Assembly (NCBI GenBank): GCA_001803045.1 | Contig: MHAR01000095.1 | Span: 1-52,086, forward strand | Direction of reading: 5' to 3' | Length of the DNA: 52,086 bases | Source of the DNA: Ignavibacteria bacterium RIFOXYB12_FULL_35_14 | Lineage (GTDB): Bacteria; Bacteroidota; Ignavibacteria; Ignavibacteriales; Ignavibacteriaceae | Notes under the pieces: model-generated | What the model saw: only the letters and a program-made list of their open reading frames with translations | Database searches by the model: none | What the model was told of the DNA's origin: nothing | Shown: positions 1 through 52,086 of the stretch, piece by piece | How positions within the stretch are numbered: position 1 is the stretch's first letter | How the letters are laid out: the number at the start of each line of letters is the position of its first letter | Program-made: the position numbers and the translations under genes

Positions 1-39
1 TCCTTGCTTTGAGAACCCTAAATTTATTGCCTAGTTTAC

Positions 40-81
40 TGACATTTCTATTGAGTCGTATCTATGACATTTCTATGGAGT
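40..81. repeat. Two 17-bp direct repeats, possible insertion-sequence end
   Basis: TGACATTTCTATTGAGT at 40-56 recurs as TGACATTTCTATGGAGT at 65-81, one mismatch apart and 25 bp in phase. Repeated TGACATTT-type subterminal sites are a feature of IS21/IS481-like element ends, where the transposase binds several copies. The element body would lie left of the window. No transposase is visible here, so this is a resemblance only. Confidence 0.35.
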
Positions 82-160
82 TATTACACAATTTTTTATA
101 TGATGTGCCCTCGTATCTTGTCCGGGCTAAATAGTTTTGTGATGGTTAGAAAAAAAATAA

Positions 161-221
161 GAAGGGATTAGCAATCAGCACTAAAAAGAAAATATCTCTC
201 AAAATATTCATCGTCGATAAT
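161..221 (+). pseudogene. Diverged 5' fragment of the phoH-like gene
   Basis: Read from ATC at 174 this gives ISTKKKISLKIFIVDN and then TAA at 222. The start of the phoH-like gene at 1082 reads IATAKRKSPKTFILDTN. The nucleotides also match: an AAGGGA or AAAGGA ribosome site, then ATC, then an AAAAAGAAAAT block, then a 24-bp segment with about five differences. This is a partial copy of the gene start, stranded upstream of vapBC. Either the module inserted into an older copy, or it arrived carrying a second 5' end. Confidence 0.6.
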
Positions 222-222
222 T

Positions 223-272
223 AAACCCTACAAGGTTTCTTAGCTTAATGGGAAGGCAAACCTCGGAGGTTT
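223..272. repeat. Pair of AAACC...GGTTT palindromes
   Basis: AAACCCTACAAGGTTT (223-238) and the odd-length perfect palindrome AAACCTCGGAGGTTT (258-272) start right where the phoH-like fragment ends. A third, imperfect member (AAACCCGCGAGGATTT) lies at 1013-1028 on the other side of vapBC. They could be boundaries of a mobilised cassette, REP-like units or weak terminators. The sequence does not decide between these. Confidence 0.45.
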
Positions 273-368
273 AGGTAGTATGTTTTATGGGTTGTAAATG
301 CATTTATAGTGTATTTCTATTCCCCTATGGTTTTGATATATTTCCAGCAAGAATAGAAAAGGATTAAA

Positions 369-626
369 ATGTCAGAAACATATCAAGCAATAATAACCGG
401 TAATACCATTCGCTGGCTTGTGCCTCCACCAAAAGAAATTGAAACCGGTAAGGAAATATCAGTGGAGATTACTGTTAAAACGAGTGATAAAAAAAACCTT
501 GCCAGAGGTATCGCCATGTATAATTCTTTAAAAAATCTATCTAAACTAAAAGGTGTGATATCTTCAGTTGAAAATCCAGCTGAGTGGCAGAGAGAAATGA
601 GAAAAGACAGAACTCTAGATAGATAA
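369..626 (+). CDS. VapB-like antitoxin
   Basis: An 85-residue protein with a beta-rich N-terminal half (YQAIITGNTIRWLVPPP) and a helical C-terminal half ending in a NPAEWQREMRKDR segment. Small proteins of this layout are commonly found one base before VapC-type PIN toxins, and the WQRE.R.DR tail recurs in such antitoxins. The expected role is to bind and neutralise the toxin encoded at 628 and to repress the shared promoter. A strong AAAAGGA ribosome site precedes the ATG. The stop codon and the toxin ATG are separated by one base, so translation is probably coupled. The function rests on context and pattern, not on a named domain. Confidence 0.7.
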   Translation: MSETYQAIITGNTIRWLVPPPKEIETGKEISVEITVKTSDKKNLARGIAMYNSLKNLSKLKGVISSVENPAEWQREMRKDRTLDR

Positions 627-627
627 A

Positions 628-1002
628 ATGTCTTTCCTTTTAGATAGTAATATCATTATTTATGCTTCTAAGCCCAATAATGAAGTTTTGCGTGAATTTA
701 TAAAGCAGAATGTTCCTTCTGTTTCTTTTGTAAGTGTTATTGAAGTTTTGGGATTTAACTTTACTAATAAAGAAGAACAAAAATATTTAGAAGAGTTCTT
801 CAACAATTCAGATGTGCATCTTATTTCGATGGAGATTATTAAAAGAGCCACTTTGCTTAGACAGTTAAGAAAAATATCATTGGCTGATTCAATAGTTGCA
901 GCCACCACTTTAGAAAACAACCTCACCCTAGTAACCCACAACACAAAAGATTTTGATTGGATCGAAGGAATTCAGCTGTTAGATCCTCTTTTGGAAAAGT
1001 AA
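628..1002 (+). CDS. vapC: VapC-type PIN-domain toxin ribonuclease
   Basis: A 124-residue single PIN domain. The acidic active-site residues are visible: D6 in LLDSNI, E39 in VIEV, D87 in SLADSIVAATT, and the N105/D108 pair in THNTKDF. Together they would bind the Mg/Mn ions used for RNA cleavage; many VapC toxins cut tRNA or rRNA. The length is normal for VapC, and it follows the antitoxin by one base. The RNA target cannot be read from the sequence. The whole module sits between a fragment of the phoH-like 5' end and the intact gene, which suggests recent arrival. Confidence 0.88.
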   Translation: MSFLLDSNIIIYASKPNNEVLREFIKQNVPSVSFVSVIEVLGFNFTNKEEQKYLEEFFNNSDVHLISMEIIKRATLLRQLRKISLADSIVAATTLENNLTLVTHNTKDFDWIEGIQLLDPLLEK

Positions 1003-1081
1003 ACTATAATGGAAACCCGCGAGGATTTATTTCACTCACAAATTTCTCATATTTTCAAAAAACATTGAAAGGATTTGAGTA

Positions 1082-2428
1082 ATCGCTACTGCAAAAAGAA
1101 AATCTCCCAAAACGTTCATTCTCGATACGAATGTAATACTTCACGATGCAACTTCAATCAGACAATTCCAGGAAAATAATGTTGTAGTTCCGCTTCCGGT
1201 TATTGAGGAACTTGATCACTTCAAACGTGGCAGCCAGGTAATAAATCTTAACGCAAGAGAATTTGCCAGAACGTTGGATTCACTTACTGGTAAAGCACTT
1301 TTCGATGGCGGAATTTCTATGGGCAAAGGTTTTGGAAAAGTCAGCATTGCAATTTCGAAAGGGCTCAATCCTGAGATAAAAGATATATTCAAAGAAGATA
1401 ATTCCGATCATAGAATCTTGAGCGTTGCTTTCGACCTCAATAAAAGAAAAAATGGTTCTGCGGTTATTCTTGTTACGAAGGATGTTAACTTGAGAATGAA
1501 AGCAAAAGCGCTTGGTATTCTTGCTGAAGATTATACCACCGATCGGATTACAAATATTGAAGACCTCTACAGCGGAAAAGAAATAGTTGAAGATTTTAAT
1601 GATGACATTCTAATAAAATTTTTTCAACCGCCCTTTGACGTCAATGCTAAAGAAATAGTTAAAAAAATAAAAGGTGAAATTCTTCCAAATAAGCATTATA
1701 TATTTAAAAATAAATTTCGCTCGGTTCTTGCTTGTATTAATCAAGATAAGGACAAGTTTAGAAAAGTTGATAAGAATATAGTTTATGGAATAAAGCCAAG
1801 AAACGCCGAACAAACTTTTGCGGTTGATGCGCTCACTAATAATAATATTCCTCTTGTGTCTATGACAGGTAAAGCAGGGACAGGTAAAACTCTTTTAGCG
1901 CTTGCGAGTGCTCTTCAAGTAAGAAAAAGTTTCAGACAAATTTTTATTGCACGGCCAATTATTCCGCTTAGCAATAAGGATATAGGATTTTTACCGGGTG
2001 ATGTACAGAGCAAAATAGAACCCTATATGCAGCCATTGTGGGATAATCTGCGAGTAATTGAAGATCAATTTGGTGAGAATGATAAACAGCATCAGCAGAT
2101 AAATAATCTTGTTAAAGATGAAAAACTGGTTATTGAGCCATTATCATATATCCGTGGTCGAAGTTTGCAGCGGATATTCTTTATAGTGGATGAGGCACAA
2201 AACTTAACTCCGCATGAAATAAAAACAATCATTACAAGAGTAGGCGAAGGAACAAAAATTGTTTTCACAGGTGACATTTATCAGATTGATCATCCTTATC
2301 TTGATTCTCAATCCAATGGTTTATCATACCTGATAGATCACTTTAAAGGTGAAAAACTTTATGCTCATATTAATCTAGAAAAAGGCGAGAGGTCGGAGCT
2401 TGCTGAGTTGGCAAGTAATCTATTGTGA
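1082..2428 (+). CDS. PhoH-like ATPase with N-terminal PIN domain, apparent ATC start
   Basis: About 448 codons: an N-terminal PIN nuclease domain (D15 in ILDTN, E42 in VIEEL) and a C-terminal PhoH ATPase. The Walker A motif is GKAGTGKT near residue 263 and the Walker B motif is IVDEAQN with D370-E371; the FTGD sensor follows. PIN-PhoH proteins are RNA helicase/ribonuclease enzymes related to VapC. The frame is open only back to a TGA at 1076-1078, and no ATG, GTG or TTG occurs before TTG at 1274, which would discard the PIN active site. An AAAGGA site at 1068-1073 lies 8 nt before ATC at 1082, exactly where homologues of this type would start (M-A-T...). ATC is therefore either a real weak start or a mutated ATG. 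Confidence 0.8.
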   Translation: MATAKRKSPKTFILDTNVILHDATSIRQFQENNVVVPLPVIEELDHFKRGSQVINLNAREFARTLDSLTGKALFDGGISMGKGFGKVSIAISKGLNPEIKDIFKEDNSDHRILSVAFDLNKRKNGSAVILVTKDVNLRMKAKALGILAEDYTTDRITNIEDLYSGKEIVEDFNDDILIKFFQPPFDVNAKEIVKKIKGEILPNKHYIFKNKFRSVLACINQDKDKFRKVDKNIVYGIKPRNAEQTFAVDALTNNNIPLVSMTGKAGTGKTLLALASALQVRKSFRQIFIARPIIPLSNKDIGFLPGDVQSKIEPYMQPLWDNLRVIEDQFGENDKQHQQINNLVKDEKLVIEPLSYIRGRSLQRIFFIVDEAQNLTPHEIKTIITRVGEGTKIVFTGDIYQIDHPYLDSQSNGLSYLIDHFKGEKLYAHINLEKGERSELAELASNLL

Positions 2429-2432
2429 AAAA

Positions 2433-2545
2433 TGGACTAAAGTCCATACGGTTTTCATATATTGGTTTAACCCCAGTCTTAAGACTGGGGTTAGCGAATA
2501 TCTTATAGTATTTTGGCTTTAGCCCTGAATTTTAGAATTTAGGAT
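2433..2545. repeat. Composite palindromic repeat cluster
   Basis: Three palindromes follow one another: TGGACTAAAGTCCA (2433-2446), a 24-bp perfect palindrome with half-site AACCCCAGTCTT (2469-2492), and GGCTTTAGCC (2515-2524). The spacing is AT-rich. The middle hairpin could terminate phoH. The regular arrangement, however, looks like a REP/MITE-type element of the sort mobilised by IS200-like (RAYT) transposases. That link is an inference; no RAYT gene is in the window. Confidence 0.5.
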
Positions 2546-2672
2546 TATGTCATACATAAAACAGGTATTATCCTCCACAATTAATCGTGAGGTTAGTATA
2601 GGTTATTAAGCGGTTCGACGAAAAAAAATGTTTTTAATCTGAAATGGATTATAAAAAGAAAGGAAACTTAAA

Positions 2673-3506
2673 ATGAACTGGTTTTTGAAATTATCAACGG
2701 CTGTTGTCATAGGAATTCTTCTCACCGGCTGTATTGAGATGCATACTGTTATCACTGTAAAGAAAGATGGTTCCGGCTTAGTTGAGGAAAATATTTTTGT
2801 GGGAAAAGAAATCATCAATATGTTTAGGGAATTCGCATCTTCCTTTGGAGATTCTACACAACCTCAGCAGGAATTTAATCTGTTCGAGGAAGAAAAAATA
2901 AAGGCAAAAACTTCTGAGTTTGGTGAAGGAATTGAGTTTATTTCGATGGAAAACATTGTTACAGAAGAAAAGGAAGGTTACAAGGCAATTTATAAATTCA
3001 AGAATCTCAATCAGGTTAAAGTAAACCAGGATCCTTCGGACGAAATGCCGATGGCTGAACCCAAAGATGGAAGTGAAACAACAACCGAGTATGTATTTTT
3101 TAAATTCATAAAAGGCAAACCTAATAGAATAGAGTTTAAGCTGCCCGATGAACCTAAAAAAGATGAAAAAAGTATTGAACAAGCGAAAACTGATGACACA
3201 ACAGAGACAAATGTTGAAGCTGATTCATCAGATTTTGAGAGTATGATCAAGTTTATGAAAGATATGAAAGCGAAAATTGAGATTCGTGTTGATGGTAAAA
3301 TTACCAGCACTAATGCAACGCATGTTGACGGTAACACCGTAACATTATTTGATATAGATTTTGCGCAACTAATATCCGATAAAGATAAGCTTGAGCAGTT
3401 TAAACAATTTAATCCGGACTCCTTTGAAGAAGTAAAAAAAATAGTTTCGGATATTCCAGGAATAAAAGTAGAATTGAATCAAGAAGTTTTTATTGAATTT
3501 GAATAA
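2673..3506 (+). CDS. Lipoprotein of unknown function
   Basis: A 277-residue protein with a lipoprotein signal peptide, lipobox LLTGC and acylation at C20. The mature part begins with beta strands reading MHTVITVKKDGSGLVEE, similar in feel to the start of LppM/DUF3153-type envelope lipoproteins. An acidic, low-complexity linker around residues 165-190 and a second strand-rich segment follow. A good ribosome site (AAAGGA) precedes the ATG. It lies 30 bp before another lipoprotein on the same strand, so the two probably form an operon. No enzymatic motif is visible and the function is unknown. Confidence 0.75.
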   Translation: MNWFLKLSTAVVIGILLTGCIEMHTVITVKKDGSGLVEENIFVGKEIINMFREFASSFGDSTQPQQEFNLFEEEKIKAKTSEFGEGIEFISMENIVTEEKEGYKAIYKFKNLNQVKVNQDPSDEMPMAEPKDGSETTTEYVFFKFIKGKPNRIEFKLPDEPKKDEKSIEQAKTDDTTETNVEADSSDFESMIKFMKDMKAKIEIRVDGKITSTNATHVDGNTVTLFDIDFAQLISDKDKLEQFKQFNPDSFEEVKKIVSDIPGIKVELNQEVFIEFE

Positions 3507-3536
3507 CTAAACCCTTAATTATTAAACGGAGATATT

Positions 3537-4007
3537 ATGAAGAAAACGAAATTTATTATTATCAGCTCGCTGCTATTTTTTGTTGTTGGCTGTTCATCGG
3601 AAAAAATTGAAAAGCTTGGTGCGGAGATAAAAGCAAATCAAAAAATAAAAATATCCGAGATATTGAGCACACCCAATAAATTTATCGGAAAGAAAATTCT
3701 TGTCGAGGGCAATGTTCTTGATGTTTGTACTGATGCAGGATGCTGGATGGATATAGCGAGTGATGTCCCTAATCAAAAAATAAAAATTAAAGTGAAAGAC
3801 GGCGATATTATTTTTCCGGTTAAGGCCAAAGGTAAATCTGCTTTGGTTGAAGGAGTTGTTTATTCAATTGAGCTTGACGAAGTGGAAGCAAAAGAATATT
3901 TCTTGCATATGGCAGAGGATGCAGGTAAAGAGTTCGATTCAACTTTAGTAACTGGACATATGACGATTTATCAAATCAAAGGTCTAGGTGCTGAGATAAA
4001 AATGTAA
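3537..4007 (+). CDS. DUF4920-type lipoprotein
   Basis: A 156-residue lipoprotein (lipobox FVVGC, C19). The mature domain contains GKKILVEGNVLDVC followed by CTDAGCWMDI, a pattern of the DUF4920 family, which is thought to adopt an OB-like fold. The paired cysteines in CTDAGC could bind metal or form a disulfide, but no function is established. A GGAG ribosome site precedes the ATG, and the gene sits directly downstream of another lipoprotein. A weak hairpin follows the stop. Confidence 0.78.
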   Translation: MKKTKFIIISSLLFFVVGCSSEKIEKLGAEIKANQKIKISEILSTPNKFIGKKILVEGNVLDVCTDAGCWMDIASDVPNQKIKIKVKDGDIIFPVKAKGKSALVEGVVYSIELDEVEAKEYFLHMAEDAGKEFDSTLVTGHMTIYQIKGLGAEIKM

Positions 4008-4037
4008 TTTCCCAAGTTGGAAGATGGGAAAATTTTC
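4008..4037 (+). terminator. Weak hairpin after the DUF4920 gene
   Basis: TTTCCCA (4008-4014) pairs with TGGGAAA (4025-4031), giving a 7-bp stem and a 10-nt loop followed by AATTTTC. It lies between convergent genes. The U-tract is short, so terminator strength is uncertain. Confidence 0.45.
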
Positions 4038-4066
4038 GGAAAAGTTAATGAAAAGTAGAGTCGACT

Positions 4067-4840
4067 TTAAATAATTCCTGCGCCAAGCAATAAAGCCAGC
4101 ACTATAATAAAAACAGAAACTAGGAATTGTACAAGATTCAAGGTAGACTTTTTTAATAGCTTCTTACCAAAATAAGCTCCGATAAAAGCAGAAAGGATTG
4201 CCACAACTAAATAGTGAATTTTATCGCTCAATCCTACAGATAAAAATTTAGAAAAGTAAACAGATAACCGTGTCAAATCAACAAGGCAAGCAATAATAAC
4301 ACCGGTTGCAACAAAAGCTTCTTTGTTTAATCCCGCTTTAAGAAGAAAAGAACTGCGTAAAGCGCCTTGGTGGCCGGAAAGACCACCAAAGAAGCCGCTT
4401 AAGATCCCACCAATGTAAAGTTTGTTTGAATCGAATTTAATTTCTTTAAGCATTGGAATAATTTCCATGAGTGCAAAGAATATCATCAAAATTGCGATAA
4501 TGATTTTGATAGGAAAAATAAAAAATTCTTTGTTGAATAGTTGGTATGAGAAAAATGGTGAGAATCCAGATAAGCGAATCATTAATTCAGCGCCAATAAA
4601 TGCACCAATAATTGCAGGAACGCCAAATCTAAGCGCTACTTTTTTATCTGCTTCCTTTCCTACTAATACAAGCTTGAATATATTGTTGAGTAAATGTACA
4701 ATTCCAGTTAAAGCGATTGCAATATCAACCGGGAAAAAAATTACGAATACGGGAGTTAGAATTGTTCCCAATCCAAAGCCGGTAAAAAATGTAAGCAGTG
4801 ATGCTATAAGTGCTGTAGCTGAAATGATTATCAAATCCAT
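4067..4840 (-). CDS. TauE/SafE family membrane transporter
   Basis: A 257-residue, very hydrophobic protein with about eight membrane segments arranged as two similar halves. The first half opens with FFTGFGLGTILTPVF. A central glycine-rich segment (GGILSGFFGGLSGHQGALRS) is characteristic of TauE/SafE (DUF81) permeases. The family exports sulfite, sulfoacetate and other organosulfur or small carbon compounds. The substrate here cannot be told, and no sulfur genes adjoin. It converges on the DUF4920 gene and lies downstream of the cytochrome genes on the same strand, behind a terminator. Confidence 0.85.
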   Translation of the reverse strand: MDLIIISATALIASLLTFFTGFGLGTILTPVFVIFFPVDIAIALTGIVHLLNNIFKLVLVGKEADKKVALRFGVPAIIGAFIGAELMIRLSGFSPFFSYQLFNKEFFIFPIKIIIAILMIFFALMEIIPMLKEIKFDSNKLYIGGILSGFFGGLSGHQGALRSSFLLKAGLNKEAFVATGVIIACLVDLTRLSVYFSKFLSVGLSDKIHYLVVAILSAFIGAYFGKKLLKKSTLNLVQFLVSVFIIVLALLLGAGII

Positions 4841-4867
4841 GACAAAAAATAAATCTGTAAAGTGAAT

Positions 4868-4900
4868 GAAAAAAAGCCGCCATAAATAAATATGACGGCT
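4868..4900 (-). terminator. Rho-independent terminator of the cytochrome gene
   Basis: On the minus strand, AGCCG and CATA pair with TATG and CGGCT (4875-4900, one internal mismatch, AT-rich loop). The stem is followed immediately by a run of T residues. This is a typical intrinsic terminator for the gene ending at 4952. Confidence 0.8.
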
Positions 4901-4914
4901 CCGTAATACGAGGC

Positions 4915-4941
4915 AGTCATAGTAGAGGACACTCTATGACT
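4915..4941. repeat. Second inverted repeat downstream of the cytochrome gene
   Basis: AGTCATAG (4915-4922) and CTATGACT (4934-4941) form a hairpin between the cytochrome stop and the terminator. It may stabilise the mRNA 3' end. Confidence 0.45.
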
Positions 4942-4951
4942 TTACTCCCGA

Positions 4952-6730
4952 TTACTTGATCAATAGCATTTTCCTCACGGATATATAAACACCGGCTTTG
5001 ATTTTATAGAAATAAACGCCGCTTGGGTAATTTGAAGCATCAAATGCTATTTTATGATAGCCTTTATCTTGCTGTTCATTTACAATCACTTCGATTTCCT
5101 CTCCTATTCCATTAAGCAAAACGAGTTTAACATCATTTTTTTCCTTAAGAACATATCCAATATTAGTCGTTGGATTGAAAGGATTTGGATAATTTTGCTC
5201 AAGCGCATATTCATCTAAATCTCTAACATCAATTTCAACGATATTCGAATATTCATAAATTCCACTGAAATCAACTTGTTTTAATCTGTAGAAATATTTT
5301 GAATCGACAAGGTCATTATCAGTGTAAGAATAGTCATTCTGAGTTGTTGTTGTTCCAGAGCCTCTAACAAAACCAATAGTAACAAAATCACTATTCTCAA
5401 CTCCTCTTTGGATTTCAAAACCATTATTGTTTAGTTCTGTTGCAGTTATCCATCTAAGAATTACATTTCGATTGTCTGCTTGCGCTGTAAAAGAAATTAA
5501 TTCAACTGGCACAACGTATGCACCGATCAGATTTCCCTCATAATGACATTTTTCCGCACATGATGTAGTGGGATCTGGTTTTTCAATATTATGTGGATAC
5601 CAGCTTAATCCCTCGTTATATTTTACGGCTAAAGGTCTAACCCGATTATTTTCGGTCCATCTGAAAACATCATGGACGTCGTTACCCAAACCTGCCGATC
5701 TGCCAAAGCCGGTTGCATGGCATGAAATACAATCAACCGTTGTATGCTGTGGGTAATGATTACTTGGAGAATGACAAGTTTGGCACTTTACATCACCTTC
5801 AACTTGCCAATCATATTTTCTACCAGGATATGAGTGAACATCAACATGACAATTTGCACAGTTTAGTGTTTGGTGATTCGAACTTAGGAGTGATTCATAA
5901 TACTGCGGATGACGTTTAATATTGGTTGCTTTAGCTTTAGTAAAAGGCGGTGTCTCCATTATGAATCCACTGACAGGTGGCCTGTAATAACCGATATGGC
6001 ATGATCTGCATATATCATTAGTTGATTGTAAGTTACTGCTCGTCCAGAAGTTGTGCGATACGACGTTTGTTGTCCAATCTATCGACCACTCACTCTTTGC
6101 AGCAGCATTTGGAAAAGGACCTTCGCCATAAGTGTGAAGACTATCCCAAATGGAAATTAAATCTCCGCTATATTTCTGAATATACTGCGCTTTAAAATGA
6201 CAAGTTGCGCAAGTTGCATGACAACGACTGCATGTTTTATCATAATTCTCACCAGCATTTTCACCATTAATCATTCTTACTTTAGATGTTTTTAGTCGCC
6301 AAATTTGGTGGTGGTTAGATGTATCATACGCTGCTTTGGTTGGATGGCAGCCACTTTTATTACAGGACATCGAAGCGGCAGTGTAATAATTTCTGGTTCT
6401 TGGTGATCCGTCTCCATTTGATGTAGTGTCGCTTTTTGAAAATCTTGCCCAACTACCATAGTTTTTAGACAAGGTATGACTGAATAAATTTGTTGAATTG
6501 ATATCAGTATGACAAGCAACGCATTCCAGAGCATGGTGCAAACTGCTATTGTACTGCAGTGAATCAACATAAAGCGGGATTATCTCTGTTCCACCCGATA
6601 CAGTAATGGTTTTTTGAAGGGTGGGATTAGAATGGCACAGGTAACATTGGTCTCTAGTAATTTGTGCGTTACATATTGAAGTAATGCAAATTACGAGAAA
6701 CAGAACTATATGAACGTATATTTTTTTCAT
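4952..6730 (-). CDS. Secreted multihaem c-type cytochrome with T9SS C-terminal domain
   Basis: A 592-residue exported protein whose signal peptide ends NAQ. It has eight CXXCH haem sites (CYLCH, CVACH, CSRCH, CATCH, CRSCH, CANCH, CQTCH, CISCH) plus a CNKSGCH and a CAEKCH, so up to ten haems. After the haem region come a fibronectin-III-like domain (about residues 410-505) and a C-terminal tail with NYPNPFNPTT and YPSGVYFYKIKA. Such tails are T9SS type A sorting signals, implying export across the outer membrane. The likely role is electron transfer at or beyond the cell surface. The start at 6730 is chosen because a GAGG ribosome site precedes it; an in-frame start at 6754 would add eight residues before the signal peptide. 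Confidence 0.88.
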   Translation of the reverse strand: MKKIYVHIVLFLVICITSICNAQITRDQCYLCHSNPTLQKTITVSGGTEIIPLYVDSLQYNSSLHHALECVACHTDINSTNLFSHTLSKNYGSWARFSKSDTTSNGDGSPRTRNYYTAASMSCNKSGCHPTKAAYDTSNHHQIWRLKTSKVRMINGENAGENYDKTCSRCHATCATCHFKAQYIQKYSGDLISIWDSLHTYGEGPFPNAAAKSEWSIDWTTNVVSHNFWTSSNLQSTNDICRSCHIGYYRPPVSGFIMETPPFTKAKATNIKRHPQYYESLLSSNHQTLNCANCHVDVHSYPGRKYDWQVEGDVKCQTCHSPSNHYPQHTTVDCISCHATGFGRSAGLGNDVHDVFRWTENNRVRPLAVKYNEGLSWYPHNIEKPDPTTSCAEKCHYEGNLIGAYVVPVELISFTAQADNRNVILRWITATELNNNGFEIQRGVENSDFVTIGFVRGSGTTTTQNDYSYTDNDLVDSKYFYRLKQVDFSGIYEYSNIVEIDVRDLDEYALEQNYPNPFNPTTNIGYVLKEKNDVKLVLLNGIGEEIEVIVNEQQDKGYHKIAFDASNYPSGVYFYKIKAGVYISVRKMLLIK

Positions 6731-6788
6731 GGTAACCTCATGTAAGTAATCCAATTAATTAGTTTGATTAAAAAGAATTAATAAACAT

Positions 6789-6806
6789 GCCGGGTCTAAG
6801 CCCGGC
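6789..6806 (-). terminator. GC-rich hairpin between the two cytochrome genes
   Basis: GCCGGG (6789-6794) and CCCGGC (6801-6806) enclose TCTAAG. On the minus strand a moderately T-rich tract follows at some distance. It is about 60 nt upstream of the next gene's start, so it may terminate the upstream cytochrome transcript or act as a leader element. The rest of 6755-6992 holds only weak AT-rich inverted repeats, such as ACGGTT at 6905 with AACCGT at 6931. Confidence 0.5.
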
Positions 6807-6992
6807 AAAGTTACACGAAGTTACAATACCAGTAGTAATGTGCTTCATTCATGTGGTTCAACAAAGTTATCACTGTAGAAATGTAAAGGATAACTATTAT
6901 TGACACGGTTTTTATTTTTTGAACAACGATAACCGTATTTAATATTTCATTCCCCATTATAATTCATTTTTAATACTTTTTAGAATTTGGCA

Positions 6993-8747
6993 TTATCGCA
7001 CCAACGCCATTTTCTTAGACATTACAACATTTTGATTTGCTATCATTCTGTAGATGTAAACACCACTTGATACATCATAACCATCTACGGATTTTGCATC
7101 CCATGTAAGGTTATAATTTCCGGCATCCAATTCATCATTGAGAATTATATTTACCAGTTCGCCGCTAATCGAGTAAATCTCAACTTTAACATTAGATCTT
7201 TGAGGAACACTGAATGAAATTGTTGTAGCTGGGTTAAAGGGATTCGGATAATTTTGTCCCAATGAAAAATTACTTGGAATATTGCTATTCGCAACTTGAA
7301 TACCGCTTACACCGTATAGAATCTGATAGTATCTCCACAGAGTATCAGCAAGAGCTAAGTCTGTAGCTTCAGCCCAATTCGTTAAAGATGCATCAGTAAT
7401 TCCAAAGTTTGAACCCGGACCTCTTGTTCCTTGACCGTTTCTATGACAGGAAACTGCGCATGTGTTTAACATTCCGTTTGTTGATCCCGAAAAATTTAAT
7501 GTAGCATTTGGTCTGATTGGAATAAATGAATGATTAGAAATGTCATAAGATTTTGCTGTTACTGCATTTTGTGTCATATGACAGTTAACGCACTGGCTAA
7601 TTGTTTGCGGATGTTTTGTGTGATTATTTATTCCTGCTGTTTCCGTTGCTTTGGTTGCATGGCAGCTAACACAACCTGTACCAGGTGTTAGCGAATAGAA
7701 ATCTTGTTTTAATTGATGAGGATAAGCTGTCACTTGGTGTGGATCGTGGCATGAAACGCATGTGATTCCAATTGTTGAGTTATAATGCTTAGCTTGTTTA
7801 TAATCCTGCCATTGCTGGTGATGCTGCTTTGAATTTTTACCATCCGGCCATAAACCAGGCACAAGTGTAATGTAATTCATTAGATCCTCACCAACAGGAT
7901 AAGTGACATTTGTAGTTTCGTCATAGGGATATTCATAAGCATGATTTTTACTTGAACCTCTAAAGTGACATTGTCCACAGACTTCTAATTTTCTATCATA
8001 TGAAAGACTTTGTAAATTATTAACGTGTCCGGATCCAGCGATTGATGTACGCGGACCATGGCAAGACTCGCAACCCACTATAATATTAGCATCTGAGCCA
8101 TTATTTCCCCAGGTATAAACCCAAGAAGTGTCAGTACCAACCACATTAGTTGCTACTGTACCAACTTTTGAATTTGGTACAACGTGGCATCCAGCACAAT
8201 TTTTGTCCCATGATTTTTTTCTAAACGCATTATCTATCGGTTTTAGTATACCAGTGGAGGTAAACCAGTTTTGAGGGTTATAAGTCACCCAGTCGCCTGT
8301 TGAATTATCGAGGTATCCTTTTAAGTTCCATTGAACAGGAGTGATGTAATAGCTGCTTTCAATTTTAACAAGATATCTTTGCTTCCATCCGCCTCCGTAT
8401 GTGTAAACAACTTGATATTCTACTTGGCTTCCGGTTGTCGGATTTAATTGAACATAGTAATTAGCTCCATCAACTCTAAAAGTTACTGTAGCATTACCAT
8501 AACTAGCTCCCATTGATACAGTTTGAGCATAATTGCCTTTCATTGTTGTTGCGTCTGGTGGCAAATGGATTTTAGCATGAAGCGTATTTTGCCAGGAACT
8601 AAAGCCAGGGAATGTGCGAAGTGCTGTAGTATGACAAGGTTGGCAGGTTTCAACACCCACATAATCTTGTCCAAAAGAAATTGATGTAATCACAGCGCTC
8701 ATAAGTAAAACCAGGGCGATCCGAGAAACTCGTAAACTCATTTTCAT
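6993..8747 (-). CDS. Secreted multihaem c-type cytochrome with T9SS C-terminal domain (second)
   Basis: A 584-residue protein with a signal peptide ending SFG. It has seven CXXCH sites (CQPCH, CAGCH, CESCH, CGQCH, CVSCH twice, CVNCH) and one CAVSCH, so about eight haems. Spacing with CHDPHQ and CHMTQ segments resembles the cytochrome c554/NrfA-like multihaem superfamily. The tail carries NYPNPFNPATT and SSGVYIYRM, a T9SS type A sorting signal. A TAGGA ribosome site precedes the ATG at 8747. It shares strand and probable function with the cytochrome at 4952 and is divergent from a two-component system at 8902. The electron acceptor is unknown. No catalytic site for nitrite or hydroxylamine could be identified by eye. 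Confidence 0.87.
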   Translation of the reverse strand: MKMSLRVSRIALVLLMSAVITSISFGQDYVGVETCQPCHTTALRTFPGFSSWQNTLHAKIHLPPDATTMKGNYAQTVSMGASYGNATVTFRVDGANYYVQLNPTTGSQVEYQVVYTYGGGWKQRYLVKIESSYYITPVQWNLKGYLDNSTGDWVTYNPQNWFTSTGILKPIDNAFRKKSWDKNCAGCHVVPNSKVGTVATNVVGTDTSWVYTWGNNGSDANIIVGCESCHGPRTSIAGSGHVNNLQSLSYDRKLEVCGQCHFRGSSKNHAYEYPYDETTNVTYPVGEDLMNYITLVPGLWPDGKNSKQHHQQWQDYKQAKHYNSTIGITCVSCHDPHQVTAYPHQLKQDFYSLTPGTGCVSCHATKATETAGINNHTKHPQTISQCVNCHMTQNAVTAKSYDISNHSFIPIRPNATLNFSGSTNGMLNTCAVSCHRNGQGTRGPGSNFGITDASLTNWAEATDLALADTLWRYYQILYGVSGIQVANSNIPSNFSLGQNYPNPFNPATTISFSVPQRSNVKVEIYSISGELVNIILNDELDAGNYNLTWDAKSVDGYDVSSGVYIYRMIANQNVVMSKKMALVR

Positions 8748-8818
8748 ATAATTTTCCTAAAATATTATTGATTTTCTATCTCAAACCTATAACTCTTATT
8801 TTTAAGAATAAAGAAAAC

Positions 8819-8842
8819 AATAATGAAAAATTTTTCATTATT
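8819..8842. promoter_or_regulatory. 24-bp perfect palindrome in a divergent promoter region
   Basis: The half-site AATAATGAAAAA is followed directly by its exact complement, centred between the cytochrome start (8747) and the response regulator start (8902). A symmetric site in a 154-bp divergent intergenic region is a candidate operator, possibly for the regulator encoded next door. OmpR-type regulators usually prefer direct repeats, so another protein could bind. Chance in AT-rich DNA is possible but unlikely at this length. Confidence 0.5.
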
Positions 8843-8901
8843 TAAATGTGTAACTAATACGAATTGATGTTATTTTATGAATGCTTAGAGAATAAATTGA
8901 T

Positions 8902-9573
8902 ATGAAGATACTAATTGCCGAAGATGAATTACCGCTTGCGAATTCACTAAAGAAAAACTTTATGGAGGAAGGTCATCAAGCAATTATTGCCCTTGATGGT
9001 GAAGAAGCGATTTCTATAACAACTCAAAATAATTTTGACGTTATTGTTCTTGATTGGCGGATGCCAAAGTTAACAGGTATTGATGTTCTCAGACAATTAA
9101 AAAGCAGCGGCAATAAAACACCAATTATTCTCTTAACTGCTCTAAGCCGGATTTCAAATAAAGTAGAGGCATTAGAGCTCGGTGCCGATGATTATCTTAC
9201 AAAACCGTTTTCATTTGAGGAACTTTTGGCGAGAATCAAAGCGGTAATAAGAAGATCACAGCCATCTTCAGAGATTATTACCCTCAACGGAATTACTTTG
9301 AACTTAGTTACTAGAAAAGTTAATACTTCAACCCGTCATGAGATTAAACTAAGGGATAAGGAGTTTGAGCTTCTTCTCTACCTCATAAAAAACAAAGGAA
9401 CTATTGTCAGTAAAGAAGAGCTATGCCGTTGTGTTTGGGAATTAAATTTTGTTCCGCCCACAAACATTTGTGAATCTACTGTTAGGAATTTGCGCAAGAA
9501 ACTTGAGGAAGCCACCGGCAGAAAGTTTATTAAAAATGTTTATGGAGAAGGGTACACACTAATTGCAGATTAA
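8902..9573 (+). CDS. OmpR/PhoB-type response regulator
   Basis: A 223-residue protein. The N-terminal receiver domain has the acidic pocket E7-D8, the phosphoacceptor D51 (VLDWRMP), and the T and K switch residues in LLTALS and LTKPFS. The C-terminal winged-helix DNA-binding domain runs from about residue 125 and ends GEGYTLIAD. It overlaps its sensor kinase by 11 nt, so the two are co-translated. It points away from the cytochrome genes across a 154-bp region with a 24-bp palindrome. A role in controlling those cytochromes is a reasonable guess from position. Confidence 0.93.
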   Translation: MKILIAEDELPLANSLKKNFMEEGHQAIIALDGEEAISITTQNNFDVIVLDWRMPKLTGIDVLRQLKSSGNKTPIILLTALSRISNKVEALELGADDYLTKPFSFEELLARIKAVIRRSQPSSEIITLNGITLNLVTRKVNTSTRHEIKLRDKEFELLLYLIKNKGTIVSKEELCRCVWELNFVPPTNICESTVRNLRKKLEEATGRKFIKNVYGEGYTLIAD

Positions 9574-10975
9574 CATAAAAAAACCATTACTTACCGATAC
9601 TGTTAGGCGATTCCTTTTCTGGAATGCGGGTGTCTTTTTATTCATCCTGCTTTCTTTTAATATTTTCATGATTTTCATAACTGATTACATGCTGAATAGA
9701 AATCTTGATAACAGTATTCGTCATGAAATGAAAAACGTGTTAAAAACATTAGAAATTAGAAATGATTCTCTAATTTTATTAACAACTAAAGAACTTGAGG
9801 AAGATGATTTCAGAGAAGTGAAAGAGAGTTCATTCTTTTTACAAATAGTTGATTCGAATGGAAAGTATATCATAAAAAGTGAAAACTTTGATGGAATACG
9901 TGTTATCCCATTCGATCATTCAACAATTCAAAATAACTATACCTTTTACGATTTAAATAATGGTAAAGATGAACTTCGCACGGGCTATTATCGCTTTGTT
10001 TCTGCTAATGAAAAAGTTATTGCGCATATGCAGCTTAGTGTATACAGAACCGAGGCGAGTTTAACAATCCGCGATATAATAATCTTTAATCTTCTCAGCT
10101 TACCTGTTCTTTTTATCATAGTAATAATTGCAAGTATTTTCCTTGTTAGGAAATCAATGTCTCCTATAAAAGAAATTATACATACTGCTGAGAAAATTTC
10201 TGCACAAAACCTTAATGAGAGAATCAACTATAAGGCTGAATCTTCGGACGAAATTGGAAGGTTAAGAGACACGCTGAATAATTTATTTGAACGGCTTGAA
10301 TTACAGGTGAATCAAATTTCTCAATTTACAGATCATGCATCTCATCAGCTGATGAATCCTTTAACAATAATTAAGACAGAACTTGATTATGCACTGCGTA
10401 AGGATAGAAGCATAGATGATTATAGAAATTCTCTTGAGCAGTTAAAAGAGCAAACGGAGAAGATGATAAAAATAATCAGTCATCTTTTAATAGCATCCAA
10501 ACAGCAGGAAGAACAAAAACTGACCAAATCGTTATTTAATCTTTCGAAATTAATTACCAAAGAAATAACTGAAACGTATAAGAACAATAACATTTCTTTA
10601 GATATAGAACCGGAGATATACCTCCGAGGTAATTCTGAGACTTTTTCAATTGTGCTGGATAATCTGCTGGATAATGCGGTTAAGTACTCAAACAGCATTT
10701 CGCAAATAAAAGTTACTTTAAAAAAATTCAATGGAAATATTGATCTTCGAGTGAGCGATAGTGGAATTGGGATTCCTCAAGGTGAAAAGGATAAGGTGTT
10801 TGAAAAGTTCTTCAGAACGGAAAAGGCAGATGAATTAGGAATAAAAGGATTTGGTTTAGGATTAAGTGTGGCTAAATCTATTATTACCCAGATGAGCGGA
10901 AATATCTATGTTGAAGATAACTACCCGCGAGGTTCAATATTTACAATTCGCCTCCCGGAAGTTAGAGTTGAGTAG
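9563..10975 (+). CDS. Membrane sensor histidine kinase
   Basis: A 470-residue protein starting at a TTG inside the regulator gene. The order is: first membrane helix (about 15-40), periplasmic sensor region (about 40-165), second helix (about 168-193), HAMP domain, HisKA, and HATPase. The phosphoacceptor His lies in ASHQLMNPLT; the residue after His is Gln rather than the usual Glu/Asp. Kinase boxes DNLLDNAVKYS, DSGIGIP and GFGLGLS are complete. It pairs with the regulator at 8902. The periplasmic domain has no recognisable fold, so the signal is unknown. Confidence 0.92.
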   Translation: MQINIKKPLLTDTVRRFLFWNAGVFLFILLSFNIFMIFITDYMLNRNLDNSIRHEMKNVLKTLEIRNDSLILLTTKELEEDDFREVKESSFFLQIVDSNGKYIIKSENFDGIRVIPFDHSTIQNNYTFYDLNNGKDELRTGYYRFVSANEKVIAHMQLSVYRTEASLTIRDIIIFNLLSLPVLFIIVIIASIFLVRKSMSPIKEIIHTAEKISAQNLNERINYKAESSDEIGRLRDTLNNLFERLELQVNQISQFTDHASHQLMNPLTIIKTELDYALRKDRSIDDYRNSLEQLKEQTEKMIKIISHLLIASKQQEEQKLTKSLFNLSKLITKEITETYKNNNISLDIEPEIYLRGNSETFSIVLDNLLDNAVKYSNSISQIKVTLKKFNGNIDLRVSDSGIGIPQGEKDKVFEKFFRTEKADELGIKGFGLGLSVAKSIITQMSGNIYVEDNYPRGSIFTIRLPEVRVE

Positions 10976-11016
10976 AAAAATATTAGTGTTTGTTTTTATT
11001 AGTGTTCATTAGTGTA

Positions 11017-11044
11017 ATTCGTGGCAACTGTTTTTGCCACGAAT
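11017..11044. repeat. Perfect 10-bp inverted repeat
   Basis: ATTCGTGGCA (11017-11026) pairs with TGCCACGAAT (11035-11044) around an 8-nt loop. It follows the sensor kinase stop by about 40 nt. There is no T-run after the stem, so it is not a classic terminator. It is flanked by short attagtgt-type repeats and may be a dispersed palindromic element. Confidence 0.55.
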
Positions 11045-11148
11045 GTCACGAATATTCACAAATTACTTACGCAAAGCTAAATATTATCTCCTCTGCTAAT
11101 CAAGTAATTAAGAACGCAGTTAATTAAATTTACATAAGAAAACAAAGG

Positions 11149-11164
11149 TTAGATTTCAATCTAA
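11149..11164 (+). promoter_or_regulatory. Small inverted repeat between ribosome site and mnmA start
   Basis: TTAGATT (11149-11155) and AATCTAA (11158-11164) are perfectly complementary and end at the ATG. The Shine-Dalgarno AAAGG (11144-11148) lies just before the repeat. A folded stem would change the distance between the ribosome site and the start codon, so it could tune mnmA translation. The stem is AU-rich and weak. Confidence 0.4.
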
Positions 11165-12220
11165 ATGGAAATAGCAGTTTTACTTTCAGGCGGAGTTGAC
11201 AGCTCAGTTGCGCTGAGACTTCTGAAAGATCAAGGCCATGATCTCACAGCATTCTATTTAAAAATTTGGCTGCAGGATGAGTTTTCATTTCTCGGCGAAT
11301 GCCCCTGGGAAGAGGATTTAAAGTTTGTTAAGGCCGTTTGTGAACAGAGCCAAATTCCACTTGAGATTCTTTCACTTCAAACAGAGTATTGGGAATCTGT
11401 TGTAACTTATACCATTGAGGAAATTAAAGCAGGTAGAACACCTAATCCAGATATGTTTTGCAACAGCTTAATTAAGTTTGGGCAATTCTATGACAAAATT
11501 GATTCGTCATTTGAGAAGGTAGCCAGCGGGCATTATGCAAACGTAATTTTTAATGGAGATTCGAAAAAATATTTTCTAACCCAGTCTCCCGATCCCGTTA
11601 AAGACCAAACCTATTTTCTTGCATATCTTACCCAGCAGCAGTTATCAAGAGCGTTATTCCCCATTGGTGAATATGATAAGAAACAAATCCGAAAACTGGC
11701 AGAAGAATTCAATCTTCCAAATAAAAATCGAAAAGACAGCCAGGGCATTTGTTTTCTTGGACAAGTAAAGTTCAATGAATTTGTAAAGCATCATCTTGGA
11801 GAAATTCCTGGAGAGATAATTGATTTGGACACCGGAAATAAAATGGGGCATCATAACGGATATTATTTTTACACCATTGGGCAAAGATCGGGTTTAAAAC
11901 TTTCTGGAGGTCCATGGTTTGTAGTTGGAAAGGACATTAAGCGAAACATAATTTACATTTCACGCGAGAACAAATCGCTGAGAGAGAAAAACGAATTTTT
12001 GGTAGGGAAGTTTAATTGGATTTCCGGATCGAAACCCGAAAATGAAAAATTAGAAGTGAAAATTCGTCATGGTGCAAAAAAATTTGAATGTAAAATTAGT
12101 TTTAACGATGATGATTCCGCTTTGGTAAATATGAATGAGGCAGATTCTGGAATTGCACCAGGGCAGTTTGCGGTATTTTATGATAATGATTTGTGCTTGG
12201 GTGGAGGAGTTATTTTATAA
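11165..12220 (+). CDS. mnmA: tRNA-specific 2-thiouridylase MnmA
   Basis: A 351-residue enzyme that makes 2-thiouridine at the wobble position of Glu, Gln and Lys tRNAs. The PP-loop ATP motif SGGVDS is at 8-13. The catalytic cysteine pair is C99 in TPNPDMFCN and C196 in DSQGICFLG, both present. The C-terminal beta-barrel domain follows (PGQFAVFY near the end). The segment after the ATP site reads ECPWEEDL, a variant of the common bacterial sequence. The start is close to an AAAGG site with an inverted repeat between. Its last 43 nt overlap the oppositely oriented HD gene. Confidence 0.95.
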   Translation: MEIAVLLSGGVDSSVALRLLKDQGHDLTAFYLKIWLQDEFSFLGECPWEEDLKFVKAVCEQSQIPLEILSLQTEYWESVVTYTIEEIKAGRTPNPDMFCNSLIKFGQFYDKIDSSFEKVASGHYANVIFNGDSKKYFLTQSPDPVKDQTYFLAYLTQQQLSRALFPIGEYDKKQIRKLAEEFNLPNKNRKDSQGICFLGQVKFNEFVKHHLGEIPGEIIDLDTGNKMGHHNGYYFYTIGQRSGLKLSGGPWFVVGKDIKRNIIYISRENKSLREKNEFLVGKFNWISGSKPENEKLEVKIRHGAKKFECKISFNDDDSALVNMNEADSGIAPGQFAVFYDNDLCLGGGVIL

Positions 12221-12807
12221 TTTTTTAACTGCTCACGAAGTTGCAGAAGATTTTTCCTTAGCTGCTGATCATAATGCAGTTTTGCATATGATGTCCGAAA
12301 TTTATTTTGGCTAAGAAACTGAATGTTGGTTTTAATCCATTCCATATCAGAAAATTTTTTACCACACATATTTTCCCACTCGTTTCGTAAAAGTCGTGAG
12401 CGCGAACTAAATCCTTTTTTACCAATATGCACTAAGTCTGCATCGCATAATATTTTTTCCAAAAGATTAGAAGGCTTTTGTGGAATTTTTGTGGAACGAA
12501 TCATTTGAGCGATCCTACTAATTTTACTTTTTGGATAACCTTGTTCGAGTAAATAATCTTTACAAACTTCAGCACTTCTCTCTTCATGGTCTTCATAATT
12601 ATCTATATATCCCATATCGTGGAACCATCCCGCTACTAAAAGCATCTCCATTTCTTCAGAAGTTGTTCCCAAATATTTTCCAATCTTCTTCACCTCTCTT
12701 ACTACTTCCAATGTATGAACTAAATCATGATAAGTAACTCCTTCTGGAAGAGAATTATTAAATTTCTCTATAACATATTTCGAAACTTTAATTACGATTG
12801 AATTCAT
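12178..12807 (-). CDS. HD-domain phosphohydrolase
   Basis: About 209 residues from ATG at 12807; a TTG at 12831 could extend it by eight. An HD metal site is visible as H in YHDLVHTLEVV, HD in WFHDMGY, H in EDHEERSA, and D in LCDADLVHIG. The family hydrolyses phosphomonoesters or phosphodiesters, often nucleotides; the substrate is not predictable. It is tail-to-tail with mnmA and shares 43 bp of coding sequence with it on opposite strands. Confidence 0.85.
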   Translation of the reverse strand: MNSIVIKVSKYVIEKFNNSLPEGVTYHDLVHTLEVVREVKKIGKYLGTTSEEMEMLLVAGWFHDMGYIDNYEDHEERSAEVCKDYLLEQGYPKSKISRIAQMIRSTKIPQKPSNLLEKILCDADLVHIGKKGFSSRSRLLRNEWENMCGKKFSDMEWIKTNIQFLSQNKFRTSYAKLHYDQQLRKNLLQLREQLKNYKITPPPKHKSLS

Positions 12808-12928
12808 GTGTGCGTATAAATTATATTTCAAGTTAGATATTATTTGATAAAAAGGGAATGGTATTATAAACCACTATGACGAAACAGACACTCAAACGAT
12901 TAAAAACTATGCAAATATAATTATTAGC

Positions 12929-14050
12929 TTACTTTGTTTTGAATTCTATACGCCTATTCAGACTTCTGCCTTCAATTGTCTTATTATCTGCAATAGGATT
13001 GGATTCCCCAAAACCTTTTACTTCCAATCTTTTCTTACTGATGCCGTTAGCTACAAGATAATCCATTACAATTTTTGCTCGGCGTTCAGATAAGTTAAGA
13101 TTATACGTTTCACTCCCTATGCTATCGGTATAACCCTGGATTTCAATTTTAAGATCCGGATTTTGGGTAAGTACCTGTACCGCATTCAATAAAATTAAAA
13201 AGGATTCTTTTGTAAGCACAGCACTGTTAAAATCAAAATTGACTCCAACTAAAACCCATTTCTTTTCCATCGCAGTTATTGGGTTTTCTACAATGATTTC
13301 CTTAATAACTTCTGTTGGAAGATTGTCTTTGACTATTTTTTCGACATCTTGAATTGTCAGCGGATTTAAAGGTTGAGCGTTAACAGTTACGCCGGTGTAC
13401 AGATCGCATTTTTGTGATGGTTTACCTTTTGAGAAATAATATAAAACACCAAGATTGAAATTCATATAAGTATCGCAGTTAGTTCCAAATAATCCTTTAT
13501 GTTCGTGAGTATCATTTTCTCCGTCGAGTTTATTAGAGGAAGGAGTGAAATAACCAGCTTCCGAAATAACTCTCCAATTCTCGCTAATTCTCCACTCAGC
13601 GCCGGCTCGCAGATTCATCTGATACTCTAGAAAATTATCATTGAGTTCAGGCTCAGAAGCATTTTTAGGTTTGAAATAAATTCCTGCGAATCCAGCTCCA
13701 AAGTAAGGTGAAACAGGATCACAAGGAACGAGATAATAGAGCAGATCAAGCGAAGTTGAAATTAAGCTAACGGATTCTTTCTGATAACCGGATGTGGTAT
13801 TATAAAATGATTCCAGATAATTATAATTGCCAAGAAATCTTAGCGCTACATTTTCTGAGAAATTTCGTTGAAGAGATACGTAGGCTCCATAGTTTTCCGT
13901 TCCCGAGTACGAGTTTGACCAAATGCTCATAAATCTCGGGTAGGTTCCTCCAAATCCAAATGCCCAACTACTTTCAGACAATTGTGCCGGAGCATTATTG
14001 GTAATAATCAAAACAACATAGAGAAGTAAAAGCTTATTTAATTTTTCCAT
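12929..14050 (-). CDS. OmpA-family outer-membrane protein
   Basis: A 373-residue exported protein (signal peptide ending APAQ). It has an N-terminal beta-barrel of about 200 residues, a linker, and a C-terminal OmpA peptidoglycan-binding domain. That domain contains FDFNSAVLTKESF, IEIQGYTDSIGS, YNLNLSERRAKIV and the terminal RSLNRRIEF, which hold the diaminopimelate-binding Asp and Arg. The role is to anchor the outer membrane to the cell wall. An AAGGA ribosome site precedes the start. The gene is divergent from the polymerase at 14288. Confidence 0.9.
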   Translation of the reverse strand: MEKLNKLLLLYVVLIITNNAPAQLSESSWAFGFGGTYPRFMSIWSNSYSGTENYGAYVSLQRNFSENVALRFLGNYNYLESFYNTTSGYQKESVSLISTSLDLLYYLVPCDPVSPYFGAGFAGIYFKPKNASEPELNDNFLEYQMNLRAGAEWRISENWRVISEAGYFTPSSNKLDGENDTHEHKGLFGTNCDTYMNFNLGVLYYFSKGKPSQKCDLYTGVTVNAQPLNPLTIQDVEKIVKDNLPTEVIKEIIVENPITAMEKKWVLVGVNFDFNSAVLTKESFLILLNAVQVLTQNPDLKIEIQGYTDSIGSETYNLNLSERRAKIVMDYLVANGISKKRLEVKGFGESNPIADNKTIEGRSLNRRIEFKTK

Positions 14051-14287
14051 TTCATTTTTCCTTAAAAAGTACTATCACAAATTGAAAATTAACAACTTAG
14101 GTGCCAGATTGACAGCAATTAAAAGTGGGCTGCTTAGTATCTATTTTTGTACGTATTTGTGAGCTATATCTGATTTTGGATGGAAAGTAGATCAAAATTG
14201 AGTAAATTTTTCTGAGATTTTTTTGAAAAATTAACCTGTAACTGAATTTTAATTATGTGGATATCATAGATCACAGTCGGTAAAAAA

Positions 14288-16594
14288 TTGAACTCATACG
14301 AAATATTTATATTAACCAGCGAATGGCGCGATCAAAAAGGCAGAAACGTTATTTTGCTCTTTGGTTTGTCGAATGAAATCGGACCAGTTGAAATCATTAT
14401 TGATCGAATCAAAACAGTTTTTTTCGTTAATCGCAATGTGCAGTTGCCAGATTTGAACGTTCAATATGAAAGAAAGGAAGTTCAGCTTAAATCATTTGGT
14501 GGAAATGATGTTGATGCATTATACTTCTTTACAAATTATGATTTAAAGCAAACGGCAGAATTACTTCACAAAAATGATATCACCACTTATGAATCAGATG
14601 TTGATCCTGTAAAAAGATTTTTAATGGAAAGAGGAATAAATGCCCAAATAAGAGTGACAGGAGAGCCTATTCAAAAAAACAGACTTACAGTTTTCAAGAA
14701 TCCTAAGGTTGAACCATGTCAGAGTAATCCTCGGTTCAAGGTTTTTTCACTTGACATTGAAACGGGTTCAAAGCCGAATCAGATTTATTCAATTGCCGTT
14801 CATCTTACTACCGATACACAAGAATTGAAGAAGGTTTTTCTTGTGGCTAATCAAAATAAAAATCTTCCCGAGTATGTTGAGATCTCCCCATCAGAAGCAA
14901 ATTTGATTCAAAGTTTTGTGAATTGGTTTAAGCAAGTTGATCCGGACATAATAATCGGCTGGCATATAATAGGATTCGATTTGATGTTTCTCGAAGCGAA
15001 AGCAAACGAACATAGAATAAATTTTACTTTAGGCAGAGATGATTCGGCAATTGTTTTACGCAGCCGGAAAGCGGGCAGTTACTTCGCATACATTCCAGGG
15101 AGAATTGTTATAGATGGACCGGCTGCATTAAGAAATTCATTCTATTCTTTTGAAGATTTTAGATTAGAAACTGTTTCGCAAGTACTTCTTGGAAAAGGTA
15201 AGCTTATAACCTCCGAAGATAGACCTTCTGAAATTGACAAACTATTTGAAGAAGATAAAGCCAAGCTCTGTGAGTACAATTTGAATGATGCAGTGCTTGT
15301 TTCTGAAATTTTTAGTAAAACCGGCTTAATCGATTTGCTTGTTAAGCGATCGCAAATCTCCGGATTACTGTTAGATCAGTTGGGAATGATGTCGGCGGCA
15401 TTCGATCATTTTTACTTACCCAAAATTCACCGGGCTGAGCTGGTTGCCCCAAATGTGAATGATGTAATTATAAGCGAGCATGCAGCGGGTGGTTATGTTG
15501 TTGAACCCATTCCCGGAATTTATCATGATGTTATTGTGCTTGACTTCAAAAGCTTGTATCCTTCAATCATTCAATCATTTAAAATTGATCCCGTGTCTCG
15601 GCTGTTCTCACACATTGGCACAATAACGACTCCCGAAGGATACAAGTTTTCCGCAAGTTTACATTTCCTTCCAGGGTTCATCAACGAACTAATGAAGAAA
15701 CGAATTGAAGCATCGAAGGTTGGCGATGTGCATCTTTCTCAAGCAATAAAAATTTTAATGAACAGCTTTTATGGTGTAATGGGTTCTAACGGATGCAGGT
15801 TTTATCATCCGCACCTTCCAACTGCGATAACCGGAACCGGCAAGTGGCTTTTGCTTCAAAGCAAGGATTATCTCCACAAGCAGGGTTATGAAGTAATTTA
15901 CGGTGACACAGATTCGCTGTTTGTTAAGCTTAAGGAAGGTGAAGGTGACGATGCAAAAACAAATGGCGAACGAATCGCATCGGAACTGAATGATTACTGG
16001 AAGAAAAGATTGAAGGATGAATTCAGTGTTACATCTTTTCTCGAACTTGAATTTGAAAAATACTACAGCCGGTTTGTACTTACTCCATTACGCGGAGGTG
16101 AGCAGGGTGCAAAAAAACGTTATGCTGGGCTTCTTAAAATTAATGGTCAGGAGGAATTGGAGTTTGTAGGAATGGAGTTTGTCCGCTCCGATTGGACAAA
16201 GCTTGCAAAGGAATTTCAAGTTCAGCTTTACATGAAAGTTTTTAATGATGAGGATGTAAGAGATTGGATAAGAAATGTGGTTAATAAAGTGAACCGCGGT
16301 GGGTATGATGATAAGCTTGTTTATCGGAAAAGATTAAGAAAAGAAATTGATGAATACCAGAAAAGCGGTCCGCCACACGTTAGAGCCGCAAGAATGATTA
16401 ACAAAACAAGCGGAACAGTTGAATATGTTATTACTAAACGAGGACCCGTTCCTATCGAGCTTACCCATGGCGATTTAGATTATCAGCACTACATTGAAAA
16501 GCAATTAAAGCCAATCGCGGATTCTGTTCTTGGACTGTTAGGCGAGTCATTCGATTCTATAATCAAATCCCCTCAGTTGGATTTTTTTGATTGA
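14288..16594 (+). CDS. polB: Family B DNA polymerase (Pol II type)
   Basis: A 768-residue polymerase. The 3'-5' exonuclease domain has Exo I LDIETG (D156), Exo II IIGWHIIGFDLMF and Exo III YNLNDAVLV. The polymerase domain has motif A LDFKSLYPSI (D419), motif B KILMNSFYGVMGS and motif C YGDTDS (D540, D542). All catalytic residues are intact, so it should be an active proofreading polymerase, as in E. coli Pol II, used in repair and restart. Translation appears to start at TTG 14288; the ribosome site is weak. No LexA-box-like site was noticed upstream. The 237-bp gap to the divergent OmpA gene shows no other gene. Confidence 0.92.
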   Translation: MNSYEIFILTSEWRDQKGRNVILLFGLSNEIGPVEIIIDRIKTVFFVNRNVQLPDLNVQYERKEVQLKSFGGNDVDALYFFTNYDLKQTAELLHKNDITTYESDVDPVKRFLMERGINAQIRVTGEPIQKNRLTVFKNPKVEPCQSNPRFKVFSLDIETGSKPNQIYSIAVHLTTDTQELKKVFLVANQNKNLPEYVEISPSEANLIQSFVNWFKQVDPDIIIGWHIIGFDLMFLEAKANEHRINFTLGRDDSAIVLRSRKAGSYFAYIPGRIVIDGPAALRNSFYSFEDFRLETVSQVLLGKGKLITSEDRPSEIDKLFEEDKAKLCEYNLNDAVLVSEIFSKTGLIDLLVKRSQISGLLLDQLGMMSAAFDHFYLPKIHRAELVAPNVNDVIISEHAAGGYVVEPIPGIYHDVIVLDFKSLYPSIIQSFKIDPVSRLFSHIGTITTPEGYKFSASLHFLPGFINELMKKRIEASKVGDVHLSQAIKILMNSFYGVMGSNGCRFYHPHLPTAITGTGKWLLLQSKDYLHKQGYEVIYGDTDSLFVKLKEGEGDDAKTNGERIASELNDYWKKRLKDEFSVTSFLELEFEKYYSRFVLTPLRGGEQGAKKRYAGLLKINGQEELEFVGMEFVRSDWTKLAKEFQVQLYMKVFNDEDVRDWIRNVVNKVNRGGYDDKLVYRKRLRKEIDEYQKSGPPHVRAARMINKTSGTVEYVITKRGPVPIELTHGDLDYQHYIEKQLKPIADSVLGLLGESFDSIIKSPQLDFFD

Positions 16595-16781
16595 AAGTTA
16601 CTTTTATTATTCAGATGCCTTTTTTTAGAATTCCCACATTAGTACAGCTTTTGAAACAATAACAAATACCGTTGATATAATTGAGCTGTTTGTTCATTTA
16701 CATAAGAAATAATGATATTTCGAAATCGGGGTGAAGCCATATCAATATTGTAATTGCAATTATTAGAAAAGGAATGTAAAA

Positions 16782-16934
16782 ATGGTTTTTATCTACATAG
16801 CATTGCTAACATTTTATTTGATTTCACTTGTATTGCTGCTGCTTATTATATCCTCAGCACCAACATTTATTAGTGTAAAGAGAAAAGATCAATTGGAAGG
16901 ACGTTCATCGGATGTATCTTTCTTTAGAACGTAA
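16782..16934 (+). CDS. 50-residue single-pass membrane peptide
   Basis: ATG at 16782 opens 50 codons ending at TAA 16932-16934. An AAAGGA site lies about 9 nt upstream, and a strong bidirectional terminator follows 21 nt after the stop. The first 27 residues are almost wholly hydrophobic (FYLISLVLLLLIIS in the middle). A charged 20-residue tail (KRKDQLEGRSSD) follows. This fits a small inner-membrane protein with its tail in the cytoplasm. The function is unknown. The ribosome site, hydrophobic pattern and terminator support a real gene. Confidence 0.6.
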   Translation: MVFIYIALLTFYLISLVLLLLIISSAPTFISVKRKDQLEGRSSDVSFFRT

Positions 16935-16955
16935 AGAATCGCTCCCTTGCAATAA

Positions 16956-16989
16956 AAAAAGCGTGAAGTTTAAGTCCCTCACGCTTTTT
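16956..16989. terminator. Bidirectional terminator
   Basis: AAAAAGCGTGA (16956-16966) pairs perfectly with TCACGCTTTTT (16979-16989) around a 12-nt loop. There is a T-run on both strands. It serves the small plus-strand gene and citrate synthase on the minus strand. Confidence 0.9.
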
Positions 16990-17009
16990 GTTCTAAATGA
17001 AATGTGAAG

Positions 17010-18308
17010 TTATCTTTTATCTATTGGAGCATGAGCACGTTTTGTTGCTCCGGTGTAAATTTGCCGCGGTCTGTAAATTCTTGTACCGGGAGTTTCACGC
17101 ATTTCTTTCCATTGAGCAATCCAGCCGGGCAAACGGCCTAATGCAAACATTACTGTAAACATGTTGGTCGGAATTCCCATTGCACGATAGATTATTCCGC
17201 TGTAGAAATCTACATTAGGATAAAGTTTTCTTTCAATGAAGAAATCATCTTTCAATGCAATCTCTTCCAAATTCTTTGCAATGTCTAAAAGCGGGTCGGA
17301 CTTTCCAAGCTGGCCCAAAACTTTATCGGCAGATGCCTTTAGAATTTTTGCCCGAGGATCAAAATTCTTATAAACACGATGACCAAATCCCATCAGCTTA
17401 AAGCCGGAGGATTTATCCTTTGCCATGTTCATGTACTTCTTGTAGTCACCGCCGTCAGCTCTGATGTGCTCTAACATTTCAAGTACTTCCTGGTTTGCAC
17501 CGCCGTGCAATGGTCCCCAGAGAGCACAAATTCCGGCCGATATTGATGCGAACAAGTTTGCTTCGCTGCTTCCAACCATTCTAACAGTTGATGTGCTGCA
17601 GTTCTGCTCGTGATCTGCATGAAGAATTAAAAGAAGATCGAGAGCTTCCTCTACAACCTTGTTGATTTTATATTCTTCGGAGGGTACTGCAAACATCATG
17701 TTAAGTAGGTCGCCTGAATAACTAAGATGATTTTGAGGATAAATGTACGGCTGCCCAATTGATTTTTTGTAAGAAAAGGCAGCAATAGTTTTCAGCTTTG
17801 CAATCAACCTTGCAATATTGATTTCGAGATCGGTCTTGTAATCGAACTCGGGATAGAAAGCTGAGAGTGAATTAACCATTGAAGAAAGAATTCCCATTGG
17901 ATGAGCGGTAGGCGGAAATCCTTCGAAAAATTTTTTCATATCTTCATGGATCAAACTATGATGTGTCAGTTTGAAATTAAAATCATCCAGTTCGGCTTTG
18001 GTAGGCAAGTGGCCAAAAATTAAAAGATAAGCCACCTCAACAAAATTTGATTTTGCGGCTAGCTCGTCAATTGGGTAGCCGCGGTACTGAAGTATGCCGC
18101 GTTCGCCATCGATGAAAGTAATTGCACTTAAACAGGAGCCAGTGTTTCCATAACCACTGTCGACGGTTATCGCACCGCTATCTGCTCGCAACTTGGTAAT
18201 ATCTAGTCCAACCTCCTTTTCTGAGCCAATCATAATAGGAAGGTTGTACTCTTTTCCCTGAAGAAGCAGTTTAGCGTTTTCGCCTGTGTATACCTTAGAG
18301 GTTTCCAT
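17010..18308 (-). CDS. gltA: Citrate synthase
   Basis: A 432-residue citrate synthase, which condenses acetyl-CoA and oxaloacetate at the entry of the TCA cycle. The catalytic triad is visible: H268 in LWGPLHGGANQ, H310 in GFGHRVYKNFDPRA and D367 in YPNVDFYSG. The N-terminal extension and length fit the hexameric, NADH-sensitive bacterial type. ATG at 18308 is preceded by GGGGAT; a GTG at 18320 would add four residues. It is monocistronic, ending at a bidirectional terminator. Together with pckG near 50 kb it points to a central-carbon pathway with gluconeogenesis. Confidence 0.96.
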   Translation of the reverse strand: METSKVYTGENAKLLLQGKEYNLPIMIGSEKEVGLDITKLRADSGAITVDSGYGNTGSCLSAITFIDGERGILQYRGYPIDELAAKSNFVEVAYLLIFGHLPTKAELDDFNFKLTHHSLIHEDMKKFFEGFPPTAHPMGILSSMVNSLSAFYPEFDYKTDLEINIARLIAKLKTIAAFSYKKSIGQPYIYPQNHLSYSGDLLNMMFAVPSEEYKINKVVEEALDLLLILHADHEQNCSTSTVRMVGSSEANLFASISAGICALWGPLHGGANQEVLEMLEHIRADGGDYKKYMNMAKDKSSGFKLMGFGHRVYKNFDPRAKILKASADKVLGQLGKSDPLLDIAKNLEEIALKDDFFIERKLYPNVDFYSGIIYRAMGIPTNMFTVMFALGRLPGWIAQWKEMRETPGTRIYRPRQIYTGATKRAHAPIDKR

Positions 18309-18320
18309 AACAATCCCCAC

Positions 18321-18711
18321 AAGATGTTTTGAAATAAATTAATTAGTTAGAATTTATTCTTCTTAGCATTCGAAGATGAAAAAAATATTCAGATGCTAAA
18401 TAAATAATTATTCCTATTGCAATCTAAAAAGGACTGCCATTATTATCAATTGCTATTTTGAAAAATCAGCATAGGCAAGGTATTTTTTCTCCGTTTCAGA
18501 AAATTGATAAACCTTCAGGTTTTTGATAATTACCAGCCGAGGATATCTTGTAATCGTCAGCAAAGATTCTAAAAATGTTTTGATTTCAGCAAAAATTTAA
18601 ACAATTAGCCGTCCTCAGAATTGTCTGAATAAAAAAAACTATCGGCATATAAATTGGTTAATAGGCAAAGATCAATCCAGCATTTTGAAAAAACTAATCC
18701 GGGAGTTATCA
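18321..18711. other. Divergent intergenic region
   Basis: About 390 bp between gltA and the barrel gene. It contains the small palindrome AAACCTTCAGGTTT at 18509-18522, similar to those near vapBC. No other structure was identified. The promoters of both genes should lie here. Confidence 0.45.
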
Positions 18712-20514
18712 ATGAAACTGAAAATAATCTTTTTTATTCTACTTCCTTCTATTTTTGTTTATCCACAATATTTTGGTGAAAGAACTGCAGAACAGAATTT
18801 TGAACAATCCGGATTATATTTTAAAAGCCATTACTTAAATACCTTTGGACTATATAACTTCAACAAAATTGCCGCCGGCTTTTTCAATGATCCGTTTCTC
18901 AATCTTTATATTAATCCAGCCATTGAACCCGATTTAGATGAAGACGAACTGTTGTTTTATATTGATTTTAGAGGCGATCGAACCGAAGTGCCGATTGTAA
19001 ATAATTATGTAGTGCCTCTATATTACTCCAGCATGGTTTATAGACCATGGATTGACCCAAGATGGTTTACAATCAGCCGCTCAGAACCAGAACCAATTTT
19101 TTCTTTCGGCATTTTAAACCATCCACTAAAGGATATAACTAATAATTTTTTTATTGGAGGAACATATCAGCTTATAAACAGGGAGGAAAAATTCTATTCG
19201 GTTCCTTACGGAATTTATTATCCAAATTATTATTACGACGCTTTAGGCGTTAGAGCCGAAGGTCTTAACCCCATACCAGTAACAGACCGTTATGCCGGTA
19301 AAGACGAGCTTTCAACAGTTGGACACCTGTTCTCTGCATTTGCAGGGTATAAAGTAACTGATGAGTTGAGCGCCGGATTATCGCTTAACGGTGTAATTCA
19401 TTCACGTGATGGCGAATATGCAAATAATTACCAAGATGAATTTGGTACACAGGATGACTATGATCATTCTTCACTTAATGCTCAATCCCGGTTTCAGGAT
19501 TATGATCATTTGGATTTGAGCGCGGGTGTATTGTATAGTCCCACCGAAAAATTTTCAGTTGGTGCAAAGGTTGGTTACCTAAGCGGTAAAGCCGAACAAA
19601 CCTACTCATCAACCCACAATTATTTTTATCAATACAAGCAGCCAAATGTTACCGATGAATGGAGTTACAGTTTTAGCGATTATCAGAATAACCAAAAGTG
19701 GAAACAGGATGGGAGTTCAAAATATTTAAGCATTAATTTCATCCGTCATGTCGCTTCAGATAAAGAGTTTTCGGGTTACTATCGATACACTAATTCAGAT
19801 ATTGATTTAAAAAATTCTACCAGAATACTTGACACCTCGTTTTATACCTCGCGATATTATAATTCGTGGGATACGGCATATTACACTTACAACGGCAGGA
19901 GTTTTACTTCCGATAACAGAAACGGATTTGGGACCAGAAAAATGCTTATGCATGAAGCTATGATAAATTATTTATGGAAGCTCACTGAAAAAGTAAGTGT
20001 ACAGGCAGGAGTTTATTTTAACTATTCGAATTCAACTGTTAATTCATCCGAACCGGTGACTGCTATGAGAAGGTCAGAATATCATTACAATTACAAAATC
20101 AATGCTTACAACTATATTTATGAACTTTATGAACACAAAACGCTCGAATGGGAATATGAAGCCAAGGCATGGACATTTCAAATTCCAATAGTTTTTAACT
20201 TCATGCTAAATGATAATTTTGAACTAGTACTCGGATTTAACAGAATATTAAATGGCTGGGAAATCGAAGATAGAACAACTGCATACTTTACAAGGCGGGA
20301 GAAAAATGATAACGGGCAAGTTACTGTTGAAACTAATTTCGGTGAAAGATATACCCAGCCCACAGAAAAGATAACTGAAGATTTTGCAAAAGTCATGACG
20401 GGAGTAAATGTTAACCTGACAAAAGCCTTAAAGGTAAATTTGCTTCTGGATCCGGAATTTGACGACGAGTTCAGATTAGCCCAATGGTGGCTTGGATTTA
20501 CGGCAAGACTATAA
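18712..20514 (+). CDS. Outer-membrane beta-barrel protein, unknown function
   Basis: About 600 residues. The signal peptide (MKLKIIFFILLPSIFVYPQ) starts at 18712, where GGGAG lies six bases upstream. An upstream TTG at 18685 is less likely. The mature protein is rich in Tyr, Asp and Asn, with many alternating-residue strands and short turns, and ends in an aromatic-containing strand (WWLGFTARL). This is the pattern of an outer-membrane barrel. Its family is not recognised. It is first in a same-strand series running to 26307. Confidence 0.75.
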   Translation: MKLKIIFFILLPSIFVYPQYFGERTAEQNFEQSGLYFKSHYLNTFGLYNFNKIAAGFFNDPFLNLYINPAIEPDLDEDELLFYIDFRGDRTEVPIVNNYVVPLYYSSMVYRPWIDPRWFTISRSEPEPIFSFGILNHPLKDITNNFFIGGTYQLINREEKFYSVPYGIYYPNYYYDALGVRAEGLNPIPVTDRYAGKDELSTVGHLFSAFAGYKVTDELSAGLSLNGVIHSRDGEYANNYQDEFGTQDDYDHSSLNAQSRFQDYDHLDLSAGVLYSPTEKFSVGAKVGYLSGKAEQTYSSTHNYFYQYKQPNVTDEWSYSFSDYQNNQKWKQDGSSKYLSINFIRHVASDKEFSGYYRYTNSDIDLKNSTRILDTSFYTSRYYNSWDTAYYTYNGRSFTSDNRNGFGTRKMLMHEAMINYLWKLTEKVSVQAGVYFNYSNSTVNSSEPVTAMRRSEYHYNYKINAYNYIYELYEHKTLEWEYEAKAWTFQIPIVFNFMLNDNFELVLGFNRILNGWEIEDRTTAYFTRREKNDNGQVTVETNFGERYTQPTEKITEDFAKVMTGVNVNLTKALKVNLLLDPEFDDEFRLAQWWLGFTARL

Positions 20515-20543
20515 ATTCTGATAAACAAAAAATGGGTAATGAA

Positions 20544-20993
20544 ATGAAACAAATCATTGTTTTTTCTATTATGCCGCTTTTTGCCGGATGTGAAACATTA
20601 GATTTTTCGGAGGACACAATACAGAATGTTGAATCTGGAAGTTATTCGGGTATTTTCGTTTTTACTCAAAAAAATAACGTCAGCCAAGGAAAAGTAAAAT
20701 TCACATTTACAGATAATTCATATACCTGTGTGCCTGAGATTGAATTCTTACCCCCTATTGGAGGTGGCAAATATGATCTGATAGGTGAGAAAATTATTCT
20801 TACCGATTTAAGTCCTCATAGAGCCCATTTTGATTGGTCGCTAATACTAAATGGTGAATTTCTATTTACTAGAAAAGACAAATCAATAATTCTATTCCAA
20901 AAAGATAAGAAGAGGGAGCGGCAGCGGTATGTCAAGTTAACAAAATCCACGGCAGATAGTTTATTTTCTGAAATTATGCAAGGTTTGGAATGA
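20544..20993 (+). CDS. Small lipoprotein, unknown function
   Basis: About 149 residues from ATG 20544. It has a signal peptide with lipobox LFAGC and acylation at C16. The mature domain is a compact beta-rich unit (SYSGIFVFTQKNNVSQGKVK). A start further upstream at 20484 would overlap the barrel gene and spoil the signal peptide, so 20544 is preferred. It lies 29 bp after the barrel gene and is probably co-transcribed. Confidence 0.72.
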   Translation: MKQIIVFSIMPLFAGCETLDFSEDTIQNVESGSYSGIFVFTQKNNVSQGKVKFTFTDNSYTCVPEIEFLPPIGGGKYDLIGEKIILTDLSPHRAHFDWSLILNGEFLFTRKDKSIILFQKDKKRERQRYVKLTKSTADSLFSEIMQGLE

Positions 20994-21056
20994 TTGGATT
21001 TAACGTGAAAGAAAATTATTACCGTTTAATAATAGCAAGATTACCAGGAGGTTAAT

Positions 21057-21473
21057 ATGAAAAAGAATACGATTATGTTTCTCATCATAATTACTTCGTT
21101 CAATTGTTTTGATTCAATAACAAATTATAATGAGGTTTCCCTTGGTGAAGAATTTAGTATGCGGGTTGGCGAATCGGCTGTTATTTCAAATTACGGTGTA
21201 GAGATAAAATTCGATTCAGTAGCTGAAGATTCAAGATGCCCTACGGATGCAATGTGCATTTGGGCAGGAAATGCCGTTGTGATTTTACAGTTGAAAGAAT
21301 CAGATCGAAACGAGCAGAGCGTTAAATTAAATACGTTTTTAAATCCTAAAGATGTAGAATTTTCAGATCTTATAATTGAGTTGAAAGGGCTGTCGCCATA
21401 TCCACAATCCGATGTAATAATAAATCCAAATGATTACGTGGCGAAGTTGGTTGTGAAAAAGAAAGAAAATTAA
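21057..21473 (+). CDS. Small exported protein with SRCP...CIWAG motif
   Basis: A 138-residue protein with an N-terminal signal peptide and an excellent AGGAGG ribosome site. The central segment DSRCPTDAMCIWAGNAVV holds two cysteines, likely a disulfide. This SRCP-x-CxWAG-type motif occurs in many short exported proteins of unknown function. The signal ends SFNC, which is not a clean lipobox. It follows the lipoprotein at 20544 and precedes the sensor kinase. A role in envelope sensing is only a guess. Confidence 0.72.
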   Translation: MKKNTIMFLIIITSFNCFDSITNYNEVSLGEEFSMRVGESAVISNYGVEIKFDSVAEDSRCPTDAMCIWAGNAVVILQLKESDRNEQSVKLNTFLNPKDVEFSDLIIELKGLSPYPQSDVIINPNDYVAKLVVKKKEN

Positions 21474-21526
21474 TTCCTAATTTTAGGTTAAGGTTACAAT
21501 TAGGTTTCACATATCATCATTAAATA

Positions 21527-22948
21527 ATGGCAGTTTTACCAAAACATCTGAGCCGTTCGTATTACAAATTAAGAATCATTGTAACTTTCTGTGTGGTCAC
21601 AGTTGTATTGGTAATATTGATGTCGCAGATAAGCTATGTATTCATCCGTAAAATTTATCTTGATCAAATTGGAGATCAGGTGATGAGTTCGGTAAAATCG
21701 ATTTCAAAGCAGATTGATGCATCATACTTAAATCTTCTTGAGCTTGGAATGCCGACATTATCGACTAGTAAATATTTCGCTGAGATATTTAACAATAATT
21801 TGAGCGATGATACGACAAACGCCGCATTTCTTTTCAACGCCGATTTCAAAGTCTACGTCCATTCTCATACTAACTTCAAATCCGGAAGAGAATATAGTCA
21901 GCTTATGCTTTTCAAGGAGGAATTTATAAAGCTTAAGGAAGGGGAAAGCGCTGTAACCTTGCCGTTTAAGGGAGATGACGGCGACTGGTATCTGCTAAGC
22001 TTCTTTAGAATAAGAGACAATATTTGGCTCGGTGTGAGAGAAAGTGCGTATCGATTGGAGCGAGTTGAGGATTTCTCAAAAATTTTCTGGTTGATTGGAA
22101 TAAGCGGTACATTATTAACAATTCTTACAGGGTGGTTATTATCACGCTCAATTACACAGCCGCTCGATAAGCTGGTAAAATTCAGCAATCAAATCGGCAA
22201 AGGAGATTTCAGCACTTCGGTACTAAAAAATCTAAGGGGAGAAATAAAACAGTTAGCTGGTGCAATGGAAAAAATGCGCGATGATTTGTCCAATAATCAA
22301 AAAGAAAAAGAAAACATGCTTGCGCAAATCGCTCATGAAATTAGAAACCCGCTGGGCGGAATTGAGCTTCTTACTAATCTTACCAAGGAAGATTTGGCTA
22401 AGGGAAAAGTCAAGGAAGAATATCTGAATAAAATCTTGTCGGAAATAAATAGCCTGAAATCTCTTATTTCCTCTTATCTCAATTATTCAAGACCATCACC
22501 TGCAGCGCCTTCACTTACAGATATTGCAGAAGTTGTCGATGAAGTAAAAAATATATTCCAGAATGAAATAAAAAGAAAAAATGCTAAGCTTGAGCTGAAC
22601 ATGGAGCTAAGTAAGCTTTGGTTCGACAATAGCCATCTGAAGCAGATTGTTACTAATCTTTTTAGCAATGCACTCGAGGCAATAGAAATCAATGGGAAAA
22701 TAAAAATTCATTCGTTCGCTAAAGACAATAAAAATTATATTTTATTCAATGACGATGGCATAGGCATTGCGAAAGAAAATATAACCAGAATTTTCGATCC
22801 ATTTTACACAACAAAGAAAGATGGTACGGGATTAGGTTTAGCTATCTGCAAAAAACTATGTACAGAGAATAAAGCGCGGTTGGAAGCAGAAAGCAGCGTT
22901 GGAACTGAAACAGCATTCAGAATAATAAAAGAGTCGAATGATGAATAA
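21527..22948 (+). CDS. Membrane sensor histidine kinase
   Basis: A 473-residue kinase. The order is: TM1 (about 17-38), extracytoplasmic sensor of Cache-like size (about 40-183), TM2 (about 185-205), HAMP, HisKA with H in IAHEIRNPLGG, and HATPase with NLFSNALEAI, DDGIGI and GTGLGLAI. It has the layout of NtrB/ZraS-type kinases that partner sigma-54 activators. Its end overlaps the regulator gene by 11 nt, so they are a pair. No clear ribosome site was seen before the ATG. The signal is unknown. Confidence 0.92.
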   Translation: MAVLPKHLSRSYYKLRIIVTFCVVTVVLVILMSQISYVFIRKIYLDQIGDQVMSSVKSISKQIDASYLNLLELGMPTLSTSKYFAEIFNNNLSDDTTNAAFLFNADFKVYVHSHTNFKSGREYSQLMLFKEEFIKLKEGESAVTLPFKGDDGDWYLLSFFRIRDNIWLGVRESAYRLERVEDFSKIFWLIGISGTLLTILTGWLLSRSITQPLDKLVKFSNQIGKGDFSTSVLKNLRGEIKQLAGAMEKMRDDLSNNQKEKENMLAQIAHEIRNPLGGIELLTNLTKEDLAKGKVKEEYLNKILSEINSLKSLISSYLNYSRPSPAAPSLTDIAEVVDEVKNIFQNEIKRKNAKLELNMELSKLWFDNSHLKQIVTNLFSNALEAIEINGKIKIHSFAKDNKNYILFNDDGIGIAKENITRIFDPFYTTKKDGTGLGLAICKKLCTENKARLEAESSVGTETAFRIIKESNDE

Positions 22949-24311
22949 TGACGGAATAATAATTATTGAAGACAACAGCACTATGCGCTTGGGTATTGAA
23001 GAAACGCTGCGGAGAGAAGGCTACAATACTATTTCATTCGATAATGGTTTATCTGCACTGAATCACTTTAAAAAGCATCCGGCTGAGCTGGCAATTATTG
23101 ATCTTAAGATGGAGCCGATGAACGGCATAGAAGTGCTTGAAAAAATAAAAGCGCTGAATTTACAAGCTGAAGTCCTAATGATTTCCGCTTATGGAACTGT
23201 GGATGATGCTGTGAAAGCAATGCACTTAGGAGCAGCGGATTTTATGACAAAACCATTCTCACCGGATGAATTGAGAATGCGTGTAAAAAATATTTTTGAG
23301 AAAATCAGCAATTCAAAAAAAATTGAAACTCTGGTAGAACAAAATAAATTGCTGGAGACCGAATTATTTGAAGGATTTGAAGAGATAATCGGCAAATCAA
23401 GTTCAATGCAAAAGATTTTTTTATTAATTGATCAAATCTCTCAAAAGGAAAGCACTGTTCTAATTAATGGTGAAAGCGGAACAGGCAAGGAATTAGTTGC
23501 ACGGGCTATTCACAGCAAAAGCAATAGAAGTGAAAACCCATTTATAAAAATTAATTGCGGCGCACTGAATGATAATCTCCTCGAAAGCGAATTATTCGGT
23601 CATGAAAAAGGTGCTTTTACAGGCGCAATCAAGCAGAAAAAGGGAAGGTTTGAACTTGCCGATAAAGGTACATTGTTTCTTGATGAAATCGGCGATGTTT
23701 CCGGCGCAATGCAAGTAAAGCTGCTGCGAGTGATTCAGGAAGGCGAATTCGAAAGGGTCGGCGGCGAACAAACTATTAAAACGAGTGTTAGGATAATTGC
23801 TGCAACAAATAAAAATCTCGGCAAGCTGATTACTGAAGGAAAATTTCGTGAAGATCTTTATTATAGGCTTAGTGTAATACTGTTATCTATTCCTTCTTTG
23901 AGGGAACGGAAGGATGACATTCCTCTTCTTGTTGAACATTTCCTTAAGAAGTCGGCAGTTAAAAATGGTGTTGAGCAAAAAGTAGTTGATCAGGAAAGCA
24001 TAAATCTTTTGAAAGAGTATTCATGGCCTGGAAACATACGCGAACTTGAAAATTTGGTTGAAAGGCTAACTGTAATTTCGGAAGGAAAGGTTATAGATTC
24101 GGAATTGATTGCCCGACATTTGTTCAGCGGTATCGGAATGGCAAATTCATTTGAAAATCTTCCGCTGGAGGAAGCGTTATACAATTTTGAAAAAAGCCTA
24201 ATTGTTCAAGCAATGAAAAAATCGGATGGAGTAAAAAACCGCGCTGCAAAAATGCTGGGTATAGGTACAAGTGTGTTGTATTATAAATTAGAAAAATTTG
24301 GGTTGATGTGA
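22938..24311 (+). CDS. NtrC-type sigma-54-dependent response regulator
   Basis: A 457-residue activator. The receiver domain has D in AIIDLKMEP and K in MTKPFSP. The AAA+ domain has Walker A GESGTGKE, the sigma-54 contact loop GAFTGA, Walker [10 protein letters not shown] and arginine-finger region [18 protein letters not shown]. The Fis-type helix-turn-helix at the C-terminus reads [23 protein letters not shown]. All parts needed to drive RpoN promoters are present. It overlaps the kinase by 11 nt and the next gene by 4 nt. ATG at 22941 is an alternative start. Its targets are not evident: no good -24/-12 promoter was found by eye. Confidence 0.94.
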
Positions 24312-25276
24312 TGAGAAATATTATTTTGTTAAGCATTATATGCCTTCTCAGTTTCACTTCTAATTTATTATCTCAAAGTTTAGATGAGCTTGAACTACGC
24401 TATGATAATTTGAGAAGCGTTGTCGAGAAAGATAATCTGATTTTAGATTCTCTCAAGAATATTCTCGAAAACAGGGCAAAACAAATTGAGAATGAGAAAC
24501 AAAAGCCAAATCCGGATAATGAAAAAGTTATAAAGCTAATGGCTGGTTCGGTTTCTCTTTCTAATACCATTGATGATCATCAGGAAGAGCTTGAAACCGA
24601 TACAAAAAATCTTAAGCAGTTAAGTGAAATGCTGGAGGTCAAATATTCTGCTAAGATTGATTCGCTTAAGCTTCTTAAAAAATCCGGCAAGGAAAATTTT
24701 GATAAGCTGGACGGTGAAATATTACTGTATACTGAAAAAAGATTATTGATCTCACCTCAAGTTGACATGCTTTCATTTAATCCTCAAAAGATTTTAGAGG
24801 TCGATTTGAAAAAAGCAAAAACTATTGAAGAAAAATTATTGTTAAAAGAGTACTTGTCTAATGCGCTGGCTGAAGTAAATCTATTGTTATCCGATGTAAC
24901 AAAACAATCTGAAGAAATAAGTGAAGCTTTAACTCTCCAGAGAAAAACGTCCAAATTTTTAACGGAAACAGAATTTGATCGTAATGTCGGAATCGACCGA
25001 ATTTCAAGATCATCTACACAAAGAACGAGTTTAGAAATTTTATTGAGCGGCAAGGATAATTTGACAATTGCAGACCAAATAAATTCTTATACGCTTCTTT
25101 TAGATCAGTTAAATATTTTTGATAAATCTGGGGGTGTTAAAACAAACAAGTTCAATCATAAACCTGGCACAACAAACTTAAGCTTGAAAGACTATTCAGA
25201 ACTACTGAAAGAAATCCGCCAAAGACTAAATGATTACAAGCTGATCCTTGCAAATAGAATAGAACAATCTAGATGA
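24308..25276 (+). CDS. Exported coiled-coil protein, unknown function
   Basis: A 322-residue protein with a signal peptide ending NLLSQ. Long heptad-rich helices cover most of residues 25-320, with leucine and charged residues in coiled-coil spacing. No catalytic motif is seen. Its start overlaps the NtrC gene stop by 4 nt, and its stop overlaps the barrel gene start by 4 nt. It is therefore tightly coupled to both. It probably sits in the periplasm and may link the barrel protein to the inner membrane; this is inference. Confidence 0.75.
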   Translation: MMRNIILLSIICLLSFTSNLLSQSLDELELRYDNLRSVVEKDNLILDSLKNILENRAKQIENEKQKPNPDNEKVIKLMAGSVSLSNTIDDHQEELETDTKNLKQLSEMLEVKYSAKIDSLKLLKKSGKENFDKLDGEILLYTEKRLLISPQVDMLSFNPQKILEVDLKKAKTIEEKLLLKEYLSNALAEVNLLLSDVTKQSEEISEALTLQRKTSKFLTETEFDRNVGIDRISRSSTQRTSLEILLSGKDNLTIADQINSYTLLLDQLNIFDKSGGVKTNKFNHKPGTTNLSLKDYSELLKEIRQRLNDYKLILANRIEQSR

Positions 25277-26307
25277 GGATTTCTGCTGCCTATTTTCTGC
25301 TCGGGCTTATTTTCACATCCATTCCGTCGTCATTCAGTATTGCCCAGATAAGCTGGAACATAAACACTGAGGGCGGCTTCTTTAATTTGAATAATGATGG
25401 CTCTTCAAAACTGCACGACTTACTTTTTCGAATTGATGGTAACTTAAATTATTTCTATTCGGACAACGGTGTTTCGGCTTCTGCTAAATTTAAAGTAAGA
25501 CCTGAGTTTTACGGATTTAACAACAACTTTAAATCGTTAAAATTCAAAGCTTCCGGTGGTTATTACAAAAAGGAGGAAAACATTAATTGGGGAATAAATC
25601 TAACCGGGCAAAAAGATTTTTATCAAAATAACATTACTGATTTTAACTACAGCGTTTTTTTGCTTGCCGTAAATTCCGATTGGTATGAGCTTTTAGAATG
25701 CCCAATATCGGTACAGCTAGGATATGCTTATCAAACAGCGAGTGAAAAAATCGAACAAAACTTAGACCTTCTATTTTTAGACATAGAGATTTTTAAGACG
25801 CTTTTTCCAAATAACCATTCGGGATTAGGATTTTATATTGAATGGTTTACAATCGATAACAAGTACTTAAGCAAATTCACAAACGCTGCAAGCAAAAATA
25901 ATGGTATGCGATTCGGCCCACAGATTAGTTTTAATTATCTTGAAAGCATACTGCTAAACCTGGAATACCGGTTTTTACTTCATTCATCTGAGGTAACTGA
26001 ATATCCATCTTACGAACATTGGATAAGACTTGTTGCCGGAACAATTATTTCGGAAAGATGGTCAATTTTTCTGCTTGCCGATTATTACAATCGCCGATTT
26101 ACACTTAAAGAAGATCACTCAGTTGAAACATTTCTCATTTACAATCCGCTTGATAATGAAAACAAGATCAACATTAAGCTTGCCTACGAGATAAATGACA
26201 GCTTTGAGCTATACTTAAAAGCAGGTTATTTCGAGGAGAATTTTTTCGATTTGCGTTTTAATTTTGACGGTTGGAATATGCTGTTGGGATTCGAGATTCG
26301 AGATTAA
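25273..26307 (+). CDS. Outer-membrane beta-barrel protein, unknown function
   Basis: A 344-residue protein with a signal peptide ending SIAQ. It has repeated amphipathic strands with aromatic girdles (NWGINLTGQKDFYQ, YRFLLHSSEV) and a final strand MLLGFEIRD. The start overlaps the coiled-coil gene by 4 nt and ends the four-gene run. It finishes only 3 bp before the stop codon of the convergent PAS kinase, with no terminator between. The family is not recognised. Confidence 0.75.
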   Translation: MRISAAYFLLGLIFTSIPSSFSIAQISWNINTEGGFFNLNNDGSSKLHDLLFRIDGNLNYFYSDNGVSASAKFKVRPEFYGFNNNFKSLKFKASGGYYKKEENINWGINLTGQKDFYQNNITDFNYSVFLLAVNSDWYELLECPISVQLGYAYQTASEKIEQNLDLLFLDIEIFKTLFPNNHSGLGFYIEWFTIDNKYLSKFTNAASKNNGMRFGPQISFNYLESILLNLEYRFLLHSSEVTEYPSYEHWIRLVAGTIISERWSIFLLADYYNRRFTLKEDHSVETFLIYNPLDNENKINIKLAYEINDSFELYLKAGYFEENFFDLRFNFDGWNMLLGFEIRD

Positions 26308-26310
26308 ACT

Positions 26311-27960
26311 TTAACTATCGTTTTTGGGTAAAGAGAAAATGAATTTTGTTCCTTTTCCCAACTCACTTTCAACCCAGATCTTACCGCCATTTTTTTCAAC
26401 AAGTTCTTTGCATAAAACAAGCCCTAAACCAGTTCCACGTTCCTTATTTGTTCCCGGTGTAGTGTAGTTAACATCAATTCTGAAAAGTTTACTGATGTTT
26501 TCTTGGCTTAATCCAATTCCTGAATCTTGTATGGCAATGTTCACAAATTTTTCATTTGCAATAGCAGTAAGATAAACGTTGCCGCCTTCTTTGGTGAACT
26601 TTATTCCGTTTGAAACCAGGTTCCGCATTATTGTGTTGAACATATTTTTATCTACAACCACATATAAGGCAGCATCAACATTTTTTTCAATCTTTATCTT
26701 TTTATTTATAGCATTTTGGTTGAAAAGACTAATGATATCGTTAAATAAAGCTGTCACATTTACTCTGGATGGGTGAAAAGTAAAATTTCCTGTTTGGATT
26801 CGTGACCACTCAAGAAGATTTTCAAGTAACGCGTTCAGATTTATGGCAGCTTGATTTGAATGACCAATAAATTCTTTTATTTCTTCAGTTTGAAGAGTAT
26901 CGAACTCATCTACAAGTATTTCTGTAAAGCCAAGCAGTCCGGAAAGTGGACTCTTAAGATCATGTGCTATAATTGAAAAAAATTTATCTTTGCTTGCATT
27001 CAGAGTTTTTAATTCTTCGTTATATTTTTTCACGGTTTCTTCAACAACCTTTTGATCGTTGATATCTGTACATGAACCAATATAACCAGCAAATCGTCCA
27101 TCTGATTGGAACCTTGGCACACCCTTATTTACTAACCATCTATACTCACCGTTTTTCGATTTTAACCGGTATTCAATCTCAAACGGCTTGCGATCATCAC
27201 ATGAGGATTTATATACACTCATAAATTTTTCTAAATCATCGGGGTGTATCCCTTCAATCCAGTTTAATCCAATTTCTTGGCTTAATTTCCGTCCGGTGAA
27301 TTGTTCCCAGAACCTATTCACAAAAGTAAAAAGAGCTTCATGATCTGAAATCCACATTAGAACAGGTGTTGTATCTGCTATGTCTTTAAAACGTTCTTCA
27401 CTCTCTTTAAGTGCATCTTGAGCTACTTTCAGCATAGTAATGTCGATCAATGTAGTTATGCAGGAAGCACCATGACCAGCATTTATATTTGATGGAATAC
27501 TTTCTAGAAGTGCGTAAAATAAACTTTTATCTTTTCTCTCCACTTTTACTTCACATGAATGTCTTGTATTGTATTCGAATACGTTATTAAGATGCATGTT
27601 AAATTGTAAGCAGTATTCGGGAATAATAAAATCAACGAAAGATTTATTTAGAAGTTGTTCTTTACTTGCACAAAGCTGTTCTGAACCTGTATGATTCAAA
27701 CTAAGTATGATACCATTCCTATCGAAGGTAAAGTATCCTGCAGGAGAATGCTCATAAATTTTATCATTCTTTACCTGCAAACTTTCAATTTTCTGTTTTA
27801 AGAAAAACAACTCTCTGTTCTTTTCCTCTAATTCTCTTTGTTTAAGAGATAATTCTTTTTGCAATACTTGAACGTCGCTCTTCATAATATCATCGTGTTC
27901 AAGATTGCACTCCTGCTTTTTATTTATGTTGTTTTCCAAATTATCAGATTTTGAATTCAT
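26311..27960 (-). CDS. Cytoplasmic PAS-domain histidine kinase
   Basis: About 549 residues from ATG 27960, preceded by GGTGG; an upstream start at 27999 would add 13. The order is: an N-terminal coiled coil (about 20-70), a PAS domain (about 72-180), a second PAS plus PAC (about 190-310), HisKA with H in FSIIAHDLKSPLSG, and HATPase with NLVSNGIKFT, DSGIGLS and RGTGLGLVL. No membrane helices are seen. It has no adjacent response regulator. The PAS domains may sense a ligand or redox state; no cofactor residues are evident. Confidence 0.9.
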   Translation of the reverse strand: MNSKSDNLENNINKKQECNLEHDDIMKSDVQVLQKELSLKQRELEEKNRELFFLKQKIESLQVKNDKIYEHSPAGYFTFDRNGIILSLNHTGSEQLCASKEQLLNKSFVDFIIPEYCLQFNMHLNNVFEYNTRHSCEVKVERKDKSLFYALLESIPSNINAGHGASCITTLIDITMLKVAQDALKESEERFKDIADTTPVLMWISDHEALFTFVNRFWEQFTGRKLSQEIGLNWIEGIHPDDLEKFMSVYKSSCDDRKPFEIEYRLKSKNGEYRWLVNKGVPRFQSDGRFAGYIGSCTDINDQKVVEETVKKYNEELKTLNASKDKFFSIIAHDLKSPLSGLLGFTEILVDEFDTLQTEEIKEFIGHSNQAAINLNALLENLLEWSRIQTGNFTFHPSRVNVTALFNDIISLFNQNAINKKIKIEKNVDAALYVVVDKNMFNTIMRNLVSNGIKFTKEGGNVYLTAIANEKFVNIAIQDSGIGLSQENISKLFRIDVNYTTPGTNKERGTGLGLVLCKELVEKNGGKIWVESELGKGTKFIFSLPKNDS

Positions 27961-28322
27961 TATGCCACCAAGTTTTAATGAAGATGAACTTGATATCAAT
28001 TTTACTTGAATTGTTCTAAATCATTAAAAAATCAGAGTTTTTTACCGCTAATATTTTCGTAATATTCCATTAGTAATGAAATCAATTTCGTGCCAACCAA
28101 CTTAACTAAAATGTATCACATAGAATCAATGTAGTGAACAAGAATAGAAAGTATTACTTCCAGTTAAAGTAAGTTTTACAAAAAATTACCTATTGGTAAA
28201 TAATCCATATTATTCCGATCTATAAAATCTTTGGTGTCCATTTTGAAACAATTGCAGTATTGTAGAATCAAGTGAGTTAATTGTTTTCTCCAAAATTCTA
28301 TATTTTCAATAAAATTTTAAGA
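27961..28322. other. AT-rich gap
   Basis: No gene, repeat or hairpin of note is seen in these 360 bp upstream of the PAS kinase. Confidence 0.5.
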
Positions 28323-28910
28323 ATGAGAAAAAGAATAAAGCCGGAATCCGTTGCGATTTTATTTCTTTCGGGATTTTCTTCTTAGGTGGGTCTGAAGATT
28401 CTATTTCAAATTCTCCCGCTCACAATTCCGCTAAGAGTATTAATTGGATTGCATTGCGTATTGGCAATAAATTACAAATAGACAATTCTTTCGCAGTCAA
28501 TAAAATTATTTATGGAGAGCTAAACAGCTCATTAACAATTGACGAAGAATTCAAAAAAGGAGAATATGATTCTCTATCTGTTAAGGCGACTACCAAATTT
28601 CCTGATGGAGCTTTACAGGGTAAGATCAATATTTCCATGACAAATAACTTAAACCGATGTTTAACTACGTTTGCACCATCTATGACTTTTGATAAGGAAG
28701 CAATATTCAAAATAACGTATTAAGGTAAGGATGTCACAGAGATAACTAATCAAGTCTAAGCTTCGCATATATAGCTAATTGTGGATTGGCTCAATATGCA
28801 GCTTACGATAAAGTAGAATTAGTTCTTCAACTGGCACTTTGAGTGTTACAAATGTAAAAATTCCTTATTTCTCAAGGTATGGTTTTGTAAATAAAATTCG
28901 AACGAATTAA
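28323..28910 (+). pseudogene. Decayed gene for a secreted FSRYGF-type protein
   Basis: ATG at 28323 starts a signal-like MRKRIKPESVAILFLSGF, then hits TAG. The +2 frame continues with SISNSPAHNSAKSINWIAL and TIDEEFKKGEYDS, and NISMT and FAPSMTFDKEAIFKITY to TAA 28721. Beyond it, other frames give GKDVTEITNQV, ANCGLAQYAAYDKVELVL and GTLSVTNVKIPYFSRYGFVNK, ending at TAA 28908. This order (INWIAL, SLTIDEEF, SPSMTF, LSV, PHFSRYGF) matches exported proteins of unknown function I recall from related genomes. Several frameshifts and stops have destroyed it. Confidence 0.65.
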
Positions 28911-29267
28911 AAAATCAATTAACAAGAGTAGAATAATAATATTGAATAATTATCATTTTTATAATGACGAGCATTCGTGCCGTTTTTTATTTTGATCAAG
29001 TTGACCGCCTATTAAAAGAGAATTAATATATGTCACGATCTGTTAGCAAACGGACACGAATAAATACTAATGTGAGTTTAATATTTTCTATAATGATTCG
29101 GGAAAATTAGTGTAATTATCCCAGAGGGATGACTATGTCAGTAGCAAAATAATTTTTAACGGTCATCTTGAGTTATTTTAAATAGTTTTTGTTGAATATC
29201 ATTTTTAAGATAAATTTAAACAGCGTATTCTATTTATTATGTTTTACTAAACAAGATTAGTTACCTA
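28911..29267. other. Non-coding gap with a short palindromic motif
   Basis: A 357-bp AT-rich gap. ATCCCAGAGGGAT at 29118-29130 is a 5-bp stem followed by gactatgtcagtag. It resembles short repeat remnants seen between genes in related phyla. No gene is visible. Confidence 0.4.
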
Positions 29268-29936
29268 ATGTCGCACATTTATAAACATATCATCTGGGAT
29301 TGGAACGGCACTCTCTTTAATGATGTTGAATTGTGTGTTGATGTTTTAAATGGACTTCTTGTTCGGAGAAACTTACCAGTATTTTCCATTGATGCTTACA
29401 GAGATATTTTCACCTTTCCCGTGAGGGATTATTACGCTAAAGCCGGGCTTGATCTTGAAAAATATTCATTCGAACAGCTCGGGAAAGAATGGATGGATGA
29501 ATATGAAAGTAGAAGACTAGAGGGTAGGCTATTCGCTAAAGCTGAGGAAGTTCTGCAAATAACTAATTCTAATGGAATAGAACAATCAATTCTTTCGGCG
29601 TATAAACAGGATACTCTTACGGAATTGGTAAATCATTTTAATCTTCATCATTACTTTACACATTTAATTGGACTGGATCATATTTACGCTACAAGCAAAC
29701 TTGATCTTGGCAAAGACCTTATGAAAAAGCTAAGCCATCTTAACAGCAGCGTGCTTTTGATTGGTGATACCGTTCATGATTTTGAAGTGGCTCGGGCCAT
29801 GAATGCAGGCTGTATTCTTATTGCCGATGGTCATCAAAGTAAAGAAAAACTTGTTGGCTACGGAGTTGATGTTTATGATAATCTTAAACACGTTATCAAA
29901 AATGCGATCATTTCTCCAAATGGATTCGTTATTTAA
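29268..29936 (+). CDS. HAD-superfamily hydrolase (phosphoglycolate phosphatase-like)
   Basis: A 222-residue HAD phosphatase. Motif I is WDWNGT: the nucleophile D11 is present, but the usual second Asp is N13. Motif II Ser is in ILSAYK, a Lys lies near KLDLGKD, and motif III is LIGDTVHDFEVARAMNAG. A helical cap of subfamily IA type lies between motifs I and II. DWNGT variants are known in this group. It probably acts on a small phosphate ester; the substrate is unknown. It is 25 bp before the DUF1684 gene. Confidence 0.85.
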   Translation: MSHIYKHIIWDWNGTLFNDVELCVDVLNGLLVRRNLPVFSIDAYRDIFTFPVRDYYAKAGLDLEKYSFEQLGKEWMDEYESRRLEGRLFAKAEEVLQITNSNGIEQSILSAYKQDTLTELVNHFNLHHYFTHLIGLDHIYATSKLDLGKDLMKKLSHLNSSVLLIGDTVHDFEVARAMNAGCILIADGHQSKEKLVGYGVDVYDNLKHVIKNAIISPNGFVI

Positions 29937-29961
29937 TTTTTAATCACAGAGAGGAACCCGA

Positions 29962-30888
29962 ATGTTAATAAAGCAAAAAGAATTCGTATCAAAGACACTC
30001 ATAGTGCTCTCTGTTTTTCTCGCATTCATAAGTACAAGCTGTAAAGAAAACTTAATGCAGAATACCGATCCTGCATACTTAAATGAAATTGAGCAATGGC
30101 ATGCTAAGCGAATTGAAAATCTGAAGAAAGAAAACAGTTGGCTTAACCTTGTCGGACTTTTTTGGCTCAAGCCGGGTGTAAATAAATTCGGCAGTGCAGA
30201 GGGCAATGATATTGTTTTTCCGGAAAAAGCACCGGATTATATCGGTACATTCACTTTGAAGGATTCGGTTGTTACAATTAAGGTATTACCGGGTGTTAAA
30301 GTATTTTTCAATAATCTCGAAGTCAGAGAAATGGTGATGCAAAATGATTTAACCGGAAACCAAACAACATTAAGTCATGATTCATTTAAATGGTTCATCA
30401 TTAAGAGGGGAGACAGATATGGCGTTCGCTTACGTGATTTAGATGCTCCTCTGCTAAAAGAGTTTAAGGGAATTGAAAGATTTCCGGTTAATAAAGATTG
30501 GCAAATTGAAGCAGCATTTGTTTCCTACAATCCACCCAAGAAAATTATGGTTCCTAATATTTTAGGTGATTCGGATGAAGAAGTAGTTACCGGGAAATTA
30601 GTTTTTAAGATAGAAAACAAAGAATTTAGATTAGACCCAATCGATAGTGGAGATAGGCTGTTTCTAATTTTTGGTGATGAAACAAACGGTGAATCGACTT
30701 ATGGTGCTGGAAGATTTCTTTATACTGATAAACAGGATTCAACTGGTAAAGTGATAATTGATTTCAACAAAGCATATAATCCACCGTGTGTATTCACTAA
30801 GTATGCAACATGTCCTTTACCACCGGAGCAAAACCGGCTGGAAATAAAAATAACTGCAGGCGAAAAATTGTTTGGTAAAGGTCGTTAA
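29962..30888 (+). CDS. DUF1684 lipoprotein-like protein
   Basis: A 308-residue exported protein; the signal peptide ends STSC at residue 27, a plausible lipobox. The N-terminal WHAKRIENLKKENSWLNLVGLFWLKPG and the C-terminal DFNKAYNPPCVFTKYATCPLPP are hallmarks of DUF1684. This conserved family of unknown function has an invariant NPPC...CPLPP segment. A GAGAGG ribosome site is upstream. Co-transcription with the HAD gene is likely. Confidence 0.85.
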   Translation: MLIKQKEFVSKTLIVLSVFLAFISTSCKENLMQNTDPAYLNEIEQWHAKRIENLKKENSWLNLVGLFWLKPGVNKFGSAEGNDIVFPEKAPDYIGTFTLKDSVVTIKVLPGVKVFFNNLEVREMVMQNDLTGNQTTLSHDSFKWFIIKRGDRYGVRLRDLDAPLLKEFKGIERFPVNKDWQIEAAFVSYNPPKKIMVPNILGDSDEEVVTGKLVFKIENKEFRLDPIDSGDRLFLIFGDETNGESTYGAGRFLYTDKQDSTGKVIIDFNKAYNPPCVFTKYATCPLPPEQNRLEIKITAGEKLFGKGR

Positions 30889-30963
30889 TAAATTTCACCA
30901 AAGCATTTCCTTTTGGACTGCCATTGTACAAAACTATTTTCGCAGGAGTGAAAAATTAGCCTG

Positions 30964-30977
30964 TCCGCTTTAGCGGA
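30964..30977. repeat. Small palindrome
   Basis: TCCGCTTTAGCGGA is perfectly symmetric. It lies at the 3' end of the msrA remnant and 76 nt after the DUF1684 stop. There is no T-run, so its role as a terminator is unclear. Confidence 0.4.
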
Positions 30978-31752
30978 GATCGGCGTTCGATTTGTCTTTA
31001 AATACTTTCTCAAACCTCTCAATTTTCGGAGTAAATACCAATGAACAGTATCCTTGATTTTGGTTCTGTTGATAGTAATCTTGATGATACTTTTCTGCAG
31101 CATAAAAATTCTTCAGTGGACAGATTTCGGTTACCATTGGATTTTTCCAAATTATCGCTGTGTTCAAATACAACTTATAACGCACGTTACACAAGATAAT
31201 GATGAAAATCCCCGTTCCTTTGATTTTTAGTACGATGCGTTAGGAACTGGGTTTGTATTCTCCACTTTTGCGCAAGGTGAGTTATAGCTCTCAACCGTTT
31301 TCTTTTGAATATTCATTGTAAAATATTATAGAACGATATTGAGTTTTAACATCTTCTCTTTGTCAGTCAACGTTGAAGAATCATAAGTCTTCCAAAAGAC
31401 TTTAAACAATTCATCATAAGAAGTAACCAAAGGATCAAACCAAACTTGAATAACCTCAGCAGCTTCCATAGTTCCCGAGCAAACATCTTCATTAGTGGGA
31501 TTCTTAACCTTTCCGCCTCTGTAACCTGAGCTAACCAACGTTATGCATTTAACTTGCCTAAAAATTGCTTCAGTACACCGGAAACATCCTGAACCAAATG
31601 CAGTAGTTTAAAGTTTAGCATCATCAATTAGGCTCATAGTATCCATTATTATTTTTTTTAATTTTGTGGAGTAGATTCCTGGCAGCCATTAACAGCGAAA
31701 AGTGACACGAAAATAAATAAAGAAACTTTTAAATTGGTTAAATAACGTAAAT
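30970..31752 (-). pseudogene. msrA: Decayed methionine sulfoxide reductase A (msrA)
   Basis: MsrA reduces methionine-S-sulfoxide. On the minus strand the pieces come in the correct order but different frames: a lipoprotein signal (LFIFVSLFAVNGCQESTPQN) near 31734-31670; TTAFGSGCFRCTEAIFRQVK; SSGYRGGKVKNPTNEDVCSG with WFDPLVTSYDELFKVFWKTYDSSTLT (31538-31330); QYRSIIFYNEYSKENG; and IIWKNPMVTEICPLKNFYAA with QNQGYCSLVFTPKIERFEKVF (to 30970). The active-site GCFWC has become GCFRC. There are at least three frame changes, several stops and about 100 bp of unrelated sequence around 31195-31290. It cannot make a working enzyme. Confidence 0.85.
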
Positions 31753-31951
31753 GTTTTTAATACATTTATTAAATAATATAATTTGGAAAAAATTCTTAAA
31801 CTTATTAAAAGATTCAAAAATTTGTTTTAAATGGTATTTAGCTGCAGAACACCCTTAAATTCATAAGGTAAGTTTCGGGATATTTTTCACTATTTTTTAT
31901 TGGTGAATTAAGTGAAATCTTTTGATCAACTAACGATTTAAGATTTTAATT

Positions 31952-32641
31952 ATGCTAAAAATCATTTTCACAACAATTACTTGCCTGTGTATTTTCTTTT
32001 CTGGTAATGATCCATATTTGCTAAAACGTCAAGGTATGGTAAAAACTCAAATAGAAAATCGGGGAATTGATCATGAAGAAACGCTTAAAGCAATGCTTAA
32101 AGTTGAAAGACATCTATTCGTTCCCGAAAAATTTAAAGATGATGCATACAACGATAATCCACTGCCAATAGGATTTGGACAAACAATCTCTCAGCCATAC
32201 ATTGTTGCTTATATGACTGCCGCAATTAATCCTAAAACCAATCATAAGGTGCTCGAAATCGGAACAGGTTCAGGTTATCAAGCAGCGGTTCTTGCGGAAA
32301 TTGTAAAAGAGGTTTATACAATTGAAATAGTTGAAGAATTATTTTCTTCAGCAAAGAAAAGAATAGAAAGTTTGAGATATAAAAATATTAAGTTGAAGTA
32401 TGCCGATGGTTATTACGGATGGAAGGAATCTGCGCCCTTCGATGCAATTGTTGTAACAGCTGCCGCAGAACATATTCCGCCGCCACTTTTAGAGCAGCTT
32501 AAAGATGGTGGTAAAATGATCATTCCAATTGGCACACCGTTCTTAAATCAAAACCTGGTTTTAGTTGAGAAAAGCGGTAAAGATTTTAAAACAAAAAGTT
32601 TACTTCCGGTTAGGTTTGTTCCTTTCACAAGGAAAAAATAA
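31952..32641 (+). CDS. pcm: Protein-L-isoaspartate O-methyltransferase, exported form
   Basis: A 229-residue SAM-dependent methyltransferase that repairs isoaspartyl damage in proteins. Visible are VERHLFVP, the PIGFGQTISQPYIVAYMT substrate segment, and the SAM motif VLEIGTGSGYQAAVLAE. The N-terminus MLKIIFTTITCLCIFFSG looks like a signal peptide, so this may act outside the cytoplasm, as some Pcm proteins do. It is 2 bp before the next gene, so the two are an operon. Confidence 0.9.
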   Translation: MLKIIFTTITCLCIFFSGNDPYLLKRQGMVKTQIENRGIDHEETLKAMLKVERHLFVPEKFKDDAYNDNPLPIGFGQTISQPYIVAYMTAAINPKTNHKVLEIGTGSGYQAAVLAEIVKEVYTIEIVEELFSSAKKRIESLRYKNIKLKYADGYYGWKESAPFDAIVVTAAAEHIPPPLLEQLKDGGKMIIPIGTPFLNQNLVLVEKSGKDFKTKSLLPVRFVPFTRKK

Positions 32642-32643
32642 TT

Positions 32644-35046
32644 GTGAAAGAGCTATCACTGAAAAGACTGCAGCTTGCCTTATTATTTAATTCGATATCT
32701 ATTATCTCATATCAAATAGTTCTAATACAAATTCTCTCCTTTGTGCAGTGGTATCATTTTGCTTATATGATTATCTCGATTGCAATGCTGGGTTTTGGAA
32801 CGGCAGGTACAGTTTTATTTCTATTTAAAGATAAGCTGCTGAAAAATTCAAGCAAAATTTTGCCTGTAATATTAATTTTATCCGGTTTAACAATGCCTAT
32901 TGTAGTTTATTTGTCGCAAACAAGTTCTATTCGATTTGATACCATGCTTTATTTTATTGGAAATTATCAAATAGTAAAACTGTTACTGACATATGTTTTA
33001 TTCACCATTCCTTTTTTACTTGGTGCACTCGCTATTGGAATCATATTTACAAAACATGTTAACTCAATCGGAAAACTATATTTTTCAAATATGATTGGTT
33101 CCGGATTTGGTGGCCTGCTTGTTTTAGTTTTAACCTGGATTTTCTTTCCCGAAAAACTTCCTTCAGTTGTTGGTTTGTTCGCTGTAATTTCTGGTTTGGT
33201 TTTGTTCAACAGAATCAAAAAAGAATTCTACTTTATTTCCTTGTTTTCTTCGATCATACTTGCAATATGCTTTCTTTATTCTCCGGAACTTCAGCCCTCA
33301 GAGTTTAAAAACAGATCGAAAACACTTTTACTGCAAGATTCAAAAATTATTGACAGACAAACATCTCCTCATGGGGTAATTGAAATTATCTCTTCGCCAA
33401 TGATTAGAAGTGCTGACGGATTAAGCTTAAAATTTCAAGGTGAAGTTAAAGGTGGATATGCAATTTTTTCCAATGGTGATTTGAGCGGAACTCTTCTTTC
33501 AAAAAATCAAAATGACTCTTCGAATTTCTTAAACTATACAACGGCACAATTACCATTTGTAATAAAGAATAGAGATAAGGTGCTTATTCTAAATTCTGGC
33601 AGCGGAATTGAAATCTTGAGAAGCCTGAATGCTGGTGCTAAAAGTATTGTCGCGGTTGAACCAAATACTTCTTTAGTTGATATTCTAACAACAAAACATC
33701 CGGAACTGAATGATTCAGTTTATCTTAGCAAACGAGTATCAATTCACAAAACAACTGCAAGAAGCTTCCTTCTTGCAAATGATGAAAAATATGATTTGAT
33801 AATACTACCGGCAGTTGATGCTTTTGGCGGAACTTCGGGTTTATATTCATTACGTGAGCAATTTCATTTGACACAAGAAGCTATGACTGACATGCTATCT
33901 CAGTTGAGTCTTGATGGAGCAATGATGTTAAATGTTTGGTTGGATTATCCACCAAGAAATTCTCTTAAAATCTTAGCAACTATTGCTGAAGCAGTTGAAA
34001 ACAGAGGCTTAACTAAACTTCAGAATTACGTAGCGGCAATTAAAAATTGGAATTATATGACAATAATCATTAAACCAAATCCAATAACTACAGAGGAAGA
34101 GGCTTTGGTTAATGATTTTTGCAAGAGCATGCTATTCGATATAGTTCTATCTCCCACCTTAATTTCGGAAGAACGGGACCGTTATAATAAATTATTTGAT
34201 GATCAGTTTTATCTCCTTGTAGATAAAATTTTCTCCTCAAAAAATGATAGAGAGAGTTTGTTTAATGAATATGTTTTCAACATCTCACCGGCAGCCGATA
34301 ATAAACCTTTCTTTTCTCAGTTTTTAAAATTGGAGAATTTTAATTTGCTAAAAAAAGAATTTGGCGATGAGAACATTCCCTTTTTAGAACTAGGGTATGT
34401 TTTGCTTTATGTGACGCTCATTCAAATACTTTTTGTTGCCATTGGGCTCATAATTCTTCCTTTGTTTAAATATGGTTTTTCCGGAAAAAATAAATTCGGT
34501 GTTTTGCTTTATTTCGGTGGGATTGGTTTTGCTTATATGTTCATCGAAATAATTTTTATTCAAATGTATACACTTTATTTTGGTAATCCTATCAGCAGCG
34601 CTTCAACTGTAATTTGCTTGATGCTTGTTTGTTCTGGAATAGGAAGTTATGCAACACACAAATTCAAGTTAGTCCACAACAAATCAAAACTAATCTTGGC
34701 TATAATTTTGTTTCTTTTACTTATTCAGGCATTATTTCTAAGAGATATTTTATTTGCTACAATTCATTATTCATTATCCTTCAAAATAATGATTGCATTT
34801 ATACTTATTGCTCCAAGTGCATTCTTTATGGGAATGCCATTTCCCATTGGAATACAAAAAACATCTGAACAGTCGCCATCATTAATTCCCTGGGCGTGGG
34901 GAATAAATGGGTTTGCTTCAGTTATAGCTACGGTTTTTGCTACAGTTATTGCTGTGGAAATCGGCTTTGCTTCAGTCTTTTGGAGTGCGGTTTTATTTTA
35001 TTCATTAGTTATAATTTCAATAAAAACTTTTGAAGTGAAATTTTAA
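32644..35046 (+). CDS. Membrane protein with internal spermidine-synthase-like domain
   Basis: An 800-residue protein starting at GTG. The first 220 residues hold about six or seven membrane helices. Residues 245-550 form a soluble Rossmann methyltransferase-like domain with VLILNSGSGIEILRSL, a VAVEPN acidic strand and YDLIILPAVDAFGGTSGLYSL. The remaining part has about seven further helices (PFPIGIQKT near the end). The family is annotated as fused spermidine synthase/membrane proteins. Polyamine synthesis is not proven, and the usual substrate Asp cannot be assigned. It is coupled to pcm upstream and radical SAM downstream (1-nt overlap). Confidence 0.75.
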   Translation: MKELSLKRLQLALLFNSISIISYQIVLIQILSFVQWYHFAYMIISIAMLGFGTAGTVLFLFKDKLLKNSSKILPVILILSGLTMPIVVYLSQTSSIRFDTMLYFIGNYQIVKLLLTYVLFTIPFLLGALAIGIIFTKHVNSIGKLYFSNMIGSGFGGLLVLVLTWIFFPEKLPSVVGLFAVISGLVLFNRIKKEFYFISLFSSIILAICFLYSPELQPSEFKNRSKTLLLQDSKIIDRQTSPHGVIEIISSPMIRSADGLSLKFQGEVKGGYAIFSNGDLSGTLLSKNQNDSSNFLNYTTAQLPFVIKNRDKVLILNSGSGIEILRSLNAGAKSIVAVEPNTSLVDILTTKHPELNDSVYLSKRVSIHKTTARSFLLANDEKYDLIILPAVDAFGGTSGLYSLREQFHLTQEAMTDMLSQLSLDGAMMLNVWLDYPPRNSLKILATIAEAVENRGLTKLQNYVAAIKNWNYMTIIIKPNPITTEEEALVNDFCKSMLFDIVLSPTLISEERDRYNKLFDDQFYLLVDKIFSSKNDRESLFNEYVFNISPAADNKPFFSQFLKLENFNLLKKEFGDENIPFLELGYVLLYVTLIQILFVAIGLIILPLFKYGFSGKNKFGVLLYFGGIGFAYMFIEIIFIQMYTLYFGNPISSASTVICLMLVCSGIGSYATHKFKLVHNKSKLILAIILFLLLIQALFLRDILFATIHYSLSFKIMIAFILIAPSAFFMGMPFPIGIQKTSEQSPSLIPWAWGINGFASVIATVFATVIAVEIGFASVFWSAVLFYSLVIISIKTFEVKF

Positions 35047-35951
35047 TGCTTCCTTTGTATTTAGAAAAATTAACAATAAATGAGCTGAAAGCTCGATCAG
35101 AATTATTGCTTGAGCTTCAAAGAGAATGCAGAATCTGTCCACGAGAATGTTTGGCTAAAAGGCATTTTGGTGATTGTGGCGATTGTCATTCAACTGATGA
35201 AGTAAAAGTTTCAAGTATTGGCCCTCATTTCGGAGAAGAACCACCCCTTGTTGGAACGAACGGATCTGGGACAATTTTTTTTACAAACTGCAATCTTAAT
35301 TGTATGTTTTGTCAAAACTATGACATAAGTCATCTTGGTGTTGGATCAGTAATTTCAACAGAAGAATTGGCAAAGGTAATGTTAAATCTACAAAATCGAG
35401 GATGCCATAACATAAATCTTGTTACTCCCACACACTATACACCTCAAATAGTCAGTGCAATGGTAATCGCCGTTGAACAAGGACTTGAAATTCCTTTGGT
35501 ATATAATTGCGGAGGTTATGAATCAGTTGAAACATTAAGGCTATTGGATGGTATTGTTGACATCTATATGCCCGATATAAAATACTCGAATAACCAAATG
35601 GCCGAAAAATATTCTAATGCACCAAATTATTGGGAGGTTGTCACTTTAGCTGTTATAGAAATGAATAGACAAGTTGGAGATTTGAAAATAAGTAGAAGAT
35701 GTATTGCTCAACGGGGATTATTAATTAGGCATCTTGTTTTACCTAATGATGCTGCCGGTTCAGAAAAAGTTTTGGAATTCGTGGCAAATATTATTTCTAG
35801 AGATTCTTACATAAATATTATGGATCAATACCATCCAACGTACAAAGCTGTTCAATATCCCGAAATAAATCGTAGGATAACCTGCGGCGAGTATATTCAG
35901 ACTATTAAATATGCCGAAAGACTAGGTCTTCATCGCGGTTTTAATGAGTAA
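35046..35951 (+). CDS. PflX-type radical SAM protein
   Basis: A 301-residue radical SAM protein. The 4Fe-4S motif CNLNCMFC gives C82, C86 and C89. An N-terminal cysteine-rich region (CRICPRECLAKRHFGDCGDC) may hold a second cluster. The pattern, including SSIGPHFGEEPPLVGTNGSG, fits the COG1313/PflX group related to pyruvate formate-lyase activases; the true substrate is unknown. Its ATG overlaps the preceding stop by one base. A glycyl-radical partner is not in the window. Confidence 0.85.
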   Translation: MLPLYLEKLTINELKARSELLLELQRECRICPRECLAKRHFGDCGDCHSTDEVKVSSIGPHFGEEPPLVGTNGSGTIFFTNCNLNCMFCQNYDISHLGVGSVISTEELAKVMLNLQNRGCHNINLVTPTHYTPQIVSAMVIAVEQGLEIPLVYNCGGYESVETLRLLDGIVDIYMPDIKYSNNQMAEKYSNAPNYWEVVTLAVIEMNRQVGDLKISRRCIAQRGLLIRHLVLPNDAAGSEKVLEFVANIISRDSYINIMDQYHPTYKAVQYPEINRRITCGEYIQTIKYAERLGLHRGFNE

Positions 35952-36400
35952 TAAAAAAATAAATAATCAACTTGACTTACGAACCACATAAAGACGAAAA
36001 CAAATCATGTTTCTCGGTAAGCGAAATTTGCAGCTTTAAGAAATTGGGTTTGCTGCCAATAATTCTCTTTTTAATTAAAATATTTTCCATAAAACTCTAA
36101 TATTTTTTTTCTTCATCACCATATTGAAAATTAAAGTTACCCTGATAAGAATGCTTAACAATTCGTCAATTCTTCGTGCAATATAAATTCCTGTTGTCGT
36201 GATAACTGTTTTATTTTCCTCTTCTGTTAGTGAGATTATCCTCTCAAACGGTCACTAATTGACCGAACTTTTCTTCGATCAGCACTTTTGAAATTCATAG
36301 GGCTTCAAATATTTGGTTTATTGTGAATTTGTAAAGTACCTGAAGATAAATTGTGATCAGGTTGGCAAGAAATATTATTATAAGCAAATTTAAATTTAGC
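35952..36400. other. Gap holding a decayed gene
   Basis: The only recognisable content is the fragment at 36075-36246. The remainder, up to about 36370, may contain more eroded coding sequence on the minus strand, but none that can be read with confidence. Confidence 0.45.
36075..36246 (-). pseudogene. 3' fragment of a BCAM0308-like gene, frameshifted
   Basis: On the minus strand, ERIISLTEEENKTVITTTGIYIARRIDELL reads in two parts (first ERIISLTEEENKTV, then ITTTGIYIARRIDELL). The next frame gives HSYQGNFNFQYGDEEK, and the first frame returns with NIRVLWKIF and TAA at 36075. So a one-base loss after DELL is compensated by an extra A in an A8 run (36103-36110). The order resembles the C-terminus of BCAM0308-family proteins (unknown function) as I recall them. 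No intact upstream part is seen. Confidence 0.5.
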
Positions 36401-37150
36401 TTATAGTGCTCCTTCCTTAACAAGGAATTTCATGTCAAGCTTAAAATGATCCCGAAATCCTTTTATTAAAGATTCTGTAAGTCTTGAATAAGCGATTGTT
36501 CTACCAAGAATTGAGAAGAGATCAGTTGTTTTATTAGATAACTCTTCTTTCAGAAAAACGATTTTTTCCTGAGAGAAGTTTAAGTAATCCAAAATTTTAA
36601 GATGGTAGTCTCCGCAAAGAATAGAGCCATGCTGAAGTAAAGCGTGCTTCATTTTTTTTTGTGCGCTTCCGACAAGTTTTTTGCCTGCATACTTTATTTC
36701 ACTTTTAGCTGGAACTGCAAAACACAGAGAAGATAATTCTTCTTTATAAAAATTTGGAAAGTCCGGTTGAATATTCTCCATCTCTAAAGAAGAAAGCACC
36801 GAATTATAATTTATCAATCCTTTAATTAAGGCAAGATTAATTTCATGATAAATATTTCGGAAAGATGTGCTTTCATCAATTGGATAAACTACTGAATAAG
36901 TTAGCTCCTCAGCGTGAAGAATTGCCCGTCCTCCGGTAGGTCGAAATACAATATCAATTTTATCTTGCTGTGCTTTAGTGACATTTAGTTCATCTAAATT
37001 TTGACTGGCTCCTAAGGAAATACAGTACGGATTCCATTTATAAAACCTTAACACTGCTTCGTCAGAGTTGCACGATTCAGCCAAATGCATATCAATATCC
37101 ATATTTATTTTGCCGGTATTAAATCCTGAATTGAGCACACGCAATTTCAT
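36401..37150 (-). CDS. Lipoate/octanoate protein ligase family protein
   Basis: A 249-residue member of the biotin/lipoate ligase family. Motifs are RPTGGRAILHAEELTYSVVYP and a FCAVPAKSEIKYAGKKLVGSAQKK segment (lysine at the acyl-binding site), then LLQHGSI. The cysteine in CFAVP matches the position of the catalytic Cys in LipM-type octanoyltransferases, so transfer of octanoyl from ACP to lipoyl domains is the best guess. It could be a lipoate ligase instead. It overlaps lpxA by 4 nt and ends the envelope operon. Confidence 0.82.
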   Translation of the reverse strand: MKLRVLNSGFNTGKINMDIDMHLAESCNSDEAVLRFYKWNPYCISLGASQNLDELNVTKAQQDKIDIVFRPTGGRAILHAEELTYSVVYPIDESTSFRNIYHEINLALIKGLINYNSVLSSLEMENIQPDFPNFYKEELSSLCFAVPAKSEIKYAGKKLVGSAQKKMKHALLQHGSILCGDYHLKILDYLNFSQEKIVFLKEELSNKTTDLFSILGRTIAYSRLTESLIKGFRDHFKLDMKFLVKEGAL

Positions 37151-37923
37151 TTACCGACTAAACCGCGTTTACTGTTCTTAATAAATTCTAAAGTTTGTCT
37201 GACGTAATCATTCTCTCCTAATTCAGCTTCAATTTTTTTTACTGCTTGCGATACATTAAGTGAATTATCGTAAATATAATTGTATGCCTTTTTTAGTGCC
37301 TCTATATCTTTTGCAGCAAAACCTCTCCTGCGAAGCCCAACAATATTTAGCCCGCAAAATTTTAAAGGTGTATGAGCCGCAAGTATAAAGGGAGGAAGAT
37401 CTTGTGAAATTTTGAAAGAACCGCCTGTCATTGAATGCTGACCAACCTTGCTAAATTGATGAACTGTAGTCATACCACCAATAATTGCATAGTCTTCAAC
37501 GTGAACATGTCCGCCGAGCTGCACTCCATTTGCAAGAATACAATTATTTCCGACTACGCAATCGTGAGCAACATGAGTGTATGCCATTAGCAAACAATTC
37601 CTGCCAACCTTTGAAAAACCTGTTGATTTTGTTCCACGATGACAAGTAACAAATTCATGAACTGTTGTATCGTCATCAATAATAAAAAGAGATTCTTCAT
37701 TTTTGAAACTTAAATCCTGCGGTACATGAGCAATTGAAACTGCTTGATGAATTATTACTCGGTTGCCCAAACGCGCCCCATTATAAAGCACAGCATGTGG
37801 ACCTACTATGCAGTTATTTCCGATTTCAACATTATCATGAATGATTGCAAAAGCATCAACAGTAATATTCTCACCAAGTTTTGCTTTGGGACTTACAATT
37901 GCTGTTGGATGAATATTTAGCAT
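37147..37923 (-). CDS. lpxA: UDP-N-acetylglucosamine acyltransferase LpxA
   Basis: A 258-residue left-handed beta-helix enzyme performing the first step of lipid A synthesis. Hexapeptide repeats fill residues 1-190 (for example VGNNCILANGVQLGGHV). The catalytic His is H120 in YTHVAHDCVVG. A C-terminal helical region includes LRRRGFAAKDIEALKKAY. It lies 5 bp after lpxC/fabZ and overlaps the lipoyl ligase. Family length is normal. Confidence 0.95.
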   Translation of the reverse strand: MLNIHPTAIVSPKAKLGENITVDAFAIIHDNVEIGNNCIVGPHAVLYNGARLGNRVIIHQAVSIAHVPQDLSFKNEESLFIIDDDTTVHEFVTCHRGTKSTGFSKVGRNCLLMAYTHVAHDCVVGNNCILANGVQLGGHVHVEDYAIIGGMTTVHQFSKVGQHSMTGGSFKISQDLPPFILAAHTPLKFCGLNIVGLRRRGFAAKDIEALKKAYNYIYDNSLNVSQAVKKIEAELGENDYVRQTLEFIKNSKRGLVGK

Positions 37924-37928
37924 ATCGA

Positions 37929-39344
37929 TTACATCCCATTTGATTTTTGATTTTTATCTACAACTCCAGCCATAAATTCGGCTTCGGCAACCAAATTATC
38001 GTTAACGAATGCTCTACCTTTCATATTAAAAATTTTACTTTTTTTATTTGCCATCTCAATTTCTAAATAAAGCGTATCGCCTGGTACAACAGGTTTTCTA
38101 AACTTGGCATTGTTGATTTGCATAAAGACGACAAGCTTATCTTCAAAATCACCTAAAGAATTTAATAACATTATTCCGCCGGTTTGAGCCATAGCTTCGA
38201 TTATCAGGACTCCTGGCATAATTGGTTGTCCGGGAAAATGACCAGAAAAAAATGGTTCATTAATTGTGACTGATTTTACCCCAATCACTTTTTTGTCAAG
38301 CTCAAGATGAGTGATTTTATCTACCAATAAAAATGGATATCTATGCGGTAAAATTTTTTGAATAGCGTTAATGTCAAATACAATTCCCTCTTTCTTTACA
38401 AGTTGATACTTCTTAACAATTTTTTTCTGCTGGTAAAGCTTTCTAACTTGTTTTGCGAATTCAACATTTGCTCTGTGCCCCGGTCTGGCAGCAAGAATTT
38501 GAGCTTTCAATGGAGCTCCAATCAAAGCTAAATCACCAAGAAGATCCAGAAGTTTGTGTCGTACAGGCTCATTCCTATAACGAAGCTCTTTGTTATTCAG
38601 AATGCTATTTTCTCCTATTACTAGTTTATCCTTTAAACCGATTTTGTTTCTAAGCTTCTCTAATTCCTCAATACTCACTTTGTGATCAACAATTACAATT
38701 GCATTGTTAATATCGCCGCCTTTAATTAAGCCCTGGTCAGCTAATGATTCAACTTCACTCAAAAAGCAAAACGTACGTGCAGAAGAAAATTCCTCAACAA
38801 ATTCTTTTTCAAGATCGAATAAACCTGTATGCTGGCTTCCTAAAGCTGGATTCTGGTAATCAACCATTACTGAAATTCTGTATCCATCCAAAGGCAACGC
38901 AGCAATGTCAATTTGATTTTTTTCATCGTGATACATCACAGTTTCATCTATGATCAGGTAATCTTTTGGTGCTTCTTGCTGAACAAATCCCGCCTCCTGT
39001 AAAATATCTACATAAGGTTTTGCACTTCCATCTATAACCGGAGGTTCAATTCCATCAAGTTCAATAGTAATATTATCAATTTGTAAACCGACTATTGCAG
39101 CGAGTACATGTTCAACCGTATGAACTTTTGCTTCACCAACACCTAAAGTAGTTCCCCTTGATATATCAACCACATTATCGGAAGTTGCTGGAATTTCCGG
39201 AGACCCCCCTAAATCTATACGAACGAATTTAATTCCAGTGTTTTCATGTGAAGGTTTGAAGGTCATGGTGCAGGATGTGCCCGTATGGAGTCCGATTCCG
39301 GACATTGATACCGACTTTGCAATTGTTCTCTGTTGCTCTAACAT
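37929..39344 (-). CDS. lpxC/fabZ: Fused LpxC deacetylase / FabZ dehydratase
   Basis: A 471-residue bifunctional protein. The N-terminal LpxC domain (about 1-290) has zinc-binding His in HTVEHVLAA, the HKLLDLLGD segment and GHRANVEFA, and makes the committed lipid A step. The C-terminal FabZ domain (about 320-465) has ILPHRYPFLLVDKI with the catalytic His, and GHFPGQPIMPGVLIIEAMAQ with the catalytic Glu. Such fusions are known in Bacteroidota and Chlorobi. All active residues are intact. ATG at 39344 follows a GAT-rich leader with a plausible AAGGA-type site. Confidence 0.95.
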   Translation of the reverse strand: MLEQQRTIAKSVSMSGIGLHTGTSCTMTFKPSHENTGIKFVRIDLGGSPEIPATSDNVVDISRGTTLGVGEAKVHTVEHVLAAIVGLQIDNITIELDGIEPPVIDGSAKPYVDILQEAGFVQQEAPKDYLIIDETVMYHDEKNQIDIAALPLDGYRISVMVDYQNPALGSQHTGLFDLEKEFVEEFSSARTFCFLSEVESLADQGLIKGGDINNAIVIVDHKVSIEELEKLRNKIGLKDKLVIGENSILNNKELRYRNEPVRHKLLDLLGDLALIGAPLKAQILAARPGHRANVEFAKQVRKLYQQKKIVKKYQLVKKEGIVFDINAIQKILPHRYPFLLVDKITHLELDKKVIGVKSVTINEPFFSGHFPGQPIMPGVLIIEAMAQTGGIMLLNSLGDFEDKLVVFMQINNAKFRKPVVPGDTLYLEIEMANKKSKIFNMKGRAFVNDNLVAEAEFMAGVVDKNQKSNGM

Positions 39345-39457
39345 GAGCTATCCTTATTTAGTGGAAAAAATTTATTAGAAATAATAAAAAATGTTTTTCA
39401 AAATAGTAAGATGGGTTTATAAATACAATAAAGCGGAATGATACGAGTAGTTACGTT

Positions 39458-40510
39458 TTAACTTTTTTCAAGCTTTGATACTTCATCAAGAAGCTCCTTT
39501 ACTTGAGTTTCAAGTTGATGAATTTTCGTTGCATACTCGGGAAGTGATCTAATATGACCCTCTAATCTTAATGCAGTGCTCATCTCTTTTGCCGGTGAAC
39601 CAAAATATGCCCCGGGCTTGGAAATACCTTTTGATACCCCTGCTTGCGCAATTAAAGTAACTTTATCTGCTATTTCAATGTGTCCGACAATTCCAACTTG
39701 TCCGGCTATCAAACAATTCTTCCCGATCTTTGTACTTCCTGATATTCCGGCCTGGGCGGCAATTGCAGTATTATCACCAATTACAACGTTGTGCGCTACA
39801 TGAACGAGATTATCAATCTTCACACCGCTTTTTATAACAGTTGCTCCTGTTGAAGCTCTGTCAATGCAAACGTTGGCACCTAGTTCAACATCATCTTCAA
39901 TTTTAACAATGCCTATTTGATGAATCTTTTGGAACACTCCTTTTTCATCGGCATCGTACCCAAAACCATCAGAACCTATAACCGCGCCCGGGTGGATTAT
40001 TACTCGATTTCCAATAACACATTTTTCACGGATGCTTACATTTGAAAAAATTAAGCAATCATTTCCTATAATTACATCATCATGTAGAACTGTGTTATGG
40101 AATATTTTAGCGTTATCACCAATTACACAACCCGATGAAATGACAACATTTTTTCCGAGAGCAACATTGTTTCCTAGCCTTGCTTTCGGGTGAATATATG
40201 CACTAGAATCTATATCATGAAGTGTAAAGTCGGGAGTGAAAAATTGATTAATAATTTTGAAAAATGCTTTGTTAGGATCTTTCACTTCAATGTAAGAAAT
40301 ATCTTCGCGTACTTTCTTAAAATCGGGTTTAACTAAAATTGCTGAGGCATGTGTAGTTGGAAAATATTTGTCGTATGCAGGTAGATATAAAAAAGTCAAA
40401 TCACCCGGTTCGGCTTCTTCAATTTTTGCAAGATTTTTAATTACTATTCCCTCACTACCGAATAATTTACCGCCGACAAACTCTGCAATTTCCTTTAATG
40501 TAATTTCCAT
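39458..40510 (-). CDS. lpxD: UDP-3-O-acyl-glucosamine N-acyltransferase LpxD
   Basis: A 350-residue protein. The N-terminal uridine-binding domain (about 1-100) is followed by a left-handed beta-helix of hexapeptide repeats. The catalytic His is in VHVAHNVVIG. A C-terminal coiled-coil helix (HQLETQVKELLDEVSKLE) completes it. It adds the second acyl chain in lipid A synthesis. It is in the minus-strand operon, 15 bp after the second ompH gene. Confidence 0.95.
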   Translation of the reverse strand: MEITLKEIAEFVGGKLFGSEGIVIKNLAKIEEAEPGDLTFLYLPAYDKYFPTTHASAILVKPDFKKVREDISYIEVKDPNKAFFKIINQFFTPDFTLHDIDSSAYIHPKARLGNNVALGKNVVISSGCVIGDNAKIFHNTVLHDDVIIGNDCLIFSNVSIREKCVIGNRVIIHPGAVIGSDGFGYDADEKGVFQKIHQIGIVKIEDDVELGANVCIDRASTGATVIKSGVKIDNLVHVAHNVVIGDNTAIAAQAGISGSTKIGKNCLIAGQVGIVGHIEIADKVTLIAQAGVSKGISKPGAYFGSPAKEMSTALRLEGHIRSLPEYATKIHQLETQVKELLDEVSKLEKS

Positions 40511-40525
40511 AAAAAAAAATTTATT

Positions 40526-41044
40526 CTATTTTAATTTTAACTTTTCTAAAACTAAAGCAGTAACATCATGCTCATCCTTTGCAAAAAGAAGCATAACATC
40601 GCCGCTCCTATCAAAAATAAAATCAAGGTCTTCATCTTTCGCAACATCTTTAATTGCAGTAAACACTTTATTCTGAACTGGTTTCATTATTTCATCTTGC
40701 TTTTGGAAAAGTTCACCGTTGGTACCGAATTTCTTTTCACGGTAATCACCTATTTGCTGCTCAAGCTTAATTAACTCTGACTCTGTTTCTGCTCTGGTTT
40801 GATCGGTCATTATGAGCTTGCGCTTTTCATAATCATCATATTTAGTTTTCCAACTGGTTTCAAGCTTAGTTAATTCAGCCTGCCAATCCTTAATGAATGC
40901 ATCGAGCTTTTGCCTGGCATCCTGAGCATCAGGAAATTTATCCATGATTGAATCTGAATCAACGTATCCAATTTTCAATTGTCCATTTGTTAAACCTGTT
41001 AACAAAATAAAAAAAAGAAATAATAAAAAAGATGATCTTTTCAT
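40526..41044 (-). CDS. OmpH/Skp-family periplasmic chaperone (second copy)
   Basis: A 172-residue exported protein (signal peptide ending TNG). The layout is beta strand GYVDSD, long coiled-coil arms (about 50-120, LEQQIGDYREKKF), and closing DLDFIFDRSGDVMLLF. The family carries unfolded outer-membrane proteins across the periplasm. It is a tandem relative of the gene at 41107. Confidence 0.9.
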   Translation of the reverse strand: MKRSSFLLFLFFILLTGLTNGQLKIGYVDSDSIMDKFPDAQDARQKLDAFIKDWQAELTKLETSWKTKYDDYEKRKLIMTDQTRAETESELIKLEQQIGDYREKKFGTNGELFQKQDEIMKPVQNKVFTAIKDVAKDEDLDFIFDRSGDVMLLFAKDEHDVTALVLEKLKLK

Positions 41045-41106
41045 ATAAATTCCTAATCAAAAAAATAAAATACTTTGAAACTCTATAATAAAAAGAAGAG
41101 GAAGAA

Positions 41107-41634
41107 TTAATTCCCTCTCCTTAGCAAATCAAGAACTTGATAGGTGATATCGAAAGCAACATCAGCATAAAGAAGAACAATGTCGCCGCTTTTATCGAAT
41201 ACAAATTGCATTCCTTCGCGCTTTGCTACATCGGCAATAGCTTTGTAAATTTTTTCTTTAACAGGGTTAAAGAGTTCTTCCTGTTTCTTGTAAATCTCAC
41301 CTGTTCCCTGTCCAAATTTTTGTCGTCTGAAATCGATAAGAGATTGCTCCTGGGCAATAAGATTTTGCTGCGCTGCTAATTTTTTATCATCGGGCATTGT
41401 ATTAGCTTGCTTTTGATAGTTTGCTAAAGCCCCTTGATAAGCCTGTGTCATGCTGTCCAACTGCGCTGTCCATTTATTTGTGAGCGCATCTAAATCACCC
41501 TGAGCTTTAATTGATTCCGGAAGTTGAGTAAGAATAGTCTGCGAATCAACATAGCCAAGTTTTTGAGTTGTTTGTGCAAATGAAAAAGTGCAGCTTAATA
41601 AAACAGCGGCTAAAAGAAAGATGTATTTGTTCAC
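41107..41634 (-). CDS. OmpH/Skp-family periplasmic chaperone (first copy)
   Basis: A 175-residue protein with a signal peptide ending SFAQ, GYVDSQTI, a coiled-coil arm region (about 55-125) and MQFVFDKSGDIVLLY. It lies 32 bp after bamA, the classical arrangement for skp. The two copies share layout but have diverged substantially. Confidence 0.92.
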   Translation of the reverse strand: MNKYIFLLAAVLLSCTFSFAQTTQKLGYVDSQTILTQLPESIKAQGDLDALTNKWTAQLDSMTQAYQGALANYQKQANTMPDDKKLAAQQNLIAQEQSLIDFRRQKFGQGTGEIYKKQEELFNPVKEKIYKAIADVAKREGMQFVFDKSGDIVLLYADVAFDITYQVLDLLRRGN

Positions 41635-41666
41635 TTCGATTACCTTTATTATTGATTGATGATAAA

Positions 41667-44168
41667 TTAAAAACCTCTTCCAAATTGGAAATGGAATAGC
41701 CAGGTCGGATCTTTTTTATCCGTTAGCTTTCTATCAAAGCCGTAACCAAGGTCAAATCCGATTAAGCCAATAGGATTAATTAAAAGTCTTGCACCAAATC
41801 CGACCGATCTTCTAAGATCAAAAGGATCCGTCTTCTTTAAATTTTCAAAAACATTTCCTGCTTCAGCAAATGCAAGCAAGTAAAGTGGGATTGGATCGAG
41901 AGTAACTGCTAATCTTAATTCAGCAGCATATCTGGTCATAACTCTTCCGCCAATTACTCTGTCATCTGCATTTCTTGGCCCGACAGTACGATCATCGTAA
42001 CCTCTTAATGGAGTAGTGGCAATAATTAAACCGTTTCCGCCCATATAATAAAATTCGAATGGCTGAATCTTTGTTCCGAGCCTCAGTTCATCAAGATAGC
42101 CAATATCTGCAACCGTGTAAATGGCAATTCTATTTGAATTGAATAATCTTCGATACCATTCTGCTTTAAAATTAATTTTGTAATAGTCCACGTCTCCAGG
42201 CAGGAATGGACCTCCGGACAATTCTCCATCTAAGGTGAAAGAAGAACCTGAAGATGGGAAAATTGGATTGTCAATATTTTTTCTGCTTAAAGTTGTACCT
42301 AGTGTAAATTGTTGTGTTTTTCCTTCTTCGTAAAAATTTTGACCTTCGAGAACATTATTATATTGATATCTGAACAATCCCTGAACATAGAAGAAATCAT
42401 CCGGCCATTTTAACCTTCTGCCGACTCGTAATGTTCCGCCCGATTGTCGTAAATCATAAATATATGCTTGACGAGTATCAAAAACTTCAAGCCCAACTAA
42501 AGTTGGAGTATCAAACATCCATGGTTCGGTAAAACCTAAAGTAAAAGTACGATACAAACTGCCCACTCCAAACTGCCAATTGAAGCTAAGTATTTGTCCG
42601 CCACCTAAAGAAAATGGTTCTGTAATTGAAAAATTTGTTAGGGTAACACCAACAGCGCCACTGAAGCCAAAAGCGCCGCTGTAACCAATTGACGCATTAA
42701 GATAATCGCTTGATTTTTCTTCAACTCTGAACGTAACGTCAACTGTGCTGTCTGTTGGAAGTGTGTAATCAATTCCTTGAGGTCCATATAATTTTTCTAC
42801 ATTAAAATATTGCAGGTTTGCAAGCTGTTGTATACTTCTAAACAATAATGCTCTGTTAAAATAATCTCCCGGAACAGTATAAAGTTCTCTTCTGATTACT
42901 TTATCCTTAGTTTTATCATTTCCTGTTATATCAACTTTTCCAACTTTAAATTGATTTCTTTCTTCAACACGAATTAATATATCAAGAGAATCATAGCCAA
43001 CTTTTGTTTCTGTAGCTTTAAGATTAAATGTGAGATAACCATTATCAAGATAGAGTGCATAAACATCAGATTGTTTCTCATTACCGCGAAGATTCTGCTC
43101 AAACTTTTCGTAATTGAAAACATCACCTTTAGCGAAGTCGAGCCTTTCCAAAAGAACTTCATTAGGATAGATGGTATTTCCCAGCCATTCAATATTTCGG
43201 ACTTTATATTGGGGACCTTCATGGACATAGATTTGTATCTTCAAATCTTTTTTATTGTTGAAATAAATCAGAGAGTCAGATAAAATTTCTGCATCCCGAT
43301 AACCGTTACGTTTATAAAACTTTAGAAGTAAATCCTTATCCTCGTCATATTTTTTTCTATCAAACTTGGCAGAACTCCAAAACTTCCACCACTTTGCTTC
43401 TGCAGTCTCATCCAATTCCCCGCGAAGATCGCTTTCATCAAAAGCTTGGTTTCCGAAAAATCTAATTTCTCTTACTACAACCTGATCATTTTCTTGAATA
43501 TCGAATTTAACCAGAACCCTGTTCTTAATTTTCTCAATTAAGTTAGAATAGCTTTGATCCGATTTTGAGTACTCAACATTATATTCGTCAGCTAAATCCT
43601 TATTGTTTCTCCAGGTAACAATTATTTCACTTTCTAATGTATCAGCAGTGTAAAACTCATAGTGTTTAGAGTCTACGACGGCGTTTAGATACCCCTCTTC
43701 CTCATACGATTGGATAATTCTCTGCTTCAGTTTAGCAATTTCTTGAGGCTTTAATATTTGACCTCGAATAAAATTTACCTTTTTCTCTAGGTCATCAGTA
43801 TCAATCTCATCGTTTCCTTCGAAAATGATTTTCTCAAGTCTCGGATATTCATCAACTTTAATTACTAGGAAAATTCCATCTGCAATTTGCTTATCATTAA
43901 TAATCTGAACATCAGAAAAAATATTCAATGCCCATAATTGTTTAATGGCATTTAAAGTTTTATCGCCTGGGATTTGAATTTCATCACCAATTTTTAATCC
44001 GCTGTTAGCAATAATGATTGCTGCATCGGCAGATTTATTTCCAATGACGGAAATACCAAGTATTTTATAGCTCCTTGTAATAGTTTGCGAAAACGAAAGA
44101 CACGAAAAAATTAAAAGCAGGGTAATTAGATAAATTTTAATGTGCTTCGCTAGAAAGGATATGTGCAT
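41667..44168 (-). CDS. bamA: Outer-membrane protein assembly factor BamA
   Basis: About 833 residues: signal peptide (ending SFSQ), about five POTRA repeats (residues 45-440), and a 16-stranded Omp85 barrel. Barrel signatures include FNWQFGVGSLYRTFTLGFTEPW, PLRGYDDRTVGPRN and a final FHFQFGRGF ending in aromatic Phe. It inserts barrels into the outer membrane. The start at 44168, 4 nt after the uppS stop, is preferred to 44198, which would overlap uppS. An AAGG site precedes it. Confidence 0.95.
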   Translation of the reverse strand: MHISFLAKHIKIYLITLLLIFSCLSFSQTITRSYKILGISVIGNKSADAAIIIANSGLKIGDEIQIPGDKTLNAIKQLWALNIFSDVQIINDKQIADGIFLVIKVDEYPRLEKIIFEGNDEIDTDDLEKKVNFIRGQILKPQEIAKLKQRIIQSYEEEGYLNAVVDSKHYEFYTADTLESEIIVTWRNNKDLADEYNVEYSKSDQSYSNLIEKIKNRVLVKFDIQENDQVVVREIRFFGNQAFDESDLRGELDETAEAKWWKFWSSAKFDRKKYDEDKDLLLKFYKRNGYRDAEILSDSLIYFNNKKDLKIQIYVHEGPQYKVRNIEWLGNTIYPNEVLLERLDFAKGDVFNYEKFEQNLRGNEKQSDVYALYLDNGYLTFNLKATETKVGYDSLDILIRVEERNQFKVGKVDITGNDKTKDKVIRRELYTVPGDYFNRALLFRSIQQLANLQYFNVEKLYGPQGIDYTLPTDSTVDVTFRVEEKSSDYLNASIGYSGAFGFSGAVGVTLTNFSITEPFSLGGGQILSFNWQFGVGSLYRTFTLGFTEPWMFDTPTLVGLEVFDTRQAYIYDLRQSGGTLRVGRRLKWPDDFFYVQGLFRYQYNNVLEGQNFYEEGKTQQFTLGTTLSRKNIDNPIFPSSGSSFTLDGELSGGPFLPGDVDYYKINFKAEWYRRLFNSNRIAIYTVADIGYLDELRLGTKIQPFEFYYMGGNGLIIATTPLRGYDDRTVGPRNADDRVIGGRVMTRYAAELRLAVTLDPIPLYLLAFAEAGNVFENLKKTDPFDLRRSVGFGARLLINPIGLIGFDLGYGFDRKLTDKKDPTWLFHFQFGRGF

Positions 44169-44172
44169 CAAG

Positions 44173-44952
44173 TTAAACCTTTTCCTTAATTTGTTCACTA
44201 ACTTTTCCGAATCTTCTCTCTCTTTTTTGAAAACTTTTTATTGCTTTATAAAGATCATTCCTACGGAAGTCCGGCCACAGAACATCAGAAATATAAAATT
44301 CCGAATAAGCAATTTGCCAAAGTAAAAAATTACTAACTCTGAATTCACCGCTTGTTCTAATTACCAAATCGGGGTCCGGTATATATTTAGTCATGAGATG
44401 ATCTGATAAAAGGGATTCATCTATATCTTCCGGTCTAATATTTCTGTGCTCTACTTCATTAGCTATATATTTTACTGCTGCCAATATTTCAACTCTACCG
44501 CTATAACTTAAAGCTAAGTTGAGAACCATTTTCTTATTGTTTTTAGTTTTTTCAAATGCATCATTAAGTTCTTTTTGAACTTCTCTCGGTAGTAAGTCAA
44601 TATCACCTATCATGGTAATCTTAATATCATTCTGGTTTAGTTCATCTGTCTCATCTCTCAAGCTTTTAAGTAAAAGACGCATTAGCATTGAAACCTCATC
44701 CTTTGGTCTTCTCCAATTTTCGGTTGAAAAAGTATATAATGTAAGATATCGTACACCTAACTGAGAGCATGCTTTAACAATATCCCTAACCGATTCAACA
44801 CCACGTTTATGACCAGCAGCACGTGGTAACCCCCTTTTTTTTGCCCATCTTCCGTTTCCATCCATTATTATTGCAATATGTGATGGAATTTCACCGGATT
44901 TTTTTAATTCTGCCTGAGTGCGCTCATCTGACGAGCTGCGAGAGCTTGTCAA
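44173..44952 (-). CDS. uppS: Isoprenyl transferase (undecaprenyl diphosphate synthase)
   Basis: A 259-residue enzyme making the C55 lipid carrier for wall and LPS synthesis. The catalytic Asp is D31 in IAIIMDGNGRWAKKRG. TLYTFSTENWRRP, and the C-terminal RTSGEFRVSNFLLWQIAYSE complete the family signature. It opens the long envelope operon, with bamA directly after it. The 190-bp gap upstream to the nuclease-fold gene holds no gene; the operon promoter should lie there. Confidence 0.95.
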   Translation of the reverse strand: MTSSRSSSDERTQAELKKSGEIPSHIAIIMDGNGRWAKKRGLPRAAGHKRGVESVRDIVKACSQLGVRYLTLYTFSTENWRRPKDEVSMLMRLLLKSLRDETDELNQNDIKITMIGDIDLLPREVQKELNDAFEKTKNNKKMVLNLALSYSGRVEILAAVKYIANEVEHRNIRPEDIDESLLSDHLMTKYIPDPDLVIRTSGEFRVSNFLLWQIAYSEFYISDVLWPDFRRNDLYKAIKSFQKRERRFGKVSEQIKEKV

Positions 44953-45142
44953 TTATTCTCCTTCTATGAAAAAATAAAGGTCGTAAGATTCTATATCGAT
45001 CTTAAGACTAACAATCGATTATAAATGTTCACATATTGATAGATTGCAATATGAAAGATAATAAATGCAGATTTTATAATGAAAGGGAAAAAGCTATATG
45101 TAGCATGAAATAAATAATATTACCCCCTAAAACTAACGTTAC

Positions 45143-45577
45143 TTATGAAAAAAGCGGCTGGAATCGTTCTGCAGTTCTTTTTTTTGAAATAGCTTGACGT
45201 TCAGTAATTTGAAATAGCTTAATGTTTTTTCGAATATCTTCTTCAAACTGATCGATAAGTAATTTTACTTCTTTGAAGTTTTCTTCTTTTACTCCGATAA
45301 ATAGCATTACCGGATAATTGCCATTTCGAGTATGTCTTGTTGCCAAGTGATTTATTTTATTCAATAACAAAGATTGATTATTCAGATCATCATTTGTAAT
45401 TGTTAAGCCAATAGCATACTTATTTTTTTGTCGGGCAACAACATCAACCTCAAAACCTCCAACCGAAGTTGGTTCGGGAAGATAGGTTCCAAATTTTCTG
45501 CTAAGTGTTAAATAACCTTTTCGCCAAAATTGTTCTACTAGAAGGTCAACGTTTTTTCGCCTTAATAATTCAGTCAT
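45143..45577 (-). CDS. PD-(D/E)XK-fold-like protein in the lexA operon
   Basis: About 144 residues from ATG 45577, which has GAGG six bases upstream; two ATGs further up (45589, 45592) are less well placed. The segment GGFEVDVVARQKNKYAIGLTI has the strand-turn-strand form of a restriction-endonuclease-like core with Asp in EVDVV. The second strand reads AIGLT where an E-x-K would be expected, so nuclease activity is doubtful. The rest is helical, with HLATRHTRN. It may bind nucleic acid. It is third in the operon after lexA and the WYL-like gene. The fold is a by-eye assignment. Confidence 0.55.
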   Translation of the reverse strand: MTELLRRKNVDLLVEQFWRKGYLTLSRKFGTYLPEPTSVGGFEVDVVARQKNKYAIGLTITNDDLNNQSLLLNKINHLATRHTRNGNYPVMLFIGVKEENFKEVKLLIDQFEEDIRKNIKLFQITERQAISKKRTAERFQPLFS

Positions 45578-45601
45578 ATTATACCTCATCATTTTAATTT
45601 A

Positions 45602-45841
45602 TTATGAAATCATATTTATTCTTGGTGAAAACCGTCTATTGCTGAATACTTTAATATTTGCTATTAAACCATATTCAAATTTTTTAATTTCGGAGGAGTT
45701 AGTAACTCTGCCATAGATTACCTTTTTACCATGTTTGTCTCTTGTTATGTAATAGGGTTCAAGCACCACCTCATCAAGTCCATATAAAAATTTAATTTGG
45801 TTCCTCTTGCTTATTGCTTCTGAGAATATTTGTGTCTTCAT
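45602..45841 (-). CDS. Mini WYL-like domain protein
   Basis: About 79 residues from ATG 45841; a TTG at 45856 overlapping the lexA stop would add five. The sequence ISKRNQIKFLYGLDEVVLEPYYI, then GKKVIYGRV, and KKFEYGLIANIKVF fits the core of a WYL domain. These domains bind nucleic acid or nucleotide ligands and often sit in damage- or phage-defence regulators. Here the domain stands alone, without a helix-turn-helix. Its position directly after lexA suggests a DNA-damage role; this is inference. Confidence 0.6.
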   Translation of the reverse strand: MKTQIFSEAISKRNQIKFLYGLDEVVLEPYYITRDKHGKKVIYGRVTNSSEIKKFEYGLIANIKVFSNRRFSPRINMIS

Positions 45842-45852
45842 AGTTTTTACTT

Positions 45853-46500
45853 TCAATTTAATAATCTAATTACACCTGAAACTTTTCCGAGTATGGAAAA
45901 ATCAGATTTACTATCAATACGAATTGGGGAATAATTTTTATTTTGTGGAATTAAGCTTACCTTATTTACTTTATTCTCGTATATTTTAACAGTTACTTCA
46001 TCGCCAACCATTGCAACAATAATTTCACCGTTAAGCGCTTCTTTTCTTGATGATACGATAACAAAATCTCCATCAAAAATGCCGGCATCAATCATACTAT
46101 CACCTCGAACTTTTAAAGCAAAATGTTCTCCGGATTTTTTTAGAAAAGAAGGATCGATTACCAAGCTTCCTTCTATATTTTCAATTGCGAGAATAGGAGT
46201 TCCGGCGGCTACTCGTCCCACGATTGGAATCTTTGTGAAGATATCTTCCGAAGCGATTACTTTCACGGCTGTATTATCGAACTCATGTCTCAGATAAGAA
46301 ATTCCTCGACTGGCGTTACTCTCCACAGCGATGTAACCTTTCTTTACTAATGCATCTAAATGCCGTTTAACTCCAAAGGTGGACGATATTTCAAACCTCT
46401 TTCCAATTTCTCTGAGTGTTGGTGGGTAACCATTCTCATTGCGAAATTGCTCGATGAAGTTTAAAATGTCTTTTTGGCGATCTGTAAGTGTGTTTTTCAT
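45853..46500 (-). CDS. lexA: SOS repressor LexA
   Basis: About 215 residues from ATG 46500. An N-terminal winged helix (ENGYPPTLREIGKRFEISS) binds DNA. The linker holds the cleavage site A99-G100 (RVAAGTP), and the S24 peptidase domain has the catalytic S135 (VRGDSM) and K172 (EVTVKI). It represses SOS genes and self-cleaves on RecA filaments. An operator-like site overlaps its own promoter (46505-46553), so it is probably autoregulated together with the two downstream genes. Confidence 0.95.
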   Translation of the reverse strand: MKNTLTDRQKDILNFIEQFRNENGYPPTLREIGKRFEISSTFGVKRHLDALVKKGYIAVESNASRGISYLRHEFDNTAVKVIASEDIFTKIPIVGRVAAGTPILAIENIEGSLVIDPSFLKKSGEHFALKVRGDSMIDAGIFDGDFVIVSSRKEALNGEIIVAMVGDEVTVKIYENKVNKVSLIPQNKNYSPIRIDSKSDFSILGKVSGVIRLLN

Positions 46501-46504
46501 ATAA

Positions 46505-46553
46505 GTGTTCAATTGTTCACTGGAAATATAGTGAACATAAGTACACTTGTCAA
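46505..46553 (-). promoter_or_regulatory. lexA promoter with LexA-box-like operators
   Basis: On the minus strand, TTGACA (46548-46553) and TATATT (46525-46530) are spaced by exactly 17 bp. The spacer contains GTGTACTTATGTTCAC, that is GTAC-N4-GTTC, close to the GAAC-N4-GTTC LexA box of Gram-positive type. TGTTCACT (46514-46521) and AGTGAACA (46530-46537) form a further inverted repeat. Bound LexA would block polymerase. Confidence 0.75.
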
Positions 46554-46598
46554 GTTATTTTTTTGATAGATTACAAGATTGAAATGCGTGCGAGATTG

Positions 46599-47681
46599 TT
46601 AGAATTGTAAATCGGGATTCAAAAGTTGAAATAAATTCCTGCCAATCATATAATTGTCAAAAACGCCTCTGAATAATTCTTCACCGGGACCTTTAGCAAA
46701 CACGCCAACCATTTCTGCTGAATGGCCAGTTGTGGTGAACTTCAAGGTTATATTAGAACCATCAGGTTTCCCATCATTTATTGACATGCCACCAGTTTCA
46801 TGATCTGCAGTAATAATAACTAAAGTATTACCATTTTCTTCCGCAAAATTTAAAGCGGCATCTATTGCTCCGCAGAAATCATTCAATTCAGTCATTAAAT
46901 AATCTTGATTGTTCTCATGTCCGCCCCAGTCTATTTGTGAACCTTCAACCATCATTACAAAACCGTTATCGCTTTGTGAAAGTACCGGTAATACCTTTTT
47001 AGTAAGATCAGCTAACGAGTAATTTCTATCTTTAGCTCTTGGCAATTGTTCGTCTTCCAGAAGTGCATAGAATTTATTATTGGGTTGACTGGCGAGAAGT
47101 TCATTTGCGTTTCTATAAATATCGTAACCTTTATTTTTTAATATATCAAAACCATTTATGATTGAACTTGATGCTTCAGTTTCATGGAAATATTTTGCCC
47201 CGCCGCCAATAACAACATCAATATCTTTTTCAAGAAATTGTTTGGCAATTGCAGTTTCCTCTTTTCTGCTGATTACATGAGATACGAATGCTGCCGGAGT
47301 AGCGTGTGTAACTGTGCAGGTAACAACTAATCCTGTTGATTTATTTAATCTTTCAGCTTCTTCAAATATATTAGTAAGAGGATTTCCAAGTGTGTCAACT
47401 CCAACATAGTAATAGTTAGTTCTGTATCCGGTAGAGATGGCAGTTGCACCTGCAGCAGAATCTGTAAGTAAGTTATCGGCAGCACATGTAATTGAAAACC
47501 CAATTGAAGTGAATCTACGAAAAGGATTGTTTGGAAAGTGTAAGACGGCGGCGCTAACATAATTAGCGCCCATACCATCTCCAATAAGTAAAATAATGTT
47601 TTTGGGTCTTTGTGTACTTTGTGAAAATAAAACGCTAAAATTAAAAATAATAATTAGAACAATAGCTTTAATCACCCTCAT
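46599..47681 (-). CDS. phoA: Alkaline phosphatase
   Basis: A 360-residue exported enzyme (signal peptide ending LFSQ). Metal-site and nucleophile motifs are LLIGDGMG, LLTDSAAGATA with the nucleophilic Ser, THATPAAFVSH, EGSQIDWGGH, ITADHETGG and TTGHSAEMV. It hydrolyses phosphomonoesters in the periplasm. The start overlaps the ilvE stop by 4 nt. The family assignment is firm; the gene name refers to the family. Confidence 0.93.
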   Translation of the reverse strand: MRVIKAIVLIIIFNFSVLFSQSTQRPKNIILLIGDGMGANYVSAAVLHFPNNPFRRFTSIGFSITCAADNLLTDSAAGATAISTGYRTNYYYVGVDTLGNPLTNIFEEAERLNKSTGLVVTCTVTHATPAAFVSHVISRKEETAIAKQFLEKDIDVVIGGGAKYFHETEASSSIINGFDILKNKGYDIYRNANELLASQPNNKFYALLEDEQLPRAKDRNYSLADLTKKVLPVLSQSDNGFVMMVEGSQIDWGGHENNQDYLMTELNDFCGAIDAALNFAEENGNTLVIITADHETGGMSINDGKPDGSNITLKFTTTGHSAEMVGVFAKGPGEELFRGVFDNYMIGRNLFQLLNPDLQF

Positions 47682-48766
47682 GCAACTTCAACTTCTTTTT
47701 TCGTAACGTGTGTCAGCCAATTATACTTATCTTCTGAATGTCCGTACTGAATCGAGGTAATTTCGTCAAACAGCTTTGCGGCAAGATTGTCTGGCTGTGC
47801 AGAATCAAATTTCATTTCGATGTCCTTGTATTTCAACAGTCCAACCATTGAAATTATCGCAGCTGTGCCAGTTCCAAAAATTTCCAGTACATTACCTTTT
47901 TTGAACTCAGAAACAACTTCATCCATCGGAATTAGTCTTTCAGTTACCTCCATTTCCCAATCTTTGAGGATCTGAAGTACTGAATCGCGTGTAATTCCTG
48001 GTAAAATACCTCCAGTTAATTTTGGAGTGGCAATTTCATTATTGAATCTAATAAAAATATTCATGGTTCCAACTTCTTCAATATACTTTTGCTCAACACC
48101 ATCCATCCAAAGCACCTGAGTAAACCCCTGACGTTTGGCAAATTCACTCGCATACAGGCTGGCAGCATAATTACCTGGAGTTTTACATTCACCAATACCT
48201 TTTCTTACGGCGCGAACGTATTCATCAGTTGCTAAAATCTTGACGGGCTTAAATCCTTCCGGATAGTAAGCTCCCACAGGAGATAATAAAATTATTAGTT
48301 TGTAACTAGCTGAGGGTCTGACTCCTAAAACCGGATCTGAACCAAAAATAAACGGTCGAATATATAATGATTCACCTTTCTTTGTGGGAATCCATTCTCG
48401 TTCAAGCCAAACCAGTTCTTTCAAAGCTGAGAGAACAAAATCAACATCAATTTCGGGAATGCATAATCTCCTGGAAGAGTTATTCAATCTTTGGAGATGT
48501 CTATCCGGTCTGAATATTACAACATTTTCATCTCGGGTTCTGAAGGCTTTAAGACCCTCAAACACTGCTTGTCCATAATGAATAAACATAGTCGCAGGAT
48601 GAAGAGATAATCGATCTAGAGGTTTTATTTGTGGATTATACCAACCTTTACCACTATCGTAATCCATTTCAAAAACATGATCTGTAAATATTTGACCGAA
48701 GCCCAAATTCGATGGAATGCTTACTTGTTCTTTTCTGTTTTTCAGTTGGAATGCTATTTTTTCCAT
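47678..48766 (-). CDS. ilvE: Branched-chain amino acid aminotransferase
   Basis: A 362-residue class IV PLP aminotransferase of the long type. Key parts are ATMFIHYGQAVFEGLKAFR, FRPDRHLQRLNNSS, the PLP lysine in ECKTPGNYAAS, and FGTGTAAIIS at the phosphate-binding site. It interconverts Leu, Ile and Val with their 2-oxo acids. It is followed at once by phoA (4-nt overlap), an unexpected pairing. The leader has GC-rich hairpins. Confidence 0.94.
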   Translation of the reverse strand: MEKIAFQLKNRKEQVSIPSNLGFGQIFTDHVFEMDYDSGKGWYNPQIKPLDRLSLHPATMFIHYGQAVFEGLKAFRTRDENVVIFRPDRHLQRLNNSSRRLCIPEIDVDFVLSALKELVWLEREWIPTKKGESLYIRPFIFGSDPVLGVRPSASYKLIILLSPVGAYYPEGFKPVKILATDEYVRAVRKGIGECKTPGNYAASLYASEFAKRQGFTQVLWMDGVEQKYIEEVGTMNIFIRFNNEIATPKLTGGILPGITRDSVLQILKDWEMEVTERLIPMDEVVSEFKKGNVLEIFGTGTAAIISMVGLLKYKDIEMKFDSAQPDNLAAKLFDEITSIQYGHSEDKYNWLTHVTKKEVEVA

Positions 48767-49136
48767 TACAGGCCCTAACTTAGATTTTTAGTAAATAATA
48801 ACAACTGATATTTACAGAAAATTATTGAAAATTTAAAATTAAAGTGCCCGGTGGAGGGCTACCGGGCATGGGGAAGACTCATTAAGGGGGGGTAGAACTT
48901 AATGAATCGTTAATTAAATATAATATATTTTTTTTATATAAGCAATTACATTTTAATAAATTATTAGAAACAGTTAAGTAATGACTTGTCCAAAACCCCA
49001 TTAAGCTAATGAGAGATGATACTTAGCAAAGGGGTTATTTCTCACATTTCTAAAGTCAGTAATATTCTGAAAATGAGACATGGAAACAACTTAAAATTTG
49101 CAATATTCTATCTAAATTAAAATACTTAAGCGGGTG
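48767..49136. other. Gap between mlaE and ilvE
   Basis: No gene is seen in these 370 bp. Two inverted repeats (48846-48904) stand out as a GC-rich island in very AT-rich DNA. The ilvE promoter should be between them and 48766, or further upstream on the minus strand. Confidence 0.5.
48846..48904 (-). terminator. Tandem hairpins upstream of ilvE
   Basis: GCCCGGT (48846-48852) pairs with ACCGGGC (48861-48867); on the minus strand ACTTTAATTTT follows the stem. CATTAAG (48880-48886) and CTTAATG (48898-48904) form a second stem. They are probably a terminator for the upstream gene or part of an ilvE leader. No branched-chain-residue leader peptide was found. Confidence 0.5.
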
Positions 49137-49910
49137 TTAGAATAAAAGCATCCAGAGAACATAATCTAAAATTAAAATTAGTGCAGCTGAAAGCACAAAT
49201 GATCGAATTGTAGAAAGCCCAACGCCTTCAGCACCTCCTTCGGTTCTGAAACCAATATGACAACCGAGGAGAGCCGTGACCCCCCCAAAAAAAATCGTTT
49301 TTAGTAAGCCAGAAAATAAATCTGACATCTCAAAAAATCTTCGTACAGATTTGAAGAAAACTGCGAACGAAATTCCAAGAAAATAATTTGATACGATGTA
49401 AGCTCCAAACACAGCAATAAAGTTTGCAAAAATTACCAACAGAGGCATCATTAAAATTGATGCGAGAAATCTTGGCATTGCCAAATAACGAACAGGATTG
49501 ATTGCCATGGTTTCAAGTGCATCTATTTGTTCAGTAACTTTCATTGTACCAAGCTCTGCAGCAATTGAAGCACCCACTCTACCGGCAATTACAATTCCAG
49601 TAAGAACGGGACCAAGCTCGGTGATTATAGCCCTGCTTGTTGCAGCACCTAGAAATGACAGTGGAGCAATTCCTTTTAATTGGTAGGCTGCTTGCCAAGC
49701 AGCAACTGCTCCAGTGAAGACAGCGATGATAAGCACAAGGGGGAGCGAATTTACTCCAATATGTTCCATTTGATAGAGAATCAATCGTCTGCTTTTGGGT
49801 ATCCATGTAAAACTTTTCACAATTCCCCAAAAAAGTTTTGAGACTTGTCCAATTTCCTCAAAAAAGCTTATCGTGGAGGCGCCAATTTTTTGAAATATTT
49901 TTTTAATCAC
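49137..49910 (-). CDS. mlaE: MlaE-family ABC transporter permease
   Basis: A 257-residue inner-membrane permease with about five helices. Conserved parts include [26 protein letters not shown] and [18 protein letters not shown], then [22 protein letters not shown]. The family moves phospholipids between inner and outer membrane. The ATPase (MlaF) and MCE protein (MlaD) are not in the window; downstream is a non-coding gap, so this gene stands alone here. It is divergent from pckG across a very short space. Confidence 0.92.
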
Positions 49911-50065
49911 AATTAAGACTGATGATTATTGATAGATTAAATTTAACAAATTTAAATCCGAGATGTATCATGGTTCACACAGCAAGCTTGATAATGAACA
50001 ACTTTTATATATTTGCCCGTATTCAAAAAAACATTGTGCAAAATAATAAATTAATAAGGCAGCAC

Positions 50066-51006
50066 ATGAATAGAACATCAAATGCAAAATTACTCAATTG
50101 GGTAAATGAAATAACCGCAATGTGTCAACCCGATTCAGTTTATTGGTGTGATGGTTCTAATGAAGAATACAATAGACTTGCAGGTAAACTAGTTGAGAAT
50201 GGTACTTTTACTAAGCTCAATGAAAAACTTCGTCCGAATAGTTATTGCGCCATGTCCGATCCATCTGATGTTGCTAGAGTTGAGGATAGAACATTCATTT
50301 GTACATTCAAAAAGGAGGAAGCTGGTCCAACTAATAACTGGGAAGACCCTTTCCTTATGAAAGAAAAACTGAAAAAACTATTTGATGGATCAATGAAAGG
50401 AAGAACGATGTATGTTATTCCCTTCAGTATGGGTCCTCTTGCCTCAAAAATAGCTTACATTGGAGTTCAGCTAACCGATTCACCGTACGTTGTTTGCAGT
50501 ATGAAAATAATGACAAGAATCGGAAATAAAGTTCTTGATGTTTTAGGCGATGGAGATTTTGTCCCTTGTTTACATTCAGTTGGTGCACCATTAAAAGCAG
50601 GGGAGAAAGATGTTCCCTGGCCATGTAACAAGGACAACAAATTCATTGCGCATTTTCCAGAAGAAAATACTATTTGGTCTTACGGCAGCGGATATGGAGG
50701 TAATGCTCTGTTAGGTAAAAAATGCCTTGCATTGAGGATAGCGTCCTACATGGCTCGAAATGAAGGTTGGTTAGCAGAACATATGCTGATTGTAGGTATC
50801 ACAAATCCAAAGGGAGTTAAAAAATATTTTGCTGCTGCATTTCCAAGTGCATGCGGTAAAACAAATTTGGCCATGCTAACACCAAGTATTTCTGGATGGA
50901 AGGCTGAAACCGTTGGTGATGATATTGCCTGGATGAAATTTGGTGAAGATGGCAGATTATATGCAATCAATCCCGAAGCTGGATTTTTTGGAGTAGCTCC
51001 GGGTAC
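50066..51006 (+). pseudogene. pckG: GTP-type PEP carboxykinase, interrupted by an insertion sequence
   Basis: The first 313 or so codons of PEP carboxykinase (GTP), which turns oxaloacetate into PEP for gluconeogenesis. SACGKTN (C263, K265) and [10 protein letters not shown] are intact, and the sequence is normal to FFGVAPGT. Then the homology stops: the frame reads [10 protein letters not shown] and ends at 51040. Family members are about 600 residues, so the C-terminal half, with much of the nucleotide-binding and catalytic region, is displaced. ATG 50066 is chosen over 49922 because family similarity begins there and an AAGG site precedes it. The second half may lie beyond the right edge. 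Confidence 0.9.
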
Positions 51007-52086
51007 TGTAATGGTTCAAGTGAAAATTGACTTTTTATAAAAATATTTTTATAAAATTGATTCATAACACATTCTGCTCTAAGTCCCGCTCCACTTAGCT
51101 CCGCTACGCCATTTTTAAGGTTGTCTTCGCTACGCTAAGTTCCGCTAGGATTGTCAATAAAAACATAACTGTTTGTTCTCTAAGCTGCCACACTTTTTTT
51201 CCAGTATTCTTCCCTGTCTATTGCAGCTTGTTCAAGCTTTTGTTCTCTTAAAGTAATTCTTTCTTTCTCTCTGGCTAAAAGAAAATCTTCCGGACTTAGA
51301 TAAAATAAAGCACTATGTAAACGAGTCCGGTTATAATAGTCAATATACTTTGCAATTATTTCTCTTGCATCTTCTATTGAGATAAAGCTGTTTGTGTGAA
51401 GACATTCAAATCCTATTGAACGATGGAATCTCTCAAGCTTACCATTACTTTGCGGATATGCAACAGATGTTCTTATATGCGTAAGCTCTAGAAATTTTAT
51501 AAACTCCTGGAAGTCTTTAGAAATAAATTGTCCGCCATTATCAGAAATAATCCTGGGCATTTTGTCCGGGTATTTTTCCTTTGCTTTCTGGATAGTAAAC
51601 TGAACATCATATTTAGTCATATTAGCTCTTACTTCGTGATGTATTATATATCTTGAGTAACCATCCATAACCGATATAAGAAATAAGAAAGTTCCACGAA
51701 AATTTATATACTTAATATCAGTATGCCAGTGTTGATGAGGAGCTGTTGGCTGCTTAAAACCAAGCCCTTTAGAGCCTGTTTTTACAGTATTCCACTGATT
51801 TAATAAGCCTTCTGTCTTTAGTATCCGATATACACTACTGGGACTAACAGCAACAACATCTTCATCAAGCATACGGTAAGTTAAGCGGCGGTAACCATCC
51901 CGCAGGAAGTAATCATTCTCTGCATAATGATTCTTTGCATAATTAATTATAGCTTCTTTTTCCCAAGGCAGCAGCCAATTACTTTTAGGCAAACTATAAT
52001 TATGAGAATTGGCTGTAATGCTACCTCAAAAACAAGAGAAGAATTGGGAAAAGAGTGTAGAGAAAAATTAAGCGACATATTTGTAA
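51007..52086. mobile_element. Insertion sequence, left end and most of its length
   Basis: The element starts where pckG homology ends (TGTAATGGTTCAAG at about 51007) and runs past the window edge. It contains a 24-bp AT-rich palindrome centred at 51044-51045 (half-site TTTTATAAAAAT), a patch of short CGCTACGC/GCTAAG repeats at 51090-51150, and a DDE transposase on the minus strand. The transposase type suggests the IS3 superfamily. The right inverted repeat is not visible, so the ends and family are not certain. Confidence 0.8.
51180..51992 (-). CDS. IS3-type DDE transposase, OrfB-like
   Basis: A 270-residue integrase-core transposase. A helix-turn-helix region (GYRRLTYRMLDEDVVAVSPSS) precedes the catalytic domain. 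The acidic triad is D in HWHTDIKYI, D in IISDNGGQF, and E in NGKLERFH, the last two separated by 35 residues, as in IS3 and retroviral integrases. The frame starts at TTG 51992 and opens back only to a TGA near 52020. In IS3 elements OrfB is made by frameshift from an upstream OrfA, which would begin outside the window. No OrfA could be recognised in the 94 bp available. Confidence 0.88.
   Translation of the reverse strand: MPKSNWLLPWEKEAIINYAKNHYAENDYFLRDGYRRLTYRMLDEDVVAVSPSSVYRILKTEGLLNQWNTVKTGSKGLGFKQPTAPHQHWHTDIKYINFRGTFLFLISVMDGYSRYIIHHEVRANMTKYDVQFTIQKAKEKYPDKMPRIISDNGGQFISKDFQEFIKFLELTHIRTSVAYPQSNGKLERFHRSIGFECLHTNSFISIEDAREIIAKYIDYYNRTRLHSALFYLSPEDFLLAREKERITLREQKLEQAAIDREEYWKKSVAA

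Follow-up and report, generated by a model that had tools for sequence, protein, structure and literature searches.

Introduction

Does a lexA gene that is followed head to tail by two small open reading frames form a genuine operon, and what would its two small products do? The question is raised by a stretch of 52,086 nucleotides from Ignavibacteria bacterium RIFOXYB12_FULL_35_14, analyzed here at its full length and referred to as the window, in which lexA (lexA1 in the following) precedes one gene whose product was read as a lone WYL-like domain (wyl) and another whose product was read as a protein of nuclease fold (nuc). Both WYL domains and nuclease folds that have lost catalysis are familiar mainly as components of larger proteins. 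A description of the trio or of an ignavibacterial LexA regulon was not found in titles and abstract openings of the open-licence papers searched. In our view, the locus is fairly described as a new LexA operon that extends across the order and encodes two orphan proteins, for which the folds are reasonably settled and any function is putative.

A conserved gene trio behind lexA1

All three genes are located on the minus strand. lexA1 (positions 45853–46500, ATG start at 46500, TTG start of the open reading frame at 46512) encodes 215 amino acids with the Pfam domains LexA_DNA_bind and S24 peptidase, followed by wyl (45602–45841, ATG start at 45841) with 79 and nuc (45143–45577, ATG start at 45577) with 144 amino acids, and the sizes named in the original prediction, a 79-residue WYL-like and a 144-residue nuclease-fold protein, match open reading frames found in the window. 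In the open reading frame reading, wyl would start from a TTG at 45856 with a 4-base overlap with lexA, and nuc from its first ATG at 45592. The conserved next gene uppS (44173–44952, minus strand) was treated as a neighbor outside the module count; together with bamA, it makes up the neighbors of the trio within the window.

Conservation was analyzed in a set of 41 genomes, comprising the window's own genome and 40 relatives. wyl has a match in 40 and nuc in 39 of them, with the lexA-wyl pair being present in 40 genomes and the full trio in 39. In all 39 relatives' loci fetched, lexA lies directly upstream of wyl, and nuc is found behind wyl in 38. A single ten-residue pattern of the nuc family, scanned against 84,980 species genomes, yielded 92 stretches, 84 of which encode a relative; 80 of these were kept as named loci (the other four were unseen), and 78 of the 80 harbor a contiguous trio. 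Because the trio is conserved across relatives, a chance origin of its reading frames is excluded, and the proposed linkage of the two small genes to lexA, with head-to-tail order preserved in 39 of the 41 genomes and at 78 of the 80 named loci, is a real observation. The record titles of the named loci give ignavibacterial names, Melioribacter and Stygiobacter among them, or read just “Bacteroidetes bacterium” or “bacterium”; L190 and L196, both with the trio, belong to MAGs titled Melioribacter roseus. In a sample of 296 genomes of the phylum, nuc was identified in 26, every one in the order Ignavibacteriales, and the wyl profile matched the same 26 genomes and two more, where the matches are HTH-WYL-WCX regulators. 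Absence of nuc outside the order refers to the one ten-residue pattern in the named collection and to the 296-genome sample, whereas wyl was sought in genome samples only. In Ignavibacteriales, which are environmental bacteria, lexA is almost always followed by wyl and then by nuc.

Spacers in the 78 trio loci, with start codons picked by script, are typically ~12 bp long at both junctions, ranging from −13 to +22 bp between lexA and wyl and from −4 to +87 bp between wyl and nuc. uppS adjoins nuc at a distance of 100–695 bp in 66 of 75 evaluable named loci, given an adjacency limit of 700 bp that is just exceeded by one of the misses (L172), and phoA is found on the other side of the trio in 15 of 71 loci. 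The neighborhood towards uppS is hence conserved too, less than the trio itself.

Three exceptions loosen the trio. Genome G011 (81% complete) contains lexA and wyl and no nuc anywhere, with a phosphate-acetyltransferase-like sequence (our own reading of the translation) after wyl; lexA, wyl and nuc were all not found in G025; and at locus L186 (5992–6381), nuc stands alone beside uppS without lexA or wyl. Neither a LexA DNA-binding domain nor wyl was detected in G025 or in G317, the genome holding L186, for which completeness is not given. At L155 the trio is interrupted by a contig end, with wyl located on another contig of that genome.

Among the closest pairs (dS < ~0.7), dN/dS amounts to 0–0.1 for wyl and to 0.02–0.11 for nuc, one nuc pair being at 0.28. 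Medians over all pairs with dS 0.1–1.2 are higher (0.34 for wyl, 0.49 for nuc), which we attribute to saturation in short genes. Mirror-tree correlations within the trio (r 0.58–0.71, 65 taxa) are no higher than those between the trio and uppS (0.57–0.75) and therefore reflect shared descent; partial correlations given uppS amount to 0.32–0.48.

Predicted LexA1 boxes in the operon promoter

LexA1 reaches 221.5 bits against the LexA equivalog model TIGR00498 (cut-off 110.95), and its cleavage site A99-G100 as well as S135 and K172 are invariant in 79 of 79 aligned LexA1 sequences. With Ala-Gly cleavage site and Ser-Lys dyad kept, LexA1 is, as judged from these residues, intact. Upstream of the gene, a predicted promoter of the form TTGACA-17-TATATT (46525–46553, minus strand) agrees with the consensus in 11 of 12 positions. 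A predicted LexA1 box, GTGTACTTATGTTCAC (46531–46546, minus strand), falls between the −35 and −10 hexamers, and a second predicted box, GTGAACAATTGAACAC (46505–46520, minus strand), follows 26 bp from the first, just before the start codon. This layout recurs upstream in relatives: 97 distinct upstream regions display a TTGACA-like and a TATATT-like hexamer with a palindrome in between and a second palindrome 26 bp further on, near the start codon. The strict form GTG-N2-C-N4-G-N2-CAC is present in at least one copy in 79 of these 97 distinct lexA1 promoters and in none of the remaining 18, compared with a chance expectation of 0.01 per 10.5 kb, calculated for one locus. LexA control of the trio, as originally suggested, gains support from these boxes, which place lexA1-wyl-nuc under the putative control of the product of its own first gene.

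Structure of the wyl product

The AlphaFold model of wyl (mean pLDDT 90) displays a WYL barrel with a short tail, the 79 amino acids leaving no HTH and no WCX. Foldseek ranks 1–23 are WYL regulators (PafBC, BrxR, DriD, CapW) with a probability of 1.00, the best E-value being 4.5e-3 and none falling below 0.001, and ranks 1–14 in VIA are WYL entries with Z 9.4–11.8, followed by Hfq at 8.8 and below. The best structural match is DriD (Z 11.8, rmsd 1.5, 73 aligned residues), with PafBC at Z 11.0 (rmsd 2.1, 76 aligned); both of them combine HTH and further C-terminal domains and act as transcription regulators, whereas wyl is predicted to be the barrel alone. The wyl family profile additionally gave a colinear match to the WYL domains of two HTH-WYL-WCX regulators. 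In Pfam searches, WYL (PF13280) was not listed at E ≤ 5 for the window protein, which leaves the cut-off unreached, and 15 of 40 wyl members match it at E ≤ 1 (best E 0.0016). Model confidence, both structural rankings and the profile matches agree with the lone WYL domain proposed from the sequence, so that a WYL barrel fold is reasonably settled at the level of models, and more firmly than the fold of nuc.

The protein is strongly basic (pI 10.0 in the window, 9.26–10.33 in the family). In PafB, R211 and R214 are given as ssDNA ligand arginines in the accessible part of PMC11804915. In our own alignment, these residues align with wyl positions E56 (63 of 79 sequences) and K/R59 (71 of 79; L in the window).

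Fold and sequence conservation of the nuc product

The AlphaFold model of nuc (mean pLDDT 86) has the element order of an alpha-beta-beta-beta-alpha-beta core, and structure prediction of the two proteins singly rejects neither proposed fold. Foldseek hits (best E 5.3e-3) include unrelated proteins, and VIA reports a best Z of 8.7 with five chains at Z ≥ 8, a level that is common, as VIA warns, for models without a clear match. We accept a PD-(D/E)xK fold because most of the 50 VIA rows listed are, as we take them to be from titles and recall, PD-(D/E)xK nucleases or inactive relatives thereof (RPB5, FANCM-FAAP24). The fold is, as modeled, reasonably settled with moderate scores, weaker than those of wyl; the window protein itself does not reach the curated Pfam cut-off for its fold.

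On strand 3, A-I-G replaces the E-x-K motif, with A55 in 76 and G57 in 78 of 80 rows, and neither an acidic residue nor lysine occurs at positions 54–58 and 60 in any of the 80, strand positions being placed by topology and our own reading. Strand 2 retains its Asp (D45 in 79 rows, replaced by E in one). A [DE]xK triplet within residues 50–66 is found in 14 of the 80 rows; among the 12 such rows listed, it falls into the helix that follows strand 3 in 11 and into the turn preceding this strand in the remaining one (L162). A restriction-enzyme-like core without the E-x-K lysine, as the original prediction had it, is consistent with both the fold matches of moderate score and the A-I-G on strand 3. 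D11, R27 and Y32 are each present in 80 of 80 rows, and the most conserved stretch, R27-x-x-G-x-Y-L-P-x-P36, is unlike any nuclease motif known to us. nuc is basic as well (pI 9.7 in the window, family range 8.71–10.11).

Further searches gave little beyond these folds. Sequence searches of solved structures with the wyl and nuc profiles gave 0, 1, 1 and 2 matches at a threshold of E 10, none of them better than weak, and NCBIfam and PHROGs scans of the nuc family yielded scattered weak matches. No nuc match at E ≤ 0.001 was obtained by Foldseek against viral models (BFVD), nor a confirmed relative of nuc by a scan of viral contigs.

The low-confidence C-terminus of nuc (window positions 45146–45163) ends in a [LI]F[SA] tail in 37 of 81 proteins. 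Sliding-clamp motifs are of the QxxLF type, and the tail bears a faint likeness to them; with the glutamine present in only 7 proteins, a clamp-binding motif was set aside.

LexA1 boxes outside the operon and a second LexA

A first operator scan of the window's own genome that tolerated two mismatches gave 48 sites compared with 37 in the control, near background (20 regions inspected). The stricter box AGTGNNCANNNGNNCACT, more stringent than GTG-N2-C-N4-G-N2-CAC, was searched in all 41 whole genomes and yielded 57 forward and 55 reverse matches, against 3 and 6 for the reversed control. Outside lexA1 promoters, it marks 31 loci, all of which were examined. At 18 of them, distributed over 18 genomes, the box lies no more than 106 bp from a gene encoding a C-terminal DnaE polymerase half (two of these genes, at L275 and L280, are incomplete in the data), and at another two, Y-family polymerase genes start 16 and 37 bp away. 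That DnaE C-half genes and genes for Y-family polymerases carry this box, too, supports the DNA-damage context originally suggested for the trio. A full polymerase gene was not recognised at the other 11 loci, one of which (L291, G024) contains a short DnaE-C-like start; several of these loci look like chance matches.

Two single loci deserve mention. In G039, a genome without LexA2 (see below) and without the DnaE N-half, a UmuC-like polymerase gene is preceded at a distance of 16 bp by a strict LexA1 box (L277, 1265–2539). In G019, two boxes 26 bp apart reproduce the promoter layout of lexA1 (L274, 2522–2565), upstream of a target gene that was not recognised.

recA was considered as a further target and rejected: a LexA1 box was found neither in the 28 recA upstream regions that could be read, to which G025, itself devoid of LexA, contributes one, nor at any of the 29 recA loci checked.

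In the window's own genome, the DnaE C-half comprises 560 amino acids (L232, 3454–5136; C39) with finger and HHH domains, in addition to an OB-like stretch that narrowly misses the cut-off, and the matching N-half carries PHP and polymerase domains. Of the 41 genomes, 26 encode an N-half in a frame of 530–638 amino acids that is distinct from the full-length DnaE; in G004 and G006 it occurs as fragments. The palm motif PD[IV]DxDF, itself part of the selection of N-half frames, was found in a frame of >400 amino acids at 24 of the 26 N-half loci, and no such frame was obtained at L313 and L320. Splits of the same kind (N-half PHP and palm, C-half fingers onward) were also seen at L270, L282, L311 and other loci. 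Among the 26 N-half genomes, 18 have a strict box at the C-half. A LexA1 box within 300 bp upstream of the N-half was detected at only one of 24 (L299), where the two halves are divergent and the box is common to both. In G034 the N-half follows a dinB gene starting 61 bp from a box and may thus be controlled too.

The accessible part of PMC3919608 lists one Ignavibacteria genome as having a DnaE2 in addition to DnaE1, states that fragmented sequences were rejoined where intact relatives existed and contains no mention of a natural DnaE split outside cyanobacteria. As far as this source extends, a second DnaE in Ignavibacteria is on record, and an earlier description of the split was not found.

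A second LexA (LexA2, 35–41% identical, at least 90 bits) is encoded in 27 of 41 genomes. The palindrome CCATAC-N4-GTATGG is located upstream of lexA2 in seven of seven loci inspected (L202, 4071–4694, and L206–L211), so the LexA2 operator, as predicted from these sites, is different from that of LexA1. dinB, DUF72-like and methyltransferase-like genes, named partly from our own reading of the sequence, lie near some lexA2 loci. Eight of the 41 genomes (G013, G015, G017, G024, G027, G033, G039, G040) harbor the trio and neither the DnaE N-half nor LexA2. The trio therefore cannot serve the split polymerase alone, and a role as helper of split DnaE only was rejected. Three of these eight (G027, G033, G040) have strict boxes nowhere in the genome but in the lexA1 promoter, and thus wyl and nuc appear to be the steadiest output of LexA1, as far as the strict-box pattern goes.

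Relation to known SOS systems

Small stand-alone WYL-superfamily proteins under LexA control, as predicted for wyl from its boxes, have a parallel in YqjX/YolD of Bacillus. As described in the accessible parts of the sources, YolD is LexA-controlled and tied to translesion polymerases (PMC6511836, PMC4012209), and a role as WYL-superfamily partner of SOS polymerases has been proposed (PMC6511836). YolD genes lie mostly beside a UmuC-like gene, whereas wyl belongs to a lexA operon, and a YolD model was not among the 15 Pfam families matched at E ≤ 1 by 40 wyl members.

For nuc, the parallel is MmcB of Caulobacter, which combines SOS control (for nuc, suggested by the boxes) with a PD-(D/E)xK fold. 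The Foldseek matches of nuc in BFVD include proteins named MmcB-like at rank 5 (E 7.7e-3) and at rank 8 (E 1.6e-2), the rank-8 match having the highest TMq (0.55) among the 50 matches listed, and PDB entry 3dnx, which we take to be an MmcB homologue, aligns with nuc over 98 residues (Z 7.4, rmsd 2.9). Pfam presumably holds an MmcB model; none was among the 16 families matched at E ≤ 1 by 39 nuc members. To our knowledge, Caulobacter mmcB is not part of a lexA operon. MmcB is an SOS-regulated endonuclease hypothesised to act with translesion polymerases, as stated in the accessible part of PMC9578287, and unlike MmcB, nuc has no E-x-K. By analogy, wyl and nuc could work like YolD and MmcB while belonging to neither family by sequence, an idea we favor tentatively and hold at somewhat below an even chance.

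Cassettes of the lexA-imuA-imuB-dnaE2 type likewise connect LexA to a DnaE-family polymerase, here in the form of a LexA1 box in front of the DnaE C-half, but the trio operon includes neither imuA nor imuB, and the polymerase consists of two halves whose genes lie outside the operon. Geobacter, Pseudomonas putida and Xanthomonas also possess two LexA proteins that use separate operators, with Geobacter recA being bound by neither LexA, according to the accessible parts of PMC6511836 and PMC9578287, in which no report of a wyl-nuc pair was found.

Discussion

Going beyond the computed operon, boxes, folds, missing catalytic motif and common box, we infer RecA-dependent induction, nucleic-acid binding, a contact between wyl and nuc and an action at the polymerase. 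Our leading reading, favored without being given even odds, is that wyl and nuc act as a pair of SOS-induced accessory factors in translesion synthesis or in the tolerance of gaps, a function that is inferred throughout. Upon damage, activated RecA would cause LexA1 to cleave itself, which would free the two boxes over the operon promoter, and this autoregulated SOS operon would then re-make LexA1 along with two small basic proteins. The wyl barrel might bind single-stranded nucleic acid or dock on a polymerase, as proposed for YolD; nuc, as a catalytically dead PD-(D/E)xK fold, might take the functional place of MmcB by binding to DNA that is damaged or contains gaps; and both would assist translesion synthesis together with Y-family polymerases or with the split DnaE that bears the same box. 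We prefer damage tolerance because the operator common to polymerase genes, the YolD precedent and the MmcB precedent point the same way, and the absence of wyl from both genomes without a LexA DNA-binding domain (G025, G317) is in agreement with it. Against it, the operon contains no polymerase gene, the trio persists in eight of 41 genomes without N-half and LexA2, nuc is absent once and alone once, 11 of 31 extra box loci have no recognised full polymerase, and recA is without a box. Moreover, both window proteins stay below the curated Pfam cut-offs for their folds, neither family matches a YolD or MmcB model at E ≤ 1, one of the PafBC ssDNA arginines aligns with E56 (63 of 79, own alignment), and the fold scores of nuc are moderate.

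An unlikely alternative is that both proteins are feedback modulators of the SOS switch, with wyl sensing ssDNA and tuning LexA1 cleavage, LexA1 repression or the RecA filament, and nuc serving as its DNA-bound partner. Elsewhere, the SOS switch or the RecA filament is modulated by DinI, RecX and PsiB. This reading stays alive because wyl is tied to lexA1 more closely than nuc: wyl follows lexA1 in 40 of 40 genomes with LexA1 and is absent where LexA is absent, and in the three genomes whose strict boxes are confined to the lexA1 promoter, the two proteins would be LexA1's constant output. Yet the box elsewhere marks polymerases and not recA, and nuc survives without LexA in G317.

An extension of the translesion reading is bolder and unlikely to hold in full. 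LexA1-wyl-nuc would make up the invariable core of a second SOS circuit that is specific to this order and distinct from LexA2 with its ATAC-N4-GTAT-type operator. The output of this circuit would be a new mutasome built on a split DnaE, which consists of a catalytic N-half mostly made without a LexA1 box and a LexA1-gated finger C-half. Its assembly at lesions would fall to a lone WYL barrel and a dead PD-(D/E)xK scaffold in place of ImuA, ImuB or UmuD. Two minimal proteins fixed behind lexA across an order, apparently LexA1's most constant targets, make the trio a compact, testable SOS output, and they draw attention to a polymerase for which production of one half may act as the switch of its assembly.

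That one or both proteins act as a damage checkpoint and stop division or envelope growth is improbable in our estimate. lexA neighbors are often division inhibitors such as SulA and YneA, the conserved uppS-bamA neighborhood would fit, with uppS adjoining nuc in most loci, and L186 keeps nuc beside uppS even without lexA. Both folds are, however, of nucleic-acid-binding types and both proteins very basic, and the gap of at least 100 bp to uppS is unlike the tight spacing of lexA, wyl and nuc.

It is still more doubtful that nuc functions as a nuclease whose active site has been rearranged (D11, R27, Y32, D45) and which makes gaps for repair synthesis, as an MmcB-like endonuclease might; invariance of the first three residues and the near-invariant D45, replaced once by E, would suit such a site, but the lack of any acidic residue or lysine at strand-3 positions 54–58 and 60 and the preserved A-I-G argue for a dead core.

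A phage-defence module, for which WYL-domain transcription factors as regulators of defence systems (accessible parts of PMC9122588 and PMC9122601) and weak PADLOC matches of wyl (AbiEii 0.01, WYL 0.032) could be cited, is very improbable and was rejected on the PADLOC and viral-contig scans: PADLOC gave weak matches only for wyl and LexA1 and none to nuc at E ≤ 1, viral contigs contain no confirmed nuc relative, wyl has no HTH, the genes next to the trio are not defence genes but, in the window, uppS and bamA, with uppS adjoining nuc in 66 of 75 loci, and the trio occurs in nearly all sampled members of one order and co-varies with uppS as vertically inherited genes do. From the suggestion of a small, SOS-controlled DNA-damage or defence module, the defence half is thus dropped, whereas its damage half is supported by the box that the trio has in common with polymerase genes.
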